A stretch of 64,000 nucleotides of DNA from positions 1 to 64,000 of the forward strand of contig CAIYJE010000031.1 in assembly GCA_903926465.1 (NCBI GenBank), written 5' to 3'. The position numbers and the translations under genes are program-made. The notes beneath the pieces are model-generated. The model worked only from the letters and a program-made list of their open reading frames with translations. It made no database searches and was not told the DNA's origin. Position 1 is the stretch's first letter. Each line of letters opens with the position of its first letter. Below are positions 1 to 64,000 of the stretch, piece after piece. This DNA is from an uncultured Planctomycetales bacterium (GTDB lineage Bacteria > Planctomycetota > Planctomycetia > Isosphaerales > Isosphaeraceae).

Positions 1-1077
1 GAAACGATCGAACGCGGCTTGCCTGGCACGGGATTGCTTGCTCACGTGGCAGTTAGCAAATACATCGATCATCTGCCGCTCTACAGGCTGGAACGGATCT
101 TTGCCCGCGAGGGCGTGATGCTCTCACGCTCGACCATGTGCGACTGGATGGCTTCGATCGGCGGCCTGATGGAGCCGATCTGGAAAGCCATGAAGGACCG
201 GATCTTGCTCTCCAAGGCGATCCAGACAGATGATACCTCGGTGCCGGCCCTGGATTTGCTCCTTCCCGGAAAGAATCGCACGGGCCGATTCTGGGCCTAT
301 CTCGGTGATCGTCGAAATTCATTTGTGGTTTATGATTACACGCGGGACCGCAGTCGCGATGGCCCGGATCTATTCCTGAGTGGCTTCTCGACCGGCTATT
401 TGCAATCCGACGCATACACGGTGTACGACTCGCTGCACAATCGAGGCATTCTTGAGGTTGCCTGCTGGGCGCATGCGCGGCGAAAGTTCTATGACTGCCG
501 GTCGACCTGTCCTAACTATGCCCATCCGGCCCTGGCGTGGATTGGCAGACTTTATGACGTGGAGAAGGCCGCCACCGCGGCGATCCAGGGACGGCTGGTC
601 GAGGAAAAGGATATCGAGAATGAGCAACGCTGGGCGATCGAGGACGAAATCCGGGGTCAGTTCCGGAAAGAGCAGTCTCACCCTCTGATGGAATCGTTTG
701 GCGAATGGCTGAAAACGGTGGCGGGTCAGGTTCTGCCCAAAAGCCCCATGGGCCAGGCTGTCGCCTATAGTCAGACGAATTGGGAGGCGTTGAATCGCTA
801 CCTGGACGTTCCTTTCCTGGCGATCGACAACAACGCGAGCGAGAATGCGTTACGGTCGATTGCCCTAGGTCGCAAGAACTGGCTGCATATTGGCAGTGAT
901 GCCGGCGGACGCACGGCGGCGATTTTGATGACCGTGCTTCAGAGTTGCAAGCATTTCAAGGTCGAACCGTTTGCATATCTCAAAGATGTCCTCGACCGGG
1001 TGAGTACGCATCCGCATAGTCGAATTGCGGAGCTGCTTCCGGATGCCTGGAAGCCGGCACCAGCCAAGTCGGAATGA
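1..1077 (+). CDS. IS66 family transposase, 5' truncated by the window edge
   Basis: This is the catalytic part of an IS66-type DDE transposase, which moves its insertion sequence by cut and paste. The reading frame is already open at base 1 (ETIERGLPGTG...), so the true start lies to the left and a TTG near base 19 is only an internal codon. Visible IS66 hallmarks are the QTDDTSVPAL segment (first catalytic Asp), LQSDAYTVYD (second Asp) and the C-terminal block IDNNASENALRSIALGRKNW with the catalytic Glu, then GSDAGGRTAAILMTVLQSCK. The 3' end is intact. The small IS66 accessory genes (tnpA, tnpB) would lie outside the window if present. I cannot tell whether the copy is active. Confidence 0.93.
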   Translation, partial: ETIERGLPGTGLLAHVAVSKYIDHLPLYRLERIFAREGVMLSRSTMCDWMASIGGLMEPIWKAMKDRILLSKAIQTDDTSVPALDLLLPGKNRTGRFWAYLGDRRNSFVVYDYTRDRSRDGPDLFLSGFSTGYLQSDAYTVYDSLHNRGILEVACWAHARRKFYDCRSTCPNYAHPALAWIGRLYDVEKAATAAIQGRLVEEKDIENEQRWAIEDEIRGQFRKEQSHPLMESFGEWLKTVAGQVLPKSPMGQAVAYSQTNWEALNRYLDVPFLAIDNNASENALRSIALGRKNWLHIGSDAGGRTAAILMTVLQSCKHFKVEPFAYLKDVLDRVSTHPHSRIAELLPDAWKPAPAKSE

Positions 1078-1098
1078 TCTTGCGAATGGAACCGCAAA

Positions 1099-1140
1099 CA
1101 GGGTGATCCTTGTACCGCGGACGGTTCAAGGATCACCCTG
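1099..1140. terminator. Perfect hairpin just after the transposase
   Basis: CAGGGTGATCCTTG (1099-1112) is exactly complementary to CAAGGATCACCCTG (1127-1140), with a 14-nt loop. It starts 21 nt after the transposase stop. There is no T-run behind it, so it may be a factor-independent terminator of weak type, or part of the right end of the element. Confidence 0.5.
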
Positions 1141-1181
1141 GTCGATAAGAGCAAGATGCGGTCCATCGGACGCTTACAAAA

Positions 1182-1657
1182 ACAGAGCCGAGAACGGAAG
1201 TGAGCGACCAGATCAGCAAGACGCCAAAGGGCCGTGAACGCCAGGTTCTTGGTCTGAAAACAGAGCCGGGAGCGCAAGCGACCGACCCTCTTAGTAAGAA
1301 ACTTCGGGACCGCGAACACCAGGTTGTTGGGCTCTGATCCAAAAGAATAAAACGCGAATGCGCTGAACTTTGTGTTGCTGGCCCCAATCAAGCATGGTGA
1401 GTGGGTCGGTCGCTTGCGCTCCCGGCTCTGTATGATCCTTATGCGTCTATAATAAAGTGGATCTTCGCTTCACTTAACTCGGAAAACGCAACCTCATAAG
1501 CAAGCCACCGACCATCTCAGCAGGACCATTCGGGACCGCGAACACCAGGTTGTTGGGCACTCATCCGCAAGAATAGCACGCGAATTCGCTGAACCTGGTG
1601 TTGCTGGCCCCGATCAAGCATTGTGAGTGGGTCGGTCGCTTGCGCTCCCGGCTCTGT
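1182..1657. repeat. Block of direct and inverted repeats downstream of IS66
   Basis: Two 129-bp direct repeats (1303-1431 and 1529-1657) differ at about 11 positions. Each ends in the same 29-bp sequence (1403-1431 and 1629-1657), and its exact reverse complement lies at 1260-1288. A diverged 78-bp version of the left half (GAGCCG...GACC...CCAGGTT.TTGG) begins at 1182, and a further decayed start lies near 1493. The result is an element bounded by 29-bp inverted repeats (1260-1431) with partial duplicates on both sides. No protein of recognisable family is encoded. It may be a non-autonomous element or the debris of repeated insertion. Confidence 0.8.
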
Positions 1658-2063
1658 TCGGAGTATACATGCCCACGCTACCCCAAAGATGTGAGTAATT
1701 GACAGGGTGGAACCTCGCCCCACCGCAGGCATGAATCCTTTGGCACAACCCACTCGGGTCGATTCAATACGCAACCTCGCTGATCAGAACACGCCTGTCT
1801 CCAGGGATTGCCCAGTCATGCTTTGCGTCTCTCTCCATGACAAAAGCGCAACTGCTAAGCTTACGCGCCGGGCTAATAGGAATACGGTTTCACGGCTTCA
1901 GGCTCCAAAATCGCAAGTTCAAAAGGATCTGGCCAGGGCACGTGAACCCAGCAAGGCGAGGCCACGCCACGTCCCCCAAGAACCGAGTAGCCTCAGACGG
2001 AGCCAGAAGGTAGATTTATTATCAAACAATTCACCAGCAAAGGTGCGACACGAGGGATGAAAG
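1658..2063. other. Non-coding stretch before the DUF1501 gene
   Basis: An open frame crosses it (1707-2060) but has no family resemblance and a composition unlike its neighbours. A GAGGG just before 2064 may serve as the ribosome binding site of the next gene. I see nothing else. Confidence 0.4.
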
Positions 2064-3467
2064 ATGCCAAGGACTCAGCATCGGTGCTCTGGTCCGGTCT
2101 CCCGGCGCGGATTTCTTCAGGCGGGAACACTTGGCTCCCTCGCACTCAGTGATCTGCTCCGCTTTCGTGCGCAGGCCGACACAAAACTTCAGCCGGCAGA
2201 GCCAGACCCGGCTGTGATCCTGGTCTGGCTGCCGGGCGGCCCGCCGCACACGGAAACCTACGACCTCAAGCCCAACGCACCCAGCGAATATCGCGGGCTG
2301 TTCAAACCGATTCCAACCGTGGTTCCAGGCCTGGACCTCTGCGAGCATTTACCGCTCCACGCCGCCCTGGCCGACAAGTTCAACATCATACGGTCGGTGG
2401 CTCACGAATTCGCAGATCACGGTGGCGGGCACAAGAGATTTCTCACGGGTCGGCTGCCGGCCACGCCCACCGAGTTTGTGAACGACGCTCCCATGGTTGG
2501 CTCAATTGTCACCAAACTGCGTCCAGCTCAGGTATCTGGGATTCCAAGTTACGTTGCGGGCGTTGACGAAGGTCGAGCCGGCGTTGATACGTTCAGCTTT
2601 GGTGCGGCGTATCTGGGACAGGCCACCACGCCCCTGATTGTGCCCGGCGATCCCAATTCCTCAAAGTTCAAGGTGGATTACCTGGCAATGCCAGACGAAC
2701 TCCAGGGCCGGCTGGCAGACCGGGGCCGGATGCTGGCCGAGTTTGATAAAACCCGGCGGTTCGTTGAGGAATCCAGCTCCATGGCGGCTCGTGACCAGTT
2801 CAATCAGAAGGCGCTTGAACTGCTGACAAGCTCAAAGACACGGACGGCCTTTGATCTCTCCCAGGAAGATCCCAGGCTCAGAGATCGGTATGGCCGGCAC
2901 CCCTGGGGGCAGCGGGCCATCCTGGCGCGTCGATTGGTGGAAGCCGGTTGCACCTTCGTGACCATGGTCATGGAAAACCCCATTCCGCCCGGTGAACCGG
3001 TACCAACAGGTGTGATTTACAACTGGGATTCCCACGCCGTCAACGGGCATATCTTTGATGATGCACGGGTGCGGCTACCCCATTACGATCAGGCAATCAC
3101 GGCGCTGGTGGAAGACTTGACCCAGCGCGGGCTTACCAGGCGTGTCCTTCTAATCGTCACCGGCGAGTTCGGACGTTCGCCTCGGCTAGATTACAGTAAC
3201 GGCCGACCGGGCCGAGACCACTGGCCCAGGGCCATGTCTATGCTGGTGGCCGGCGGCGGAATGCAAACCGGGCAGGTGATCGGTTCCACCAACGGGCGTG
3301 GAGAACACCCCCACGATCGCCCACTCACACCCAACGACCTCTGGGCCACCATGTACAGGCACATGGGAATCGATCCATCGCACAGCTTTACGGACCAGAT
3401 CGGCCGACCGATGCCCATTCTCCCGTTCGGCGAGCCAATCCGCGAACTCTTGCCGGCCCAGGCATGA
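2064..3467 (+). CDS. DUF1501 domain protein with twin-arginine leader
   Basis: A 467-residue member of the DUF1501 family, which has the alkaline phosphatase/sulfatase fold and is greatly expanded in planctomycetes. The N-terminus carries a twin-arginine type motif (SRRGFLQAG, residues 13-21) followed by a short hydrophobic stretch, so export in folded form is likely. Family blocks seen include VILVWLPGGPPHTETYDLKPNAP, FNIIRSVAHEFADHGGGHKRFLTG, a central NWDSHAVNGHIFDD and VTGEFGRSPR near the C-terminus. The length is typical. In most planctomycetes such a gene sits beside a DUF1549/DUF1553 cytochrome-like gene, but here none is present. The substrate is unknown. Confidence 0.93.
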   Translation: MPRTQHRCSGPVSRRGFLQAGTLGSLALSDLLRFRAQADTKLQPAEPDPAVILVWLPGGPPHTETYDLKPNAPSEYRGLFKPIPTVVPGLDLCEHLPLHAALADKFNIIRSVAHEFADHGGGHKRFLTGRLPATPTEFVNDAPMVGSIVTKLRPAQVSGIPSYVAGVDEGRAGVDTFSFGAAYLGQATTPLIVPGDPNSSKFKVDYLAMPDELQGRLADRGRMLAEFDKTRRFVEESSSMAARDQFNQKALELLTSSKTRTAFDLSQEDPRLRDRYGRHPWGQRAILARRLVEAGCTFVTMVMENPIPPGEPVPTGVIYNWDSHAVNGHIFDDARVRLPHYDQAITALVEDLTQRGLTRRVLLIVTGEFGRSPRLDYSNGRPGRDHWPRAMSMLVAGGGMQTGQVIGSTNGRGEHPHDRPLTPNDLWATMYRHMGIDPSHSFTDQIGRPMPILPFGEPIRELLPAQA

Positions 3468-3737
3468 GCCGCCCACGTCAGGGTTTTTATGGCGGGCACC
3501 TTTGCATGCCACATGCCGTGGCCAAGCAGATGAGCAAAACCCCAAGAAGCGCAACTTCAAAGCTGGCGCTTCGGGCTTGGATCAATAAGCAGTAAGTCAC
3601 ACAAAGGTGATCCAATTAAGCGGATTGCCGGTTTGCTCAAAGGCGCGGTTCACAGCCAAGACGCCCTGAGATATGATTCGGCTCCTGATCGCGTGGATAG
3701 GGACGTCCCGCGGTTCATGGCACACAAGGAGGGTGTG

Positions 3738-5219
3738 ATGCGAGCACGTATAGATGGCCAGGCTTTGCCATTGTCACCGCATCCCCACCTCTCGATGCTC
3801 CCCACGGAGCCACGGCATGAAACTCCAGCCGTGACTGAGCTCTTTATAGCCGTATTCCGGCGCGATTTGCAGGCCTTCTTCCCACGGATTGCCATTGAAG
3901 AGCTGCCAGGGCCAAGCGAACGCCCTTCAAGCCAGTCCCCTGATTTTGAGCTGGAAGCAGGCCCGGTGGACGGGGCGATCCGGTTCAGACTGTTTGGCCA
4001 CAGGCTCCGGCTCTGGCTCCGCAATCGTACCGAGATCTGCCCTCATGAATTGCGGATGATCCAAGCGGTGGCCACCGTGCTCACCCAGCGGTACGAATAT
4101 CTTTTCAAAACCCATAATCCGTCTCGCTTGGACCTGTATCGCGGCGGGCCTGAAGATCACTACGTTGCGGCATTCATTCATCCGGAACCGTACATTCCAG
4201 GCTCGGTCCGCAACAGCCGGATTGCGGCCACGGTTCAAACGCTACGCACCGCAGCGCTCAGTACTTATGAAAACCATAGAGTCTCCACAGGTGCCCTGTT
4301 GCTTGGGGATGGAATCGACCCGAATTCCGAACCGGTGACCACCCCAACCGACGCCATTCCTTACGGCGTGGAACTCACGGCCGTACGCAGCATTCACAGG
4401 CTTTGCGACGGTCGTCGGACCCTGTTCCTGGTCGATCAGGCGGGGCAACTGGTCGATATCATTGATGTTGCCCGCTGGGCCAGCCGGGCCCAAGTGGCGT
4501 CACCCCCGGCTGAACCCCAGGATACGCTTTGCGCTCGGGCTTATCAGCCGCACGCCATTTCAACCCGGCACAATGGGCATGTGTGCCTGGTTTTAAGCCC
4601 CAATCAGGAAATCAAGCTGTTTGCAGAAGGACGGCAGGCGTTCGTCTTCAGCCACGGACGCTGGCGCATCCTGGACCCAGTTCGGTGGTATGGGGCATGG
4701 TCAGCGGCCGTTGCAGACCCAGATCTGGCTCGCACGTTGTTTCAGGCGGCCCTGGATATGGCTGAGAACCGTCAGGGTGGGCTGTTTGTAGTGGTCCGGA
4801 ATCCGGAAGAAGCAATTGGGCGGCTGGTTGCTCGCCATGATCTGGTCAACCATGAAGACCAGGAAAATGATCCCGGACAGGAACTGCCGGAAATCACGCT
4901 GGCAGACCGGAACCCGCTGGCACGGCGAGCACTTCATTACCTGGCAAGAGGACGGGTGGTCACCGCGCTGGATCCACCAGTGCTTGAAGCAATCGCCAGC
5001 CTGGACGGCGCACTGGTAGTTGATCGAAAAGGACTGATCCTGGCGTTTGGGGCCATTTTACGCCATCACGACGCCCCAGAGCGACTGGGGTTAGATCGGG
5101 CCGAGGGGGCCCGCACCACGGCTGCGCTGGTGGCCAGTTTGCAAGGGCCGGTGCTGAAGGTGAGTGAAGACGGGGTTGTCTCGTTCTTCCTTGATGGAAC
5201 GAGGATCTGGGATCTTTGA
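3738..5219 (+). CDS. DisA_N (diadenylate cyclase-like) protein with N-terminal sensor-like region
   Basis: The last 100 or so residues match the DisA_N nucleotide-cyclase fold: ASLDGALVVDRKGLILAFGA holds the DGA motif (423-425), followed by EGARTTAALVAS (456-467) and a KVSEDGVVSFF strand. Known active enzymes make cyclic di-AMP from two ATP and have DGA plus an RHR motif. Here the second motif reads R-T-T (459-461), so activity is uncertain. The 400 residues before it resemble the long region (DACNV type) found N-terminal to some DisA_N domains, with SRIAATVQTLRTAALSTYENHRVSTGALLLGDG and GHVCLVLSPNQEIK. No membrane segment is seen. ATG at 3738 is chosen because AAGGAGGG lies 4 nt upstream; longer in-frame starts (TTG 3633, ATG 3717) lack such a site. 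Confidence 0.72.
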   Translation: MRARIDGQALPLSPHPHLSMLPTEPRHETPAVTELFIAVFRRDLQAFFPRIAIEELPGPSERPSSQSPDFELEAGPVDGAIRFRLFGHRLRLWLRNRTEICPHELRMIQAVATVLTQRYEYLFKTHNPSRLDLYRGGPEDHYVAAFIHPEPYIPGSVRNSRIAATVQTLRTAALSTYENHRVSTGALLLGDGIDPNSEPVTTPTDAIPYGVELTAVRSIHRLCDGRRTLFLVDQAGQLVDIIDVARWASRAQVASPPAEPQDTLCARAYQPHAISTRHNGHVCLVLSPNQEIKLFAEGRQAFVFSHGRWRILDPVRWYGAWSAAVADPDLARTLFQAALDMAENRQGGLFVVVRNPEEAIGRLVARHDLVNHEDQENDPGQELPEITLADRNPLARRALHYLARGRVVTALDPPVLEAIASLDGALVVDRKGLILAFGAILRHHDAPERLGLDRAEGARTTAALVASLQGPVLKVSEDGVVSFFLDGTRIWDL

Positions 5220-5296
5220 CCCAGGGACCTTGCCTTCCCTGTGGACTGATTGGAAGCTATCTGGGTAGGATCATCACTCATGACCTCATCTGGGGC

Positions 5297-5311
5297 TGGT
5301 GCCAGGCACCA
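5297..5311. repeat. REP-like short palindrome
   Basis: TGGTGCCAGGCACCA is a perfect 7-bp inverted repeat around a single central base, 24 nt before the tRNA. Short GGTGCC/GGCACC palindromes of this form occur as dispersed REP-like repeats in other bacteria. No second copy was found in this window. Confidence 0.4.
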
Positions 5312-5335
5312 ATTCGCACCCAGGTTTCATTTTAT

Positions 5336-5417
5336 GCGAGAGTGGCGGAACTGGCAGACGCGCCAGACTTAGGATCTGGTGGGGCAACCCGTGGGGGTTC
5401 GACTCCCCCCTCTCGCA
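5336..5417 (+). tRNA. tRNA-Leu (anticodon TAG)
   Basis: An 82-nt class II tRNA. The acceptor stem GCGAGAG (5336-5342) pairs with CTCTCGC (5410-5416), with discriminator A5417. The anticodon stem CCAGA/TCTGG encloses loop CTTAGGA, giving anticodon TAG at 5370-5372. A long variable arm (GGGGCAACCC) and a T-arm GGGGG-TTCGACT-CCCCC follow. The CCA end is not encoded and must be added by nucleotidyltransferase. It reads CUA and, with wobble, other CUN leucine codons. Confidence 0.96.
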
Positions 5418-5449
5418 TTTTCTGATTGCTGGGGTCAGAGGGGATCTGG

Positions 5450-5498
5450 AAAACTAAAAAAGGACTGAGTGGAAGCGAGTTCGCTTCCCTCAGTCCTT
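5450..5498 (-). terminator. Rho-independent terminator of the TIGR03067/sulfatase set
   Basis: AAGGACTGAG (5460-5469) pairs with CTCAGTCCTT (5489-5498), and GGAAGCGA pairs with TCGCTTCC inside it, leaving a very short loop. On the minus strand the hairpin is followed by TTTTTAGTTTT, the classic U-tract, 32 nt after the stop of the gene ending at 5531. Confidence 0.85.
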
Positions 5499-5530
5499 CA
5501 TGTTTGACCGATGGTTCGTTGGGCCAAAGC

Positions 5531-5959
5531 TCACTTCACCCGGGTCAGGGTAATAGTGCCGCGTCCGGTATCTTCGTTTGGAAAGAACTCGGTTGGGCGG
5601 TCGTTATTGGGCCCACCCGTGCAGATCTTGAGGGTATCGCCCGTGAGGTCGTAAATACCCTTGTTATCACCCAGTGAGCCGCCATCTGGGGAACTGATGT
5701 TCAGAAGATCAATGGACTTGGGCTTGGCGGTGTCATCAATCTTGAATTCGCCTTTCAGGTTGATGTCCTGACCGTCACCGGTCATCACAGCGATCTCGAT
5801 CGCCTTTTCCTTGAATTCGATGACAATCGGAATGTCTTGGTTGGGGCCAACCTTGGCGGTCCACTTGCCTTTGAGCTTGGCGAGATCAGCCTGAGACTGG
5901 GCAAAAGCCGGGGTCGCCACCAGCAGGAACGCAAAAACCATCATCCATCGTGTCTTCAT
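5531..5959 (-). CDS. TIGR03067 lipocalin-like exported protein
   Basis: A 142-residue protein with a signal peptide (MKTRWMMVFAFLLVATPAFAQ) and the TIGR03067 pattern: an opening DLAKLKGKWTA strand, a middle KGEFKIDD..AKPKSIDLLN and the closing G.YDLTGDTLKICTGGP...RPTEF segment. The family is a planctomycete/Verrucomicrobia expansion with a lipocalin-like barrel. Its role is not known, though it is often attached to sigma-factor or sulfatase neighbourhoods. The second ATG (5959) is preferred over one at 5968 because AAAGGA lies 8 nt before it and overlaps the earlier ATG. It is the last gene of a minus-strand set with the sulfatase, 77 nt behind it. Confidence 0.85.
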   Translation of the reverse strand: MKTRWMMVFAFLLVATPAFAQSQADLAKLKGKWTAKVGPNQDIPIVIEFKEKAIEIAVMTGDGQDINLKGEFKIDDTAKPKSIDLLNISSPDGGSLGDNKGIYDLTGDTLKICTGGPNNDRPTEFFPNEDTGRGTITLTRVK

Positions 5960-6036
5960 CAGAAACATCCTTTCACCTGGAAGAATGAAGATTCCATCAA
6001 CAGGATGGTGATCCTACTCAACTGTTCAGAGCGTGA

Positions 6037-7383
6037 CTACCGGGAATTGGGCTGAGTTCCAGGCAAACTGACCTCGGTGGCCAGCCATTGATCAAGCGCA
6101 GACTTCAGCTCCTTGACGCGGTCGGGGTACTGAGCCGCGGCATTTCGACGCTCGGCGGGGTCGGTCACCACGTTGAACAGCTCGGGGCTTCCCTTGCTGG
6201 TGATTACCACTTTCCAGGGCCCCCGCATGGCGGCCACCTGGTCCACTCCCTCGGTTCGCCATTCCCAGAACAGGACCCGGTCTGGAACGCTCTGCTGTCC
6301 GGTCCAAACGGGAAGCAGGTTCGTTCCGTCGGTTTTCAGCTCGGGCTTGGGGGGTGCTCCGGCCACAGCCAGCAAGGTGGGCCAAAGATCAATGGAGTGC
6401 ATTGGCTCCTCGGAAACGGTGCCGGCTTCAATCTGGCCGGGCCAGCGAACACAGGCGGGAACCCGGACCCCACCTTCCCACAGCGTTCGTTTCTGACCAC
6501 GCATTGGCGCATTGCTGTCGTGAAAATTGCTGGTTCCCAGGTTCCCAGATTCAAACGTGGCACCGTGATCACTGGTAAAAACCACCAGGGTGTTGGCATC
6601 CAGGTCGGCGGCAGTCAGTGCGGCCAGCAGTCGGCCCACGTTGCAGTCGAACCGGGTAATCATGGCCGCGTAGGTGGCGTTCAGAGGAAACTCAGGATCG
6701 ACCTCGGGAAACTTCCCTTTGTGTAACTCCACCTCGTCGGCCGGAGCCTCAATGTTGAAGTGAGCCGAAATGTAGGGAAGGTACAGAAAAAACGGCCGGT
6801 CCCGGTGCTGTTCAATAAAGCTAATCGCACGATCCGTGAACAGATCATCGGCGTGACCAGAAACGGGAACCTTGGCACGTCCGTCCCAGAGTTCTTCGGG
6901 AAACTTTTCCCAGGCATGCTCGGCGTTGGTGAAGCCAAAGAACTGCTCAAACCCCTGATCCATGGGATGGGTGTAAGTTTCTTGCCCCTGCGGGGGAGCG
7001 CCATGGTGCCATTTCCCGAAAAGGGCCGTGGAGTAGCCGGCATCCTTCAGGGCCTCGGCCACGGTCACTTCCGCGGCTGGTAGATCCTGGTAATTCTGGG
7101 TCACCCCATTGTGAATAGAGTACCGGCCAGTCAGAAGCACCGCTCGACTGGGTGCGCATGTCACACTACCAGCGTAGAAGCGGTTCAACTTTCGGCCCTG
7201 AGACGCAAGCCGGTCCAGATTGGGGGTGGCCCAGGACGTTCGTCCGTTGAACGAGACATCACCCCATCCGAGGTCATCGGCAAAGATCACCACAATATTG
7301 GGCCGGTTCTTGGGCTCTTCGGCCATGACCGACGCACTCAGTAGCAGAACCCAGCCGCAAAACCAAGGACGTCGGAAAGTCAT
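6037..7383 (-). CDS. Exported sulfatase with formylglycine motif
   Basis: A type I sulfatase that hydrolyses sulfate esters, probably of algal or other sulfated polysaccharides, in the periplasm. It has a signal peptide, the metal-binding start RPNIVVIFADDLGWGD (paired Asp at about 36-37), and the maturation motif C76-A-P-S-R with AVLLTGR, whose Cys is turned into formylglycine. Further blocks are FGKWHHGAPP, FFLYLPYISAH and FTSDHGATFE. The C-terminus ends in the usual PELFNVVTDPAERRN segment. The second of two close ATGs (7383) sits 8 nt after GGGGAG. It lies 42 nt behind one TIGR03067 gene and 77 nt before another, so the three are probably one transcript. Substrate specificity cannot be read from the sequence. 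Confidence 0.95.
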   Translation of the reverse strand: MTFRRPWFCGWVLLLSASVMAEEPKNRPNIVVIFADDLGWGDVSFNGRTSWATPNLDRLASQGRKLNRFYAGSVTCAPSRAVLLTGRYSIHNGVTQNYQDLPAAEVTVAEALKDAGYSTALFGKWHHGAPPQGQETYTHPMDQGFEQFFGFTNAEHAWEKFPEELWDGRAKVPVSGHADDLFTDRAISFIEQHRDRPFFLYLPYISAHFNIEAPADEVELHKGKFPEVDPEFPLNATYAAMITRFDCNVGRLLAALTAADLDANTLVVFTSDHGATFESGNLGTSNFHDSNAPMRGQKRTLWEGGVRVPACVRWPGQIEAGTVSEEPMHSIDLWPTLLAVAGAPPKPELKTDGTNLLPVWTGQQSVPDRVLFWEWRTEGVDQVAAMRGPWKVVITSKGSPELFNVVTDPAERRNAAAQYPDRVKELKSALDQWLATEVSLPGTQPNSR

Positions 7384-7425
7384 GGCCATCGCTCCCCAGG
7401 AAACCAGACGGAAATCGAACTGATG

Positions 7426-7908
7426 CTAGCGGTTCGCTGGAGCCAGTGCCACCGCGGTCTGCCGGTCACTGCCCTTCACACGTTCGAAGGTGACAACGTC
7501 GGAAAGCAGTCCCTCTCCGCGCAAGAACTCGTGGGGCCGGCCTTTGTTCAGGCCACCACTGCACACCACGAATGACTCCCCTTCCAGCCGGTAGATCGCG
7601 GGAATCTCTGGCAGTTCATGCGAGTCTGGGCCTACAAACTTGATCCAGTCCATGGCCTTGGGGCTCGCGCTCTCATCCAGCTTCACCAGCCCTTCGGCCT
7701 GGAGCTTCAGCCCGGTTGGCATTTTGATCGTGAACCGCGCCTGGGTGCCGGTCAGCTCAAGGGTGACATGAATATTCTTCTTGGGCCCGGTTCGGGCTAC
7801 CCAGGTTCCCTGAAGCCGACCCAGGTCGGTAGCGGGGTCTGGTTCGGCGGTATCGGCAGGCAGACTGAGAATCGCAGAGGTCAGCAAGGCAAAGAAGGCC
7901 GTGGTCAT
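7426..7908 (-). CDS. TIGR03067 lipocalin-like exported protein (second copy)
   Basis: A paralogue of the gene at 5531-5959: DLGRLQGTWVAR, LVKLDESASPKAMDWI and AIYRLEGESFVVCSGGLNKGRPHEF keep the same spacing, including the GG.N.GRP motif. The signal peptide MTTAFFALLTSAILSLPADTA starts at ATG 7908, preceded by TTGGAG. A longer frame reaching 8019 would bury the signal peptide and is not used. It is the first gene of the minus-strand set with the sulfatase. Function unknown. Confidence 0.82.
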   Translation of the reverse strand: MTTAFFALLTSAILSLPADTAEPDPATDLGRLQGTWVARTGPKKNIHVTLELTGTQARFTIKMPTGLKLQAEGLVKLDESASPKAMDWIKFVGPDSHELPEIPAIYRLEGESFVVCSGGLNKGRPHEFLRGEGLLSDVVTFERVKGSDRQTAVALAPANR

Positions 7909-8497
7909 GACATTGCTCCAACCTGCTTGAGTCACTGATGATGGGAATGAAATCCAACAATTGAAGACGAAATCCGCCAGAGAAAACGGGCCCACGCCGT
8001 GCGTGAACCGTGAGGGCAAAAACTCAACTTCGAGCCAAGGACAATACCATACTAAATCACTAGAGTATGATATTCAACAAGTACAACCGCTCGACACTAC
8101 AGCATCTATTCCTTAACACACCATCATAATACGCTCAATTTTGACCATGAAAGGCCTCGCCAACTGTGTGAGGCAATCTCTTCAACGGCCCTATTGTCTA
8201 CTAAGTCAATATAGTAATGCAAGATGACACCTCAGCAATTTATTGCGGAGGGTCCAAAGGCTTTGGGGCCCACCCTTGCCGGGAGCTTGAAACGGGCGAT
8301 GGAGGGCGGAGAAAACCCATGGATTGAGTGATCGGGCGGTCGGTCATTTTTGCGTCTGTTTGCCGCCCGGCCTGGCACGGATTATCATGGTGCTTTGTTG
8401 AGGTTCGGACTCCATTCCGAGCCTTGGGTCGGTGGTCTGAGTAGGCCAGACCGGCCCAGTGAATCATCCAAAAGCCGGGCAATGCAGAGGGCCTCGC
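7909..8497. other. Intergenic region between divergent genes
   Basis: This holds the promoters for the minus-strand TIGR03067/sulfatase set and the plus-strand oxidoreductase. A notably AT-rich patch lies at about 8040-8220. I see no RNA gene and no clear operator. Confidence 0.4.
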
Positions 8498-9682
8498 ATG
8501 CGTGAAATCAAAATCGCCCAGATTGGCGAAGGGTTCATGGGCCGCACCCATTCCAATGGGTGGTCTCAGGTGAGTCGGTTCTGCAATCCGCCGGTCAGGC
8601 CGATCATGCACACAACCTGTGGTCGGCGAGACGAGGCCTCTCGTGCCTTTGCCAAGCACTGGGGTTGGCAGCATTCCTCCACCCACTGGGAGCAGGTGAT
8701 CCAGTCTCCGGAGATCGACCTGGTTGATATCTTGACGCCTAACAAACTGCATGCCCCCATGGCCATGGCGGCCATTGCGGCCGGCAAGCATGTGGCGTGT
8801 GAGAAGCCAATTGCCAGCACGCTTACCGAAGCGCGTGAAATGGTGCAAGCCGCACGGTCGTCCAAGGTCAAAACGTTCGTCTGGTACAACTACCGACGCT
8901 GCCCCGCCGTGGCCATGGCCCATCGCCTGGTCAAGGAAGGGAAGATCGGCAAGATCCGTCACGTGCGGGCCGTGTATCTGCAAGACTGGGCAGACGAGTC
9001 GATCCCGCTGATCTGGCGTTTTGATAAGAACCAGTCTGGCACCGGCTCGCATGGCGACCTGAACGCCCACATTATTGACATGACCCGGTTCGTGACCGGT
9101 GAGGAAATTACCGAGATTGCCGGCGCCATTGTGGAAACCTTCATCAAGAAGCGAAAAGTTGCCTCGGCAGGCGCAGCCGGCGGAATTGCGGCCGGAATTG
9201 AGGCCGGCTCTGAAGAAATGGGCGACGTGACGGTGGACGATGCCGTGCTATTTCTGGCCCGCTTCTCTGGCGGCGCAGTTGCCAGTTTTGAGGCGGCACG
9301 CCAGGCAACCGGCAACCAGAACCACAATGGGTTTGAGATCAACGGTACCAAGGGAGCCATCAAGTTCAACTTCGAGCGCATGAACGAACTTGAATATTAT
9401 GATGCAACCCGCCCCAGAGCCGTTCAGGGCTGGACCAACATCATTTGCACCCACGGTGGTGACCACCCTTACGCCGAGCATTGGTGGCCAGACGCCCATT
9501 GCATTGGTTACGAACATGGTTTCACCAACCAGGCGCTGGATATCTTGCTGGCTCTGGCCGGCAAAGAACCCACGGTTCCGCTGCCAGACTTTGAAGATGC
9601 CTACCAAACTCAGCGCATTCTGGAAGCGGTTCTTGTTTGTGCCAAGGAAGACCGAACCGTGAAGGTGGATGAGATCCAGTAA
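8498..9682 (+). CDS. Gfo/Idh/MocA family oxidoreductase
   Basis: An NAD(P)-dependent sugar-type dehydrogenase of 394 residues. The N-terminal Rossmann fold opens with KIAQIGEGFMGRTHSNGW (GxGxxG-like), then DLVDILTPNKLHAPMAMAAIAAGKHVACEKPIA, which carries the family EKP lysine motif. The C-terminal dehydrogenase domain shows GSHGDLNAHIIDMTRFVTGE, where the His is in the place of the usual catalytic histidine. The substrate is likely a sugar or inositol but cannot be fixed. ATG 8498 is chosen because AGAGGG lies about 7 nt upstream and the Rossmann fold starts at once. A strong terminator follows, so the gene is a single unit. Confidence 0.92.
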   Translation: MREIKIAQIGEGFMGRTHSNGWSQVSRFCNPPVRPIMHTTCGRRDEASRAFAKHWGWQHSSTHWEQVIQSPEIDLVDILTPNKLHAPMAMAAIAAGKHVACEKPIASTLTEAREMVQAARSSKVKTFVWYNYRRCPAVAMAHRLVKEGKIGKIRHVRAVYLQDWADESIPLIWRFDKNQSGTGSHGDLNAHIIDMTRFVTGEEITEIAGAIVETFIKKRKVASAGAAGGIAAGIEAGSEEMGDVTVDDAVLFLARFSGGAVASFEAARQATGNQNHNGFEINGTKGAIKFNFERMNELEYYDATRPRAVQGWTNIICTHGGDHPYAEHWWPDAHCIGYEHGFTNQALDILLALAGKEPTVPLPDFEDAYQTQRILEAVLVCAKEDRTVKVDEIQ

Positions 9683-9694
9683 GGCTCTCGGATT

Positions 9695-9732
9695 GCTCCG
9701 GGATGAAATCACACTCGTCCCGGGGCTTTTTT
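9695..9732 (+). terminator. Rho-independent terminator of the oxidoreductase gene
   Basis: GCTCCGGGA (9695-9703) pairs with TCCCGGGGC (9718-9726, one G-T pair) and is followed by TTTTTT. It starts 12 nt after the stop codon. Confidence 0.85.
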
Positions 9733-9779
9733 CAAACACGGGTCCCCTGCAGCACTGCAAACAAAGAGGATCATCTCCC

Positions 9780-10259
9780 TTGAGTGCGAAAGACGATCCT
9801 CTGATTCGGTTCAGTGTGGCGATTGGCGGCGAACTGCTCCAGCGGTTTGATCAGTACCGGGAAGAGCACCAGTACCCAAACCGATCAGAGGCTGTGCGCG
9901 GCCTGATGCGGGCAGCCCTGATTGAAGACGCAATTGAGCATGAAGACGTAGAGGCGGTTGGCGTAGTCACGTTGATCTATGACCATCACGCCAGTCGAAT
10001 CTCGGACCGGCTGACCGAACTCCAGCATGAGCATTTAGATCGCGTGGTAACCAGCACCCATATGCACCTGGATAGCACTCGTTGTCTGGAGGTTATTCTG
10101 CTGCGCGGGCCAACCCGGGTTATCCGTGAATTGGCCAACGGCCTGATTGGCACCAAAGGGGTTGAAACGGGGCGGCTCGTTCTGGCCTCTGCGCATCCGG
10201 TTGGTTCAGCGGATGCAGAAGCCCACGGCCATCCGCATCCGCATCCGCATTCTGGCTAA
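9780..10259 (+). CDS. nikR: Nickel-responsive transcriptional regulator NikR
   Basis: A 159-residue NikR. The N-terminal ribbon-helix-helix (IRFSVAIGGELLQRFDQYREEH...NRSEAVRGLMR) binds DNA, and the C-terminal ACT-like domain binds Ni(II). The four nickel ligands of E. coli NikR (His76, His87, His89, Cys95) are matched with identical spacing by His83, His94, His96 and Cys102 (LQHEH and HMHLDSTRC). The C-terminal tail is extra and His-rich (AHGHPHPHPHSG), possibly a metal sink. The TTG start at 9780 follows AAGAGGA by about 10 nt; a longer frame upstream would run through the terminator. No nickel transporter or urease/hydrogenase genes are adjacent, so its targets must be elsewhere. Confidence 0.93.
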   Translation: MSAKDDPLIRFSVAIGGELLQRFDQYREEHQYPNRSEAVRGLMRAALIEDAIEHEDVEAVGVVTLIYDHHASRISDRLTELQHEHLDRVVTSTHMHLDSTRCLEVILLRGPTRVIRELANGLIGTKGVETGRLVLASAHPVGSADAEAHGHPHPHPHSG

Positions 10260-10279
10260 AACAAAAAAGGATTTGTGTG

Positions 10280-11098
10280 TCATTTGCCGCGTGCGGCGAA
10301 TGCATTGTCTTGGGGCCGGTAGCCGAGCTTGGCGGTGGTTTCGTCCACTGGCCAGTGACCGCCCTGATTGGCGGACATGGCGTTAAGCACCACGTGTGAG
10401 CCTGGTTCCAGGTCGGCCTCAACGGCGCGCGTGAAAAGGTCGATCAGGTCTGCATTTGAGAGCCAGAGCTGCCGTTTTGCGTCATCGGGCAGGCTCTCTG
10501 CCTGGTTCTCGCCGCGCTGAACGTAGCCAATGCGGAGTCCGACGAAGGTGAGTCCTTGCGCCTTTGCGAGGGCAATTCCTAGCCGTTCACCCATCAGCTT
10601 GGAGGCACCAGAGGCCCCCTCGGGCTGGGGAGATAGATCGGGCGTGATCGGCCGATCGCGATCATGGTGCCCCCCCATCACGCGATGAGAGCTGGCAAAG
10701 ACTAGCCGATCAATTCCCGCAAACGCCGTGGCCAGAAACACGTGGTTCAAGGCATCGAGATTGGACTGAACCATGTCTGGCCAGGCGGCCGTGGGGTCGG
10801 CATGGGCCGCCAGATGCACCACCACGTCGGCCTCGTCAAAGTGAGAGAGCCATTCTTCATCCCACTGAGAGAGATCGGCCTCTTCGATTCTGGAATTCGG
10901 CAGCGGGTTAGAGTCCAGCAAGATCAGTTCGTAGCGGTCGGCCCAGGCTGCGGTGAGGATCTTGCCAATGGTCCCGGAGGCGCCGGTGATCAGCACGGTT
11001 TGCGGCAGATCTTGCGCCTCGGGCGCAGGGGCGGGTTGGCCCAGCACCGGCAACAGGGGGAAGCTTCGTAACCCGGACTCACGTAGATGATCATTCAT
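10280..11098 (-). CDS. NAD-dependent epimerase/dehydratase, uronate-dehydrogenase-like, catalytic Tyr replaced
   Basis: An extended short-chain dehydrogenase of 272 residues. The NAD-binding motif TGASGTIGK is present, followed by DLSQWDEEWL, VVHLAAHADP and the FASSHRVMGG active-site strand, which resembles uronate dehydrogenases. The expected Tyr of the YxxxK pair is Ser163 (ASGASK, Lys167), as the codon is TCT rather than TAT/TAC. This suggests altered or lost chemistry. It overlaps the GH88 gene by ATGA, so the two are translationally coupled. The GH88 neighbour makes an unsaturated uronic acid product, so a uronate role is a reasonable inference. It converges on nikR with 20 nt between. 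Confidence 0.82.
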   Translation of the reverse strand: MNDHLRESGLRSFPLLPVLGQPAPAPEAQDLPQTVLITGASGTIGKILTAAWADRYELILLDSNPLPNSRIEEADLSQWDEEWLSHFDEADVVVHLAAHADPTAAWPDMVQSNLDALNHVFLATAFAGIDRLVFASSHRVMGGHHDRDRPITPDLSPQPEGASGASKLMGERLGIALAKAQGLTFVGLRIGYVQRGENQAESLPDDAKRQLWLSNADLIDLFTRAVEADLEPGSHVVLNAMSANQGGHWPVDETTAKLGYRPQDNAFAARGK

Positions 11099-12276
11099 GA
11101 CTGGTCGTTCCGGGGATCGCACGCGGCGTTCTGAGGTTGGCCGTTGCGTATGGTTGCAAGAACCTTGCAAACGGCTTCAAGAAAGAAGAAATCACCCCAC
11201 ATGACCGACTCATCTACACCCAGTCCTCGATGGTAATGGTAAACCCCGTGTTTCAGGGTCCCTTCCCAATCAGGATTGGCGCAGGCGAGGAACTGATCAT
11301 GGCAAAGGGCGTCCAACAGGTTCCAGGCGGCAAGCTGGTACTGCTGAGATCGGTCAGGTGAAGCGCTGGCTGTTAACTGGGCCAGTTGCAGCAAGCCCGA
11401 TGCGGCAATGGCTCCAGCCGAGGAATCGGCAATTCTCAGCGCCCCAGCCGGTGCATCAAAATCCCAAGGGGGAATAAATGAGTCTGGCAGCCGATTCAAA
11501 AAGTGGTCGGCATTGCGGCATGCCACATCGAGATCGCTGAGGTTTTGGGTATAGGTGTAAACGGTTCCATAGCCGTACAGCGACCAGGCCAGCCCGCGAG
11601 TCCAGTCACTTTCTGCGTTCAAGCCCTGGTGGGTGGACTGGTGCAAGAACTGACCGGTCTCTGGATTGAATGTGCCCTCATGCGCAGTGCCTCCATTGGG
11701 CCGCACCAGAAACCGCTCGGTGGTCCGGCAATGGGCGTCGGCGATGGCGCGAAGCGCCGGGTCGTTGGTCTCACGCGCGGCGTAGTAGATAATTGGAACG
11801 TTCATCATGATATCGATGAACAGGCTCTGGGTTCCAATGAACGAGCAGAGGTACTGGCCCTTGGGGTGAAAGCGTATGGCAAGGGTTTGGCCGGCCGTGA
11901 TCAAGACCTGATGCAGGTGGGGATCGGCCGTCTGTTGATACCAGGGCAGATAGGTGTTCAGAAAAATGAAGCCAAGGTCATGAACTTCGCGATCGTGCTG
12001 CTTGTATTCGAGCAACCGCGAGTAGTGCTCGGCCGTAGATCGCCACCAGCGATCGCCTGTCCGTTCAGCGATCAGCCACATCTGCCCAGCAAGAAAGCCC
12101 GCGCACCAGTCGGTCCACAGCGCTCCGCCATGATTCCAGCGCCCCTGGCTGGTATACATGGGGAAGAAGTCGGGCGATGCTTCGACCAGATTCCGCACCT
12201 TGATCTGGGCGGTCGCAAAGGCCCGCTCCAGCCTTGGTTTCAGGGTTTCCAGCACTAGCGGTTGAGGAACAGCCAC
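11095..12276 (-). CDS. Glycoside hydrolase family 88 (unsaturated glucuronyl hydrolase)
   Basis: GH88 enzymes remove the unsaturated uronic acid left at the non-reducing end after polysaccharide lyases act. The two family Asp motifs are visible: HDLGF at about residue 100 and FIDIMMNVP at about residue 155. Other matches include GRWNHGGALWTDWCAGFLAGQMWL, HQGLNAESDWTRGLAWSLYGYG and DSSAGAIAASGLLQLA, giving the alpha6/alpha6 barrel. No signal peptide is seen, so it probably acts in the cytoplasm on imported disaccharides. GTG at 12276 lies 6 nt after GGAG; an earlier GTG at 12285 overlaps that site. It sits in an operon between a threonine-dehydratase-like gene (65 nt upstream) and the dehydrogenase it overlaps. 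Confidence 0.9.
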   Translation of the reverse strand: MAVPQPLVLETLKPRLERAFATAQIKVRNLVEASPDFFPMYTSQGRWNHGGALWTDWCAGFLAGQMWLIAERTGDRWWRSTAEHYSRLLEYKQHDREVHDLGFIFLNTYLPWYQQTADPHLHQVLITAGQTLAIRFHPKGQYLCSFIGTQSLFIDIMMNVPIIYYAARETNDPALRAIADAHCRTTERFLVRPNGGTAHEGTFNPETGQFLHQSTHQGLNAESDWTRGLAWSLYGYGTVYTYTQNLSDLDVACRNADHFLNRLPDSFIPPWDFDAPAGALRIADSSAGAIAASGLLQLAQLTASASPDRSQQYQLAAWNLLDALCHDQFLACANPDWEGTLKHGVYHYHRGLGVDESVMWGDFFFLEAVCKVLATIRNGQPQNAACDPRNDQS

Positions 12277-12341
12277 ACCAAGCACTCCAGAGACTGATAA
12301 CCGGCGATGGACCGAATTTCCGTGATCGAGACCGATGGAAC

Positions 12342-13358
12342 CTACTCATGGGGAATGCTGAGGATTTGCCGAAGCTGCTCGGCCGTGATATTTGCCCCGC
12401 TGAGCATGATACCAACGCAGTGACCTGCCAGTCTTTCACGCAGCGCCATGGCGGCCGCCACACCGGCAGCCCCTGCCCCCTCGGCCACCTGGCGTGAGGT
12501 CTCGATTAGCAGCCGAATTGCCGCAACAATCGCGGGATCGGAAACCAGCATCATCTCATCGACCAGCCTGGGCAACAGTTCAAGCGTCAAGGGGAACGGC
12601 TCACGAGTAGCCAGCCCTTCCGCAAAGGTCTGAGCCGTTTCGGTGACAATTCGCCGCCCCTCTTTCCACGACCGGTAGATCGCCGGGGCCCCCTCGGCCT
12701 GTACACCAATCACGCAAATTCCCGGATTGACGGCCCTGGCCACAACCCCAGCACCAAGCACACCACTCCCGCCGCCCACCGGCACGATGATGGTATCAAC
12801 CTCGGGAACCGCCTCCAGCAATTCCAGCGCACCCACCGCCACCCCAGAGATCAGCAGCGGCTCAATCGACCGGACCATCCGCAGCCCATCCCGTTCAGCC
12901 CGCGCTTCGGCGGCATGCCGGGCCTCGTCAAAGTCGGCCCCTTCCAGAATAACCTCGGCCCCCAGAGACCGGGTGGCAGCCGCCTTCAGGGCGTTGGCAT
13001 TCTCAGGCATGTAAATCACAGCCGGAACTTGAAACAGCCTGGCCGCGTAGGCCACCGATTGCGCATGGTTGCCGGTTGAAGCGGCAATCACCCCTCGGGC
13101 TCGCTCAGTGGCCGACATCGCGGCCAGCAAATTCACACCACCCCGCACCTTGAAGGCACCGGTGGGATTGAGGTGTTCACACTTCAGCACCGCCCGGAAA
13201 CCAAGCGCTTCGGACAGCGCCTCGGATTCAAGTGTCGGTGTTGGCCTCAAATAGCTACCAATTCGATGCCGCGCCTGAAACACATCGGCCAGGGTCAAAC
13301 CGGTATCGCGTAGAGGTGGTGCTTCCGTTGGTCGGCCACCCAAGTTGTCATCAACCAT
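12342..13358 (-). CDS. Threonine/serine dehydratase-like PLP enzyme
   Basis: A fold type II PLP enzyme of the threonine dehydratase / serine racemase group. The PLP lysine is in the motif TGAFKVRGG, the phosphate loop is VGGGSGVLGAG, and STGNHAQSVAYAA and MPENANALKAAATRSLGAEV are the usual substrate and cofactor blocks. There is no C-terminal ACT domain, so it is the short, catabolic form (about 338 residues). It may deaminate threonine or serine or racemise an amino or hydroxy acid. ATG 13358 is chosen for GGGAG about 9 nt upstream; an in-frame ATG at 13400 has none. It is the first gene of the operon with GH88 and the dehydrogenase-like gene. Confidence 0.87.
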   Translation of the reverse strand: MVDDNLGGRPTEAPPLRDTGLTLADVFQARHRIGSYLRPTPTLESEALSEALGFRAVLKCEHLNPTGAFKVRGGVNLLAAMSATERARGVIAASTGNHAQSVAYAARLFQVPAVIYMPENANALKAAATRSLGAEVILEGADFDEARHAAEARAERDGLRMVRSIEPLLISGVAVGALELLEAVPEVDTIIVPVGGGSGVLGAGVVARAVNPGICVIGVQAEGAPAIYRSWKEGRRIVTETAQTFAEGLATREPFPLTLELLPRLVDEMMLVSDPAIVAAIRLLIETSRQVAEGAGAAGVAAAMALRERLAGHCVGIMLSGANITAEQLRQILSIPHE

Positions 13359-13604
13359 GTGAAACCGCTCCCAGACTCCGGTCCAAGCAGAAACCATCAA
13401 ATGACGCTAGCGGGCCACATCGAGCGTCTACGTGTAGGAGACCTGGACTAACGGACCCAGTTCACAAGTTAAACCGTTCGGCTTGATATCGCATTGGGGC
13501 CGAAGGAGCTGCTCTGAAAGTCGGCCTTGGTCAAGATGATGTTATCAAGGAGCAAGGCCTTAGCTGGCACGAACCCGAGCAAACCCGAAACGGGCCTGGA
13601 GAAA

Positions 13605-14519
13605 CTAGGCGTTGTCTGGGCTGGGCAATTCTGGTGTTGCCTTCTCAATTTCCACCGGATTCTCTGCGCCCAGCAAAACTTCGAGTCCACGAATCGACGC
13701 GGCCTCGTAAATGGGAACCAGAGAATCCAGAAACGGGGTCTCCCCGCGCCAGAAAGGAAACCCGCCAAGCTGGCGGGCTTGCGGTGCGGAGGTCCTGGGA
13801 ATTTCCACCTCACCCGAGGATTCCTCAAAATGCAGGCCGGCCCTGCCCCAGAACCGATTATGCTCTCCGGTCAGGGGCTCTGGAGGAGCCACCGGTTTAA
13901 CCGTTTCCGCGCTATGCGGACAGACCGCGCCCAGGCCGGCCATCAACTCGTCTCGCTTCAGGCCCCGAAGCATGAAAAGCAGAAACGGGTCACGGTCAAA
14001 TTCTTCGCCCAGTAAGTAATAAATGGCCGCTGTATGCTTGCATGGGTTTGACCAGTCATCACAGGAACAGCTCGTGGTCAGGTCCCAGAGTTTCGTCGGA
14101 AACAAAGAGATTCCAGCGTCTTGAAACAACTGTTCGATATCACGAGGCATCTCGCCAGCCAGTAGCTTGGCCGCAAAAAGAACCTGGCGACCGAGCGCCC
14201 GGAAGATCTTGGCCCAGTCTGTTGGGGACAGAGTTTTGACCTTGATGGTCACTTCGTACGGCTTGGTTCTGGAGCCCTGAACCCGTGCGTTGACAATTCC
14301 TGTCTCGACCTGGATTGACAGCACTTGCCCATTACGTGCGTACGATTGCCCGCGAGAAAGCCGCGCTCCAATATCAAAACGTTCGAGAACTTCAATCCAG
14401 CGCCTGGCCCACCAGGTATCGCCAAAATCCTGCTTAGACTGCGAACGGATTCCCCCCTTCGCCGGCCGAGGCCTGGAAGGCTCAAAATCCGCATCGTTCC
14501 AAATCCCTCGGCCTGCCAT
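13605..14519 (-). CDS. SWIM zinc-finger protein, partner of SNF2 helicase
   Basis: A 304-residue protein with the opening DFGDTWWARRWIEVLERF, a (Y/F)ARNGQVLSIQVETGIVNARVQGS strand pair and a SWIM zinc finger CSCDDWSNPCKH (CxC...CxH). The rest of the C-terminal half has no recognised domain. Members of this family are nearly always encoded next to a SNF2-type helicase, as here (59 nt behind the helicase stop, same strand). The SWIM domain probably binds DNA or protein and guides the helicase. Its exact task is unknown. Confidence 0.88.
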   Translation of the reverse strand: MAGRGIWNDADFEPSRPRPAKGGIRSQSKQDFGDTWWARRWIEVLERFDIGARLSRGQSYARNGQVLSIQVETGIVNARVQGSRTKPYEVTIKVKTLSPTDWAKIFRALGRQVLFAAKLLAGEMPRDIEQLFQDAGISLFPTKLWDLTTSCSCDDWSNPCKHTAAIYYLLGEEFDRDPFLLFMLRGLKRDELMAGLGAVCPHSAETVKPVAPPEPLTGEHNRFWGRAGLHFEESSGEVEIPRTSAPQARQLGGFPFWRGETPFLDSLVPIYEAASIRGLEVLLGAENPVEIEKATPELPSPDNA

Positions 14520-14578
14520 TCCGATGCCCCCTGGACCGTGAACCCATCCCCACCATGCCGACTGATTTCTGAACTGGA

Positions 14579-17500
14579 CTAGCCCGCCAGCGCTTCTTCA
14601 CGCAGCGCGAACAGGGCTTTTAGCTCTGTGTTTGAGAGCTTGGTGAGCCAGGCTTCGCTGCTATCCACAATGGTGCCAGCCACTTCGGTTTTCTCTTCGA
14701 TCATGGCATCGATTCGCTCTTCCAATGTGCCCGCGCACACGAATTTATGAACCTGAACCCGCCGCGTCTGCCCAATCCGGAAGGCCCGGTCTGTGGCCTG
14801 ATTTTCCACCGCCGGGTTCCACCAGCGGTCAAAGTGGAACACATGATTCGCGGCCGTAAGGTTCAAGCCGGTACCACCCGCCTTGAGCGAAAGAATGAAA
14901 ACCGGCGGCGCGTCACTGGCCGGATTCTGGAACAACTCAACCATCCGGTCTCGATCGGTCTTGGGCGTTGCGCCATGGAGAAACAGAATCTCGCGGCCGA
15001 ACGTCTCCTGGAGATGGCTTTTCAGCAAGAACCCCATCTCGGCGAACTGGGTAAAGACCAGGGCCCGGTCACCGGCATAAAGGGCTTCTTCAAGCATCTC
15101 GGTCAATCGAGACAGCTTGCCAGAGCGACCGGCCAGTGGCGATTGATCTCGTAAGAAGTGCGCGGGGTGGTTGCACACCTGCTTGAGCTTCATGAGGGTG
15201 GCCAGCACAATCCCCTTGCGCTGGATACCGGTAGCCGATTCGATCAGCTCTGCGGTTCGATCAACCACTGCGGCATAAAGTGAGGCTTGCTCTCTGGTCA
15301 GCGTACAGAACACCTTCGTTTCTAGCTTGTCAGGCAGGTCGGCGATAATCGCCTTATCGGTCTTCACCCGTCTGAGGATGAACGGCCCGGTAAGCCGACG
15401 CAGTTGCTGACCCATGATCGGATCACGCTGCGCCTGGATGGGAATCTGAAAGGTGCGTTTGAATTCGGCCTGAGTTCCCAACCAGCCGGGATTCAGAAAC
15501 TCCATGATCGACCAGAGATCGCCCACGTGGTTTTCCACGGGCGTACCGGTAAGGGCAATCCGATGGGCCACTTTCAAGCCTCTGGCAGCCTGGGCTTGCT
15601 TGGTTTGGGGATTCTTGACGTTTTGGGCCTCGTCCAGAATCATGCTTGTCCAGGGAATATGCTTGAACTGGTGAAAATCTCGATGTAGGAGAGCATAGCT
15701 GGAAAGGACGATGGCGTGCTTGGACGCTCGTTTCTTGAATTCAGCGTCTCGGGACCGCTCCAAGCCGTGATGGATCATCACCGGCAGGTCGGGCGTGAAC
15801 CGGGCCGCTTCTTTTTTCCAGTTCCCCACCACCGACATCGGGCAGATCAGCAGGGTCGGGTTTCGCTCACGGGGCGGAGTGCTTTCCCACATGTGCTGGA
15901 TCAGAGCCAAAGTCTGAACCGTCTTGCCTAGCCCCATGTCATCGGCCAAACAGGCACCTAGCCCCCACCTGCGCAGAAAGTCCATCCATGAGTAGCCCCG
16001 CTCCTGGTAGGGCCTGAGCGCGCCATGAAACCCCTGCGGCGGCTGGAGCGTTTCAAATCCGGCGGCCCCTTCCAGTTGATTCAGCAGGTCTGCCAGCCAG
16101 CCAGAGGCCTCAACTCCCGCAAAGTCGAGCTTTCCGGGCGGTTTTGCGACTCCGAGCGCCATCTGTACGGCGTCTCGGGCCCGAATTGCCGTATCTCCCT
16201 TGGATTTCCAGAAGGCGATGGCCGCCTGAATCTCTGCCGGGTCAAGTTCCACCCACTGGCCCTTGACCTGCACCAGCGGGGTCTTGATCTTGCTAAGCGC
16301 CTTCAACTCTTGAAGCGTTAGAACGTGGTCACCCAGGGCAACCTGCCAGTGGAAGTTCAGGAGTTCATCCAGCGAGAGGCCGGACTTGTTGGGGGCTTTG
16401 GGGGCAGTGACCACAGCCCTGGCCGATAGCCGGAGCGAGGTCCCCTTCCGGGTCCACCAGGCTGGCAAGAAGACGCCAAACCCAGCCTGTTCCAGGCTGT
16501 TGGCACGCTGGGTCAGAAACTCGTGGGCCCCCGTGGCGTTGAGTTCGAAACCGGTGGGGGCTGTGGACTTGAGGCTAGACTCGATGCGGGGGCAGATGGA
16601 TGCAGCTTGCCCCAGCGCCGAAAGCAGGTACTCACGCGGTCGGAAACCGTCGCGAGCCAGCAGTTCAGCCTCTGGCCCTTTGCCGGTCCAGGCCGCCTCT
16701 GCGGGAATTAACAGGCTGGGATCATCCACCGCCTGCAGCAAGTAATGCATCTGCCAGCGATCGGAATCTTTACCAGACGGGCTATCTTTACCAGACGTGC
16801 TGCTGGGTTCGTCTAGCCGCAGACAGAGCCGGAACGGAGCAGAGGCCGCCAGTTCCAGCGGCCGCCGCCACTTGCCAATTTGTTCGGCAAGTCCCGACAA
16901 CTCCTGAGAGTCGCCGGTCATCCGGCCATCCTGGGTCCGCAGGGCATGCAGCCATTGATCATGGGTGCTGGCAAACCGCTTGGGATTCTTACCAACCACC
17001 GCACGAGATGAGCGCACCAGATGATCGACAAGCGTCGTCAGAACGCCAGCCAGAATCGCGGATGCAGCGGTGGAAGGTGCCTGAGACGGGTCAATACTGA
17101 GCGCCCGGCAGGCGTCGGGCATTGCACGCCCGAGCTGTTCGGAACGGATTCGGTCTTCACCGGTCAGCACTGGCTCCCAGCATGCGCGAAACCCACTCCC
17201 GCCTGCGTCTGGCCTCATGCCGGGAATGTATTTCTGGCGAGCCAAGATCGACCCTGCCCAGCGGAGAACTTCGGCCCAGTAGGCCAGGGTCGGGCCAATC
17301 ACTACGCCAGGGCCCCAGGTAGTCCGGCCTGTACAGGCCAGCAAAATGTCCACGGTCTGAGCCGGCGTTGGAAGCAGAACCGGAATCGTCCAGGGAGCCA
17401 GCTGGACGTCGCCAGGATCGCTGGATTCATCGGCAAGTAATGAGCTGGAAGGAAGTGCCCCACTCGCATTCGACGGCAACCAAGCAAGCCAGCTTCGGTT

Positions 17501-17743
17501 CTTATCGCCGGGCGGCTTGCAGTGCGCAATCTCAGCCACAATAACCTGAGCAAGCACCTGAGACTCGGCCGCGAACCGAGATCGCTCAACCGCAACCGGA
17601 CGGCTCTCCTGCTTGGTTTTCCCAGTAGTTTTTTTGGCAACGACCGAGCGTTTGCTGGGATTGGCGTTTGCGGTTGGCGGGGTTGAGGTTTCACCCCACA
17701 AGAGAAGCTGGTTTTCCGATGCCGAGGCTTGGAGAATCAACAT
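14579..17743 (-). CDS. SNF2-family DEAD/DEAH helicase
   Basis: A 1054-residue SNF2/Rad54-type ATPase. The first half matches the SNF2-associated region found in bacterial HepA-like proteins (LSLDELLNFHWQVALGDHVLTLQELKAL...). The motor is in the second half: the PYQERGYSWM Q-type motif, DDMGLGKTVQTL (Walker A), ILDEAQNVKN (DEAQ box), LTGTPVENHVGDLW (motif III), then FILSLKAGGTGLNLTAANHVFHFDRWWNPAVE and RAFRIGQTRRV (motifs V and VI). Such enzymes translocate on double-stranded DNA and remodel protein-DNA complexes. It forms an operon with the SWIM zinc-finger gene downstream. A separate SF2 helicase of another family is at 40526. No clear ribosome binding site is seen before ATG 17743. Confidence 0.95.
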   Translation of the reverse strand: MLILQASASENQLLLWGETSTPPTANANPSKRSVVAKKTTGKTKQESRPVAVERSRFAAESQVLAQVIVAEIAHCKPPGDKNRSWLAWLPSNASGALPSSSLLADESSDPGDVQLAPWTIPVLLPTPAQTVDILLACTGRTTWGPGVVIGPTLAYWAEVLRWAGSILARQKYIPGMRPDAGGSGFRACWEPVLTGEDRIRSEQLGRAMPDACRALSIDPSQAPSTAASAILAGVLTTLVDHLVRSSRAVVGKNPKRFASTHDQWLHALRTQDGRMTGDSQELSGLAEQIGKWRRPLELAASAPFRLCLRLDEPSSTSGKDSPSGKDSDRWQMHYLLQAVDDPSLLIPAEAAWTGKGPEAELLARDGFRPREYLLSALGQAASICPRIESSLKSTAPTGFELNATGAHEFLTQRANSLEQAGFGVFLPAWWTRKGTSLRLSARAVVTAPKAPNKSGLSLDELLNFHWQVALGDHVLTLQELKALSKIKTPLVQVKGQWVELDPAEIQAAIAFWKSKGDTAIRARDAVQMALGVAKPPGKLDFAGVEASGWLADLLNQLEGAAGFETLQPPQGFHGALRPYQERGYSWMDFLRRWGLGACLADDMGLGKTVQTLALIQHMWESTPPRERNPTLLICPMSVVGNWKKEAARFTPDLPVMIHHGLERSRDAEFKKRASKHAIVLSSYALLHRDFHQFKHIPWTSMILDEAQNVKNPQTKQAQAARGLKVAHRIALTGTPVENHVGDLWSIMEFLNPGWLGTQAEFKRTFQIPIQAQRDPIMGQQLRRLTGPFILRRVKTDKAIIADLPDKLETKVFCTLTREQASLYAAVVDRTAELIESATGIQRKGIVLATLMKLKQVCNHPAHFLRDQSPLAGRSGKLSRLTEMLEEALYAGDRALVFTQFAEMGFLLKSHLQETFGREILFLHGATPKTDRDRMVELFQNPASDAPPVFILSLKAGGTGLNLTAANHVFHFDRWWNPAVENQATDRAFRIGQTRRVQVHKFVCAGTLEERIDAMIEEKTEVAGTIVDSSEAWLTKLSNTELKALFALREEALAG

Positions 17744-18153
17744 GATGCGAAACAGTGCCCCGAATCGAATCTGAAGTAGCCCATGCTCTACCGATCAGTC
17801 TGGTTTCTGAAGGGAACCGAAGGCGAAGCCCACTGCCCACTCTTGAGAAACCACCATTATGGTTGCTCGGGGGCACTTTCTGGAAGCACGCCCCAAAATC
17901 TTGTGGCCAGAACGATCCAGGATGAGCCACGGATTTTCTCTGGAAAACGACCACGTTTTACCGTTTTTGTGTCCACTTTCTAAATCTCTATTCCAGCGAT
18001 CGGGCGGACCGTAGTCGAGCCTGAGCCCATCCGCCAGTGCCTGACCAGGCCCGCGTTCGACGCCATCTCACAATTTGCTTCGCCCTCTTGGCTCTTCGTA
18101 ATCTGGACCCCACAATGACCAGGCTGACCCGGTCCAAATCCTGGGACGGGTGG
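17744..18153. other. Divergent intergenic region before copA
   Basis: It lies between the minus-strand SNF2 gene and the plus-strand copper pump. The open frame of copA extends left to GTG 18037, but this stretch shows no domain. I see no copper-regulator operator and no RNA gene. Confidence 0.35.
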
Positions 18154-20835
18154 CTGATGGGGGGCCTGCTTGTGTCTAGTACGGTTTCAAAATACCCGTT
18201 CCTTACTCTGCCCGTGACCGGCATGACCTGTGGCCATTGCGTCCAGAGCGTGAAGAACGCCCTGGAGGCGGTTCCAGGAGTTCGCTCGGCCGAGGTCAGC
18301 CTGGCAAGTTCAGCCGCCAAGATCGAGTTCGTCGGGGCCGAGTCGATTCCCCAAGAGATTCTGAAGGCCGCCGTGGAGGCCGCCGGCTATCAGGTTCCAG
18401 ACCCCAACGCCAGCCCCCAACGCCAGCCCCAGGCGGTTCCTGACAACCAGGAACCAGGCCCTGCCAAGCTCGTTTCGATTGGCCTGCCGGCCTCACGCCC
18501 CCAAAGCCCTGCCCCCGCTCCCATGGACCTGATTTCGATTGGCCTGCCGGTTCGTGGCCCATCACCGCAACCAAGCTCAACCCGTTCGCCCCAGCCTGAA
18601 ACCGCCAAGCTCGACCAGAAACCGACCCAGGAACTGGAACTGGCCATCACCGGCATGCACTGCGCCAGTTGTGTGGCTCGTGTGGAACAGGCCTTGGAAT
18701 CGGTCCCTGGTGTGCGGGATGCCCGCGTGAATCTGGCCACCCATCGGGCCTGGGTTGAGATTGCCGACGGTGCAGCCGACCTGGAAGAGCGATTGAACTC
18801 GGCCGTGGGCCGGGCCGGGTATGGAGCGACCCGGGTGAGTGATTCGGAAGACCCAGCCCAGGCGGTTGCCTTGCTCAGGGCCGAGCGCGCTGCGGAAGTT
18901 GCCGGCTGGCGATGGCGATTGATTCTGGGGAGCGTCTTCAGTATTCCCCTGGTGGTGCTGGGACTGGGCTCCATGCTGGCCCCCTGGGCATTTCCGCATG
19001 GCCGTAACCTGGCACTGCTGATGGCCGGGCTCGCAACCCCGGTTCAAGTCTGGCTCGGCTGGCCCTACCTTCAAGGGGCCTGGCAGCGGCTCAGGCAAGG
19101 GTCGGCGAACATGGACACCCTGATCGCGCTTGGCTCGTTCACCGCCTATGGGTTCAGTTTATATCACCTGGTGATTGGCCAGTATCACGCCGCTCACTTC
19201 TTCATGGACTCGGCCGTCATCCTGACTCTGATCACGCTGGGCAAGTGGCTAGAGACCCGGTCACGCGGCGTGGCGGGCGAGGCCATTGAACGGTTGCTTG
19301 ATCTTTCGCCCAGGTTTGCCCTGGTGGAACGTGACGGTGAGTTCCGCGAATTGGCCCTGAGTGAGGTCCACCAGGGCGACCGACTGCGTGTACGGCCCGG
19401 TGAGGCGGTACCGGTGGATGGCAGCGTGATCGAAGGGCACTCATCGGTGGATGAGTCCATGTTGACCGGTGAGCCAATCCCGGTGGAAAAGGGCCCCGGC
19501 GCCCGTGTCACCGGCGGCACTGTGAACGGCGATGGATTGCTCACCGTGGTGGCCGAGCGCCTGGGCCGCGACTCCGTATTGCAAAACCTGGTCCGGCTGG
19601 TGCGCACGGCGCAGGGGTCAAAAGCCTCGGTCCAGCGGCTGGCCGATCGGGTTTCGGCCGTCTTCGTACCAATTGTGCTGCTGATCGCCCTGGCCACACT
19701 GCTGGGTTGGGGGCTCCTCGGCCATTGGCAAGCGGGGTTCTTGAACGCGGCAGCCGTGCTCATCATCGCATGCCCGTGCGCACTCGGGTTAGCCACGCCC
19801 ATGGCCGTGGCCGTGGCCACGGGGCGAGGCGCGCGCGCTGGCATTCTGGTTCGAGACGCCAGCGCGTTCGAACGAATGGACCGACTGGGCGCCATCGTTT
19901 TTGACAAAACCGGCACACTCACCCTAGGCCAACCCACCGTGACCAGCACCTGGGCCAGCCCACACTTTGGAAGCACAGACGACCTGCTCAAGATGGCCGG
20001 CGCAGCCGAAGCCGGCAGCGAACACCCCCTGGCCCGCGCGCTGGCAGCCCACGCCGGCAGCCTTAAGAACGAACGATTCCGCGCCATTCGTGGACGTGGT
20101 GTCTCTGCCACGGTCAATGGCCACGCGGTGCTCGTAGGATCGGCAGCGCTGCTGACTACGGAAGGCATTGATCTGGCGGAAACGTGTGACGTTGGGCTGC
20201 GCTGGGAAACCGCTGGGCAGTCGGTCCTGTATGTGGCGATTGATGGCCAGGCGGTGGGGGTGATTGGTGTTTCTGATCCGGTCAAACCGAACGCCAGCGA
20301 GGTGATTGAAACGCTGAAACGGGCAAACCAGCAGGTGTTCTTGCTCACCGGAGACCAGCATCCCACTGCGCTCAGTGTCGCAGAAACGGTAGGAATTGAC
20401 GCCAACTGTGTCTACTCAGGCGTCCTTCCTGACCAGAAGGCAACCACGCTGGCAACAATTCGCAACATGAAACCCGGCCTGAAGGTTGCCATGGTGGGGG
20501 ACGGCCTGAACGACGCTCCGGCGCTGGCGGAATCTGACCTGGGCATTGCGCTCGGCACCGGAACCGATCTGGCCAAGTCCAGTTCCGATGTGGTGATTGT
20601 GGCCGGCGATCTGAGGACGATTCCACGCGCCTTGAAACTGGGCCGCGCTACCCTGAACGCCATTCGACAGAATCTGGCCTGGGCCATGCTCTACAACCTG
20701 ATCGGAATTCCGGTGGCGGCCCTGGGATTGTTTGGCCAGTACGGACCCATGGTTGCAGCCCTGGCCATGTCTCTGAGTTCCGTCAGTGTGGTCCTACGCT
20801 CTGGCCTGCTCGCACGCACGAACCTGGATGCCTGA
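18154..20835 (+). CDS. copA: Copper-exporting P1B-type ATPase CopA
   Basis: Pumps Cu(I) out of the cytoplasm at the cost of ATP. Two heavy-metal-associated domains are present, with CxxC motifs in GMTCGHC (Cys26/Cys29) and GMHCASC. Between them is a 100-residue Pro-rich linker with an internal 20-residue duplication. The membrane motor has [13 protein letters not shown] (CPC at 540-542, the P1B-1 copper signature), DKTGT (phosphorylated Asp584), SEHPLA and [12 protein letters not shown]; the TGE actuator motif is in [11 protein letters not shown]. The start is uncertain: ATG 18154 lies just before the first metal domain, but in-frame starts exist at 18115 and 18037. No copper chaperone or regulator gene is next to it. 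Confidence 0.95.
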
Positions 20836-21097
20836 CGGTGCTGAAAGCATCTAAAACGGCACGCTTGGCATTCAGACCCGACCAACTCGGCCAGCGATCC
20901 CAGACATTTTGATCGTAATGGCAAGATACAGGTGGGGAAAAACCACCATTCCTGACAGCCCCTTGCTGATCCCACGGTGGGCAAGTAATTTCGTGGTAGG
21001 CTTGTGCGGTTTGAGGCCCTTACGGGTTGCTGACCTCTCCCTTCGATCCATCCATTTGGATTCGTAGCCAGACAACCTGTTTTGAAGGTAAAAAAGC

Positions 21098-24000
21098 ATG
21101 CACTCAGAGAAACGATCTGGGCGGAAGCGATCACGTTTGCGTGGCTTGCAGCTGATGCTAGAGTCACTCGAAGAGCGATTGGTGCTCTCTAGCGTGACTA
21201 CGTATCACAACGATATCGCCAGTTCCGGCCAGAATCTCTCTGAGGTGCTCCTGACCCGGGCCAACGTCAATCCCACGACGTTCGGCAAACTGTATTCCTA
21301 TGCCGTGGACGGGCAGGTTTACGCCCAACCACTGGTCCAGACACAAGTGAACATCACAACAGGCCCCCAAACCGGGTTGCATGATGTGATGTTTGTGGCG
21401 ACCCAGCATGACAGCCTGTATGCACTCGACGCCTCTACGGGTGATCCGCTGCTGCTCTGGAAACGGAGTTTCTTTGACACGGCACTTCCAGGTGCGACCG
21501 CGGTAACGTCCGTTCCAAACGGTGATACCGGCACCGGAGACATTACGGTCGAGGTTGGGATTACCGGTACTCCCGTGATTGACTCTGCCTCAAACACCCT
21601 TTATGTGGTGGCAAAATCCAAGGAAACCGTTGCCGGGGTCGATCATTACGTCCAGCGCCTGCATGCCGTGAATATCTCCGACGGCACAGATCGCGTGGCC
21701 CCCTTGGTTCTTGGCGATACCTCGTTCGGCAACACGAATAATACACAGATTTATGTTTATGGGACCGGAGATGGAAGCGTTACCGACCCCTATAACGGCA
21801 CTGGTCAGAGCGTGGTCCAGTTCAACGCCCTTCGCGAGCACCAACGAGGCGCCTTGACGATTGTGAATGGGGTCATCTACATCCCCTGGGCTTCACATGG
21901 GGATAACGGACCGTATCACGGCTGGGTGGTGGGGGTTGATCCGGCGACACTGACCATCAAAGGGGTGTTCAATACCACACCCAATGGTGGACTCGGTGGG
22001 ATCTGGCAAGCTGGCGGTGCGCTTTCGTCGGATGGAACAAACCTCTACTTCGAGACCGGGAACGGAACATTTGACGGCAGTAACGGCAACGATACCAACG
22101 TGCCACGGCCAGGTACGGTAACCGGCCTGGACGCAAACGGGTTCCCCATATCCGGAAACTATGGAGACTCGTTTGTGAAGGTGGGGCTGGACCCAACGAC
22201 CAGTCCCACCAAGCAAAACATCAATGGCTGGGGCCTGAAGGTGCTGGATTACTTCACCCCGTTCGATCAACAGTACCTGAATGTGCGAGATCTGGATGTC
22301 GGTTCGGCGGCCGACCTGGTTCTGCCAGACAGCGTAGGTAGTGCCGCTCACCCGCACCTGCTGATTGGCTCTGGCAAGGAAGGGATCATCTACCTGATCG
22401 ACCGCGAGAACATGGGCAAGTACGGCAGCGACGACGCTGTGGTGCAAAAAGTTGGGGGCCAGCTCAGCGGCTCGCTCGATACGGCTGCCTACTTCCAGAA
22501 CCAGATCTATTACGTGGAAGGGTACGGCGGCACGGCCAAAACGTTCTCCATTGCCAGCGCCTCGATGAGTAACTCTCCCACGTCTCGCTCTGGCGATACG
22601 TTCGCATTCGCAGGATCAACGCCATCCATATCTGCGAACGGTACCCAAGATGGCATTGTCTGGGATGTGGACCGAGGCACCAACCAGCTTCGGGCCTACA
22701 GCAGTGATAGCTACGCCACCGAGTTATATAATTCTGCCCAGGCGGCTGGGAATCGTGATGCGCTCGGGGCGGCCGTGAAGTTCCAGGTTCCATCGGTTGC
22801 CAACGGGCATGTGTATGTGGCGTCGGGTACCGGCGCTCCCAACAACTTCATCAATGTTTACGGCCTGATCAAGCCGCCAGACGCGGTACCAGCGGCCCCC
22901 TCGAACCTGAAGGCCACCGCGGTTTCAGGCAGCCAGATCGACCTGACATGGACTTCCAACGACCTTTCACCCAACCGCGCGGATGGGTACCGGATTGAGC
23001 AGTCTGGTGACGGCCAGACCGGGTGGGTTCAGGTGGCCACATCGGGGGCCATGACAACCGGCTATGCCGTGGGCGGGTTGGCCCTTTCCAGCACGTACTA
23101 CTTCCGCATTCGTGCGTTCAACGTGGTTGGCAATTCGACCTACTCCAGCGTGACATTGGCCACCACCACAAATCAGGCGGCCTCACTCGACTTTTCGGCA
23201 GGGTTCGGCAACCTGACCAACGGAATTCTGACGTTCAACGGCGGATCGGTTGTGAGCGGAAGCCGACTTCAAGTCACAGACACAAACGGCTGGGAAGCGC
23301 GATCGATATTCTCGACTAACGTGCAAGACGTTACCAAATTCAATACCCGGTTCCAGTTTCAAGTCTCGCCAGGTGGAAACACGGCAGACGGCTTTGCCTT
23401 TGTGATTCAAGGCGTGGCCCCCACGGCCGTGGGCGGCCTGGGCGGTGGACTTGGCTACGGTCCAGACACAGCCGGCGGCCCGCCCGGTATCGAGAAGAGC
23501 CTGGCCATCAAATTTGATATCTATGACAACGCCGGTGAAGGGTTCAACTCAACGGGCCTCTACGCAAATGGGGATTCTCCCTCAACCCCTGCAGACGACC
23601 TGACTCCCTCGGGCGTTGACCTTCATAGCGGCGACGTTATGGAAGCTGTGATCAGCTACGACGGCGCAACGCTGTTGCTGTCGATCACCGACACCATCAC
23701 GCATGCTACATTCACGAAGTCTTACAACAATGTGAACATTCAAGGACTTGTCGGCGGTGGATCGGCCTACGTTGGGTTTACCGGAGGTACGGGTGGACTG
23801 GCCGCCCTTCAGGAGGTTCTCAACTGGACCTTCACACCGGTGATCGCGGCCCCGCCTGGCATTGCAACCAACCTGAACGCCACAGTCACCGGCTACACGG
23901 CGGGGTCCACCACCACGGTACCGCTGGGGGCCACAATCACATGGGATGCAGTCTCTGGAGCAATCAGTTACAAGCTCGAACGCAAGCTGGGAGCCACCGG

Positions 24001-26389
24001 CACCTACACGCAAATTGCGACCATCAACCAGCCGCTCAAGCAGTACCAGGATGACGGGCTGGCTACGCAGTCGACCTACGTCTACAGGGTGCGTGCCACA
24101 AACGATCTAGGCAACGGCGCATACTCGAAAGAGACCCAGGTTACCACACCAGCCCTGGCCGCCACTCCCACACAGGGAATTGCCACCAGCGTGTCTGATC
24201 ATTCGATCTCACTCTCCTGGCAGGATAATGCCTCCAACGAAGATGGGTTCCAGATCTTCAGGAGTGCGAATTCTGGTCAGTTTTCGTTCCTTGCCTCATT
24301 GCCGGCCAATACCCTGCTTGCCCCTTCAATCGTGACCTATACCGATGCAACGGTTCAGCCGGGCACCAAGTATGACTACCACATCCAGGCGTTTAACCTG
24401 GCTGGATACTCGGATTTTTCGGGTATAACAGCCTACACCTCACCAGCGCAGGTCACGACCCCAGCTGTCATACTCACAGGAACTACCGCAAGCTCGACCA
24501 TCGCAGTGGCACCGGGTGCCACGGTCTCTTGGAGCCCGGTACCAGGTGCCACCAGCTACAAGGTAGAACGTAAACTGGGAGCCACGGGCTCTTACGCACA
24601 GGTGGGAATTACAACGGCACCAGCCCTGAACTTTCACGAAGATGGGCTCGCGCCCGGATCCACTTACTTTTACCGCGTGCGTGCCAGCCTATCCAACATC
24701 GACGGAGCCCCCTCCGCAGACGTACCACTCAGCACTCCAGATCTACCGAAAGCGCCGGTTGGGGTTGGAGCCTTCAGCCAATCCACCAGTTCGTTGGCCG
24801 TGATCTGGCAAGATGAGTCCTCCAACGAGAACGGTTTCCAGATTTTCAGAAGCCTGAACGGGGGGCCCTTCTCACTGGTGGGTTCGGTTCAGCCAAGCAC
24901 GGCCGTCGTTCCAACCGTTCTCGGGTATGTGGATACTGGGCTAACTCCCAACTCGACTTACTATTACCGAGTTCAGGCTTTCAATCTGTCCGGTTTCTCG
25001 AACTATGCCCCGCTCCGCGGAGTCACCACGCCAACCAGTCCCACACAGACCCAAAACGTGGCGGCACTTGCAACCGGCTACACTTCCAGTTCAACCGCAC
25101 CCGTACCAATGGCCGCGCAGATCTCTTGGGACATGGTGCCATCCGCCAGTTCTTATCAGGTCGAACGCACGACCGCCGGTTCCAGTAACTTCGTGAAACT
25201 TGCACAAGTTGCAGCACCGGCGATTGCCTTCAACGATCAAACCATCCAGGCCGGTAGTTCCTACAGCTATCGGGTAATCTCGCAAAATTCCGCCGGCCAG
25301 GGCCCTGCCTCCACACTGGCCTCCGTCTCAATTTCAACCCCTGCCGCTGCACCCACACTGGGACTGGCCACCGTGGTCAACCCCACTACCGTCACCGTTT
25401 CCTGGCAAGACAACGCCTCGAACGAAGATGGGTTCCAGATCTTCCGCAGCGTCAATTCTCAGGAATTCAAACTGCTGGCTTCACGACCGGCGAACACCGA
25501 CGCAGCTCACTCGATGCTGAGTTACTCAGACGCCAACCTCACGCCCGGCACCAGCTATGCCTATCGGATCCAGGCGTTTAATCTTGCTGGTGCCAGTGGT
25601 CAGACCACCGCAAGCGCGATCCCTGGTTCTGCGTCACCAACCGGATTTATGGCCGTATCGACTGGACAGGCCGTGCTCCTGACCTGGCAGGCCCCTGCTG
25701 GACCTGTGAGTGGTTACGCGTTATACCGTTCCACCACCAGCGGCGGTGAAACAACGGGATCAGCCACGCCTTATGCTACGGGCATCGCAACGACAACCTA
25801 CACCGATTTGAATGTGAGCCCGGGGACCACATACTTCTATAAGCTCGCTGCGCTAAACGGGGCCGCGCTGTCGACCCTTACGCCAGAAGTTTCTGCGACG
25901 GTTCCGGCTCAGGCGGCTGCCATTCGAATCAATTTCTCAAACAATCAACTCCACGTTCCTGCAGGGTTTGTCAATGACATTGGTGAGGTGTACGGACCCA
26001 AGGCCAGCGGTCTGACCTTCGGCTGGACCAAGAATAACAAGGCCAACAGTCGAGATCGCAATAGTAGCCGATCGCCGGACGAGCAGCGTGATAGCTTCAT
26101 ACAACTGGTCAGGACCAAACATCTGAACCCATCGTGGTCCATTGCGGTCCCCAATGGGATTTACCAGGTCCACCTTGTTGCGGGCGACCCTTTGCAATCC
26201 ACAACCAAGGCTTATCGCGTGAACCTGAACGGCCAGACTGCGCTCAAGGGCAAGGTCACCAAGAGCACACGCTGGCTTGGGAATACCGTGATGGTTCATG
26301 TCACCAACGGTAAGCTCACCATGACAAACGCAAACGGCAGCAATAACATCAAGATTGATTTTATCGAGATCACCAGGTTACTGGACTAG
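21098..26389 (+). CDS. Giant multidomain surface/secreted protein (PQQ-like propeller, lectin, FN3 repeats, malectin-like)
   Basis: A 1763-residue protein. The basic N-terminus with LESLEERLVLSS (residues 21-32) is the LExLExR leader typical of large exported planctomycete proteins. Then come a PQQ-type beta-propeller (about 35-590; VATQHDSLYALDASTG, YLIDRENMGKYG), one fibronectin type III domain (about 598-690), an L-type lectin-like domain (about 697-915; LDFSAGFGNLTNG, DGFAFVIQG, LAIKFDIYDN), a series of alternating FN3 domains (about 915-1605) and a C-terminal carbohydrate-binding malectin-like domain (about 1608-1763; IRINFSNNQ, GEVYG, NGIYQVHLVAGDP). It probably binds sugars at the cell surface or matrix. 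AAGGT lies before ATG 21098. It is flanked by a hairpin downstream. Confidence 0.88.
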   Translation: MHSEKRSGRKRSRLRGLQLMLESLEERLVLSSVTTYHNDIASSGQNLSEVLLTRANVNPTTFGKLYSYAVDGQVYAQPLVQTQVNITTGPQTGLHDVMFVATQHDSLYALDASTGDPLLLWKRSFFDTALPGATAVTSVPNGDTGTGDITVEVGITGTPVIDSASNTLYVVAKSKETVAGVDHYVQRLHAVNISDGTDRVAPLVLGDTSFGNTNNTQIYVYGTGDGSVTDPYNGTGQSVVQFNALREHQRGALTIVNGVIYIPWASHGDNGPYHGWVVGVDPATLTIKGVFNTTPNGGLGGIWQAGGALSSDGTNLYFETGNGTFDGSNGNDTNVPRPGTVTGLDANGFPISGNYGDSFVKVGLDPTTSPTKQNINGWGLKVLDYFTPFDQQYLNVRDLDVGSAADLVLPDSVGSAAHPHLLIGSGKEGIIYLIDRENMGKYGSDDAVVQKVGGQLSGSLDTAAYFQNQIYYVEGYGGTAKTFSIASASMSNSPTSRSGDTFAFAGSTPSISANGTQDGIVWDVDRGTNQLRAYSSDSYATELYNSAQAAGNRDALGAAVKFQVPSVANGHVYVASGTGAPNNFINVYGLIKPPDAVPAAPSNLKATAVSGSQIDLTWTSNDLSPNRADGYRIEQSGDGQTGWVQVATSGAMTTGYAVGGLALSSTYYFRIRAFNVVGNSTYSSVTLATTTNQAASLDFSAGFGNLTNGILTFNGGSVVSGSRLQVTDTNGWEARSIFSTNVQDVTKFNTRFQFQVSPGGNTADGFAFVIQGVAPTAVGGLGGGLGYGPDTAGGPPGIEKSLAIKFDIYDNAGEGFNSTGLYANGDSPSTPADDLTPSGVDLHSGDVMEAVISYDGATLLLSITDTITHATFTKSYNNVNIQGLVGGGSAYVGFTGGTGGLAALQEVLNWTFTPVIAAPPGIATNLNATVTGYTAGSTTTVPLGATITWDAVSGAISYKLERKLGATGTYTQIATINQPLKQYQDDGLATQSTYVYRVRATNDLGNGAYSKETQVTTPALAATPTQGIATSVSDHSISLSWQDNASNEDGFQIFRSANSGQFSFLASLPANTLLAPSIVTYTDATVQPGTKYDYHIQAFNLAGYSDFSGITAYTSPAQVTTPAVILTGTTASSTIAVAPGATVSWSPVPGATSYKVERKLGATGSYAQVGITTAPALNFHEDGLAPGSTYFYRVRASLSNIDGAPSADVPLSTPDLPKAPVGVGAFSQSTSSLAVIWQDESSNENGFQIFRSLNGGPFSLVGSVQPSTAVVPTVLGYVDTGLTPNSTYYYRVQAFNLSGFSNYAPLRGVTTPTSPTQTQNVAALATGYTSSSTAPVPMAAQISWDMVPSASSYQVERTTAGSSNFVKLAQVAAPAIAFNDQTIQAGSSYSYRVISQNSAGQGPASTLASVSISTPAAAPTLGLATVVNPTTVTVSWQDNASNEDGFQIFRSVNSQEFKLLASRPANTDAAHSMLSYSDANLTPGTSYAYRIQAFNLAGASGQTTASAIPGSASPTGFMAVSTGQAVLLTWQAPAGPVSGYALYRSTTSGGETTGSATPYATGIATTTYTDLNVSPGTTYFYKLAALNGAALSTLTPEVSATVPAQAAAIRINFSNNQLHVPAGFVNDIGEVYGPKASGLTFGWTKNNKANSRDRNSSRSPDEQRDSFIQLVRTKHLNPSWSIAVPNGIYQVHLVAGDPLQSTTKAYRVNLNGQTALKGKVTKSTRWLGNTVMVHVTNGKLTMTNANGSNNIKIDFIEITRLLD
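24160..25620 (+). repeat. Tandem FN3-pair repeats inside the giant protein gene
   Basis: The segment coding for QDN-ASNEDGFQIFRS recurs at about 24216, 24803 and 25399, a spacing of 587 and 596 bp. Between them a second FN3 type (SYKVERKLGATG...) recurs in step. The unit is therefore a pair of unlike FN3 domains of about 195 residues, present nearly three times and partly conserved at DNA level. Confidence 0.8.
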
Positions 26390-26441
26390 CCCGTTTGACT
26401 GGGAACTGAAACGCCAAAGGCGCGTACCTTGGACATCAAAG

Positions 26442-26472
26442 CATCCTTCTCACTTCGATAGTGAGAAGGATG
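26442..26472 (+). terminator. Perfect 12-bp hairpin after the giant protein gene
   Basis: CATCCTTCTCAC (26442-26453) pairs exactly with GTGAGAAGGATG (26461-26472) around a 7-nt loop. It lies 53 nt after the stop. There is no T-run, so termination is likely but not certain. Confidence 0.55.
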
Positions 26473-26615
26473 GCTGCCACGTCGCATTCCAGCGGTTCAC
26501 CATTGGGTTGCAGATAGGGAACAGCGGTCCTCGGCTGTCGCTTGGGGTTGTCTGCACGTGCAACTTCCATGTAAAACGGAATGGTTGTGGCCTGGGCCAA
26601 CTGCTTCAAATGTGA

Positions 26616-27332
26616 ATGACCATGACCCAGCCCCATTCCGTGAACGAGTTACTAACCCGTGCGCAGCAGGAGGCGGCATCGGAGATTTTGCAGGACGTAG
26701 AACCTGCGGAAGTTGCTTCCGAGCTTGCTGAAAATGCCCTGGAATTCACAGACCGGATGATTGTGCGGGGGCTTTCCCAATCTCCACGATCCGAGCAACC
26801 TGCGTGTGCCATTCACTGCACGTCTTGCTGCCACCTTCACACCACAGCCAGCGTGCCCGAGGTGATCTTGCTGGCCGAGCGGGTTCGCGTTGCCATCGTC
26901 CCGCTCGAACCGCTTCGAGAGAACCTGTCTCGCCACATCACCCAGACCACAGGCTTGAACGCCAATGAGCGTCGGCAGATGCGTTTGCCATGCCCGTTGC
27001 TCAAGGACGGAATGTGCCTGGTTTACGAGGCGCGACCGCTGGTCTGCCGAGGCTGGAACAGCCTGGAAAAGCAACGTTGCGAGGCCGACCTGGTCAGCCC
27101 CGAACGGGGAACGCAGGCGCTCCTGAACGTAAAGCAATATCGTGCGGCCAGCCACATTGCTCAGGGACTTGCCAACGCCATCCAATCGTTTGGCCTGGAT
27201 GCGCGACCCCTTGATCTGGTACGCGGACTATCGATTGCACTTGAACACGCAGACGCAGCCACACACTGGCACTCGGGAGACAACCTCTTCGCGTCGGCGG
27301 TCCAGGAACTGGTATTTCCACCATCTGTGTGA
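26616..27332 (+). CDS. YkgJ family cysteine-cluster protein
   Basis: A 238-residue protein with the Zn/Fe-chelating cysteine cluster of the YkgJ family: CAIHCTSCC in the middle, then LPCPLLKDGMCLVYEARPLVCRGW and a further Cys (QRCEADL). The pattern of eight or so cysteines binds a metal or iron-sulfur centre in relatives, whose role is unknown. An N-terminal helical stretch of about 60 residues precedes the cluster and contains no recognised domain. The gene stands alone, with no ribosome binding site visible before ATG 26616. Confidence 0.82.
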   Translation: MTMTQPHSVNELLTRAQQEAASEILQDVEPAEVASELAENALEFTDRMIVRGLSQSPRSEQPACAIHCTSCCHLHTTASVPEVILLAERVRVAIVPLEPLRENLSRHITQTTGLNANERRQMRLPCPLLKDGMCLVYEARPLVCRGWNSLEKQRCEADLVSPERGTQALLNVKQYRAASHIAQGLANAIQSFGLDARPLDLVRGLSIALEHADAATHWHSGDNLFASAVQELVFPPSV

Positions 27333-27735
27333 GAGCCGGGAACGATGGTCGATTCGGGAAGGCAAACACCTAACCTGCCCGAGCTTTTGAAGTCACTCAC
27401 AAAGATGTAGAGGTTGCAAGGCTTGGCGTTGGTGCGCATCTACCCACCCCGGCCGGTTTCAAGCAAACCAGCCTCATGCGTTTAACCCCATGTTTTCATG
27501 TGTTTTCGTACGCAACCACCTGTGATCACATGCCCGACTCAAGCACAACGCGGCTACGCATCGAGCGATGAAGAATGTGATGTCCAAGGCTCCATCCATG
27601 GTCTCTGGCCCTGAGAAAGCCACCTCAAGACTTTAACCTAGTGAACCCACTTTCGAGAACTTCTCAAATCCGTCGCTCACGTGTCAGGCTCATATTTCAG
27701 GCGTCTTGCTCAGCAAGACCCCAGGAAGTGCAACT
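27333..27735. other. Convergent intergenic region
   Basis: It separates the YkgJ gene from the minus-strand HAD gene. I see no coding frame of known family, no RNA gene and no strong hairpin in it. Confidence 0.35.
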
Positions 27736-28407
27736 TCAAACCGCTTCTGGGGGGCCAAGCAACGCCAGCAGTTCAGGGGCGTCCAGTCGTTCCACCACCA
27801 AGCTGGCCAGCGCAAGTGGACCGACGGGGCTATGATCATGAGGGACTCCCACCGTAAACGCACCAGCCGCCTTACCAGCCGTTACCCCCGCCGGACTATC
27901 TTCCAGAACCAGCAGGTGGGCGGGCTCGATCTCAAAACGCGCGGCCGCCTTCAGATAGATCTCCGGATTCGGCTTCCCTTCCACCACGTCTTCCGCCGTC
28001 AGCAGGTAAGAGAAGTGAGTAAGAATCCCGTGCTGACTCAACAATCGTTCAGCATACTCTCTGCGCGAAGAGGTACACACCGCCGTGGGGATCTTGAGCC
28101 GTTCCAAGGTCTGAAGCAAAACAAAAAGTCCGGCCGTGGGATGCACGGCCGTATCAATCTGCTCAAAAAAGAGACCTCGGGCCTCGGCCTGGAGTTCCTC
28201 AGGAGATTCTGTTAACTCGGCGATGCGTTTGAACGCGGGATAGGCCAGCACCGCGCGCCGGCCAATCATGGCCGACATCATCTCATGGGTAAAGACCTTA
28301 CCACGCTTGCTGAGCATCTCGCTGGCAACCTTGAAGAAGAGTGCCTCGGTATCAAACATCAGGCCGTCAAGGTCAAAGGCCACCGCTTGAATCATCGGCC
28401 GCGACAT
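27736..28407 (-). CDS. HAD-superfamily hydrolase, beta-phosphoglucomutase-like
   Basis: A 223-residue HAD phosphatase. Motif I is FDLDGLMFDTE, with the nucleophile and acid Asp pair. Motif II is the Ser in VCTSSRREY, motif III the Lys in VEGKPNPEIYL, and motif IV LEDSPAGVTAGKAAG. The helical cap between motifs I and II is of the C1 type seen in beta-phosphoglucomutase and phosphoglycolate or sugar-phosphate phosphatases. Substrate cannot be fixed. It lies 64 nt downstream of the start-side of nothing obvious: the LarA-like gene upstream on the same strand ends at 28472, so the two may be co-transcribed. Confidence 0.9.
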   Translation of the reverse strand: MSRPMIQAVAFDLDGLMFDTEALFFKVASEMLSKRGKVFTHEMMSAMIGRRAVLAYPAFKRIAELTESPEELQAEARGLFFEQIDTAVHPTAGLFVLLQTLERLKIPTAVCTSSRREYAERLLSQHGILTHFSYLLTAEDVVEGKPNPEIYLKAAARFEIEPAHLLVLEDSPAGVTAGKAAGAFTVGVPHDHSPVGPLALASLVVERLDAPELLALLGPPEAV

Positions 28408-28471
28408 GCGCTACCACCCCTGGTTCGGAACTATTGAAGAAAAACCCAGATGCCAAGACCGTTCCTGGCAT

Positions 28472-29782
28472 TCAGTGCGGCCTTCGCCCCTGCGTGCTGT
28501 GCGGAAAGAGTTGTCGCTGGTCAATCCGTTGATCGGCCAGAACCGGAACCGGCAGAAACTCGGTCTCCTGGATCAGCGTAGAGTCGGCCGCCACATCGCC
28601 GGCAAGCGCTTCGGAAACCCAGAGCGTTTCCAGTTCCAGTGTGTTCGGAATCACAACCAGCCGAACTTCGGGCCAGGCCACACGCCAGCACGTATCCAGA
28701 CACGCTTTCCACACGTCCAGATCGGTGGACAGACTGATCGGGACCCGCGCCCGGGTGAGAAAATTACTCGTGAAGCTGTTCACACGCATGGGCGTAGGGT
28801 CAATCGCACGAACCAGCCGATCCGTGGTAAGGTCCGCCAGGCCGATCCCGAGCGCATTACCCCGGGTCTCAGGCGAGAGATCCAGCACGGCTAGCCGCGT
28901 AATCCTGGGGCGTGTGAGATCGGGCATCGTTTCCACCCGCTGCCTACCAATCACGTTTGGGTCCAGTCCCGTGCCGCTGTAATTCTTACCGAGTTCGCCA
29001 ACAATCAACGTGTCGATTTGATCAAATGGTAGCCGTCCCATCAGCAACCGCGCCTCATCCAGTAACTGCGGTTCGATCTTGAGCAGCTCGTCGGGCTCAA
29101 TCCCAACCACCTTGGCAATCCGCTCCTGCGCATTCTCCAGCAATGCAATGCCCATGGCGACCGGTGTTTCGCGCAAGAGATGCGCACCAACCTCCGGGAT
29201 CAAGGTTTTGAGACCGGAAAGTCCTAGCTTGTGAACCTGAGCGGCCCCCTGTTGCTTACCCAGGCCCACCACAAGCATCTTCAGCAACCCACTCTCGAAC
29301 TCACCCGTGAACGAGGTATGGGGCTTGATCCGATTCAGAAGCAGAATGCCATCCGCGTTGAACGCAGCGCGATCAAAATGGATCGGCAGTCCAAACCGAT
29401 TTGTGCCCAGTGTAACCGTGTCCATATCGGCCGAGATCGGACACCCAATCGTCGCTTCCGTCACACCAAGCTCTGCCAGCAAGGCTCGCTGACCGTCAGG
29501 GGTACCACCCCCGTGACTACCCATGGCGGCCACCACAAACGGCTTCAGGCCCAGCAATGCCAGGGTCTCGACCGCGCTCCGGGCAATCTCGGCGATCCCC
29601 TGAATGCCACGGCTACCCACCGTGAGCGCAATCCGACCACCCGCTGGAACCCGTTGCTCGATCCGGCTCCCCAGAATTGCTTCGCGAATTGCTGCTGCAA
29701 CGTCACCGACCACGGGCTGGTGATCAAAGATCTGACGAATGCGGGCAAGCCTTGGAAAATCTGCACCTGAATGAAACATCAT
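28472..29782 (-). CDS. LarA-like (DUF2088) nickel-pincer racemase family protein
   Basis: A 436-residue member of the lactate racemase (LarA) N-terminal-domain family. LarA enzymes use a nickel-pincer nucleotide cofactor to racemise or epimerise 2-hydroxy acids. Visible are ALTVGSRGIQGI, the loop VVAAMGSHGGGTPDGQ and NRIKPHTSFTGEFESGLLKMLVVGLGK, with a Lys/His pair where the cofactor would attach. It differs from typical LarA in detail, so the substrate is open. No larB, larC or larE cofactor genes are nearby. The presence of nikR in the same window fits nickel use but they are 18 kb apart. Two adjacent ATGs (29782, 29779) follow AGGGG. Confidence 0.8.
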   Translation of the reverse strand: MMFHSGADFPRLARIRQIFDHQPVVGDVAAAIREAILGSRIEQRVPAGGRIALTVGSRGIQGIAEIARSAVETLALLGLKPFVVAAMGSHGGGTPDGQRALLAELGVTEATIGCPISADMDTVTLGTNRFGLPIHFDRAAFNADGILLLNRIKPHTSFTGEFESGLLKMLVVGLGKQQGAAQVHKLGLSGLKTLIPEVGAHLLRETPVAMGIALLENAQERIAKVVGIEPDELLKIEPQLLDEARLLMGRLPFDQIDTLIVGELGKNYSGTGLDPNVIGRQRVETMPDLTRPRITRLAVLDLSPETRGNALGIGLADLTTDRLVRAIDPTPMRVNSFTSNFLTRARVPISLSTDLDVWKACLDTCWRVAWPEVRLVVIPNTLELETLWVSEALAGDVAADSTLIQETEFLPVPVLADQRIDQRQLFPHSTQGRRPH

Positions 29783-29884
29783 GAGCCCCTGGCCTTCCTT
29801 TGACCGTGATCCTTGTACCCCTCATGAGTCTCGAAACTCCAACCGAGCACACCGCACCAGCTTGCTCAGCAGGGCACCAACAAC

Positions 29885-29928
29885 ACCGCAGGAGCGGGCT
29901 GATCAAGCGATCGGCCTGCTCCTGCGGT
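29885..29928 (-). terminator. Hairpin after the small basic protein gene
   Basis: ACCGCAGGAGC (29885-29895) pairs exactly with GCTCCTGCGGT (29918-29928), with further partial pairing inside. It lies 49 nt beyond the stop of the gene ending at 29978, before the LarA-like gene on the same strand. No T-run. Confidence 0.6.
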
Positions 29929-29977
29929 TCAGTGCTGTCAATCAAACTAGGGATTCAGGAGGTCACCTCCTGGCCGG

Positions 29978-30421
29978 TCACTTGGCTTCGTAAAGAGAGC
30001 GGCGTGCTTTGCGCAGGTGGTCTTCGGTCTGGGTAAGGCCACCAAGGCCCATGACCTTGAAGAGCAGCCGATCGATTTCGGCCTCAAGCTCAGCCCGGCG
30101 GTTACCCGTTGGCGTTACCTTGGTGCTAACGGCCCGGACTCGCTTGGGGGCCGCAATCTTCTTAACCTCTGCCACTTCCTTGACAACCATCCGCTTGGTG
30201 CGCTTGACCTTGCGCTTCTTGGCAGCGCTGGCAGTAACCTTGGCGGGCTTCTCGGAGTGTTTCATTTTGAGCCGAATGCCGCGGACCAGGCTCGCGCTGA
30301 TGCTACCTTCGAGCCCGGTTGCATCCCAAGCCTGGATCACGGCTGAGGGGGTTGAACCTGGGTGATCGGCCAGAAACTGCCTGACGAACGCGGACTTGTT
30401 GACGGGCTCTGAGGCGGACAT
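29978..30421 (-). CDS. Small basic protein with N-terminal helix-turn-helix-like domain
   Basis: A 147-residue protein of unknown function. The first 50 residues (NKSAFVRQFLADHPGSTPSAVIQAWDATGLEGSISASLV and so on) look like a small helical DNA-binding domain that recurs in planctomycetes and myxobacteria. The middle is very Lys/Arg-rich (AAKKRKVKRTKRMVVKEVAEVKK), much like histone H1 tails, and the end forms an amphipathic helix (RRAELEAEIDRLLFKVMGLG). It may be a nucleoid-associated protein. ATG 30421 is preceded by AAGGGA about 6 nt upstream; a longer frame to 30538 would cross a perfect palindrome at 30466-30486. Confidence 0.75.
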   Translation of the reverse strand: MSASEPVNKSAFVRQFLADHPGSTPSAVIQAWDATGLEGSISASLVRGIRLKMKHSEKPAKVTASAAKKRKVKRTKRMVVKEVAEVKKIAAPKRVRAVSTKVTPTGNRRAELEAEIDRLLFKVMGLGGLTQTEDHLRKARRSLYEAK

Positions 30422-30465
30422 AGGAATCCCTTGGTGCTGAAACTGTTTGAGACTCAGACCTACAA

Positions 30466-30486
30466 GAGACGTCACGATGACGTCTC
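30466..30486. promoter_or_regulatory. Perfect palindrome upstream of the small basic protein gene
   Basis: GAGACGTCA (30466-30474) and TGACGTCTC (30478-30486) are exact complements around CGA. It lies 45-65 bp before ATG 30421, where an operator or a 5' leader hairpin would sit. No regulator can be named. Confidence 0.45.
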
Positions 30487-30987
30487 CTGCAACAGCCATA
30501 AACGGTTGACAAGAATTGTAACGTCGAGCGCGGGACAATTGAAACCGTTTGTCGCCCCGTTTGTGTCATGAAATGGATAATGCCTCTCACAATCGTGACA
30601 AGACCGTTCAAATTGATTGCAAAATCTGAATTCGGCAGCTCCTAAAAACTGGTGCTCATCGGGACTTCAAACAGGCTGCTGGTCAAACGGTACCGGACCA
30701 CACCGAACCTGAACGTTCTCCCACAGTGTGAATCCTGAAACGAATTCACGGACTAGATTCATGACCAGGCATAGAGACGTATCCGCAGGTGTCAGGACGA
30801 GCAGCCGATTGTGATCTTGGTTCCTGACGGTTGGTCTTCGATTCCTGATAACCTTTGTTCAAAAGTTAGGTGGTGCTGCCCCCCATATGATTGACCCGAT
30901 GAAGGAACACCGGCGATAATTGCGACCCTGATTGCGGGGGACGAACTCTCGCTGGGTCCCAACATAGGCCTCTGGAAGCACGGCTCC
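30487..30987. other. Divergent intergenic region upstream of ribF
   Basis: About 500 bp between the small basic protein gene and ribF. I looked for the conserved blocks of an FMN riboswitch and did not find them. No other RNA or coding signal is clear. Confidence 0.4.
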
Positions 30988-31932
30988 TTGTTTATCGTCT
31001 CGAACTTAGATCCACAACCGGGCGCCACTCAGCGAGCCTATCTCGCGGTTGGCAATTTTGACGGTGTTCACAGAGGCCACCAGGCGCTGATGACTCGCCT
31101 TCGGGAGCGGGCGGAACAGTCCAACGCCAGGGCCATTGCGTTGTCGTTTGATCCCAGGCCCGTGGATCTTTTGCGGCCTGGACTGGCCCCGGCTCCGATA
31201 ACCTGGCCAGAGCGCAAGGTTGAACTGCTCTTACAGGCGGGGGCCCACGATGTTGGGTTCTTCAAGACCGGCCCCTGGTTGCTGGGCCTGACCGCGCGTG
31301 AGTTTTTCGACCAAATTCTGGTCGGATTGTTCCATGCCCGTGGAATGGTTGAGGGGCCCACCTTCGGCTTCGGCCGCGATCGTGGCGGCGATGCGGAATT
31401 GCTTGGCGAGTGGTGCCAGCGTGCGGGCATGAACTTTGAGGTGGTTCCCCCTCTCGAAGTTGATGGCGGCCTGATTACCACAACCCGAATCCGGAATGCG
31501 CTCTCCAAAGGGGATGTGGCTTCGGCCCTGCGCTGGCTTGGCCGACCCCACCGAATTCTGGGGCGTGTCGTCCGTGGCGAAGGACGAGGCGTGGGCCTGG
31601 GGTTCCCTACTGCCAATCTGGACGAAATCCAGGGCGTTGTCCCCAATCATGGAGTTTACGCCGCATGGGCCGCTGAGGAAGGCGCTTCCATGCGCTACCC
31701 CACCGCTGTTCACGTTGGCCCCAACTCCACCTTCGGTGCTACCCAATCTACGGTTGAGGCCCATCTGCTGGATTTTTCTGCCGACCTCTACGGCCGCAAA
31801 TTGAACCTGGACTTCATCGCACAGATCCGGGGTACACGCCGCTTCCAGGATGTTCCCGCGCTTCTGGCACAAATTGCGGACGATGTCCAGCAAACGCGTG
31901 CGCTACTGGCACCTGACGCTTCAGGCCGATAG
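30988..31932 (+). CDS. ribF: Bifunctional riboflavin kinase / FAD synthetase
   Basis: Makes FMN and then FAD from riboflavin and ATP. The N-terminal FAD synthetase (nucleotidyltransferase) domain has LAVGNFDGVHRGHQALM, with the HxGH-type site, and TTTRIRNALSKGD, with the (I/T)xSxxR-like motif. The C-terminal riboflavin kinase domain begins near residue 185 (LGRPHRILGRVVRGEGRGVGLGFPTANL, containing the GFPTAN motif), then YAAWA, VHVGPNSTFG and EAHLLDF. The length (314) is standard. The start is TTG 30988; no good ribosome binding site is seen. The orphan exported protein gene follows 147 nt later. Confidence 0.95.
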   Translation: MFIVSNLDPQPGATQRAYLAVGNFDGVHRGHQALMTRLRERAEQSNARAIALSFDPRPVDLLRPGLAPAPITWPERKVELLLQAGAHDVGFFKTGPWLLGLTAREFFDQILVGLFHARGMVEGPTFGFGRDRGGDAELLGEWCQRAGMNFEVVPPLEVDGGLITTTRIRNALSKGDVASALRWLGRPHRILGRVVRGEGRGVGLGFPTANLDEIQGVVPNHGVYAAWAAEEGASMRYPTAVHVGPNSTFGATQSTVEAHLLDFSADLYGRKLNLDFIAQIRGTRRFQDVPALLAQIADDVQQTRALLAPDASGR

Positions 31933-32079
31933 CCTCCGCCAAAGCCCGCTCGCGCTGGATTCGGGCATCAGAGTGTCGATGCGCAGGTCCTGAGCAACGA
32001 TACTGCTAACTGGCGGATTGCGAACGACGGTGATTTCCTCACCGCAAAACGCGTTGCTATTCCCAGAGAAAGGCTTCAG

Positions 32080-34905
32080 ATGCGCCACAAATGCCCCCCC
32101 ATGGTCGCGGCTGCCTGGCTCTTGAGTGCCGTATTTTCAGCAATCTCTTCAGCATCCGTGCGATCAGACGACCGTGTTTGCAACCTACGGGTGGCCGATC
32201 TCGAAATTCTGGAAGGAACCCTGGAAGATGAGGCTGTGCCTGATCACGAGGCTGATAACTGGACCAGGTGGGGGTTTGATCCGCTCGTGCTTGCTCGCGT
32301 TCCTTACGTGACACTCGAGGGGCAAGGAGAGGCCTTTCTGTCGTCGGGAGCGTTCGATGCTCCGAACCCGTCACAATCGCCACGGGATGCCAATTTACCT
32401 GAGCAGATCCTGTCGATTCGGGTACCCGCTGGTCAGTCCGTGGTTCGTGGCACGCTGTTTCGGCCCAACCAGAATGGCCAGGGCATGGTTGCGGTTCGGT
32501 TTCGATTCAATCCGACCGGTGCCGGCCTGGATCATTCGAATTCGCGGTTTTTGCTGGCCAAGGCGGTCCATTACCAGGCGCTGGTGAATCGGCAACTGCC
32601 GGGGGCGGCCTGGTTCCGTTACCAGCAGAAACAGGCGTTGAATCTTGCCGGGCGAGCAGGTGTTCCCCTCAATCCCGGGTTCCGTCAGGGCGGGGAAGAG
32701 GCGTTGGAAAGAAGTCTGGCGTTTTTTGGTGGCAACCGGGCCATCCGTGAGAATTTGCAGCTTGAGCGTGAGATTGTCGAGCGACCGGGCGCGGGCCCAC
32801 AGGACCTGACACCCACGGTGTCTGTAGAAACGATCCCAGGGATCAGTGTTGCGGCCATCGACTGGGCATCACGAATCGCCGGTAAAACCCCAGAGCTAGA
32901 TCCACTGGCGGCCGCAATTCCGGCCGATCAACATGCGGTCTTTTTCCCGCATCTGGAGGCGGTTCTCACTCTGTCCAGGGTCCAGAATTTACACGGTTCA
33001 CTGCCGGCACTCCGGATACTTGCAGACGCAAGCGCAGGTCGCGACCTATTTGATCGATACACTCGGGAACTGGCGATTGGCCCTGACAGTCTGGCCGCGC
33101 TCCGCCAAATCCCCTCCATCCGTTCGCTGGCGGTCACTGGATCTGACCCATATTTCGAGGAAGGAACAGATGTTGCGATTCTCTTTGAGACAACCGACCC
33201 GGCTCCCCTCATCAACCTCCTGCGACAGCTTTACGAAACCCGCAAGGCCGACCAGCCTGATGCAATCTTCCAAGAGTCTCGGGAGGCCAATCAAACTCAA
33301 CTGTTGTCACTGGTGGCACCGGCTGGTGAGGTTCAGTCCTACACAGGCGTTGCAGGTTCAACCGTCGTCCTTACTAACTCCGCAGCACAGCGCCACAGGA
33401 TTCTGGAAACAATCGCCCGAACCAAACCCTGTTTGAAAGATGTTCCGGAGTACCTTTTCTTCAGGGACCGATACCGACGTGAGCCTGAATCTGAGTCGGC
33501 ATTCCTGGTGCTCTCCGATGAAACCATCAGACGCTGGTGCGGACCGCGCTGGCGTATTGCCGCCTCACGTCGAAGGAGGGCGGCCACCTGGCTGGCTGAA
33601 ATTCAGTCCGCGCACGCTTCCGACGTGGTTCTGGGCCGGAAAGCCGAATCGCTTGCAGCTCCAACCGGGGCCCTTCCTCTAGGCGTGCTGGACTGGTCAA
33701 CCCAGGGAGTCCATTCTTCAACCTACGGGCGGACTCGTGCTCTCAAACCAATCCTTGAGATCCCGCTTGAGCAGGTTACCCTGGCAGAGGCAAACGCTTA
33801 CGCCTTCTGGCGCGACGGCTACCAGCGCAACTGGCGCGGCGTGTTTGATCCGATCGCCGTTCGAGTCTCCGCCAGTGACGAGCGGCTTGAGACCGATCTG
33901 AGCGTGATGCCCCTGATCACGTCCAGCGATTACACACCCCTGATCCAGCTTGTGGGAAATTCGAAGATCTCGGCCACAGCCGGCGATCTTCACCCCGAGT
34001 CGATTTTTCACGCGATCATGGCCATTGACCAGAAGTCTCCTCTATTCCAGCAAGGGAATGTGCTCGCCGGCTCGGTTGTGCAGGGGCTAGGCACCACGGC
34101 CCTGGGATGGGTTGGGGCTACCATGTCCCTGTTTCTGGATCAGGATCCGTTCTGGGACGAGCTGGCCCAATCAAAATCCTCCGAACAATTCTTGGGCCAG
34201 AATCTCACGCGTGCACCGGTGGCACTTCATGTAGACGTGACCGATTCCGTCAGGCTAGCCCTCTTCCTGAGCGCCCTGCGATTGTTCGCCCAGCAGTCAG
34301 CCCCTGGGGCCCTGACCTGGACGAATCCAGAATATCAAGGCAAGCCTTACGTCTGCGTCTCGGCCGGCGCCAATGGCCCAGTGAGCGGACTCGAGCTCTT
34401 TTACACATCAACCCCGCGGTCGCTACTGATCAGCCTGAACGAAAACGTGATCCACCGGTTTCTGGATCGACAGGAAAAACCGGCATCCGATCAGCCAAGG
34501 GATGCATGGCTGGGAGAGAGTGTATCGGCACGGATCAACGCGGACGGAATTCGGACAATTGGGCATGCTGCCGGCAGTACGTTTACTGAGCAACTCCAGA
34601 TTATGGCCTGGAACAATTTGCCCATCCTGAACGAGTGGAAACGGCTTTATCCAGACCGAGATCCGGCACAGGTCCACCACGAACTGTGGGGCGAGACCCT
34701 GCGCTGTCCTGGCAACGGCCAGTATGTCTGGAATGACCAATGGCAAACGATGGAATCAACCGTTTTCGGTTGCCCGGCCGAGCCCAAGCAAGCAGACGAC
34801 ATGGCGCAACCGCTGTTCGGCATTGATCAGGCGGGGATGGGGGTTTCGTTTGGCGAGGGTGGCCTAAGAGGCCGGTTGCGGCTCGACTGGACCAAAGCCC
34901 GCTGA
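32080..34905 (+). CDS. Large exported protein of unknown function
   Basis: A 941-residue protein. The N-terminus (about 30 residues, WLLSAVFSAISSASVRS) looks like a signal peptide. I recognise no domain. The architecture includes a beta-rich N-terminal part with VSVETIPGISVAAIDWASRIAG and a long middle where repeated phrases such as LAVTGSDPYFEEGTDVAILFET and GSTVVLTNSAAQRHRILETI resemble planctomycete proteins of unknown role that often carry this kind of helical/strand repeat. There are few cysteines. It follows ribF on the same strand and ends at a long hairpin. It is likely a planctomycete-specific periplasmic protein. Confidence 0.75.
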   Translation: MRHKCPPMVAAAWLLSAVFSAISSASVRSDDRVCNLRVADLEILEGTLEDEAVPDHEADNWTRWGFDPLVLARVPYVTLEGQGEAFLSSGAFDAPNPSQSPRDANLPEQILSIRVPAGQSVVRGTLFRPNQNGQGMVAVRFRFNPTGAGLDHSNSRFLLAKAVHYQALVNRQLPGAAWFRYQQKQALNLAGRAGVPLNPGFRQGGEEALERSLAFFGGNRAIRENLQLEREIVERPGAGPQDLTPTVSVETIPGISVAAIDWASRIAGKTPELDPLAAAIPADQHAVFFPHLEAVLTLSRVQNLHGSLPALRILADASAGRDLFDRYTRELAIGPDSLAALRQIPSIRSLAVTGSDPYFEEGTDVAILFETTDPAPLINLLRQLYETRKADQPDAIFQESREANQTQLLSLVAPAGEVQSYTGVAGSTVVLTNSAAQRHRILETIARTKPCLKDVPEYLFFRDRYRREPESESAFLVLSDETIRRWCGPRWRIAASRRRRAATWLAEIQSAHASDVVLGRKAESLAAPTGALPLGVLDWSTQGVHSSTYGRTRALKPILEIPLEQVTLAEANAYAFWRDGYQRNWRGVFDPIAVRVSASDERLETDLSVMPLITSSDYTPLIQLVGNSKISATAGDLHPESIFHAIMAIDQKSPLFQQGNVLAGSVVQGLGTTALGWVGATMSLFLDQDPFWDELAQSKSSEQFLGQNLTRAPVALHVDVTDSVRLALFLSALRLFAQQSAPGALTWTNPEYQGKPYVCVSAGANGPVSGLELFYTSTPRSLLISLNENVIHRFLDRQEKPASDQPRDAWLGESVSARINADGIRTIGHAAGSTFTEQLQIMAWNNLPILNEWKRLYPDRDPAQVHHELWGETLRCPGNGQYVWNDQWQTMESTVFGCPAEPKQADDMAQPLFGIDQAGMGVSFGEGGLRGRLRLDWTKAR

Positions 34906-34920
34906 GAGTGAGTGACTCTT

Positions 34921-34970
34921 GTTGGACCAGGGACAGACCTCTGCCTGGCGCAGAGCCTGCCCCTGGTTCA
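34921..34970. terminator. Long hairpin between convergent genes
   Basis: TTGGACCAGGG (34921-34931) pairs with CCCTGGTTCAA (34960-34970, one mismatch), with a second stem TCTGC/GCAGA inside. It lies between the 941-residue protein gene and the RMND1-like gene and includes the latter's stop codon, so it can act in both directions. There is no clear T-run. Confidence 0.65.
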
Positions 34971-36065
34971 ATGCCTGAAGATGGCCAGCAGAATCTCAAG
35001 CGCAATCAGCATGATCACAATCACTTCCAGTCCCTCTAACCTGCGGCCACTGGCCTGCTGGGTCAGCAGGTCGTACACATCTCCCACGGTGTCAAGCTTG
35101 CGCCTGATCGACTGCTGCCACTCATCCAGGTGGAAGCGGGCCGACGCCATGGCGTAAACGCGTGAGAGGTACTGATCTCCGATGAGCTTGAGGGCGTTAT
35201 CGGCACGCTCGAACAGGCTGGTGGCTTCCAGCTCCAGTTCACGGACACGCCTCATGGCCTCGGCATTGGGATTGCTGAACATCTCCGTCCATTGACGCCG
35301 GCCCCCGTGGCGGATTTGCTTGTAGGCGGCCTCCAGGCGATCGTCCAGGCGATCGTCAATGTGCCGGAACTCCAGAAGTTGCACATTGGCAAATTCAATC
35401 ACCTGCAAGGTGTCTCCACACTCACGGTCGGCCACCAAACCGGCGGCCCAGTCCAGCATCACCAGGTCGTTCGTCGAGTAACAGAGATGAAGCCGAGTGG
35501 CCTCCCGGACTTCCTCTGGACTGAAGGGGGAAGATTCAAGCCGAACCAGCCCAGCCAGCCAGCTCGCATGGGCTTCAAGCCAACCTGGCTCAACTTCCTC
35601 AAACTGAAAAACGATGAATTCTTCGCTCAGCTCACTGACTTCAAAATTCTCGACGAGCGATCGAATCCGCTCAAGCCAGGGGGCCAGAGTCTGCTTCGCG
35701 GCTTCGGTAAGGGGGGCAGAATCGGCGAGCTCAACCGCCAAGCGGGTAAGATCCGCAGGCGAAATCAGGATCGCGTGCTGGATCGTCAGTGAGGCGGCTC
35801 CAAAGTCAAACAGAGAAAGCTCCCCGCGCGGAGGACTGGTCGCCTGGGGAGCGCCCGGTAACTTCAGGCCCGAGACATCCACGGCAACCCGTAGCGGAGC
35901 TGGACGATAACGGATTGACTCCGGTGTTCGTCGCCGCCTGGACAACGCGGCAGATTCACCAGCCAGCAACTCCCGACCCCGCTCCAGGTCGATCTCATAA
36001 CCCACGTCAAAGGCAAACGCGAGGTGAACGACGACCCGAAGTTCCGCAGTATCGAGTTCCGGCAT
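34968..36065 (-). CDS. RMND1/Sif2 (DUF155) family protein with C-terminal membrane anchor
   Basis: A 365-residue member of the DUF155 family, which in eukaryotes includes the mitochondrial RMND1 and yeast Rmd1/Sif2. Matches are a long central core (FGAASLTIQHAI, LERIRSLVENFEVSELSEEFIVFQFEEVE) and the C-terminal helices RRKLDTVGDVYDLLTQQASGRRLEGLEVIVIMLIALEILLAIF, ending in a single membrane segment, as is usual. Bacterial members are poorly studied. ATG 36065 is chosen over one at 36107 for its position at the start of the conserved core; no strong ribosome binding site is seen for either. It converges on the 941-residue protein gene. Confidence 0.8.
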   Translation of the reverse strand: MPELDTAELRVVVHLAFAFDVGYEIDLERGRELLAGESAALSRRRRTPESIRYRPAPLRVAVDVSGLKLPGAPQATSPPRGELSLFDFGAASLTIQHAILISPADLTRLAVELADSAPLTEAAKQTLAPWLERIRSLVENFEVSELSEEFIVFQFEEVEPGWLEAHASWLAGLVRLESSPFSPEEVREATRLHLCYSTNDLVMLDWAAGLVADRECGDTLQVIEFANVQLLEFRHIDDRLDDRLEAAYKQIRHGGRRQWTEMFSNPNAEAMRRVRELELEATSLFERADNALKLIGDQYLSRVYAMASARFHLDEWQQSIRRKLDTVGDVYDLLTQQASGRRLEGLEVIVIMLIALEILLAIFRH

Positions 36066-36224
36066 GATCTCTAGACCTCGACCTTTGTTTTCAAGAACTC
36101 CGAACACGTCTGGCTCAGCCTATGCCAGGCCGCGAACGCTCCGGCAACCACAACACATCGGCGGCTTCTCTGAGATCTCTGTCGTTCCGGTTTGATACTC
36201 GCCATCCCCGTAAGAATCATTCTC

Positions 36225-37364
36225 TCAATCATCGAGCGCAGATTCGAGTAGCTGGCAACTTCGAGCCTTGATAATAAGCTGAACCTCTGCCTCTGGGTTC
36301 AGATGGAGCGATGGGATGGAGGCCGCGACCACACTGACTGTCCAGCGCACGTCTCCGGTTCGCACCACCACCTCCGCCTCACCATCATGCGGAAAGATCT
36401 GCTCAACACGGCCGGGCAAGATATTCCGCGCACTAATCCTTCCCGCCAGGCTGGTGGCCGTCTCAAGCCCGAGCAGGATCTCATCGGAACGCACAACCAC
36501 GCGCAACGGCACCCCAACAGCAGCCTCCTGGTAAGGAACCGTGAGTTGCAACCCGTGATCGCCCGCCAGCCGCACCACGGTCTCTCCGTCGGCTGGGTTC
36601 TGACGTTCAACGAACGCTGGGATCAGGTTGCGCACTGGTTCTCGCCAGGCATGCCGGCCAAGGCTGGCACTGGTAAGAACCTGAAGCGGTGGCCCTTCGG
36701 CCCGGATGGTCCCACCCTCCAGATGAAAAAGGCGGTCGCCAACCGCGAGGGCCTCGGCTGGACTGTGGGTGACGAGCAAGATTGGGAGCTTCTCAACACG
36801 CTGGATCGTTCGAAGGCGGTCCAGCAATTCAAACCGCGCTGCGAAATCGAGTGCGGAAACCGGCTCATCGCAAAGCAGCAACGCCGGCCGTGGAGCCAGG
36901 GCACGCGCCAGGCCCACACGCTGGCGTTCGCCACCAGAAAGCGTTTCTGGATATCTGGTGAGCAGACGGTTGATGCCGCAAAGGTCCGCAACCTCCTGGA
37001 CCCGCGCACGGGCTTGGTCTGCCGCCCAACCTTGAAGCCCAAAGCCGATGTTCCGCCGGGTATCAAGATGCGGAAACAAGGAGTCACGCTGATCGATATA
37101 ACCAATCCCTCGGGCTCGCAACGGCATGTTGAGCCGCTGATCCGAATCAAACAGCGTGCGGCCAGCCAGCACAATCCGGCCAGACTCTGCAGGCATAAAC
37201 CCGGCGATCAGATGCAGCAAACTAGTCTTGCCCGCGCCAGAGCGACCGAACAGAACGCCACACTCGGATCCCAGTGCCAACTGAATAGTCAGTTTCAACT
37301 GAGAATGAACCTGCTTTACCAGCGATACCTGGAGCATCTCGCGGATATCTTCCCACTCTCTCAA
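36225..37364 (-). CDS. modC: Molybdate ABC transporter ATP-binding protein ModC
   Basis: The ATPase subunit that powers molybdate import. Walker A is GRSGAGKTSLL, the ABC signature LSGGERQRVGLARAL, Walker B LLLCDEPVSALD, and the H-loop VTHSPAEA. A C-terminal TOBE/MOP region (about residues 280-375) that binds oxyanion follows. Start uncertain: TTG 37364 overlaps the modB stop by 4 nt, whereas ATG 37337 (MLQVSLVKQ) matches the family N-terminus better. It is coupled to modB. No gene for the periplasmic binding protein ModA is seen. Confidence 0.88.
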   Translation of the reverse strand: MREWEDIREMLQVSLVKQVHSQLKLTIQLALGSECGVLFGRSGAGKTSLLHLIAGFMPAESGRIVLAGRTLFDSDQRLNMPLRARGIGYIDQRDSLFPHLDTRRNIGFGLQGWAADQARARVQEVADLCGINRLLTRYPETLSGGERQRVGLARALAPRPALLLCDEPVSALDFAARFELLDRLRTIQRVEKLPILLVTHSPAEALAVGDRLFHLEGGTIRAEGPPLQVLTSASLGRHAWREPVRNLIPAFVERQNPADGETVVRLAGDHGLQLTVPYQEAAVGVPLRVVVRSDEILLGLETATSLAGRISARNILPGRVEQIFPHDGEAEVVVRTGDVRWTVSVVAASIPSLHLNPEAEVQLIIKARSCQLLESALDD

Positions 37365-38080
37365 GGAGTTCGGGGCCGCCTTGCCCAGAGGGTTTGTGTG
37401 ATTACCAGCGCAACCACGGAAACCGTAGAGACCATGGCGGTGAACACCAGGGCGGTTTTGGGATCATCACGCAGCACAGCGGCATCATAAATGGCCATGG
37501 AAACCGTACGCGTTCGTCCGGGCATGTCCCCCGCCACCATGAGGGTTGCTCCAAAATCGCCAAGCGCTCTTACAAACGCCAGGATGACGCCTGACGCCAG
37601 CCCACGCCAGGCCAATGGTAATGTTACCGAGGCGAACACCGACCAGTTCGTACGACCCAGTAACCGCGCCATCTGCTCAAGACGCGGCTCAACCCCTTCA
37701 AACGCCGACCGGGCCGGTAGCAAGAAAAGTGGGAATGCCGCCACCGCAGAGGCTATCACTCCCCCGCTCCAGTGAAAAACCACCGTCCAGCCCAACGCAT
37801 GCTCCAGCAAGCCCCCCAGCCATGATCGACGACCCAGGATCAGCAACAGCACGTACCCAAGCACCGTGGGCGGCATGACCAGCGGTAGCAACACCACCCC
37901 GCTCAGAATCCCCTTCCCCACAAAGTTTCCCCGCGCCAGCACCAAGGCCAGCGGAAGCCCTGTTGCCACCACCAGAAGGGTGGCCAGGCTGGCAATGCGC
38001 AACGAGAGCCAGAATGGCGACAGGTCGAGTTCACTCAACGCCCGCTCCCTGGCTCTGGATTTCACTCGGTAGATCAGCAC
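37361..38080 (-). CDS. modB: Molybdate ABC transporter permease ModB
   Basis: A 239-residue inner-membrane permease with about five hydrophobic segments (LSLRIASLATLLVVATGLPLALVL, SGVVLLPLVMPPTVLGYVLLLIL, VIASAVAAFPLFLLPARSAFEGV and others) and the cytoplasmic EAA-type loop VEPRLEQMARLLGRTNWSVFASVTLPLAWRGLASG followed by FVRALGDFGATLMVAGDMPG, which is characteristic of ModB. Starts at GTG 38080 or at GTG 38065. It is translated together with modC through a 4-nt overlap. In the 276 bp upstream I see no modA, which is normally the first gene. Confidence 0.9.
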   Translation of the reverse strand: MLIYRVKSRARERALSELDLSPFWLSLRIASLATLLVVATGLPLALVLARGNFVGKGILSGVVLLPLVMPPTVLGYVLLLILGRRSWLGGLLEHALGWTVVFHWSGGVIASAVAAFPLFLLPARSAFEGVEPRLEQMARLLGRTNWSVFASVTLPLAWRGLASGVILAFVRALGDFGATLMVAGDMPGRTRTVSMAIYDAAVLRDDPKTALVFTAMVSTVSVVALVITQTLWARRPRTP

Positions 38081-38356
38081 AGCCGATCCCTACCCAGCCG
38101 CAACTCCAGCTCCACTCCCTGTTGGCGGGCCAGATTCGGCTGCGGTTCCCCGGGATTAACGGAGTCTGGGTCATCAGAAATCGGTAGCCTTCCAGGCTCC
38201 TGGCCGGGTGGTGCATCGAAGCTTTGCGAGTATGGCAACCGATCCCCGTCCCCTGCAAGCTGCATCCCTTTGGTTCAGGGTAACTCCCACCCGTTCTGAA
38301 CGAGGAGCGCTTGGGTCGCAACCTTTGAGGCAAGAGGCTGACGGATCGAGTTGGAC

Positions 38357-39445
38357 TCAGAATTCGGTCGCTGAGATAAGTTCCGCTCCGTCCAAGGTTC
38401 CAAGCCCCTGCCAGGTTGACCGGTTCACGGAATTCTTGACGAATTGCACCCGCCCATCGCAAAACAAGCTCAAAACCCCGCCAGGGTGCCTGCTCCTGGA
38501 AGTCACATTCAAGGTCATACTCTTCCAGGGATCAGACAGATTGGTTTGATGGGGAAGTCCACCACGGCAATCCAGGTTGGGGTCATTGGGTGGACGGCGA
38601 TGGTTGTAAATGGTCTGGCCTGGATCTCCATACGCCCACATCACCCCCCGAGTTGCCCGAAATCCGTTGATTTTTCCCTCAACACAAATGCTGAGGTAAT
38701 CTTGGTCCGACGTGAGCGGATGACTGTTGGACGGAACCGCATAACCGGACAGGGGATCACTGGCGAAGATGTCCAGCCCACTAGAATTGCTTGGCGCGCC
38801 GCTTGAGGAGCGAACGGTTTCACTGATGGCAACGGTCTGAGTCAATCCGTCCCTGATCATCGCAACCGCAATCGTAGAGTCTTCATAAAATAACCCGTTC
38901 GGCCGCGGCATCGTTGACGGCTTTGGCTGTTTGGCCACGGTGAAGCCAGATCCCGCGCTCAGGGAATAATTGGAGCCCGCGTAAAGACTCTGGCCAACCG
39001 TAACCAGTGCCGGGCCCCCATCGGAAGGACAAAGCAAAGACGCGATCACCGTGGCGGTACCCGTCACATTCACGGTCGCAAATGAATCGGACTGGGCATC
39101 AGGCTCTGGATTCATCTGAAAGTTCAGAGAATCAAATAACGGCCCCTGCTCCAACTGCGGCAACACCTGGGAGAACGCCCCCCAGCAATGCCCATTCCCC
39201 TTCAAATACGTGCTGATTCGTCCCGGGGGATAGACCCGATGGGCATTTTCATAGGAGCTGAGTGCAATACCAATCTGCTTGAGATTGCTCGTACATTGAG
39301 CCCTACGGGCTGCTTCCCGAGCTGCCTGCACCGCCGGCAGTAATAACGCTACAAGGACACCGATGACCGAAATTACCACGAGGAGTTCGATCAGCGTGAA
39401 ACCAGATCGTTTCCCGGGCAAACGTTGCAAGGTTATTCTGCGCAT
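38357..39445 (-). CDS. DUF1559 pseudopilin-like exported protein
   Basis: A 362-residue planctomycete DUF1559 protein. The prepilin-type leader GFTLIELLVVISVIGVLVALLLPAVQAAREAARR is followed by a long helix, and the C-terminus has the H-x9-DG motif (HPGGVLSLFCDG), with DG usually starting a small domain. Such proteins are exported by the type II/IV pilus-like system and are present in tens of copies per planctomycete genome; their role is unknown. ATG 39445 is preferred over TTG 39454; GAAGGG lies 13 nt upstream, which is far. The region before it (39446-39733) contains no other gene. Confidence 0.93.
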   Translation of the reverse strand: MRRITLQRLPGKRSGFTLIELLVVISVIGVLVALLLPAVQAAREAARRAQCTSNLKQIGIALSSYENAHRVYPPGRISTYLKGNGHCWGAFSQVLPQLEQGPLFDSLNFQMNPEPDAQSDSFATVNVTGTATVIASLLCPSDGGPALVTVGQSLYAGSNYSLSAGSGFTVAKQPKPSTMPRPNGLFYEDSTIAVAMIRDGLTQTVAISETVRSSSGAPSNSSGLDIFASDPLSGYAVPSNSHPLTSDQDYLSICVEGKINGFRATRGVMWAYGDPGQTIYNHRRPPNDPNLDCRGGLPHQTNLSDPWKSMTLNVTSRSRHPGGVLSLFCDGRVQFVKNSVNRSTWQGLGTLDGAELISATEF

Positions 39446-39733
39446 AGAGCACAATCACCCTTCCGCAAGCAACCGTTCTACTCGCTAAAATCGATACATC
39501 CAGCCCAATCTATCCGAACTACGCCGTTATGTGCCGAAGTTTCAGCACTGCGTTGCGAAATTTCAACATATTGCTTTTAAACCCCACAACACGCCATTGC
39601 GTGGCATTTTGTTAGCAGCTCAATCACATTTTGCTGAAGATGATCATCACAACACCGTGAGTTCTCAAGATCAAACTGATGTCCCAACAAGCCATCTTAA
39701 CACACAAACTACCATTCTTTGGCCACACGCAAA

Positions 39734-40339
39734 ATGCTTCGCTATTTAAAGCTATACAAACCCTACGATGTGCTTTGTCAATTCACAGACACGGCCGAGC
39801 GATCCACCCTGAAGGACTATGTGGATCTCCCTGGTGTGTACAGCGTGGGTCGGCTGGACCGAGACAGCGAAGGGTTGCTCTTACTGACCAACGACGGTTC
39901 GCTGGCCCATGAACTCACCGATCCGCGTTATGCGCACCCTCGTACTTACTGGGTTCAGGTGGAAGGGGTGCCAACCGAAGACGCGCTCACGGACCTGAGA
40001 AAGGGCGTTCGGCTCAACGATGGCCTCACGCTTCCCACCGAGGTACTTCGTCTGCCGGAGGAACCCAATCTGCCGCCACGATCTGTGCCTGTCCGGTTCC
40101 GGAAGACGGTTCCCACGTCCTGGATTGAGTTGACCCTTCGAGAAGGACGGAACAGGCAGGTGCGTAGGATGACGGCCGCTGTTGGGTTTCCAACGTTACG
40201 ATTGGTCCGGGCGTTTATTGGACCGATCACGCTGGAATCTCTCCAGTCTGGACAGTGGCAGGATCTTTCCCCGAACGAGCTGAAAAGTTTGCGAGCGTCG
40301 ATTCGTACAAATCGCACTCGTCGTGGCCCTCGCCGGTGA
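39734..40339 (+). CDS. rluE: 23S rRNA pseudouridine synthase, RluE/RsuA type
   Basis: A 201-residue RsuA-type enzyme that turns one uridine in 23S rRNA into pseudouridine. The catalytic Asp is in GRLDRDSEGLLLLTNDG, the family signature. Other blocks are PRTYWVQVEG and TLREGRNRQVRRMTAAVGFPTLRLVR. There is no N-terminal S4 domain, which is typical of RluE. The exact site modified (U2457 in E. coli) is inferred from the family. ATG 39734 starts just before the fold; a TTG at 39719 also opens the frame. The C-terminus ends in a basic tail. Confidence 0.9.
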   Translation: MLRYLKLYKPYDVLCQFTDTAERSTLKDYVDLPGVYSVGRLDRDSEGLLLLTNDGSLAHELTDPRYAHPRTYWVQVEGVPTEDALTDLRKGVRLNDGLTLPTEVLRLPEEPNLPPRSVPVRFRKTVPTSWIELTLREGRNRQVRRMTAAVGFPTLRLVRAFIGPITLESLQSGQWQDLSPNELKSLRASIRTNRTRRGPRR

Positions 40340-40525
40340 GTAAACTCTAGTACACTGACTTACATTGAATGGCTTCAAGAATTCCTGAGAACTCAGAGGG
40401 TTTGCCAAAACCGGGAACTGGGCAGGACTCTCAGGCCATACCACGGGTCTGCCTAACCTCTGGTTCACGGCTCCTCTTGCCACCCTGTTTTTCCTGAACT
40501 TCGCCTCAGAGTTGAGCGATCGCTG

Positions 40526-41935
40526 ATGAGCCAGACGGCTGAAAGCGGATCTCCGGTTGCCCCACTCCGACTGTCGTTTGACGGCGGAACCGTGGTGGTT
40601 GATGGCTTGAAAGAAGGAGAAACCCGTGGGATACCGGGAATTGAATACGATGCTCGGACCGGTCGTCATCGGGCCGAGGCAATCTGGTATCGCTCCATCG
40701 TCCAGCATTTGATCGATTCCAAGATTCCCGTTGAAGATCAGGCCAGGAAGTACAAAGAAACACGGTGGCCTCTGCACATTGAGAAGGCCCCTTTTCCTCA
40801 TCAAACGGAAGCGCTTGAAGCCTGGTGGAAGGTGGGCGGCCGGGGCGTGGTGGTGCTGCCTACGGGCACTGGCAAGACGCATGTGGCAAACCTGTGCATT
40901 GAGCGGGCCAAACGTCCATCGCTGGTGATCACGCCCACCATCGACCTGCTCAACCAGTGGTATGACGAACTAACGATTTGCTTCTCCACCGAAGTTGGAC
41001 TGATTGGCGGCGGTTACCATGAAGTCAAACCCCTGACCGTCACCACCTATGACTCCGCGTACATGAACATGGAGCGGTTGGGGAACCTATTTGGCCTGTT
41101 GATCTTCGATGAATGCCATCACCTGCCCGGCCCCACCTACGGGCTGGCGGCAACATGCTCAATCGCTCCGTTTCGCCTGGGACTTACGGCTACTCCGGAA
41201 CGCTCAGACAACGCCCATGAGCGGTTCGACCAGTTGATTGGACCGATTGTTTACCGGCGTGAGATCACCGAGTTACGTGGTCGGTTTCTGGCGGAATACA
41301 ATATTGAAACCCTGCACGCTCAGCTCTCCGAGGAAGACCGAACCCGGTATGACGCCTGTCGGGAAGTTTATCGAAACTTCATCCGCGATAGCGGAATCGA
41401 CATGCGTGACCAAACCGCCTGGTCAAAATTTCTGTTCCTCGCGTTTCGTTCTCCGGAAGGTCGATCTGCTTACCAGGCCTACCGCGAACAGCGCGCCCTG
41501 GCCTTGGCGGCACCCGCCAAGCTGGCCTTGCTGGAACGGCTGCTGAGTATGCACAACGGTGACCGCGTTATCATCTTCACCCATGACAACGCCACCGTTT
41601 ATGAAATCGCCAGGCGCTTTCTGGTGCCCGTGATCACGCACCAAACCAAAACCAAGGAGCGGCGCGAAATCTTGCTCAAGTTCAACTCGGGCGAGTATCC
41701 CATTGTGGCCACTTCCCGCGTGCTGAATGAAGGAGTGAATGTGCCAGAGGCCAACGTGGCCATCATTCTCTCCGGTTCTGGGTCGGTCAGAGAACACGTC
41801 CAGAGATTGGGCCGAATTTTGCGTAAAAGTGGTGACAAGCAAGCCACACTCTATGAGGTTGTCACGGCAGGAACGTCGGAAGAGTACACCTCCAGCCGTC
41901 GACGAAAGCATAGCGCCTACGGAGGTTTTGCTTGA
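40526..41935 (+). CDS. XPB/Rad25-like DNA helicase (SF2)
   Basis: A 469-residue SF2 helicase of the XPB group. The N-terminal 90 residues (LRLSFDGGTVVVDG, GIPGIEYDARTGRHRAEA) resemble the damage-recognition-like domain of archaeal XPB. The motor follows: Walker A PTGTGKT (112-118), DECH box (195-198), LTATPER (motif III), then in the second RecA domain the ATSRVLNEGVN motif and the arginine finger motif RLGRILRK (427-434). It unwinds or remodels DNA using ATP. It is the first gene of an operon: the next gene starts inside its stop region (TTGA), and the third gene is a DUF790/Bax1 homologue, the known partner of archaeal XPB. Confidence 0.92.
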   Translation: MSQTAESGSPVAPLRLSFDGGTVVVDGLKEGETRGIPGIEYDARTGRHRAEAIWYRSIVQHLIDSKIPVEDQARKYKETRWPLHIEKAPFPHQTEALEAWWKVGGRGVVVLPTGTGKTHVANLCIERAKRPSLVITPTIDLLNQWYDELTICFSTEVGLIGGGYHEVKPLTVTTYDSAYMNMERLGNLFGLLIFDECHHLPGPTYGLAATCSIAPFRLGLTATPERSDNAHERFDQLIGPIVYRREITELRGRFLAEYNIETLHAQLSEEDRTRYDACREVYRNFIRDSGIDMRDQTAWSKFLFLAFRSPEGRSAYQAYREQRALALAAPAKLALLERLLSMHNGDRVIIFTHDNATVYEIARRFLVPVITHQTKTKERREILLKFNSGEYPIVATSRVLNEGVNVPEANVAIILSGSGSVREHVQRLGRILRKSGDKQATLYEVVTAGTSEEYTSSRRRKHSAYGGFA

Positions 41936-42732
41936 GCCAGGGAGCCTCCGCCTTCAGCATTGATCTCCCCTGGAGTACGCAAAGCCGTGGTTGCGCGGTT
42001 GTTGCTTCAATCGACGATGAGGGATTGGTGGAAATCGAAGAGATCAGTCGGGGCCTGGATCGTGATCGGCTGATCCGTAACTTGCAGTCCAGATCCGCCG
42101 CTGATCCCCTGATTGTGATGGACATTCCTGTGGACGGCTGCAACCAGCTCAGCCCCGGGGTGTACCGCCGACTGGAACTGCGCTTGAAACGGCTGCAAAT
42201 GGGTGTGCTTCCCGCAGGCGATGCCGGCACGCTGGGTCCGGACCTCGCTGCCCAGATCCAAAGCGCAATCCCGGCCGCCCGGGTTGTGGAAGGCCATCCG
42301 TATGGCGTTCTCAAAGTGCTGCATGCCATGGCAGAATCTGGTGTGACGCCCGACCACATGTTTGGCCCGCTCTGTGCCGTGCTCGATGCCAAGTTTCCAG
42401 GCTCCTGGCCGCCCCGTTACAAACGGGCCAAAACCGCACAAATGCGTGCCCTGGCCTGTGAGCGTGTGCGTGAACTGATCATGGAGTTTTTCCCGGGGTG
42501 TCGTGCGGCGCTTGCTTCACCAGCGGGTCGAAGCACCGATGCGCTCGATGCCGTACTGGGCCTATATCCAGCCTGGTTGCAAAAAATGGGATCAGCCTGG
42601 ACTTACCTTGCCACAGACCCGGCCGGTGGATCGATCTTGCTTCTGGCCGACCGCTGGTGGCGTGACCGTTTTGAGAGTTTGATACCAACTCATGAGTTGC
42701 CCGTCTTCCACCAGGGAGCCACTCCATGTTGA
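41932..42732 (+). CDS. DUF429-like predicted RNase H-fold nuclease
   Basis: A 266-residue protein that fits the DUF429 predicted RNase H-like nuclease family. Acidic residues at the expected places are Asp11 (SIDLPW), Asp64 (VMDIPVDG), Glu120 (VVEGHPYGVLK) and Asp203/Asp206 (STDALDAVLG). The function is not proven in any member I know. The TTG start at 41932 overlaps the helicase stop by 4 nt and has GGAGG 6 nt upstream, so it is well supported. It overlaps the DUF790 gene by 7 nt. The tight packing between an XPB-like helicase and its Bax1-like partner suggests a shared DNA-processing task. Confidence 0.68.
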   Translation: MSQGASAFSIDLPWSTQSRGCAVVASIDDEGLVEIEEISRGLDRDRLIRNLQSRSAADPLIVMDIPVDGCNQLSPGVYRRLELRLKRLQMGVLPAGDAGTLGPDLAAQIQSAIPAARVVEGHPYGVLKVLHAMAESGVTPDHMFGPLCAVLDAKFPGSWPPRYKRAKTAQMRALACERVRELIMEFFPGCRAALASPAGRSTDALDAVLGLYPAWLQKMGSAWTYLATDPAGGSILLLADRWWRDRFESLIPTHELPVFHQGATPC

Positions 42733-43967
42733 CTGGTAACCTGGTGATAGTCCGAAACGCGCGTGACCGGATCATTCCGCGTTATCTTGAACCCGAGGCA
42801 CCGTACTGGCTGGAGGCTGCCGAGAGCCTGTTACTGATCTTCCGCGAAGGGCTTTCCAGCGGTCGGACTCGGGGCGAGATCGAGGCTGAAGTGGAGGCCC
42901 TGATCGGCGAGGGGGGAGGTGCGGCCACACTGGTTCATCGTGGGCTGGCCAAAGTGCTTGAAGATCGCGCAGAGTTTGAGGTGGTGTCTGACGTGCCACC
43001 CGAAACACTCAGGGCACAGGTCTTCACGGCCTCCTCATTGCATCGGGCCGAACTGCGCAAACTGGGCCCCCGGCATCCATTCCAGCGCGATGAGGTTCTG
43101 GCCCAAGTGGCCCAATCATTTGGCCTGACCCCCGACCAGGTCATTGCAGCGCTCTTTGCCGACCTGAAGGATGAGAACCGGATCCTCTCATTCAAAGACC
43201 TGAGCGCGGCAGCTCTGCTCAACCGCTATAACGTTGCGCTGGCCCAGGCAGTCTTGCTGCGCTCGGTACGAATTGAGGCCGAGGTGCGAGGAGAGACGCC
43301 GGCCCGCTATCGGCACCTGTTCCGCTGGCTGAAATTCCATCGCTTACTCTATCGGGTCACTGGCTCAGCCACCCAGGGGTACCGCTTTCAGATTGATGGT
43401 CCCTTGAGCCTGTTCAGCGCCACCACTCGGTATGGCTTACAGATGGCGCTTTTTCTACCGGCGTTACTTCAGTGTCGGTCTTTTCGACTGGATGCCGAAC
43501 TGCGCTGGGGACCAGGCCGAGACCCAATGACATTTCACCTTGAGAGTAATGACGGCCTGGTGCCGCACCGTGAGGCCCAGGCGCAGTACGTTCCTCAGGA
43601 AATCACCGTGTTTCTGGAGCGGTTCAAACTGCTGGCGCCAGACTGGGAAACCCACGAGGCCGGCGAACTCGTGGAGCTGCCCGGTGATGATCTCTGGGTT
43701 CCCGATTATCGGTTCCACCATCGCCCCACCAAGACCGACGTCTTTGTCGAAATCCTGGGTTTCTGGAAGAAATCAAGCGTGGAACGGCTGCTCAAGCTGC
43801 TCCCCCAGCTCAAAACCATGCGGTACGTGCTGGCTCTTTCCGAACGACTCAAAGTGGACGAAGATGCGATGGAGCTGGATGCCCTGCCCGACTCCATTCT
43901 GCGCTTCAAAGAAATTCCCAACGCGAACGAATTTCGGCTGCGCCTGGAGCAGCAACTGAATCGTTGA
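42726..43967 (+). CDS. DUF790 family protein, Bax1-like nuclease
   Basis: A 413-residue DUF790 protein. In archaea this family is Bax1, a structure-specific nuclease that binds XPB. The N-terminal part has the family opening MLTGNLVIVRNARDRIIPRYL and helical segments. The C-terminal nuclease-like part carries P326-D327-Y-R-F-H-H, then FVEILGFWKK (Glu342 to Lys349), which fits a PD-(D/E)XK type core. ATG 42726 lies inside the end of the preceding gene (7-nt overlap), so translation is coupled. It is the last gene of the XPB operon; a cardiolipin synthase gene follows after 97 nt. Confidence 0.85.
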   Translation: MLTGNLVIVRNARDRIIPRYLEPEAPYWLEAAESLLLIFREGLSSGRTRGEIEAEVEALIGEGGGAATLVHRGLAKVLEDRAEFEVVSDVPPETLRAQVFTASSLHRAELRKLGPRHPFQRDEVLAQVAQSFGLTPDQVIAALFADLKDENRILSFKDLSAAALLNRYNVALAQAVLLRSVRIEAEVRGETPARYRHLFRWLKFHRLLYRVTGSATQGYRFQIDGPLSLFSATTRYGLQMALFLPALLQCRSFRLDAELRWGPGRDPMTFHLESNDGLVPHREAQAQYVPQEITVFLERFKLLAPDWETHEAGELVELPGDDLWVPDYRFHHRPTKTDVFVEILGFWKKSSVERLLKLLPQLKTMRYVLALSERLKVDEDAMELDALPDSILRFKEIPNANEFRLRLEQQLNR

Positions 43968-44064
43968 TGTTCGTCGGCCTGGTCCGTACCGCACGCTTGC
44001 AACCTCCATCGCAGCCGGCCACCTACGTCGCACAACATCAAGACATCGTCACAAGATAAACCCC

Positions 44065-45516
44065 ATGAATGGTAGTCACTGGACGCTGCTCGTTGTCTCA
44101 CTAGACTGGGTGATCAGGCTTGGATTGATTCTGCGTGCGATCATGCGCCGGCTGCAGGTTGGAGTTTCACTGGCCTGGATGGCGGTGATTCTGGGCTTTC
44201 CCTTCTTGGGGACTGGAATTTACTTACTGTTTGGGGAACGGCGGCTAGGCCGAATGCGGGCCGACCGGGCTCGCGAACTGCATGAACCGTATGCATCCTG
44301 GCTTGCAGAGTTCCGGTCCAGATATCTCGAAGCGGAGTCCCGGCTCTTACCCACCGATCTCACGATGGCCCGCCTGGTCAACAACGGATCGGGGCAACCG
44401 GTACTCCCTGACAATGCTCTGGAACTGATTCCAGGGGCGGATCTCTTCTTTGAACGGCTTGAAGCGGATGTGAAGGCCGCCAGCCGCTCTTGCCATCTTG
44501 AATTCTATATCTGGTCTGCAGGAGGGCGGGCCGACGCGTTGCACCAGGCACTGGCGCAGGCGGCTGCGCATGGGGTGAGATGCCGTGTGCTGGTAGATGC
44601 CCTTGGATCTGCCAGCTTTCTGCGATCCCCCGAGGCCGCTGCTTTGCGCTCTTCGGGAGTGGATCTTCGGGCGGCCCTGCCCGTGAACTTGATCCAAGGC
44701 TTGTTCCGCCGCCTGGACCTGAGACTCCATCGCAAGATCGTGGTCATTGACGGGCTGGTGGGTTACACGGGAAGCCAGAATATTGCCGACCCCCGTTTCT
44801 TCAAGCAAAACTCGGGAGTCGGCGAGTGGATTGATGCCATGGTGCGGGTGACCGGGCCCGCCGTGGAAGCCTTGGCCGTTACGTTCGTGGAAGACTGGGA
44901 ACTGGAGACCGATCAGGGGCTGCAATCTCTTTCAGAAACCCTGGTGGATGATATTCAGACGCGTGGAAGCTCACTCGTTCAGGTCATTCCCTCGGGACCC
45001 AACCTGCCCCGGGACCGGATGGAAACCCTGATCATTCAGTCGATTTATGATGCGACCCAGGAAATTGTGCTGACCACCCCATACTTCGTTCCCAGCGAAT
45101 CGATGGTCGAAGAGCTTCTCGCTGCAGCGCTCAGAGGCGTGGTGGTAATCCTGGTTGTACCAGCCAAGATCGATTCCAAGCTGGTGAATCTGGCCAGCCG
45201 CGCGTTCCAAGGTGATCTTGCCGATGCTGGCGTAAAGCTGGCGCTCTTCGAAGGGGGACTGCTTCATACGAAGTCGATCACCATCGACGGCCGCCGCTCA
45301 CTCTTCGGGTCACTGAATCTAGACCCTCGCAGCCTGCAATTGAATTTCGAGATCACCCTGGCGGTCTATGACGTCAGCTTCACAAAGTCACTGAGAGCAC
45401 TCCAGCAAACTTACCTGGATCGTTCCACGCTGCTAGATCTTGATGCCTGGAAAAAGCGCCCGTTTCTTTTGCGATTCGCAGAAAACTCCGCGCGGCTGCT
45501 TGGTCCCGTGATCTGA
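44065..45516 (+). CDS. cls: Cardiolipin synthase (phospholipase D family)
   Basis: A 483-residue membrane enzyme that joins two phosphatidylglycerols to cardiolipin plus glycerol. Two N-terminal membrane segments (residues about 5-25 and 35-56) anchor it. The two HKD motifs are LHRKIVVIDGLVGYTGSQNIAD and LLHTKSITIDGRRSLFGSLNLDPRS. The SAGG..ADALHQALAQAAAHGVRCRVLVD segment lies before the first. The architecture matches ClsA-type enzymes. It is on the same strand as the XPB operon, 97 nt behind, and may share transcription, although there is no evident functional link. Confidence 0.95.
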   Translation: MNGSHWTLLVVSLDWVIRLGLILRAIMRRLQVGVSLAWMAVILGFPFLGTGIYLLFGERRLGRMRADRARELHEPYASWLAEFRSRYLEAESRLLPTDLTMARLVNNGSGQPVLPDNALELIPGADLFFERLEADVKAASRSCHLEFYIWSAGGRADALHQALAQAAAHGVRCRVLVDALGSASFLRSPEAAALRSSGVDLRAALPVNLIQGLFRRLDLRLHRKIVVIDGLVGYTGSQNIADPRFFKQNSGVGEWIDAMVRVTGPAVEALAVTFVEDWELETDQGLQSLSETLVDDIQTRGSSLVQVIPSGPNLPRDRMETLIIQSIYDATQEIVLTTPYFVPSESMVEELLAAALRGVVVILVVPAKIDSKLVNLASRAFQGDLADAGVKLALFEGGLLHTKSITIDGRRSLFGSLNLDPRSLQLNFEITLAVYDVSFTKSLRALQQTYLDRSTLLDLDAWKKRPFLLRFAENSARLLGPVI

Positions 45517-45547
45517 AACCTGCAGCGCTGCCGATCTTGCGACCCGA

Positions 45548-47140
45548 TTAGCGCCGGGTTTCCTCGGCAGAGGCCCGCGCACTTCCAGGGTCCAGGCCAA
45601 GAATGCGACCCTTGGGTTTCGCACGATCCACCAGCACGGTGGCTGTCTCTGCAACACCACGATGCCCAACGCTATCCAGAACTTCAATCTGAATTCGGAA
45701 CTTGGGCGGCACACCGGGCGGCACCACCCAGACATACTGACCGGTGTTTTCCAGCGGGCCGGCAATCCTGGTCCATTCTCCATCGGTCCCCTCGGCCCGG
45801 TAAGAGAGTAACACCGGACGCGGCGCCAGATGGGGGTCACTGGCTCGCCAGGTTACAAGCACTTTGCCCGCGCTGGCACCGGTACCAATGCGCGGCGGAT
45901 CGACCTGGACAAGCGGTGGCGTGCTATCGACTTCAACCCAGCTTTGGGGTTTATCTCCGGGCGCAGGTGCGGGGTCTCCAAGACCAGACCCACCCTGCAC
46001 CGAAAGCCAAAGACCAAACGTCCCTTCCCCCTTCAAATCCACGGGATACGGGCTGGTCCGATCGGTATCCTCGGCCTGAGGGAACCAGGAGCGACCACCA
46101 TCGTGGGTCACCCATAGTTGGACCTTGGCCACCCCGCCAGGTCCAGCCCCTTCCACCTCATACTGCAGGGGAAACTTGGGATTTCCAACCAGTAAAGTCT
46201 GTTCCCTGGGACGGGTGCTTGGCCCACCAGATCCTGCCGAGGCATCCCCAGGCCGAAATTCGTCGGCGTCGCCCTTCCGGAACTCGTCGCCCGGGTCTCG
46301 GCCGCGACTATCGGAATCGAACGAGTCGGTCTCTGCGAACGAATCGTTGGTCGATTCTCGACGCGAGGAGATGGGGGCGACCGGCGGCGGTGCATTAACG
46401 TTTTCTCGCCGGCCTGACGAACTGGGCCGCGAAGCAACCCCTTCATCCAAAACCACTTCCACCGGACGTGTGTTGCGGGCCCGATCCATCACCGAGGCAC
46501 GGACTCGGATCGACTCGGAAGTTCCCGCGTCCCAGGTTTTGACCCCAGCCACGCGGAGATCATCTTCCTGCATCGGGACCGTTCGCCAGTCATTCGGCCC
46601 AGATCCTACAGACTGATACTCTAACGCGAACGTCCTGAGTACCAGATTCTCGTCCTGCAGTTCCCAGCGCACCGTCGCCTGGCTCCCCTTGCGGTTGCCC
46701 GGTTCCAGGACAATCGTTGGCGGGGCAGTATCTATAACAACCCTCAGACTCGGCTCAACCTGCCGGTCGTCGGAGGGGTAAACCTTCCCATCCAGATCCA
46801 CGGTCTGGATTGCAAACCAGAATTCACCGTCACGAGAGGCCCGAAACGGAAACTCCGGGCGGTCGGGCGTGGTCTGACCAAGCGGTTTCCAGTGGCTGCC
46901 ATAATCGTCGGAAACCCAGAGCCGCACCTCGCGAACCATCGAGCGTGCTTCTTCCGGTATGGTCACCGGAATCCGAAACGTCCGCGAGCGGTAGTAAATT
47001 GTTTTCGCTGAAGACTTTGCGGTGTCTTGCGAACGGGCCGCCCGTTCCTGCCCAGGGGCCGTATTCGACAGCGCAATCGGCCCGGCCAGGATTAGACCTA
47101 GCCAGAAAGTCGATCGCATTCTGCCAAGCCCTCCAGGCAT
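45548..47140 (-). CDS. Exported protein with two Ig-like regions and a disordered linker
   Basis: A 530-residue protein of unknown function. A signal peptide (FWLGLILAGPIALSNTAPGQ) starts it. Two similar halves (about 45-240 and 330-510) each hold a beta-strand pattern where a phrase such as VREVRLWVSDDYGSHWKPLGQTT or VAKVQLWVTHDGGRSWFPQ is followed by a Ser/Pro-rich, FNIII/Ig-like segment (WAIQTVDLDGKVY, YAEGTDGEWTRIAGPLENTG). Between them is an Asp/Ser/Arg-rich low-complexity linker (DEFRKGDADEFRPGD). Such proteins are common in planctomycetes. ATG 47140 has AGGAGG 8 nt upstream, so it is chosen over a later ATG at 47119. It converges on cls. Confidence 0.8.
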   Translation of the reverse strand: MPGGLGRMRSTFWLGLILAGPIALSNTAPGQERAARSQDTAKSSAKTIYYRSRTFRIPVTIPEEARSMVREVRLWVSDDYGSHWKPLGQTTPDRPEFPFRASRDGEFWFAIQTVDLDGKVYPSDDRQVEPSLRVVIDTAPPTIVLEPGNRKGSQATVRWELQDENLVLRTFALEYQSVGSGPNDWRTVPMQEDDLRVAGVKTWDAGTSESIRVRASVMDRARNTRPVEVVLDEGVASRPSSSGRRENVNAPPPVAPISSRRESTNDSFAETDSFDSDSRGRDPGDEFRKGDADEFRPGDASAGSGGPSTRPREQTLLVGNPKFPLQYEVEGAGPGGVAKVQLWVTHDGGRSWFPQAEDTDRTSPYPVDLKGEGTFGLWLSVQGGSGLGDPAPAPGDKPQSWVEVDSTPPLVQVDPPRIGTGASAGKVLVTWRASDPHLAPRPVLLSYRAEGTDGEWTRIAGPLENTGQYVWVVPPGVPPKFRIQIEVLDSVGHRGVAETATVLVDRAKPKGRILGLDPGSARASAEETRR

Positions 47141-47490
47141 CAAGCTGGCCTCCTGCCCCGATTGACCTTATCTGCCCACCCGCGCTGGAACAGTTCCAAA
47201 CGCCGCCGCACTCGTCGCGCAGCCAAGACGGGTATGGTTCGTTGCTGACTTATCGACGAACGGAGGCGACCGGCTTGAATCGAATATACCGAGAATGACG
47301 ACAATGCCAATCATGCCTTTGAACCTGGAGACCCAAAGGCAGATTGGCTGTCAGCGGATCACCGAAAGCCGTTCACGATTCAATTGCCCATCCAAACAAC
47401 CGCAAGAGAGAGCTAGGGGCGGCTATCCCACCTGCGCAGCCCAATCATGAACCGCGATAAACTCGGCATTATTGAGGTCGCTGAGACGAC
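47141..47490. other. Intergenic region between same-strand genes
   Basis: About 350 bp separate the KDPG aldolase stop from the exported protein start. I see no coding frame, RNA gene or hairpin that stands out. Confidence 0.35.
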
Positions 47491-48147
47491 TCAAGACTTG
47501 GCTTTCGCTCGCACCTGACGCACCTTCTCCACATACTGGGCCGCTCGTTCCGTGAGTGACCGATAATCCTGAGCAGCCAGGAGCTTGGGGTCAACCAGTG
47601 AAGACCCAACCCCCAGGCAGACCGCCCCCGCCTGCAGGAATGCTTCGATTGTGTTCAGGTCGACTCCACCGGTCGGCATCAGGCGGATCTGGGGAAACGG
47701 CCCCTTGAGCGCTTTGATAAAGCTCGGACCGCCAATTTCGGCCGGGAAAACTTTGACCACATCCGCGCCTGCTTCCCAGGCCGACACAATCTCGGTCGGC
47801 GTGAAGCCGCCCGGCATCATGGCCACATCATATCGGTGAGCCAGTCGGATCACGTCCTGATTCACGTTGGGTGCCACCAAGAACTGGGCACCTGCCAGAA
47901 TCGCCACACGTGCGGTCTCTGGATCAAGTACGGTCCCAGCCCCCAGAATCACATCATTTCCCAGCGCGCTGCGAGCCTCACGGATCAACTCCGCTGCGCC
48001 GGGTACCGTGAAGGTGATCTCGATCGCCTTCACGCCCCCCTGAGAAAGAGCACGCACCGCCTCAATCACCTGATCGGCTCTGGGGGCACGAACCACCGCA
48101 ACAAGGCCACACTCAATCATCGACTGGACCAGTGAATCTCGGCTCAC
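47491..48147 (-). CDS. eda: KDPG/KHG aldolase (Eda)
   Basis: A TIM-barrel class I aldolase of the Entner-Doudoroff pathway: cleaves 2-keto-3-deoxy-6-phosphogluconate to pyruvate and glyceraldehyde-3-phosphate, and 4-hydroxy-2-oxoglutarate to glyoxylate and pyruvate. Family blocks are AIEITFTVPGA, ILGAGTVLDPE, FLVAPNVNQDVI, DVVKVFPAEIGGPSFIKALKGPFP (Schiff-base Lys in VVKVFPA) and LMPTGGVDLNTI. GTG 48147 has GGAG 6 nt upstream. Its role in catabolism of uronates fits the GH88 operon elsewhere in the window, but they are 35 kb apart. It follows the glycosyltransferase gene by about 20 nt on the same strand. Confidence 0.93.
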   Translation of the reverse strand: MSRDSLVQSMIECGLVAVVRAPRADQVIEAVRALSQGGVKAIEITFTVPGAAELIREARSALGNDVILGAGTVLDPETARVAILAGAQFLVAPNVNQDVIRLAHRYDVAMMPGGFTPTEIVSAWEAGADVVKVFPAEIGGPSFIKALKGPFPQIRLMPTGGVDLNTIEAFLQAGAVCLGVGSSLVDPKLLAAQDYRSLTERAAQYVEKVRQVRAKAKS

Positions 48148-48167
48148 GGCACTCTCCACGGCCCCGT

Positions 48168-49418
48168 TCAGTCGCCCGAACCAATAACGACATCAGGGGT
48201 TGAGGCAACTTCAGAAGAGGGTTCGGTCTCGATGATCTGTTTCAGGTTCAGAGCGACCTGAACTGCGGCGTCGGGACGAGCCAACCGGAGCGAGTTCTGA
48301 CGCATCTGTTCCAGACGCTCGCGATCCGCAAGCAGTCGATCAATCTTGAAAGTCAGGGCTGGCATATTATTGCACCTGATCGCACAACCTTGCTCAAGAA
48401 GGTGATCACTGTTTCGCTCCTCCTGACCAGGAATCGGATTCACAATCACCCAGACCAGTCCGCTGGCCAGAGACTCGCACATTGTCATCCCGCCAGGCTT
48501 TCCAACAATCAGATCACTGGCCGCCATGTACTCATGCATGACTGAGGTGTACCCCACCACCTTGAGGTTCACCAGCGGGTGGTCCGCCGTCTCGGCGGCT
48601 ATCGCTTCCAGACGCTGTTTGAGAACGGCGTTCTTTCCGCAAACGGCAATCACCTGTGCCGGATGCTCAAGCCGCATCAGCCGTGAAATGATCGTGTCTA
48701 CCCGTCCCACGCCATAGCCGCCTGCCGAGGTGAGGATGGTTGGCAACTGGGGATCCAGGCCATGTTTGAGCCGCATACTCTGGCGATCGGGAAGCTGAGA
48801 AAAAGCCGGATCGATGGGAATTCCGGTAACTTTGACTCGCTCGGCCGGAATCCCAATTTCCTGGAGATGGACGCGGGTTTCTTCAAGCGCAACGAAGTAT
48901 TGCTCGAAATTCTCGCAGAGCCAAAGTGCGTGGACGTCAAAATCCGTAATGATGATAGCCTGGCGGATGCGGAGCGGATTCTTCTTACGACCGTTGAGCC
49001 AGGAGATGATCTCGGCGGGAAGTGAGTGAGTGCAAAGCACCACATCTGGCCGAAGGCGCTGGATCAGGCGGATGAACGGCCCCACATGAAGCCGGTCAAA
49101 CGCGAGTTTGCGTTGATTACCTTTCCAGGGTTTATCAAGCTGGTCATACAGCCAGCCCAGAACCTCTGGCATGTTGGTCATCATGTCGATGTACATCTTG
49201 GAGTACACCGTTTTGAAGAGCGGGTTGGTGTAGTCGAGAATATCGACGTGCGAGATGTCCCACTCATACCCAAGGTGACGGCACGCACGTTCGACGGCCT
49301 GGCCGCACCGGAAGTGGGCGTGTCCGGCCGAAGCCGAAAGGATCAGAAGTCGTGGCCGGCCGCCCACCTGATCGCTCACGTCATTCTCTTTCTTTGCGAT
49401 GGGAACTGGAGATTTCAT
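48168..49418 (-). CDS. Glycosyltransferase, MGDG synthase / UgtP type (GT28)
   Basis: A 416-residue member of the GT28 family that makes glycolipids by adding a sugar to diacylglycerol or a related lipid. It has the MGDG-synthase N-terminal domain (LLILSASAGHAHFRCGQAVERACRHLGY...WDISHVDILDYTNPLFKTVYSKMY), then CTHSLPAEIISWL and the nucleotide-sugar binding C-terminal domain (LTSAGGYGVGR, VGKPGGMTMCESLASGLVWVIVNPIPGQEERN with the GGxT...E loop). Planctomycetes have few such genes, so a membrane lipid role is likely. ATG 49418 is favoured over GTG 49433. Transcribed with the aldolase gene, for no obvious metabolic reason. Confidence 0.85.
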   Translation of the reverse strand: MKSPVPIAKKENDVSDQVGGRPRLLILSASAGHAHFRCGQAVERACRHLGYEWDISHVDILDYTNPLFKTVYSKMYIDMMTNMPEVLGWLYDQLDKPWKGNQRKLAFDRLHVGPFIRLIQRLRPDVVLCTHSLPAEIISWLNGRKKNPLRIRQAIIITDFDVHALWLCENFEQYFVALEETRVHLQEIGIPAERVKVTGIPIDPAFSQLPDRQSMRLKHGLDPQLPTILTSAGGYGVGRVDTIISRLMRLEHPAQVIAVCGKNAVLKQRLEAIAAETADHPLVNLKVVGYTSVMHEYMAASDLIVGKPGGMTMCESLASGLVWVIVNPIPGQEERNSDHLLEQGCAIRCNNMPALTFKIDRLLADRERLEQMRQNSLRLARPDAAVQVALNLKQIIETEPSSEVASTPDVVIGSGD

Positions 49419-49737
49419 CGGCAAGGATTTCACGGGTCGCCAAGTCTGTCATCGCTGCCAAAACCGCAGCAGGCAGTCTCCACACTCGCTGAGCGGGTCT
49501 CCGTTTTGATCTCAGGTCCTCACTCACAGTACTCCAAGCTGGCACCAGCCGACCGCTCCAAATCTTGATCGAACCCCAGGCATTGAGATCCGTTTTCAGC
49601 ACCATGACTGCGCTGGGCACGCCGTTCTGGCCCGATTCGGTAAGATGGCAAGCGGAACCCAATCCACCAGCCGACCACATCCCACCCTAACCAGTCGCCA
49701 AGTGTCCACTAAAACAAATCCGCAAGACCGAAATTCC

Positions 49738-50166
49738 ATGGAAAATCCTGAACTGAAGGACCGAGCCCCAGCCAGTACCCGGCCCGACCGGGTTCGAGAC
49801 CACCTGGCGAACGAGCGTACCTATCTGGCCTGGATCCGGACAGCACTCGCATTACTCGGGCTTGGCTTCGTACTGGCACGCATGGGCCTGTTTCTGCACG
49901 ACCTGCTCGATGGCAAGGAGGGATCGACTTCCCAAGGGTATTCCGGCTCACCGTTCATGACAACCGGCATTGTCATCTGCGTACTGGGAACGGTGCTGGC
50001 TCTCTGGTCAGGCTTTCATTATCGCCGGAACCGAGTCAGCATTGACCAAACTGAGTACCGCCCGCCAGATCGCACAATCTACACGATCACCGTGATTGTC
50101 GTAATCGGGGGAATTCTGATCGTGGGCTTGTTACTGGCGCGGCATGGACTTTCGTTCTCAAGCTAA
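49738..50166 (+). CDS. DUF202 family (YidH-type) small membrane protein
   Basis: A 142-residue protein with three membrane segments: TALALLGLGFVLARMGLFLH, TTGIVICVLGTVLALWSGFHY and IYTITVIVVIGGILIVGLLLA. The family motif is RDHLANERTYLAWIRTALALLGLGFVLAR, with the LAxERTxLAWxR signature. ATG 49738 fits this, as the sequence to its left in frame is not part of the family. Function unknown. It converges on the small membrane protein gene at 50174, only 7 nt away. Confidence 0.9.
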   Translation: MENPELKDRAPASTRPDRVRDHLANERTYLAWIRTALALLGLGFVLARMGLFLHDLLDGKEGSTSQGYSGSPFMTTGIVICVLGTVLALWSGFHYRRNRVSIDQTEYRPPDRTIYTITVIVVIGGILIVGLLLARHGLSFSS

Positions 50167-50173
50167 TTGTTGT

Positions 50174-50632
50174 TCAAGCTTCGACCTTGAGCATCAGGCT
50201 GCACTGGAAGAGCAACAGAAGCGAGTGAGCGGTCCACACCACCGTTCGAAACCAGTTCGAGACCACAAGCCAGCGATGGGCAGACTCTGTGAACTCGGCA
50301 CCCAACCGATCATGCAAGGGAACCTGAATCAACATGGTGGAACCCCAGACCAGGGTTACAAGCACAAGCCCGGCCCAGTTGAACACGCCTTGCTGACCAG
50401 AGCCCCGCAGGTACACCAGGGCTACCGAAGCGGCAAGCTCTACCAACATGGGCGGGGCAACCACCCAGCCGGTCCGCTCCGTATGCAAATTGTGGTACGC
50501 CCGGAACTCTGACCCGCCAACTTGGCCCATGAGCGGGTAATGCACAACCTGCACAAACCAGATGACCCCCGTCATGAACAAACTTGCTGCAAACGCACTC
50601 AACAGCAACCATCGGTAAGCCAGTAAATCCAT
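50174..50632 (-). CDS. Four-helix membrane protein of unknown function
   Basis: A 152-residue protein predicted to have four membrane helices (LLLSAFAASLFMTGVIWFVQVVHYPLM, LVELAASVALVYL, WAGLVLVTLVWGSTMLIQVPLHDRL, TVVWTAHSLLLLFQCSLMLKV). The WFVQVVHYPLM and QVPLHDRLG phrases recur in a family of uncharacterised bacterial membrane proteins. ATG 50632 is chosen because GAGGA lies 4-5 nt before it, unlike the ATG at 50656. Confidence 0.7.
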   Translation of the reverse strand: MDLLAYRWLLLSAFAASLFMTGVIWFVQVVHYPLMGQVGGSEFRAYHNLHTERTGWVVAPPMLVELAASVALVYLRGSGQQGVFNWAGLVLVTLVWGSTMLIQVPLHDRLGAEFTESAHRWLVVSNWFRTVVWTAHSLLLLFQCSLMLKVEA

Positions 50633-50717
50633 GACTTCCTCTATAACGTCCATCAAAAAGCCTGAGGAATCCGTCCTGGTGAACGTCTACGCCTTCCCAC
50701 CTTGATCGCGTGCAAGA

Positions 50718-51677
50718 TCAGGAGTCAGCCGATTCCAGCTTGGTGGTCCGACTGCGTGGGTGGCAGTTCTTGTGCACTTGTAGCAGGCGACTCATTTCCA
50801 CTCGCGTGTAAATTTGAGTGGTCGCAATGGAAGCGTGCCCCAGAATTTCTTGAACCACCCGCAGGTCTGCCCCGCCAGCCAGCATGTGGGTGGCAAAGCT
50901 ATGCCTGAGCGTGTGAGGGCTCACCCCCTGGGTCAGGCCCAGGCGACTAGCGTGCTGAGTGACCACCCGCCAAAGTCCCACTCTTGAAAGGGGTAGACCA
51001 CGACGGGTAACAAAAACTTTCGGACCCGCCTGAGTTTTCATCAACGCCGGTCGATCCTTCTCAAGATAACGAGTCAGAGCCGTACACGCACGATCTCCCA
51101 AAGGAACAATCCGCTGCTTGTTCCCCTTGCCAATACAGCGCAGGATTTTGTTCCGCAAATCAAAATCCGAGAGCGTTGAGCTTACAACTTCCGAGGCGCG
51201 ACAGCCGGTAGCATAGAGCGTTTCGAGCAGGGCGCGGTCTCGACTCCCCAGGTGCGTCTGTGGGTCCGGAGAATCCAGCAGGCGTTCAACCGTGGCAGGA
51301 TTGAGAACCGTCGGCAGTCGATCCCAAACGGCAGGGGCCGTCAGAAGACGCGCCAGGTTTTCCGTCAAAAGCCCTTCCAGCACCAGATACCGAAAAAACG
51401 TGGAAAGGCTGGCAAGATGCCGGTTAACGCTGGCCGGTGAGAGTCCACGATTGGAAAGGCTGATCACGTAGCCCGAAAGAGTATCCACGTCGAGCTGATC
51501 GATTGGTCCGATCATGACGGACTTGCGCCAGTTCGAAAATCGCAGTACATCCGAGCGGTAAGCGGCCAGCGTGTTTGGCGAAACCCCACACTCGGCCATC
51601 AGATAGTACAGAAACGGGCCAACAGGATCGGAGTTGGGTGTCGGCCTGCGCGAGAGAGGAAGCCGATGGAGAGTCAT
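50718..51677 (-). CDS. XerC/XerD-type tyrosine recombinase
   Basis: A tyrosine recombinase of about 319 residues. The SAM-like N-terminal core-binding domain is PVGPFLYYLMAECGVSPNTLAAYRSDVLRFSNW. The catalytic residues are visible: Arg in TGCRASEV, Lys in GKGNKQR, His/Arg in HTLRHSFATHMLAGG, His in LGHASIATT and the nucleophile Tyr in QIYTRV. This is the length and motif set of chromosome-dimer-resolving Xer proteins. A true XerC or XerD label is not possible without the dif site or a second copy. It is the last gene of a minus-strand operon behind a sigma factor and a MerR-type regulator, an unusual setting. ATG 51677 or 51725 are possible starts. Confidence 0.88.
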   Translation of the reverse strand: MTLHRLPLSRRPTPNSDPVGPFLYYLMAECGVSPNTLAAYRSDVLRFSNWRKSVMIGPIDQLDVDTLSGYVISLSNRGLSPASVNRHLASLSTFFRYLVLEGLLTENLARLLTAPAVWDRLPTVLNPATVERLLDSPDPQTHLGSRDRALLETLYATGCRASEVVSSTLSDFDLRNKILRCIGKGNKQRIVPLGDRACTALTRYLEKDRPALMKTQAGPKVFVTRRGLPLSRVGLWRVVTQHASRLGLTQGVSPHTLRHSFATHMLAGGADLRVVQEILGHASIATTQIYTRVEMSRLLQVHKNCHPRSRTTKLESADS

Positions 51678-51754
51678 AGGGTTACCAGGTACGGAGAACA
51701 ATCCGCGTAGGTTTCTATGAAGCATCGGCCAATTTTGACTTCAAACTGATCTTT

Positions 51755-52744
51755 TCACACAGCGGCCAGTGTGTCTTCCAGCACGCCCCCCTCCAGGGCT
51801 GCAGCACGAAGCTTGACCAGGGCACGATCCTGGATTTGGCGAACTCGTTCCTTGGAGACCGACATCACTTTTCCAACCTGGCTCAGTGACATCTTTGCTT
51901 TCCCGCTCAGCCCAAAACGGAGTTCAAGAACTTCTTGTTCCCTGGGGCGAAGGCAAGAGAGCAACTTGTTGACGGTTTCATCCATATCGACATCGTCGGT
52001 CTTGTCTCCATCCGGATCACTCATCAACTGCAGAAGACTGAAGTTCGATTCGGAATCGATGGTGGCATTCAAAGAAACCGTTGGGCGGGTGGCCGCATGA
52101 ATCCGCTGGATCACTTCGGAGGAAACAGAGTCCGATTGAGAGATTCCGCGTGTTGATGGGATAACAGACCCATCGGCATCGAAGGTTTCCTGATTCTGGG
52201 CGAGCTGTCGAAGGTGCCTGGGGCTCAGACGAACTGGATAAGCTCCAGCCGCCACCGCCCGCTGAATGGCCTGGCGGATCCACCAGGTGGCGTAGGTTGC
52301 TAGCTTGGTTTCGTGCGTCAGGTTGAACCGATCAATGGCTTCAAGCAAACCACAGAACCCTTCCTGCACCAAGTCTGAGTAAGAGACGCCGCGGTCTCGA
52401 AACCGCTTGGCCACGTGGGCAACCAGTCGCATGTTGGCCAGAGCAATCCGGGTGCGAAGCTGCGTGTACTGCTGATAAACCAGCCCAAGCCGGGCTTGCG
52501 AAGCCCCCTGCTGTGCGGCTCTAGTGTAATAATTGGCAATCGACTCGCTGACAGCCTGGGGATCATCCACATCTTCTGGAGGTAAGAAACCCGGAATCTG
52601 AGAGAGCGCCTCTCCGAGTTTCGCTTTACAACCGGCGAGTTCCCTGAGGAGTTCGCGTTCTTCCTTGGCCGTCAGGAGACGAGTCTCAAGGCAATCCAGG
52701 GCGGCAAGAGACTCACGATCATCGTTTCTGCGTTGAACTTGCAT
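51755..52744 (-). CDS. RNA polymerase sigma-70 family factor (RpoD-like, group 2/3)
   Basis: A 329-residue sigma factor. It contains region 1.2-like (DCLETRLLTAKEERELLREL), region 2 (ANMRLVAHVAKRFRDRGVSYSDLVQEGFCGLLEAIDRFNLTHETKLATYATWWIRQAIQRAV, which melts the -10 element), region 3 and region 4 (LRPREQEVLELRFGLSGKAKMSLSQVGKVMSVSKERVRQIQDRALVKLR, which binds the -35 element). It is smaller than primary sigma factors and lacks region 1.1, so it is an alternative factor. ATG 52744 has AAGGA 7 nt upstream. It is 56 nt downstream of the MerR-type regulator gene, which suggests co-regulation. Confidence 0.9.
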   Translation of the reverse strand: MQVQRRNDDRESLAALDCLETRLLTAKEERELLRELAGCKAKLGEALSQIPGFLPPEDVDDPQAVSESIANYYTRAAQQGASQARLGLVYQQYTQLRTRIALANMRLVAHVAKRFRDRGVSYSDLVQEGFCGLLEAIDRFNLTHETKLATYATWWIRQAIQRAVAAGAYPVRLSPRHLRQLAQNQETFDADGSVIPSTRGISQSDSVSSEVIQRIHAATRPTVSLNATIDSESNFSLLQLMSDPDGDKTDDVDMDETVNKLLSCLRPREQEVLELRFGLSGKAKMSLSQVGKVMSVSKERVRQIQDRALVKLRAAALEGGVLEDTLAAV

Positions 52745-52800
52745 CAGAAGGTCCTTGCGACAGTGGTTCAAAGCCAGAGCGCTACGAGAATTGAGGAAGA

Positions 52801-53751
52801 TCAGGCCGTTTGAGAAATTGCGAGGGAGGGAACCGATCGCTCCACCTTGCGAGGATGAAGCAGCCGTGAGAATTGCACGAGATCACCGATCCGGTCGCCA
52901 AACGCAGCACAAGGAAGGCTTTCACGGATTGCTAATCCGAGCGCTTGCCCACCCATCACCACTGGCACATAAAACCGGGCGGCAATCTCAGCGAAGTTGA
53001 GATAGCTCTGAATGAATTGGTCTGGATTCTCCAGATGCGAGATCGTTAACCAGACCATCCGTGGTCGATACTGCTCCACCGCCCTGCCAAGGGAGTCAAG
53101 CGGTAGATTTGCGCCAAGATTGATCACATCCCAGCCATCAGCACGCAGGCAAAACTCGCAGAGTAATCCCGAGATCGTGTAAGGATCATCTTCCGGAGCA
53201 CACCCGAGTGCGAGTGGACCGGCAGGAGTTCCTGTTTCACGGTTTTTTTGTTCAAACAGACGATTCTGCTCCAGCAAGATCCCTTCAAGAATTCGGCTGG
53301 CTCGGTGTTCCTGATAAATGTCCAGCGTACCTGCTCGCCAGGCCTCGCCAAGCTGCACGAGTGCAGGATGGATCAGGTGATCAGCGATTTCAATCGAATC
53401 ACCAGCCCGCCCGACCAGGCCCTGAATGATCGCCCGGACCTCAGACTCAGCACCATGGGTCAAGGCGGCCAAGAGCCGCCCCACCAAGGTGGAATCCGTA
53501 ACCGTGTTGGAGGCCGTTTGACCAAACTGCCGGTTGGAAGCCACCCACCGTTCGAGCTCGCCTTGCAAAGGCAAACCGCGTTCACACGCATACTGATAAA
53601 CAATATCAGGGCTGACCAGACGATGCTTGCCACAGGTCCGAGCTGCCTGGATCAAGCCGCCATCAATCAGCCGCTTGACCGTGCTCACGCTCAACCCCAG
53701 TGACTCAGCCACCTGGGTTGTCTTCCACAACAGTAAACCTGGCTTGGCCAC
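52801..53751 (-). CDS. MerR-type regulator with B12-binding-like domain (CarH-like), lower-axial His missing
   Basis: A 316-residue regulator. An N-terminal MerR helix-turn-helix (LWKTTQVAESLGLSVSTVKRLIDGG, about 8-32) is followed by a helical cap and a cobalamin-binding-like Rossmann domain. In CarH, light-sensitive adenosylcobalamin is held by a Wx9EH motif and by a lower-axial His. Here Trp138, Glu148 and His149 (WRAGTLDIYQEH) match the first, but the place of the His is Tyr191 (DDPYTISG). It may therefore bind another ligand, or cobalamin differently. GTG 53751 has GGAG about 9 nt upstream; a longer frame to 53865 would run through repeats that look like its own operator. It leads an operon with a sigma factor. 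Confidence 0.82.
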   Translation of the reverse strand: MAKPGLLLWKTTQVAESLGLSVSTVKRLIDGGLIQAARTCGKHRLVSPDIVYQYACERGLPLQGELERWVASNRQFGQTASNTVTDSTLVGRLLAALTHGAESEVRAIIQGLVGRAGDSIEIADHLIHPALVQLGEAWRAGTLDIYQEHRASRILEGILLEQNRLFEQKNRETGTPAGPLALGCAPEDDPYTISGLLCEFCLRADGWDVINLGANLPLDSLGRAVEQYRPRMVWLTISHLENPDQFIQSYLNFAEIAARFYVPVVMGGQALGLAIRESLPCAAFGDRIGDLVQFSRLLHPRKVERSVPSLAISQTA

Positions 53752-53788
53752 GATTCGTAGCTCCAAGAAAACGAGCAGAAGACAAAAT

Positions 53789-53924
53789 GAACGTTTTGGA
53801 CGAATTGAACGATTTAACAATATCCCAAGACTCGCCCCCATGCAAGAGATCGCCGCAATTTTCATAGAAAAAGAAGCACGGATGAACGATTACCACCAGG
53901 CCGAATGACCGTTTTGGACGTTTA
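53789..53924. promoter_or_regulatory. Tandem 9-bp repeats in the MerR / pyrE intergenic region
   Basis: Three contiguous 9-bp units run GAACGTTTT GGACGAATT GAACGATTT (53789-53815), consensus GRACGNWTT. A second group lies 90 bp on: GAACGATTA (53884-53892) and GACCGTTTT GGACGTTTA (53907-53924). The first set sits 38-64 bp upstream of the regulator start, where operator and promoter would be. Repeated direct half-sites with fixed spacing are how CarH-type MerR proteins bind as tetramers, so autoregulation by the adjacent MerR-type protein is likely. Confidence 0.6.
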
Positions 53925-54062
53925 AGCAGTTCACCTCATCGGTTTCCCGGGGTTCTGCGGCTTGAGATCATCTAGCGAAGAGCCTGGAAGACTGCTACTT
54001 TCGCCGGCATTCTTTCAACCTGGTCATGGGCGTGAGCCGGTTCGAACCTGGAGAACAGCACC

Positions 54063-54638
54063 TTGAGCGCATCATTTGATCGCAACGCACTCATTTCACT
54101 GCTCAAACGGGATTCCCTGAGGGTGGGCCAATTCACGCTCGCCAGCGGGCGAAGTTCGCATTATTACGTGGATGGCCGCCGCGTCACGCTTTCGGCCGAG
54201 GGGGCTCGGCTGATCGGTGCCGGGGTCATGGAGTTGCTGAAAAACTACCCAGACGTTCAGGCGGTTGGTGGCCTGACCATGGGAGCCGATCCCATTGTGG
54301 GGGCCACCCTGGCTCTGGCCAGCTCGTTCGGACGAAGCGAATTGCGAGGTTTTCTGGTTCGCAAGGAGGCCAAAGATCACGGCACGGGCAAGCTGGTGGA
54401 AGGCCCACTTGAGCCAGGCATGACCGTGGTTGTGGTGGATGATGTGGCCACGACCGGCGGATCGTCCTTGAAGGCCGTTGAAGCGGTCCAGGCCATGGGC
54501 TGCAAGGTTGCCTGCGTAATTGCCGTGCTCGACCGCCTGGAGGGGGCAACGGCCAACTTCGCCAAGGTAAACCTGCCACTGCATACGCTGTGCACCATCA
54601 AAGACCTGGGCGTAGAGCCGCTTGCCCCCACCACTTGA
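54063..54638 (+). CDS. pyrE: Orotate phosphoribosyltransferase
   Basis: Makes orotidine 5'-phosphate from orotate and PRPP in pyrimidine synthesis. It has the family opening FTLASGRSSHYYVDGRRVTLSAEGARL, the flexible catalytic loop region VRKEAKDHGTGKLVEG, and the PRPP-binding motif VVVVDDVATTGGSSLKAVEA. The length (191) is usual. TTG 54063 lies about 9 nt after GGAGAA. Divergent from the MerR-type regulator gene. The PD-(D/E)XK-like gene follows 71 nt later on the same strand. Confidence 0.95.
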   Translation: MSASFDRNALISLLKRDSLRVGQFTLASGRSSHYYVDGRRVTLSAEGARLIGAGVMELLKNYPDVQAVGGLTMGADPIVGATLALASSFGRSELRGFLVRKEAKDHGTGKLVEGPLEPGMTVVVVDDVATTGGSSLKAVEAVQAMGCKVACVIAVLDRLEGATANFAKVNLPLHTLCTIKDLGVEPLAPTT

Positions 54639-54709
54639 GTTTTGCCGGTCGGACTCCTCCGGGATGGCTTTGACCAAGGGATTGAACATGGCAAGGAGGC
54701 CATTCACCC

Positions 54710-55438
54710 ATGGAGCGATCACTTCATCGTCAGATCAAACTGCATTACGGGTCAGATCCAGGCGGGCGGGTTGAGGCCTCGCTGGAGGGATATCGGATCG
54801 ACGCCATTCGATCGGATGGCCTTCTGATCGAGGTCCAGTCTGGTGCGCTCAGCCCGCTCAGGGGCAAGATCAAGCGATTACTGGAACTCGGGCACCAGAT
54901 CCGGGTGGTGAAACCGATCATTCTGACGCGCCGGATTGTTACGGTGGACCGCCGCTCTGGACGTACCCTGGCTTCACGTTTGAGTCCGAAACGGGGCCAG
55001 AAACTCGAAATCTTTGACGAACTTGTGGGGGTGGCCCGCTGGCTCTCTGAGCCAGGATTCAGTCTGGAGTTGCTGGAGGTGGCCATCGATGAGCATCGGA
55101 TTGCGCGAAAACGACGTCCAGGGTATACGGTCAAGGACCGTAGCCTGGTCGATACCTTGGGATCGATTTTGCTAGAGACGCCCGAGGATCTCTGGGGCTT
55201 GCTGCCGGCCGCTGCGCTTCCGGGCGTGTTCACCACTCAAGACCTGGCCCTTGCGCTGGATCGCCCCCGACACTTCGCCCAAAAAGTGGCCTACTGTCTG
55301 AGAACCTCAGGTGCGGCCGAGGTCTGTGGCAAGGTCGGCAATTCTCAGTGCTATACCGCTCGAACCCACGCACCGATCAGGCACGAAGAACCGGCACACC
55401 TGGAACCGCTCGTCAGCAAATCCAGGCGCGCCGGCTAA
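54710..55438 (+). CDS. PD-(D/E)XK-like protein with C-terminal winged-helix-like region
   Basis: A 242-residue protein of a family found across bacteria but not described in function to my knowledge. The N-terminal part has a nuclease-like pattern: LHYGSDPGGRVEASLEGYRIDAIRSDGLLIEVQSG (Asp in IDAIR, Glu-x-Gln in IEVQ), as in PD-(D/E)XK folds. The C-terminal part (TTQDLALALDRPRHFAQKVAYCLRTSGAAEVCGKVGN) looks like a winged helix. It may act on DNA. AGGAGG lies about 10 nt before ATG 54710. Placed behind pyrE, converging on the PVC dehydrogenase gene with 12 nt between. Confidence 0.7.
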   Translation: MERSLHRQIKLHYGSDPGGRVEASLEGYRIDAIRSDGLLIEVQSGALSPLRGKIKRLLELGHQIRVVKPIILTRRIVTVDRRSGRTLASRLSPKRGQKLEIFDELVGVARWLSEPGFSLELLEVAIDEHRIARKRRPGYTVKDRSLVDTLGSILLETPEDLWGLLPAAALPGVFTTQDLALALDRPRHFAQKVAYCLRTSGAAEVCGKVGNSQCYTARTHAPIRHEEPAHLEPLVSKSRRAG

Positions 55439-55450
55439 TCACGCGTTTGA

Positions 55451-58400
55451 TCAGCGTTTTTCCTTGGGCTCCGGCGCGCCTGGCAAACGCTTGGCTGTCG
55501 GATCCTCTGGCGGCTTATCGAGCGCCAGGAACGTAAACAGATCAATCATCTCCTGAGGTGTAAGCTGGGTCTCAAGCTCCTCAGGCATCAGCGAAACACC
55601 GCTGACGCTCAGTTCTTCCACTTCACCACGCGGAATTGCTTCTTGCTTACCCCCCTGCAGGGTTAGCACCACCTGGTCTTTGCCGTCCTCGGCCAGCAAA
55701 CCGGTGAGCACCCGGCCATCACGCACGGCCACATTGACCGCCTGGTAAACAGGCCCGATCACCAGGTTGGGATCGAGAACGTTTGAGATCAACTGATCAA
55801 AATCATTCCGACCGTTCAGTGTGATCTCTGGGCCAACCTCGACCCCCTCGCCATAAATCTTGTGGCATTGCGCACAGATTCTCTGGAAGACCTTACGGCC
55901 GGCAAACGGATCGCCCGACTCTCGTCGTAACAGGTTTCGGTACTGCGAAACAATGAGCTCTCGCCGCTCGTTTCTTCCCTCACGCACGGTTCCCCAGGTC
56001 TTCCGCACAAACGCCACGATCTCTGGGTCCTTGCTCTGCTGAAGCCTCCGAATCTGGTTCACGCTCAGCACCGTTGCGGGAATCTGCTTGGTTTCAATCG
56101 CCGTGAGCAGTGCTTTACTCCAAGCCGTTCGCTCCATCAGCAACACAATCGCCTGGGGCCGAACCTCGGGCTCAAGTTGCTCATAGATAGACAGCACCAC
56201 ATCCCCAACCCGTGGATCTTCAAGGCGTCCGAGCGCCGATAGGATCGGTCTACGCATGGTGACCGCATCGGGAGATCGGTCCTTGAGCACCGTGGCAACG
56301 GCATCCAGCAACCCAGGATCTCGTGCGGCCACCAGAACGGCCAGTACTTCCAGGCGCTCATCAGGGTTGGTTTCGTTGGATCGGAACCGCGCCCGGTACT
56401 GTTCAAGGGCCCCGGCATCTCCCCACGAAGCCGCCAGTTCAAGTGCCGCTTCGTGCAGAGACGAGGCTTCGTCTTTTAGCGCGCCATGGATCACCGGTTC
56501 CAAGATCGGGCGAACCGCTTTCAGGCGATCGCCGACCAAGCGACCTTCGCGGATCGACTCGGCCACTGCGGATATCACTGCCGCCGACGCCTCGGTGACC
56601 GCAGGATCAGGATTCACGCCTTGGAGCGCAAGGCCTGACACCAGGTCGCCTTCAACCCTGGGGTTGGATGCCGCATGCCGGACAATCCGGGACCAGAATC
56701 TCAAAAACGCCTCGTCCTTGAGCCAGTCATTCCCTTTGACCGTTTCCGAAATCGCTCGCAGGTTGCCCGGGTCTTCCAGCAACGGATAAAGCTTTTGCCA
56801 GACAAGGTGAGCAACCAGCGGATCATCCGTGTTTGCATTTTGCAAAATCAAGCCTGCAACCTGCCCGTGATCTGGCAACGCCTTGGCGGCAGCAATTGTC
56901 GCCTGAAGTCGAACCGCCGGACTGGGATCAAGAATTGCGGCGGAGATCAGGTCCCGTTCCAGTTTGGCGGCGGTTGCCGGCCGATCACCGGCCGCCCGAA
57001 CACCCCAGGCCCGAAGCACCTCGTCATCCGCTTTGGCCAAAGCTTCATGGAAATAAAAATCGAGCGGACCACCACCAATCAACGCCCAGAGCGCATGGCG
57101 ACGTAACACACTCTTGGACGTAGAATCCAGCACCAGTTGCTCAAGGCTTTTCCGGGTCGCTACGTCTGAACGATCCATCTGAATCCGTTCGCTCAGAATT
57201 CGCTGGGCGGTCTCACGGTCGTAAACATTCTCGCTGGCGAGTCCTTCAATCAAGGCCCTGTCGGTCGCCACGCCCAGGTCAAACCGGGCCCGACGCGGTG
57301 AGTTTTCATACCGGATCCGGTACAACCGACCCTTGAGCCGGTCAATCCCGTTCGGGTCACGGTTGGCGTCTTGGTAGCAGTGGTAGCGATCATACCAGTC
57401 TAATATGTACATACAGCCATCAGGACCGGTCTTCTGACTGACCGGCATGAACCAGGCATCATTCGCGGTCAGGAAATCAGGAACAGGTTCCGCGCGATAG
57501 GTGGACCCGGCGGGAGCTAGCTCATCCACATTGATGCTGTTTCCGTGGATATTTCCCATGTAGAGCCGCTTCCGGTACTCGGCCGGATACGCGGGGCTGT
57601 CGAACCAGGTAATGCCACAGTACGCCGCCTTCTGATGGTTGTGATCAACGATGGACCGCATCGGAACGGTATGCGCGGGGTATGGCCCCCCCTGCCGGAT
57701 GTAATAGGCTCCCTCCACCAGGTGCCAAAGGTGGTCGATCACGCAAGCGCTGGCAAAGAAATCGCCAGTCTCGTTGATGGCGATACCCCAGGGGTTGCTC
57801 ACCCCTTCACACCAGATCTGAAACTCTCGCGTTTTGGGGTGGATCCGCCAGATTGCACAGGTGAAGTTGTAGGTTTTGCCATTATTTGAAGTCACGCGGC
57901 TGGGGTTAAAGACACCGTTCCAGCCATACAGCCAGCCGTCTGGTCCCCAGGTCAGGCTGTTTGGCAATTCATGGGTGTCATCTCGCCCGAAGCCGGTGGC
58001 CACAACCTCAGCTGGACCATCGGGTCGGGCATCGCGATCGGCATCGGGGATAAACAAAAGATCGGGACTATTCGCCACCCAAACCCCACCGTAGCCAACC
58101 GCCACGCCGGAAGGAATGTTCAGGCCTTCGGCGAAGGTTGTGAACGAATCGGCCCTGCCATCACCGTTGGTATCTTCCAAGACACGCACCCGGTCTCGGC
58201 CAGTGCCGGGTTCACGCCGGGGGTACTCCAGACTCTCGGTCACCCAGATCCTGCCCCGCTCGTCGAAGGTCATGGAAACGGGATTCACCAGGTCTGGCTC
58301 GCTGGCAACGACCTCCACCTGAAAGCCAGGCGGTACCATCATCGCCTGAATCGCCTCTTCAGGCGTTTTTGCCGCGTTCGGTGGGCGATCCTGAGCATGT

Positions 58401-58492
58401 GGAATTAACTCCTGGCTCGGTTCCTGAGGTCTGGCTTCAGATACAGTCTGGCAATTCAGGCCGAGGATGAGCACAAACAAGATTCTGTGCAT
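55451..58492 (-). CDS. PVC-type membrane-bound dehydrogenase with C-terminal CxxCH cytochrome domain
   Basis: A 1013-residue exported protein. A signal peptide (MHRILFVLILGLNCQTVSEA) precedes the Pirellula/Verrucomicrobium N-terminal dehydrogenase-like propeller (TIGR02604; GFQVEVVASEPDLVNPVSMTFDERGRIWVTES, NGDGRADSF, YGWNGVFNPSRV). Then come HEAT-like helical repeats (about 430-780) and a C-terminal c-type haem domain with CAQCHK (Cys873, Cys876, His877), the TIGR02603 family. It probably oxidises a sugar in the periplasm and passes electrons to the haem. ATG 58492 follows GGGAG by 6 nt. Confidence 0.93.
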   Translation of the reverse strand: MHRILFVLILGLNCQTVSEARPQEPSQELIPHAQDRPPNAAKTPEEAIQAMMVPPGFQVEVVASEPDLVNPVSMTFDERGRIWVTESLEYPRREPGTGRDRVRVLEDTNGDGRADSFTTFAEGLNIPSGVAVGYGGVWVANSPDLLFIPDADRDARPDGPAEVVATGFGRDDTHELPNSLTWGPDGWLYGWNGVFNPSRVTSNNGKTYNFTCAIWRIHPKTREFQIWCEGVSNPWGIAINETGDFFASACVIDHLWHLVEGAYYIRQGGPYPAHTVPMRSIVDHNHQKAAYCGITWFDSPAYPAEYRKRLYMGNIHGNSINVDELAPAGSTYRAEPVPDFLTANDAWFMPVSQKTGPDGCMYILDWYDRYHCYQDANRDPNGIDRLKGRLYRIRYENSPRRARFDLGVATDRALIEGLASENVYDRETAQRILSERIQMDRSDVATRKSLEQLVLDSTSKSVLRRHALWALIGGGPLDFYFHEALAKADDEVLRAWGVRAAGDRPATAAKLERDLISAAILDPSPAVRLQATIAAAKALPDHGQVAGLILQNANTDDPLVAHLVWQKLYPLLEDPGNLRAISETVKGNDWLKDEAFLRFWSRIVRHAASNPRVEGDLVSGLALQGVNPDPAVTEASAAVISAVAESIREGRLVGDRLKAVRPILEPVIHGALKDEASSLHEAALELAASWGDAGALEQYRARFRSNETNPDERLEVLAVLVAARDPGLLDAVATVLKDRSPDAVTMRRPILSALGRLEDPRVGDVVLSIYEQLEPEVRPQAIVLLMERTAWSKALLTAIETKQIPATVLSVNQIRRLQQSKDPEIVAFVRKTWGTVREGRNERRELIVSQYRNLLRRESGDPFAGRKVFQRICAQCHKIYGEGVEVGPEITLNGRNDFDQLISNVLDPNLVIGPVYQAVNVAVRDGRVLTGLLAEDGKDQVVLTLQGGKQEAIPRGEVEELSVSGVSLMPEELETQLTPQEMIDLFTFLALDKPPEDPTAKRLPGAPEPKEKR

Positions 58493-58753
58493 GAAAAACT
58501 CCCAGGTGAAAAACACACGCAACTCACGTTCGAACCACCGACAAGATCCGGCGACGTATGGATCCCTGAGTATCAGGAACAACGCGTGGCAACGCAACGC
58601 ACTTGGCTTCTGGAGCCCGGTACTTTGAGCCGTTTTCCACAACGCTTAGCTTTTCGCATCAGCTCGACCTGAGACCGCACGAGATGTCCTTTGAAGGCGT
58701 TTGCAACATACTCGCCCCGATGATCCCCAAAAAAACCGCGCCATCAAATGCAC

Positions 58754-58779
58754 AACGCCCCCCGAAATCGGGAGGCGTT
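58754..58779 (-). terminator. Hairpin after the repeat protein gene
   Basis: AACGCCCCCCGA (58754-58765) pairs with TCGGGAGGCGTT (58768-58779) with one mismatch. It lies about 40 nt after the stop of the minus-strand gene ending at 58820; a T-run follows some 25 nt later on that strand. Confidence 0.55.
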
Positions 58780-58819
58780 GAACATGGACATTCATTATGG
58801 TGCGGAGAGAGCAACCATC

Positions 58820-59470
58820 TCAGCCTTGGGGCGTGCCCTTGGCAGGAGCAGCAGGGGCATAACCCTGAGCGGTTGGGGCAGCAGCCTGAGCGGCTGGCAG
58901 CACCTTGGCAGGAGCAGCAGGGGCATAACCCTGAGCGGAAGGGGCCGCAGCCTGAGCGGCCGGCAGCACCTTGGCAGGAGCGGCAGGAGCAACAGCCTGA
59001 GGAGCTGGCAGAACCTTGCTAGGAGCAGCAGCCTGGGCGACTGGCATCACCTTGGCTGGAGCAGCCGGGGCAATAGCCTGTGCGGCTGGCAGCACTTTGC
59101 TAGGAGCAGCAGCCTGAGCCACTGGCATCACCTTGCTAGGAGCAGCAGCCTGAGCCACTGGCATCACTTTGCTAGGAGCAGCAGCCTGGGCGACTGGCAT
59201 CACCTTGCTAGGAGCAGCAGCCTGGGCGACTGGCATCACTTTGCTAGGAGCAGCAGCCTGAGCCACTGGCAAAACCTTGCTAGGAGCAGCAGCCTGAGCC
59301 ACTGGCAGCACCTTGCTAGGAGCGACAGCCTGAGCGGCTGGCAGAACCTTGCTAGGAGCAGCAGCCTGAGCCACTGGAGCAACTTTGGACGGAGCGTATG
59401 GAGCCTGAGCCGAAGGAACGGCACCAGCCTGCACGTACCCGAGTGCCATCAACATGACAGTGCTGATCAT
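58820..59470 (-). CDS. Exported protein made of 12-residue Ala-Pro-Val repeats
   Basis: A 216-residue protein. It begins with a short signal peptide (MISTVMLMALGYVQAGAVPSAQA) and GAGGGA 6-7 nt before ATG 59470. The rest is about a dozen copies of AAPSKV(L/M)PVAQ, then longer units (APAAPAKVLPAAQAAAPSAQGY). There are no Cys or Trp residues, and aromatics are rare. Function unknown; such repeats suggest an extended rod, adhesive or wall-spacing role. The opposite strand is also open over much of this length because of the repeats, but it lacks a start site or leader. The gene is divergent from the transglutaminase-like gene at 60027. Confidence 0.78.
   Translation of the reverse strand: MISTVMLMALGYVQAGAVPSAQAPYAPSKVAPVAQAAAPSKVLPAAQAVAPSKVLPVAQAAAPSKVLPVAQAAAPSKVMPVAQAAAPSKVMPVAQAAAPSKVMPVAQAAAPSKVMPVAQAAAPSKVLPAAQAIAPAAPAKVMPVAQAAAPSKVLPAPQAVAPAAPAKVLPAAQAAAPSAQGYAPAAPAKVLPAAQAAAPTAQGYAPAAPAKGTPQG
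58844..59390 (-). repeat. 36-bp tandem repeats of the Ala-Pro-Val protein gene
   Basis: Units of 36 bp (GGAGCAGCAGCCTGAGCC on the plus strand is one half) repeat in register through the coding region, with longer 60-75-bp units towards the 3' end of the gene. Near-identical copies next to each other suggest recent expansion by slippage or unequal recombination. Confidence 0.85.
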
Positions 59471-60026
59471 CGCGAATCCCTCATGAGGAATGTGAGGTGG
59501 AGTGGGACGGCGTCATGATCTCAAGGGATCAGACTTTTCCCCCTCAATGTTCCGTCTAGAGAGATCGACAAAGGGTTCGATCCCCTTTCGATATTCTCAA
59601 CGAAACAGTGCTGGAGGCCGACGCCCGCCACGCCTCCTGGCTTGACGGACCCACCCGCGTCTCCGACCCGCATCGGAGAAACGCCTCAAGAGTCTCTCGG
59701 CAGGCTGCAAAACTGGCCTCACGACCCATCCGGATCACAAGACCAATTCCACACCCTTCGGGGTGGTCAACGTATTCATCGGCTGACGACTCGCTCAGAT
59801 TGAACAGACTCGATAATTTCAAGGATTTGCTGAAATGGGGGCTTTTAGGGGCTTTGACGAGTCTAAGCAAAAAGGTGAAGGTTTCGAGTCTGTTTTTGGT
59901 CCATTGAAACCCTCTGCATTGCCGAACGATGAAGAGCAACGCGTCAAACCGAAGTTGTTCAAGCAACTCTGGTACGAGTAGCCTGTTCACTTTTGGTTCA
60001 TACGTTCATCGTCACTGGGGGGCAGC
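59471..60026. other. Divergent intergenic region with possible 48-residue open frame
   Basis: About 550 bp upstream of both the repeat protein and the transglutaminase-like gene. Its best small frame is 59835-59981 on the plus strand (48 residues, AAGGA 9 nt upstream, in-frame stop just before), with no recognisable family. A minus-strand frame of 144 residues over 59556-59990 also exists. I do not consider either proven. Confidence 0.3.
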
Positions 60027-61601
60027 ATGCGAAGAGGCATCCAACACGGCCTGGGCATTCGGGGTATTGCCTTGGTTGTGAGTCTGGGATGGAGTTGGAC
60101 GCTGTGGGCGGCCGATCCGGCAAAGCCGGGCTTGGATCCGGTCAAGCCAGTTCCTATTGGTGGATCAATTTCCGAGCAATCGGGCGACAAGAGCTTCGGC
60201 GTCTACGTCCCGACCAAATTTGGCGGGAACCTGACCGTCACCTCCTCGCAAGGGAAGGTGGAAGCACTCACTGGCCCCGATGGCAAAGTGCGGCGGAACG
60301 GTGACGAAGTTGGTATGGATCAGCAGGGCTGGTACACATTCCAGGTGACCGGCGCTGAAAAGCCGTACACAGTGACAACCGAATTCGTGCAGGTAGGACA
60401 GGCGGCTCGGATGCCCTGGAGCTTCTACTACTGGCCCACCAAGTCTGATGCCATCCATGAACCATGGGATGGAACCGGTGATGGCCGGGCCAGCACTCAA
60501 GCTCTGGGAGACGATGAGCAAGCCATTTCTTACGGCATGCCCGCCGCCTCTGGCCAGGATGTGGTTCGGGCTGGCCCGAACGGAATTCTGGACACTCCAC
60601 CAGCCGCCGGCGATGCGGTGACCTGGTTTCCAAACCTGTATGACGACCTGACCTGGCGCGGTGGTGATGGCGTGGTCTACCTGACCCCTTCCCCAATGCT
60701 GAAGTATGACCAGCTCTTCGATCAATCAGCACGCAGCTGGGAAGCCGCCAACACCCAAAACCATGACATCCAGCGCTGGCCAGGTCACTGTCTTGGTGGT
60801 GCCATGGCATCCATCATGCTCAATGAGCCCGTGCCGGTTCCTGGATCTGGCCTTTCGGTTGACGAACTGAAAGCACTCTGGGCCGAACTGGGTGAAAATC
60901 ACTTCAACCACCAGATCGGCGACAACGTCAATAACGTTCCAGCCGGTCCGCCCCGGTCTGGCCCCGACGAGTGCGACCCGTTTGTCGCCAAGTTCCACTC
61001 CATGCTTGAGACCCACATTCGCGGCGAGCGAAAAGCGGTTCTCTCGAACATGCGAGGGTTCCCACCCAACGGGAAATCGAACGAGGTCTGGAATCATGGT
61101 GTTGGCAAGTACGTTGCCAAATTCCATGCCGTACCAGGCCGCGGTGAACGGTCGGTGAAAATCGACCTGGAAACCACCGCTAACACCGGTTCCATGCTGA
61201 ATAACCAGGACAACAAGCCTCGGGTTAACAAGTACAGCTACATCCTGGTGTATGGTATGAACGGACAGGTGGACGAAACCCAGGCTGCACTTTGCGACTG
61301 GATCTCCGTTGGTGGCGATGCACTGTACGCTCCGCTCAACGTCATGCAGGTTCTTGCCAGCCAGTGGCAAGGTCACAACCCTATGGTCAATGAGACCAAC
61401 ATCCGAGCCGTGGACATGGCCAACGGTGGCAGCCCAACCGGCCGATATGCTGGCTCACCGCCAAACTTCCGGCCCGCTGCTTCCTACGAAGCCGGCCGCG
61501 CTCCAATGTTCGCCCTTGGACGACGTGGAACTCAGGAGGCGACCACGGGAGTTACCCCTGCTCCTCGACCTCGCTTCTTCCGGCTCTTCGGGAACCGCTA
61601 G
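60027..61601 (+). CDS. Exported transglutaminase-elicitor-like (papain-fold) protein
   Basis: A 524-residue exported protein with signal peptide (MRRGIQHGLGIRGIALVVSLGWSWTLWA). The central part has RWPGHCLGGAMASIMLNEPVP with Cys255, and SNEVWNHGVGKYVAKFHAV with His357, a Cys...His pattern like the transglutaminase elicitor family and other papain-fold enzymes. I infer an amide-bond chemistry, but this is not certain. The N-terminal 120 residues (FGVYVPTKFGGNLTVTSSQGKVEALTGPDGK) look like a beta-sandwich. It ends with a Pro-rich tail. ATG 60027 follows GGGGGGC. A strong terminator lies just behind it. Confidence 0.7.
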   Translation: MRRGIQHGLGIRGIALVVSLGWSWTLWAADPAKPGLDPVKPVPIGGSISEQSGDKSFGVYVPTKFGGNLTVTSSQGKVEALTGPDGKVRRNGDEVGMDQQGWYTFQVTGAEKPYTVTTEFVQVGQAARMPWSFYYWPTKSDAIHEPWDGTGDGRASTQALGDDEQAISYGMPAASGQDVVRAGPNGILDTPPAAGDAVTWFPNLYDDLTWRGGDGVVYLTPSPMLKYDQLFDQSARSWEAANTQNHDIQRWPGHCLGGAMASIMLNEPVPVPGSGLSVDELKALWAELGENHFNHQIGDNVNNVPAGPPRSGPDECDPFVAKFHSMLETHIRGERKAVLSNMRGFPPNGKSNEVWNHGVGKYVAKFHAVPGRGERSVKIDLETTANTGSMLNNQDNKPRVNKYSYILVYGMNGQVDETQAALCDWISVGGDALYAPLNVMQVLASQWQGHNPMVNETNIRAVDMANGGSPTGRYAGSPPNFRPAASYEAGRAPMFALGRRGTQEATTGVTPAPRPRFFRLFGNR

Positions 61602-61635
61602 GCCTTTTCAAGCCGCTCCCCAGGCTACTTGAATG

Positions 61636-61679
61636 AAACGCCCGGAATTCCTACCAGGAGTTCCGGGCGTTTTCTTTTT
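61636..61679 (+). terminator. Rho-independent terminator of the transglutaminase-like gene
   Basis: AAACGCCCGGAA (61636-61647) pairs exactly with TTCCGGGCGTTT (61661-61672), and TTTTCTTTTT is read through the 3' side. It lies 35 nt after the stop. Confidence 0.9.
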
Positions 61680-61712
61680 GAATTCTGCCAACTCCACAGC
61701 AATTCCAACCAG

Positions 61713-62435
61713 CTACAATCCCAGCTTGATCACCCAGGCCTCAGGAACCGAGCACTCAACCACCAAGCCAGCCAGGCCAAACCATCGCAAGCACCGCTCC
61801 AGAATCGCAGAATCGGCCGTCGCAACAATCTCGCGGGAGCCCCTGAGCTCAGGGTCTGGATTGCTCTCCAACATCACCGTCCAGGCCACACCCAGTTCGC
61901 CAGCCACTTCCAGGAGTAAGTCCCGGAGTCGCCCACTATTGGAGACCGGCCGGTCCAGTAACCAGCGAGCTTCTCGAACCCCAAACGCCTTCAACTGCCG
62001 GCCAATCAGGTCGATGGCGGGCCTGGTCTCGGCAACCAGGCGGTACGAACCGCGGAGGCCAACAATGTCACGCATGACCCCGTCACAACCGACCAGCAGC
62101 ACTCCCCCACCAAGCGCCAGTTCCACCGTTGTGAGCACGTTGAATCCATCAATCAGCACGCACTGGCCAGCAACTTCCGCGGGGCCAACCCTGTGCGCCA
62201 GCCGAAGTTCCCTGGCCGCGGAAGAGCAACTGCACCGCCCAACCGCCTGACGCTGGCGATCTCTCAGCGAGTACCGGTTCCCCACCAGTGCAAGCGATGA
62301 ATGCTCGGCATAACCGTGGTCCAGTAGCCAGGATAAATCGGCGACGGCAGCGCAAAGCGTGGCGAGTTGGTCGGGACCAAAATTCTGGGCATCTTCAAGG
62401 TCTGGGCCGCGATGCAATCGCGAGTCAACCACCAT
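61713..62435 (-). CDS. DUF434 domain protein
   Basis: A 240-residue protein of the DUF434 family, whose N-terminal signature is visible (VVDSRLHRGPDLEDAQNFGPDQLATL). The middle part has VLIDGFNVLTTVELALGGGVLLVGCDGVMRDIVG and the rest resembles a nucleotide-binding fold. Function unknown. It is third in a minus-strand set with a YbhB-like protein and asparagine synthase. AGAGG lies just 2 nt before ATG 62435 (a GTG start one codon later would have normal spacing). Confidence 0.8.
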   Translation of the reverse strand: MVVDSRLHRGPDLEDAQNFGPDQLATLCAAVADLSWLLDHGYAEHSSLALVGNRYSLRDRQRQAVGRCSCSSAARELRLAHRVGPAEVAGQCVLIDGFNVLTTVELALGGGVLLVGCDGVMRDIVGLRGSYRLVAETRPAIDLIGRQLKAFGVREARWLLDRPVSNSGRLRDLLLEVAGELGVAWTVMLESNPDPELRGSREIVATADSAILERCLRWFGLAGLVVECSVPEAWVIKLGL

Positions 62436-62510
62436 TGCCTCTGAAGCTGATCTTGAGTTGATCGAATTTCAGCCGCTGGGCACCGGTACGCCCCTCATCA
62501 ACCGGCTCGG

Positions 62511-62987
62511 TCACCGCCGCTCATAAACCCCAATCAGTTCCGCGCGACCGAGCAAATGAGGTTTCAATGCCGCCAGCAGGGCACTCTTGTGCGCACCTCC
62601 CGCAAGTTCCAGCTCGGCACCTAACGCCATGAGTTTGAAATGATAATGGTGCGGCCCATGCCCGCGAGGCGGCGCAGGCCCGCGCCAGCCGGGCGTTCCC
62701 CAGGTATTCAGACCCTGCCTCAGCCCTTCGCACCCCTCAGGCATGTCTCGGCCATGGAACCCCGCCGGCAGTTCGCTCCAATCCGCCGGAATTTTCCAGA
62801 CCAGCCAGTGAACCCACGGCTCAGCCACGGGCGCATCGGGATCATCCACAATCAACGCCAGTTCCACCGTGCCGGCCGGCAACCCCGACCAATGCAGTAA
62901 AGGCGATCGATTGTCCCCGTCCTCGGTATGAAGTCGGGGAATGAGCCCTCCGGCCGAAAAGGCTGGACTTTCCAGATGCATCTTCAT
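62511..62987 (-). CDS. YbhB/YbcL (PEBP) family protein
   Basis: A 158-residue Raf-kinase-inhibitor-like/PEBP protein. The family signature includes SPPLHWSGLPAGT-like SPLLHWSGLPAGTVELALIVDDPDAPVAEPWVHWLVWKIPA, with the ligand-binding Asp-Pro-Asp-Ala-Pro, then GLNTWGTPGWRGPAPPRGHGPHHYHFKLMALG. Bacterial YbhB proteins bind small ligands or inhibit proteases; the target here is unknown. ATG 62987 has an AGAAC-like weak site; ATG 62981 is a close alternative. It follows the asparagine synthase gene by about 30 nt. Confidence 0.92.
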   Translation of the reverse strand: MKMHLESPAFSAGGLIPRLHTEDGDNRSPLLHWSGLPAGTVELALIVDDPDAPVAEPWVHWLVWKIPADWSELPAGFHGRDMPEGCEGLRQGLNTWGTPGWRGPAPPRGHGPHHYHFKLMALGAELELAGGAHKSALLAALKPHLLGRAELIGVYERR

Positions 62988-63016
62988 GGCAGTTCTCAAG
63001 CCCAAGCCCCCCGTGT

Positions 63017-64000
63017 TCAGCGCCGCTCAATCCAGGTGCGATGCCAGAGCTGAAACATCAGCAAGGTCCAGAGCGGTTTACGGTGGTTGTGGGTTCCCGC
63101 CCGATGTTCGGTCACAAGTTTCTGGACCGCCGCAGGACGGAACAGCCCCTGATGCCCCAGTCGATCCGCTCCCAGCAAATCATCCAGCAATCCTCCCAGC
63201 GGGCCCCGAAGCCAGGTTGCAATCGGAATGCCAAATCCCTTTTTCGGTCGCTTGAGAATTTCGGCCGGCAACCGAGCCGCAACCGCACGCTTCAAGATCC
63301 GCTTGGACTGGCGGCCGTTCAATTTGAATCCTGGTGGCAACGCCTCCGCCAGGTCCACCAGGGTCCCGTCCAGCATCGGGGCCCGCACTTCCAGCCCACA
63401 GGCCATGCTCGCCCGGTCGACCTTGAGCAGGATATCTTCAGGAAGATAGGTATCCTGATAAAGCAGAAGTGAACGGCTGAGGCTGTCGAGCTTGGGGGTC
63501 TTGGCAAATAACGCACCGGCCCTGAGCCAATGTTCGGCCTCAACATCAATGGCCGGCGGCTCCACGAGCAGCGCGAAGATCTCTGGCCCCGTGAAGGATC
63601 CCAGCCAGCGTTGATGGGCTAGCTCTGGAACCTCCCCTGCTCCCCGGACGAACTGCTTGAGCTTGAAATCGAGACTGAAATTGCGGTGATTCACCGGCAG
63701 CTGGCCGATTCCGGCCACCACCCAGTTCTGGACCGTCCGGGGCATGCGCCGGTACCAGGCAGCCGCACGCTCAGCCTCAAAGGTGGGGTAGCCGGCCAGA
63801 AGCTCATCGGCTCCATCGCCGCCAAGCACCACTTTTACCTGTTCACGCGCAAACCGGCTCAGCAGGAATGTCGGCAAAATCGAGGCATCGCTGAACGGTT
63901 CATCCAGCCATCGAGCCACTTCGGGCAAGAGTTCAAGAACATGCTCGGCAGAGAAGGACCGTTCGTGATGATCGGTTCCCAGATGACTGGCGACACGCCT
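63017..64000 (-). CDS. Asparagine synthase (glutamine-hydrolysing), C-terminal part, cut by window edge
   Basis: The frame is open up to base 64000, so the start and the glutaminase domain lie outside the window. The visible synthetase domain has ASHLGTDHHER, VLGGDGADELLAGYPTFEAER, the AMP/Asp loop DTYLPEDILLKVDRASMACGLEVRAPMLD, and the C-terminal FNLNGRQSKRILKRAVAARLPAEILKRPKKGFGIPI-like segment. It makes asparagine or an amide in a secondary product (for example in a sugar-attached or exopolysaccharide cluster, as is common for such AsnB homologues). The stop is at 63017 and the YbhB-like gene follows. Confidence 0.92.
   Translation of the reverse strand, partial: RRVASHLGTDHHERSFSAEHVLELLPEVARWLDEPFSDASILPTFLLSRFAREQVKVVLGGDGADELLAGYPTFEAERAAAWYRRMPRTVQNWVVAGIGQLPVNHRNFSLDFKLKQFVRGAGEVPELAHQRWLGSFTGPEIFALLVEPPAIDVEAEHWLRAGALFAKTPKLDSLSRSLLLYQDTYLPEDILLKVDRASMACGLEVRAPMLDGTLVDLAEALPPGFKLNGRQSKRILKRAVAARLPAEILKRPKKGFGIPIATWLRGPLGGLLDDLLGADRLGHQGLFRPAAVQKLVTEHRAGTHNHRKPLWTLLMFQLWHRTWIERR

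Follow-up and report, generated by a model that had tools for sequence, protein, structure and literature searches.

As judged from its sequence, the regulator encoded at 52801..53751 (minus strand, 316 aa) of the planctomycete DNA studied here (64,000 nucleotides, hereafter the window) is a real and conserved variant of the CarH/LitR kind, in which the lower-axial histidine is replaced by a tyrosine (Tyr191), and is by the defining motif of CarH not a CarH. Together with its genomic setting, this leads us to read it, at a probability of roughly 0.6, as a CarH-derived repressor that would act through 9-bp repeats as a local switch of its own sigma factor operon, with the sigma factor relaying the signal. 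No description of this tyrosine-variant family was found in the literature searched.

The regulator gene, with a GTG start, is followed on the minus strand by two genes with ATG starts: one for a sigma-70-type factor (51755..52744; RpoD-like, not primary) with regions 2 and 4, and one for a XerC/XerD-type tyrosine recombinase (50718..51677). Given these starts, the reading frames agree with the gaps of 56 and 77 nt recorded in the first-pass annotation, and its numbering of Trp138, Glu148, His149 and Tyr191 is right when counted from the GTG; alternative starts are a possible TTG at 52771, upstream of the ATG of the sigma gene, and an ATG at 51725 for the recombinase gene. A consensus scan of the intervals between the three genes found no terminator-like or promoter-like site on their strand, which counts as weak evidence. 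Among relatives, regulator and sigma genes are closely spaced (a median of 29 nt, and in some cases an overlap), and sigma and recombinase genes more loosely (median ~134 nt, range 31–632). On the other side of the regulator lies the divergent pyrE (orotate phosphoribosyltransferase; 54063..54638, plus strand), whose synteny is conserved in the family Isosphaeraceae, and the order of divergent pyrE, regulator, sigma and XerD genes is common to most regulator-carrying genera of that family. After the recombinase gene comes a 160-codon frame with no Pfam match (50174-50656, minus strand), homologues of which, at 39–54% identity, are found close to the corresponding locus of several relatives.

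The regulator combines a HTH_17/MerR-like DNA-binding domain, a four-helix B12-binding_2 domain with GxxW and Wx9EH, and a Rossmann B12-binding domain bearing Tyr191; in Pfam the first two score above cut-off and B12-binding is sub-threshold (26.7 bits, cut-off 32.1). The nearest NCBIfam model is the CarH equivalog NF052513, yet the match of 56.9 bits falls short of its cut-off of 400. An AlphaFold2 model computed from 59 class members (mean pLDDT 90.9) predicts the three-part fold of CarH, and its top PDB matches in Foldseek are 8jbt/8jbs, the light-responsive B12 domain of CtMerR from Chloracidobacterium thermophilum (TM 0.82–0.84 by target length), after which ranks TtCarH; a phmmer sequence search returns the same order. 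The kinship with CarH asserted in the first-pass annotation is thus borne out by both fold and sequence. CtMerR, a light-responsive MerR-B12 protein, is the nearest relative of known structure in both sequence and fold. It has in common with the regulator GxxW, EH, GxxxP and an Arg after the Trp, and also the PEGD and LGPNTPL-like stretches around them that occur in many members of the family, but its lower-axial ligand is His204, where the present family has Tyr.

CarH homologues have been defined by the possession of both Wx9EH and the lower-axial His (PMC8156234). In TtCarH, W131, E141, H142 and H177 are all described as key to AdoCbl binding (PMC11796333), and His132 takes over the cobalt after light (PMC10442372). 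The regulator retains Wx9EH, as had been noted earlier, and in place of the lower-axial E/DxHxxG it reads D189-P-Y191; since H177 of TtCarH is the very residue replaced, the light chemistry of CarH cannot simply be assumed for it. Further along, T236-I-S238 comes 41 residues past position 194, and the GG at 267-268 follows at a spacing of 28, just over the range of 22–27 quoted for CarH; both S/T236 and the GG are near-invariant across the family. Of the four elements (GxxW, EH, GxxH, GxxxP) of the SignatureFinder signature for light-responsive domains, which was proposed on the basis of CarH-like proteins (PMC11796333), the regulator has three (GEAW, EH and GANLP), with GxxH replaced by DDPY here and reading GDxY in many homologues.

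Homologues were drawn from relatives, from 84,980 scanned species genomes and from a sample of the class, in which the family is present in 79 of 119 genomes. In 83 aligned planctomycete homologues the replacement is confirmed as the prevailing state, with position 191 being Tyr in 67, Ser in six, His in five, Ala in two, Thr in two and Phe in one. W138, E148 and P217 are present in all 83, H149 and with it the whole of Wx9EH in 78 (Arg in the other five), and the GG in all 81 that have letters there, while the position after Trp138 varies greatly and is in no case His. Twenty further genomes, mostly of other families of the class, have Tyr191 in 18 cases and the Trp and Glu in all, with Arg at position 149 in 18. 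A local mutation of this genome as the source of Tyr191 is thereby ruled out, as the Tyr is class-wide. A tree of 81 family rows with 14 canonical MerR-B12 paralogues, built without column 191, separates all 81 from the paralogues and places Tyr on every main branch, with His nested inside Tyr clades; among close relatives the two residues are one codon step apart (TAT at loci L159/L160, CAT at L161/L163). Of these 14 paralogues, which come from Isosphaeraceae, all but one keep the His. The genome under study has no such paralogue: its B12-binding_2 matches are limited to the regulator and a frame of 1240 codons, the size of MetH. In a second large clade, the EH of Wx9EH has become ER (18 of the twenty further genomes) with the Trp, Glu and Tyr kept, and a sigma gene is still divergent in about half.

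The adjacency of regulator and sigma gene exceeds chance: a sigma-70-type gene adjoins the regulator in 67 of the 83 homologues, in one operon in 29, divergently in 35 and otherwise in three, and regions 2 and 4 of the divergent type were confirmed by Pfam on examples. Here, Pfam likewise identifies Sigma70_r2 and Sigma70_r4, and the protein is the fifth-best RpoD_Cterm match in its own genome (~172–173 bits), scoring 102 bits with the general sigma70-ECF superfamily model and not qualifying as an ECF-type factor. It is a secondary sigma factor, because RpoD proper (369 bits with RpoD_Cterm) is encoded elsewhere; the gene for this primary factor occupies positions 70401-71111 of the same contig, ~6.4 kb past the window end. 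The best E-value went to MzaA, the sigma factor of the MZA anti-phage system, an identification rejected at 184 bits against a cut-off of 800.

Ten of the 83 homologues adjoin fasciclin/DUF378 genes instead (family names confirmed by Pfam on examples), and at two loci a fasciclin gene comes after the divergent sigma gene. At eight loci fasciclin or DUF378 membrane protein genes stand divergent beside a regulator without a sigma gene, and several fasciclin/DUF378 loci carry the same 9-bp operator between the divergent genes. A fasciclin gene is given as a photooxidative-stress gene under RpoE-ChrR in the passage of PMC10949492 that cites Dubey 2021, and RSP_1409 is such a fasciclin gene (PMC7074977). 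Because fasciclin genes replace or adjoin the sigma gene in other lineages, the regulon of the sigma factor would be one of stress response. The literature search for CarH with fasciclin or planctomycetes returned nothing relevant.

The recombinase, by comparison, is probably a housekeeping gene and a loose passenger at this locus. It matches Pfam Phage_integrase and exceeds the cut-off of the XerD equivalog TIGR02225 (333 bits against 329.6). The first-pass annotation had seen in its coupling to the regulator something unusual, and that it might be part of the signal output can be argued from its keeping the same strand and place in most members of the family with the sigma operon. This reading is most improbable in the face of its XerD grade, the presence of just one other gene of XerC/XerD grade in the genome, the larger and variable gap that separates it from the sigma gene, and its joining of the locus only within Isosphaeraceae, outside which the regulator is accompanied by sigma or fasciclin genes; a functional coupling is rejected on these grounds. 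The comparison of the operon across related planctomycetes hence upholds the regulator-sigma pairing (67/83) and fails to uphold the recombinase part, which is confined to the one family.

In front of the regulator lies a feature that the first reading overlooked, a 9-bp direct repeat with the unit CGTYCAaan just after the -10 element. The putative proximal operator consists of three such repeats, CGTTCAattCGTCCAaaaCGTTCA (53788..53811, minus strand), and the putative distal one, 109 bp away, of two, CGTCCAaaaCGGTCA (53906..53920, minus strand). The putative -10, TATTGT (53817..53822, minus strand), ends 5 nt before the proximal operator; it was placed by alignment with orthologous promoters, most of which have TAnnAT there, and a consensus scan does not pick it up. 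A putative -35, TTGCAT (53840..53845, minus strand), was read from the sequence 17 nt before the -10, and orthologues show CTTKYCC-like letters at about that place. The spacing of 5 nt between TAnnAT and the proximal site recurs in most orthologues, and in Gemmataceae a sigma-70-like promoter that reads into the divergent gene has its -10 directly next to the repeats.

In 40 of 85 sequences a strict repeat pair lies upstream, compared with 0.02 in shuffles, and this holds for no period other than 9 bp and for a single orientation; about half of the homologues are without a strict pair, and none is present at 20 paralogue loci. Perfect matches to the longer pattern AWCGTYCAAANCGTYCA number nine in 16 genomes of the family and are all in front of the regulator, with few one-mismatch matches elsewhere in these genomes; of five perfect matches to a 15-base version in seven other genomes, four are at the regulator. 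This co-occurrence suggests that the CGTYCA repeats are bound by this regulator. A genome-wide regulon built on CGTYCA pairs was considered and discarded, as the full pattern singles out only the regulator's own locus, and almost all of the 93 loose pair matches in the genome are of the CGTCCAT type, differing from the operator by the T after CA. By eye, no operator was seen upstream of the fasciclin genes of this genome. On many of its contigs there is a separate 9-bp tandem motif, CGTCCATNC-CGTCCA, with ~90 copies against five for a reversed control, which is distinct from the operator.

Several readings of the altered pocket have to be weighed. The regulator might have become cofactor-free, its B12 pocket a relic and the switch a protein partner or the level of the protein itself, as would fit the loss of the key lower-axial His, the change of EH to ER in one clade and the tolerance of Ser, Ala, Thr and Phe at position 191. 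B12-independent relatives do exist, e.g., CarA of Myxococcus xanthus with its antirepressor CarS (PMC9304148, PMC8156234), and class II LitR with its short LOV partner offers another precedent (PMC9758184). CarA, a CarH paralogue, has likewise lost one of the two signature motifs, but it is the converse one: its B12 independence is ascribed to the loss of Wx9EH (PMC8156234), which the present family keeps while having lost the axial His. Moreover, the invariance or near-invariance of the Trp, the Glu, the GG and the spacing of the B12 motifs across a divergence down to ~30% identity would be needless for a relic, and we regard the loss of the cofactor as possible though doubtful.

At the other pole, the protein might remain a CarH-like AdoCbl photoreceptor, with Tyr191 as an oxygen ligand to cobalt (base-off/Tyr-on) and light as the trigger that frees the operator. 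In favor of this, the residues on the adenosyl side are retained, position 191 is most often Tyr, which interchanges with His in close relatives, and CtMerR, which like the regulator has Arg after the Trp, is still light-responsive (PMC11796333). Yet the literature searched yielded no protein-bound cobalamin coordinated by Tyr, and Ser, Ala, Thr and Phe variants occur in otherwise similar proteins; since position 191 is not fixed, a Tyr-Co bond cannot be general, and such a photoreceptor appears rather unlikely. Tyrosine is a familiar metal ligand in heme proteins, and the change of the cobalt-side residue with retention of the adenosyl-side ones might accordingly point to a pocket that binds another tetrapyrrole or adenosyl compound, e.g., heme or a cobamide other than cobalamin. 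The whole B12-binding fold with the spacing of the GG and SxS/T motifs is nonetheless retained and nothing speaks directly for another ligand, making this improbable. Cobalamin itself is a plausible ligand, as suggested by the kept adenosyl-side residues and by a cobalamin adenosyltransferase encoded in the genome, alongside the B12 protein of MetH size. More tentatively, the family might be seen as class-wide planctomycete B12 sensors in which the cobalt is held from below by Tyr, or by nothing, and which would mediate a light or redox response different from that of CarH via dedicated sigma factors.

Under the favored reading of a CarH-derived local switch, the regulator would sit on the direct repeats just after the -10 of its own operon, acting as a repressor rather than an activator, and the regulator-sigma transcript would be shut off until a signal, of which light may be a part, alters its oligomeric state. 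The genes to which the freed sigma factor would then redirect RNA polymerase would probably serve the response to light or oxidative stress. The signal would still be a cobalamin, most likely AdoCbl in a base-off state with Tyr or nothing below the cobalt, and the XerD-like recombinase would remain a housekeeping neighbor outside the circuit. That the regulator relays a signal to the sigma factor, as the first-pass annotation proposed, is backed by the class-wide conservation and by an operator essentially unique to the locus.

A likely parallel for such local repression of a sigma gene is Streptomyces, where LitR controls the sigma gene litS (PMC12705666): there too a CarH-type regulator controls a sigma gene whose product drives the output, and the adjacency and the putative operator in front of the regulator conform to a module of this type. 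The Streptomyces pair differs in that LitS belongs to the ECF sigma factors and LitR works with B12, whereas here the sigma factor is RpoD-like and encoded downstream in one operon. With CarH/LitR class I (Thermus, Myxococcus, Bacillus megaterium) the regulator shares the winged-helix, four-helix and Rossmann parts, Wx9EH and a direct-repeat operator at promoter elements; those proteins, however, have the lower-axial His and stand beside crt genes rather than a sigma gene. The operators of known CarH proteins are 11-bp repeats (PMC9304148; nnnnTnnACAn in class I), and tandem 11-bp TnnACA repeats are not what is found here, the CGTYCA units being enriched at the 9-bp period only. This period, the replaced counterpart of H177 and the ER of the second clade all count against the proposed circuit.

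If the Tyr-form proteins still sense cobalamin, then the axial His of CarH would be dispensable, and they would show how an oxygen ligand, or none, alters cobalamin photochemistry, a matter of relevance to optogenetic tools. Should they not sense it, they would constitute a natural experiment in the conversion of a photoreceptor into a different sensor with the adenosyl-side residues kept. Either way, they would mark a simple one-target sigma switch, of a family found in most of the sampled genomes of the class, for which an exact putative operator is supplied for testing. As for the recombinase, there is nothing out of the ordinary in that part of the observation. The regulator family may be a sensor of light or of a ligand that works in a manner not yet described.
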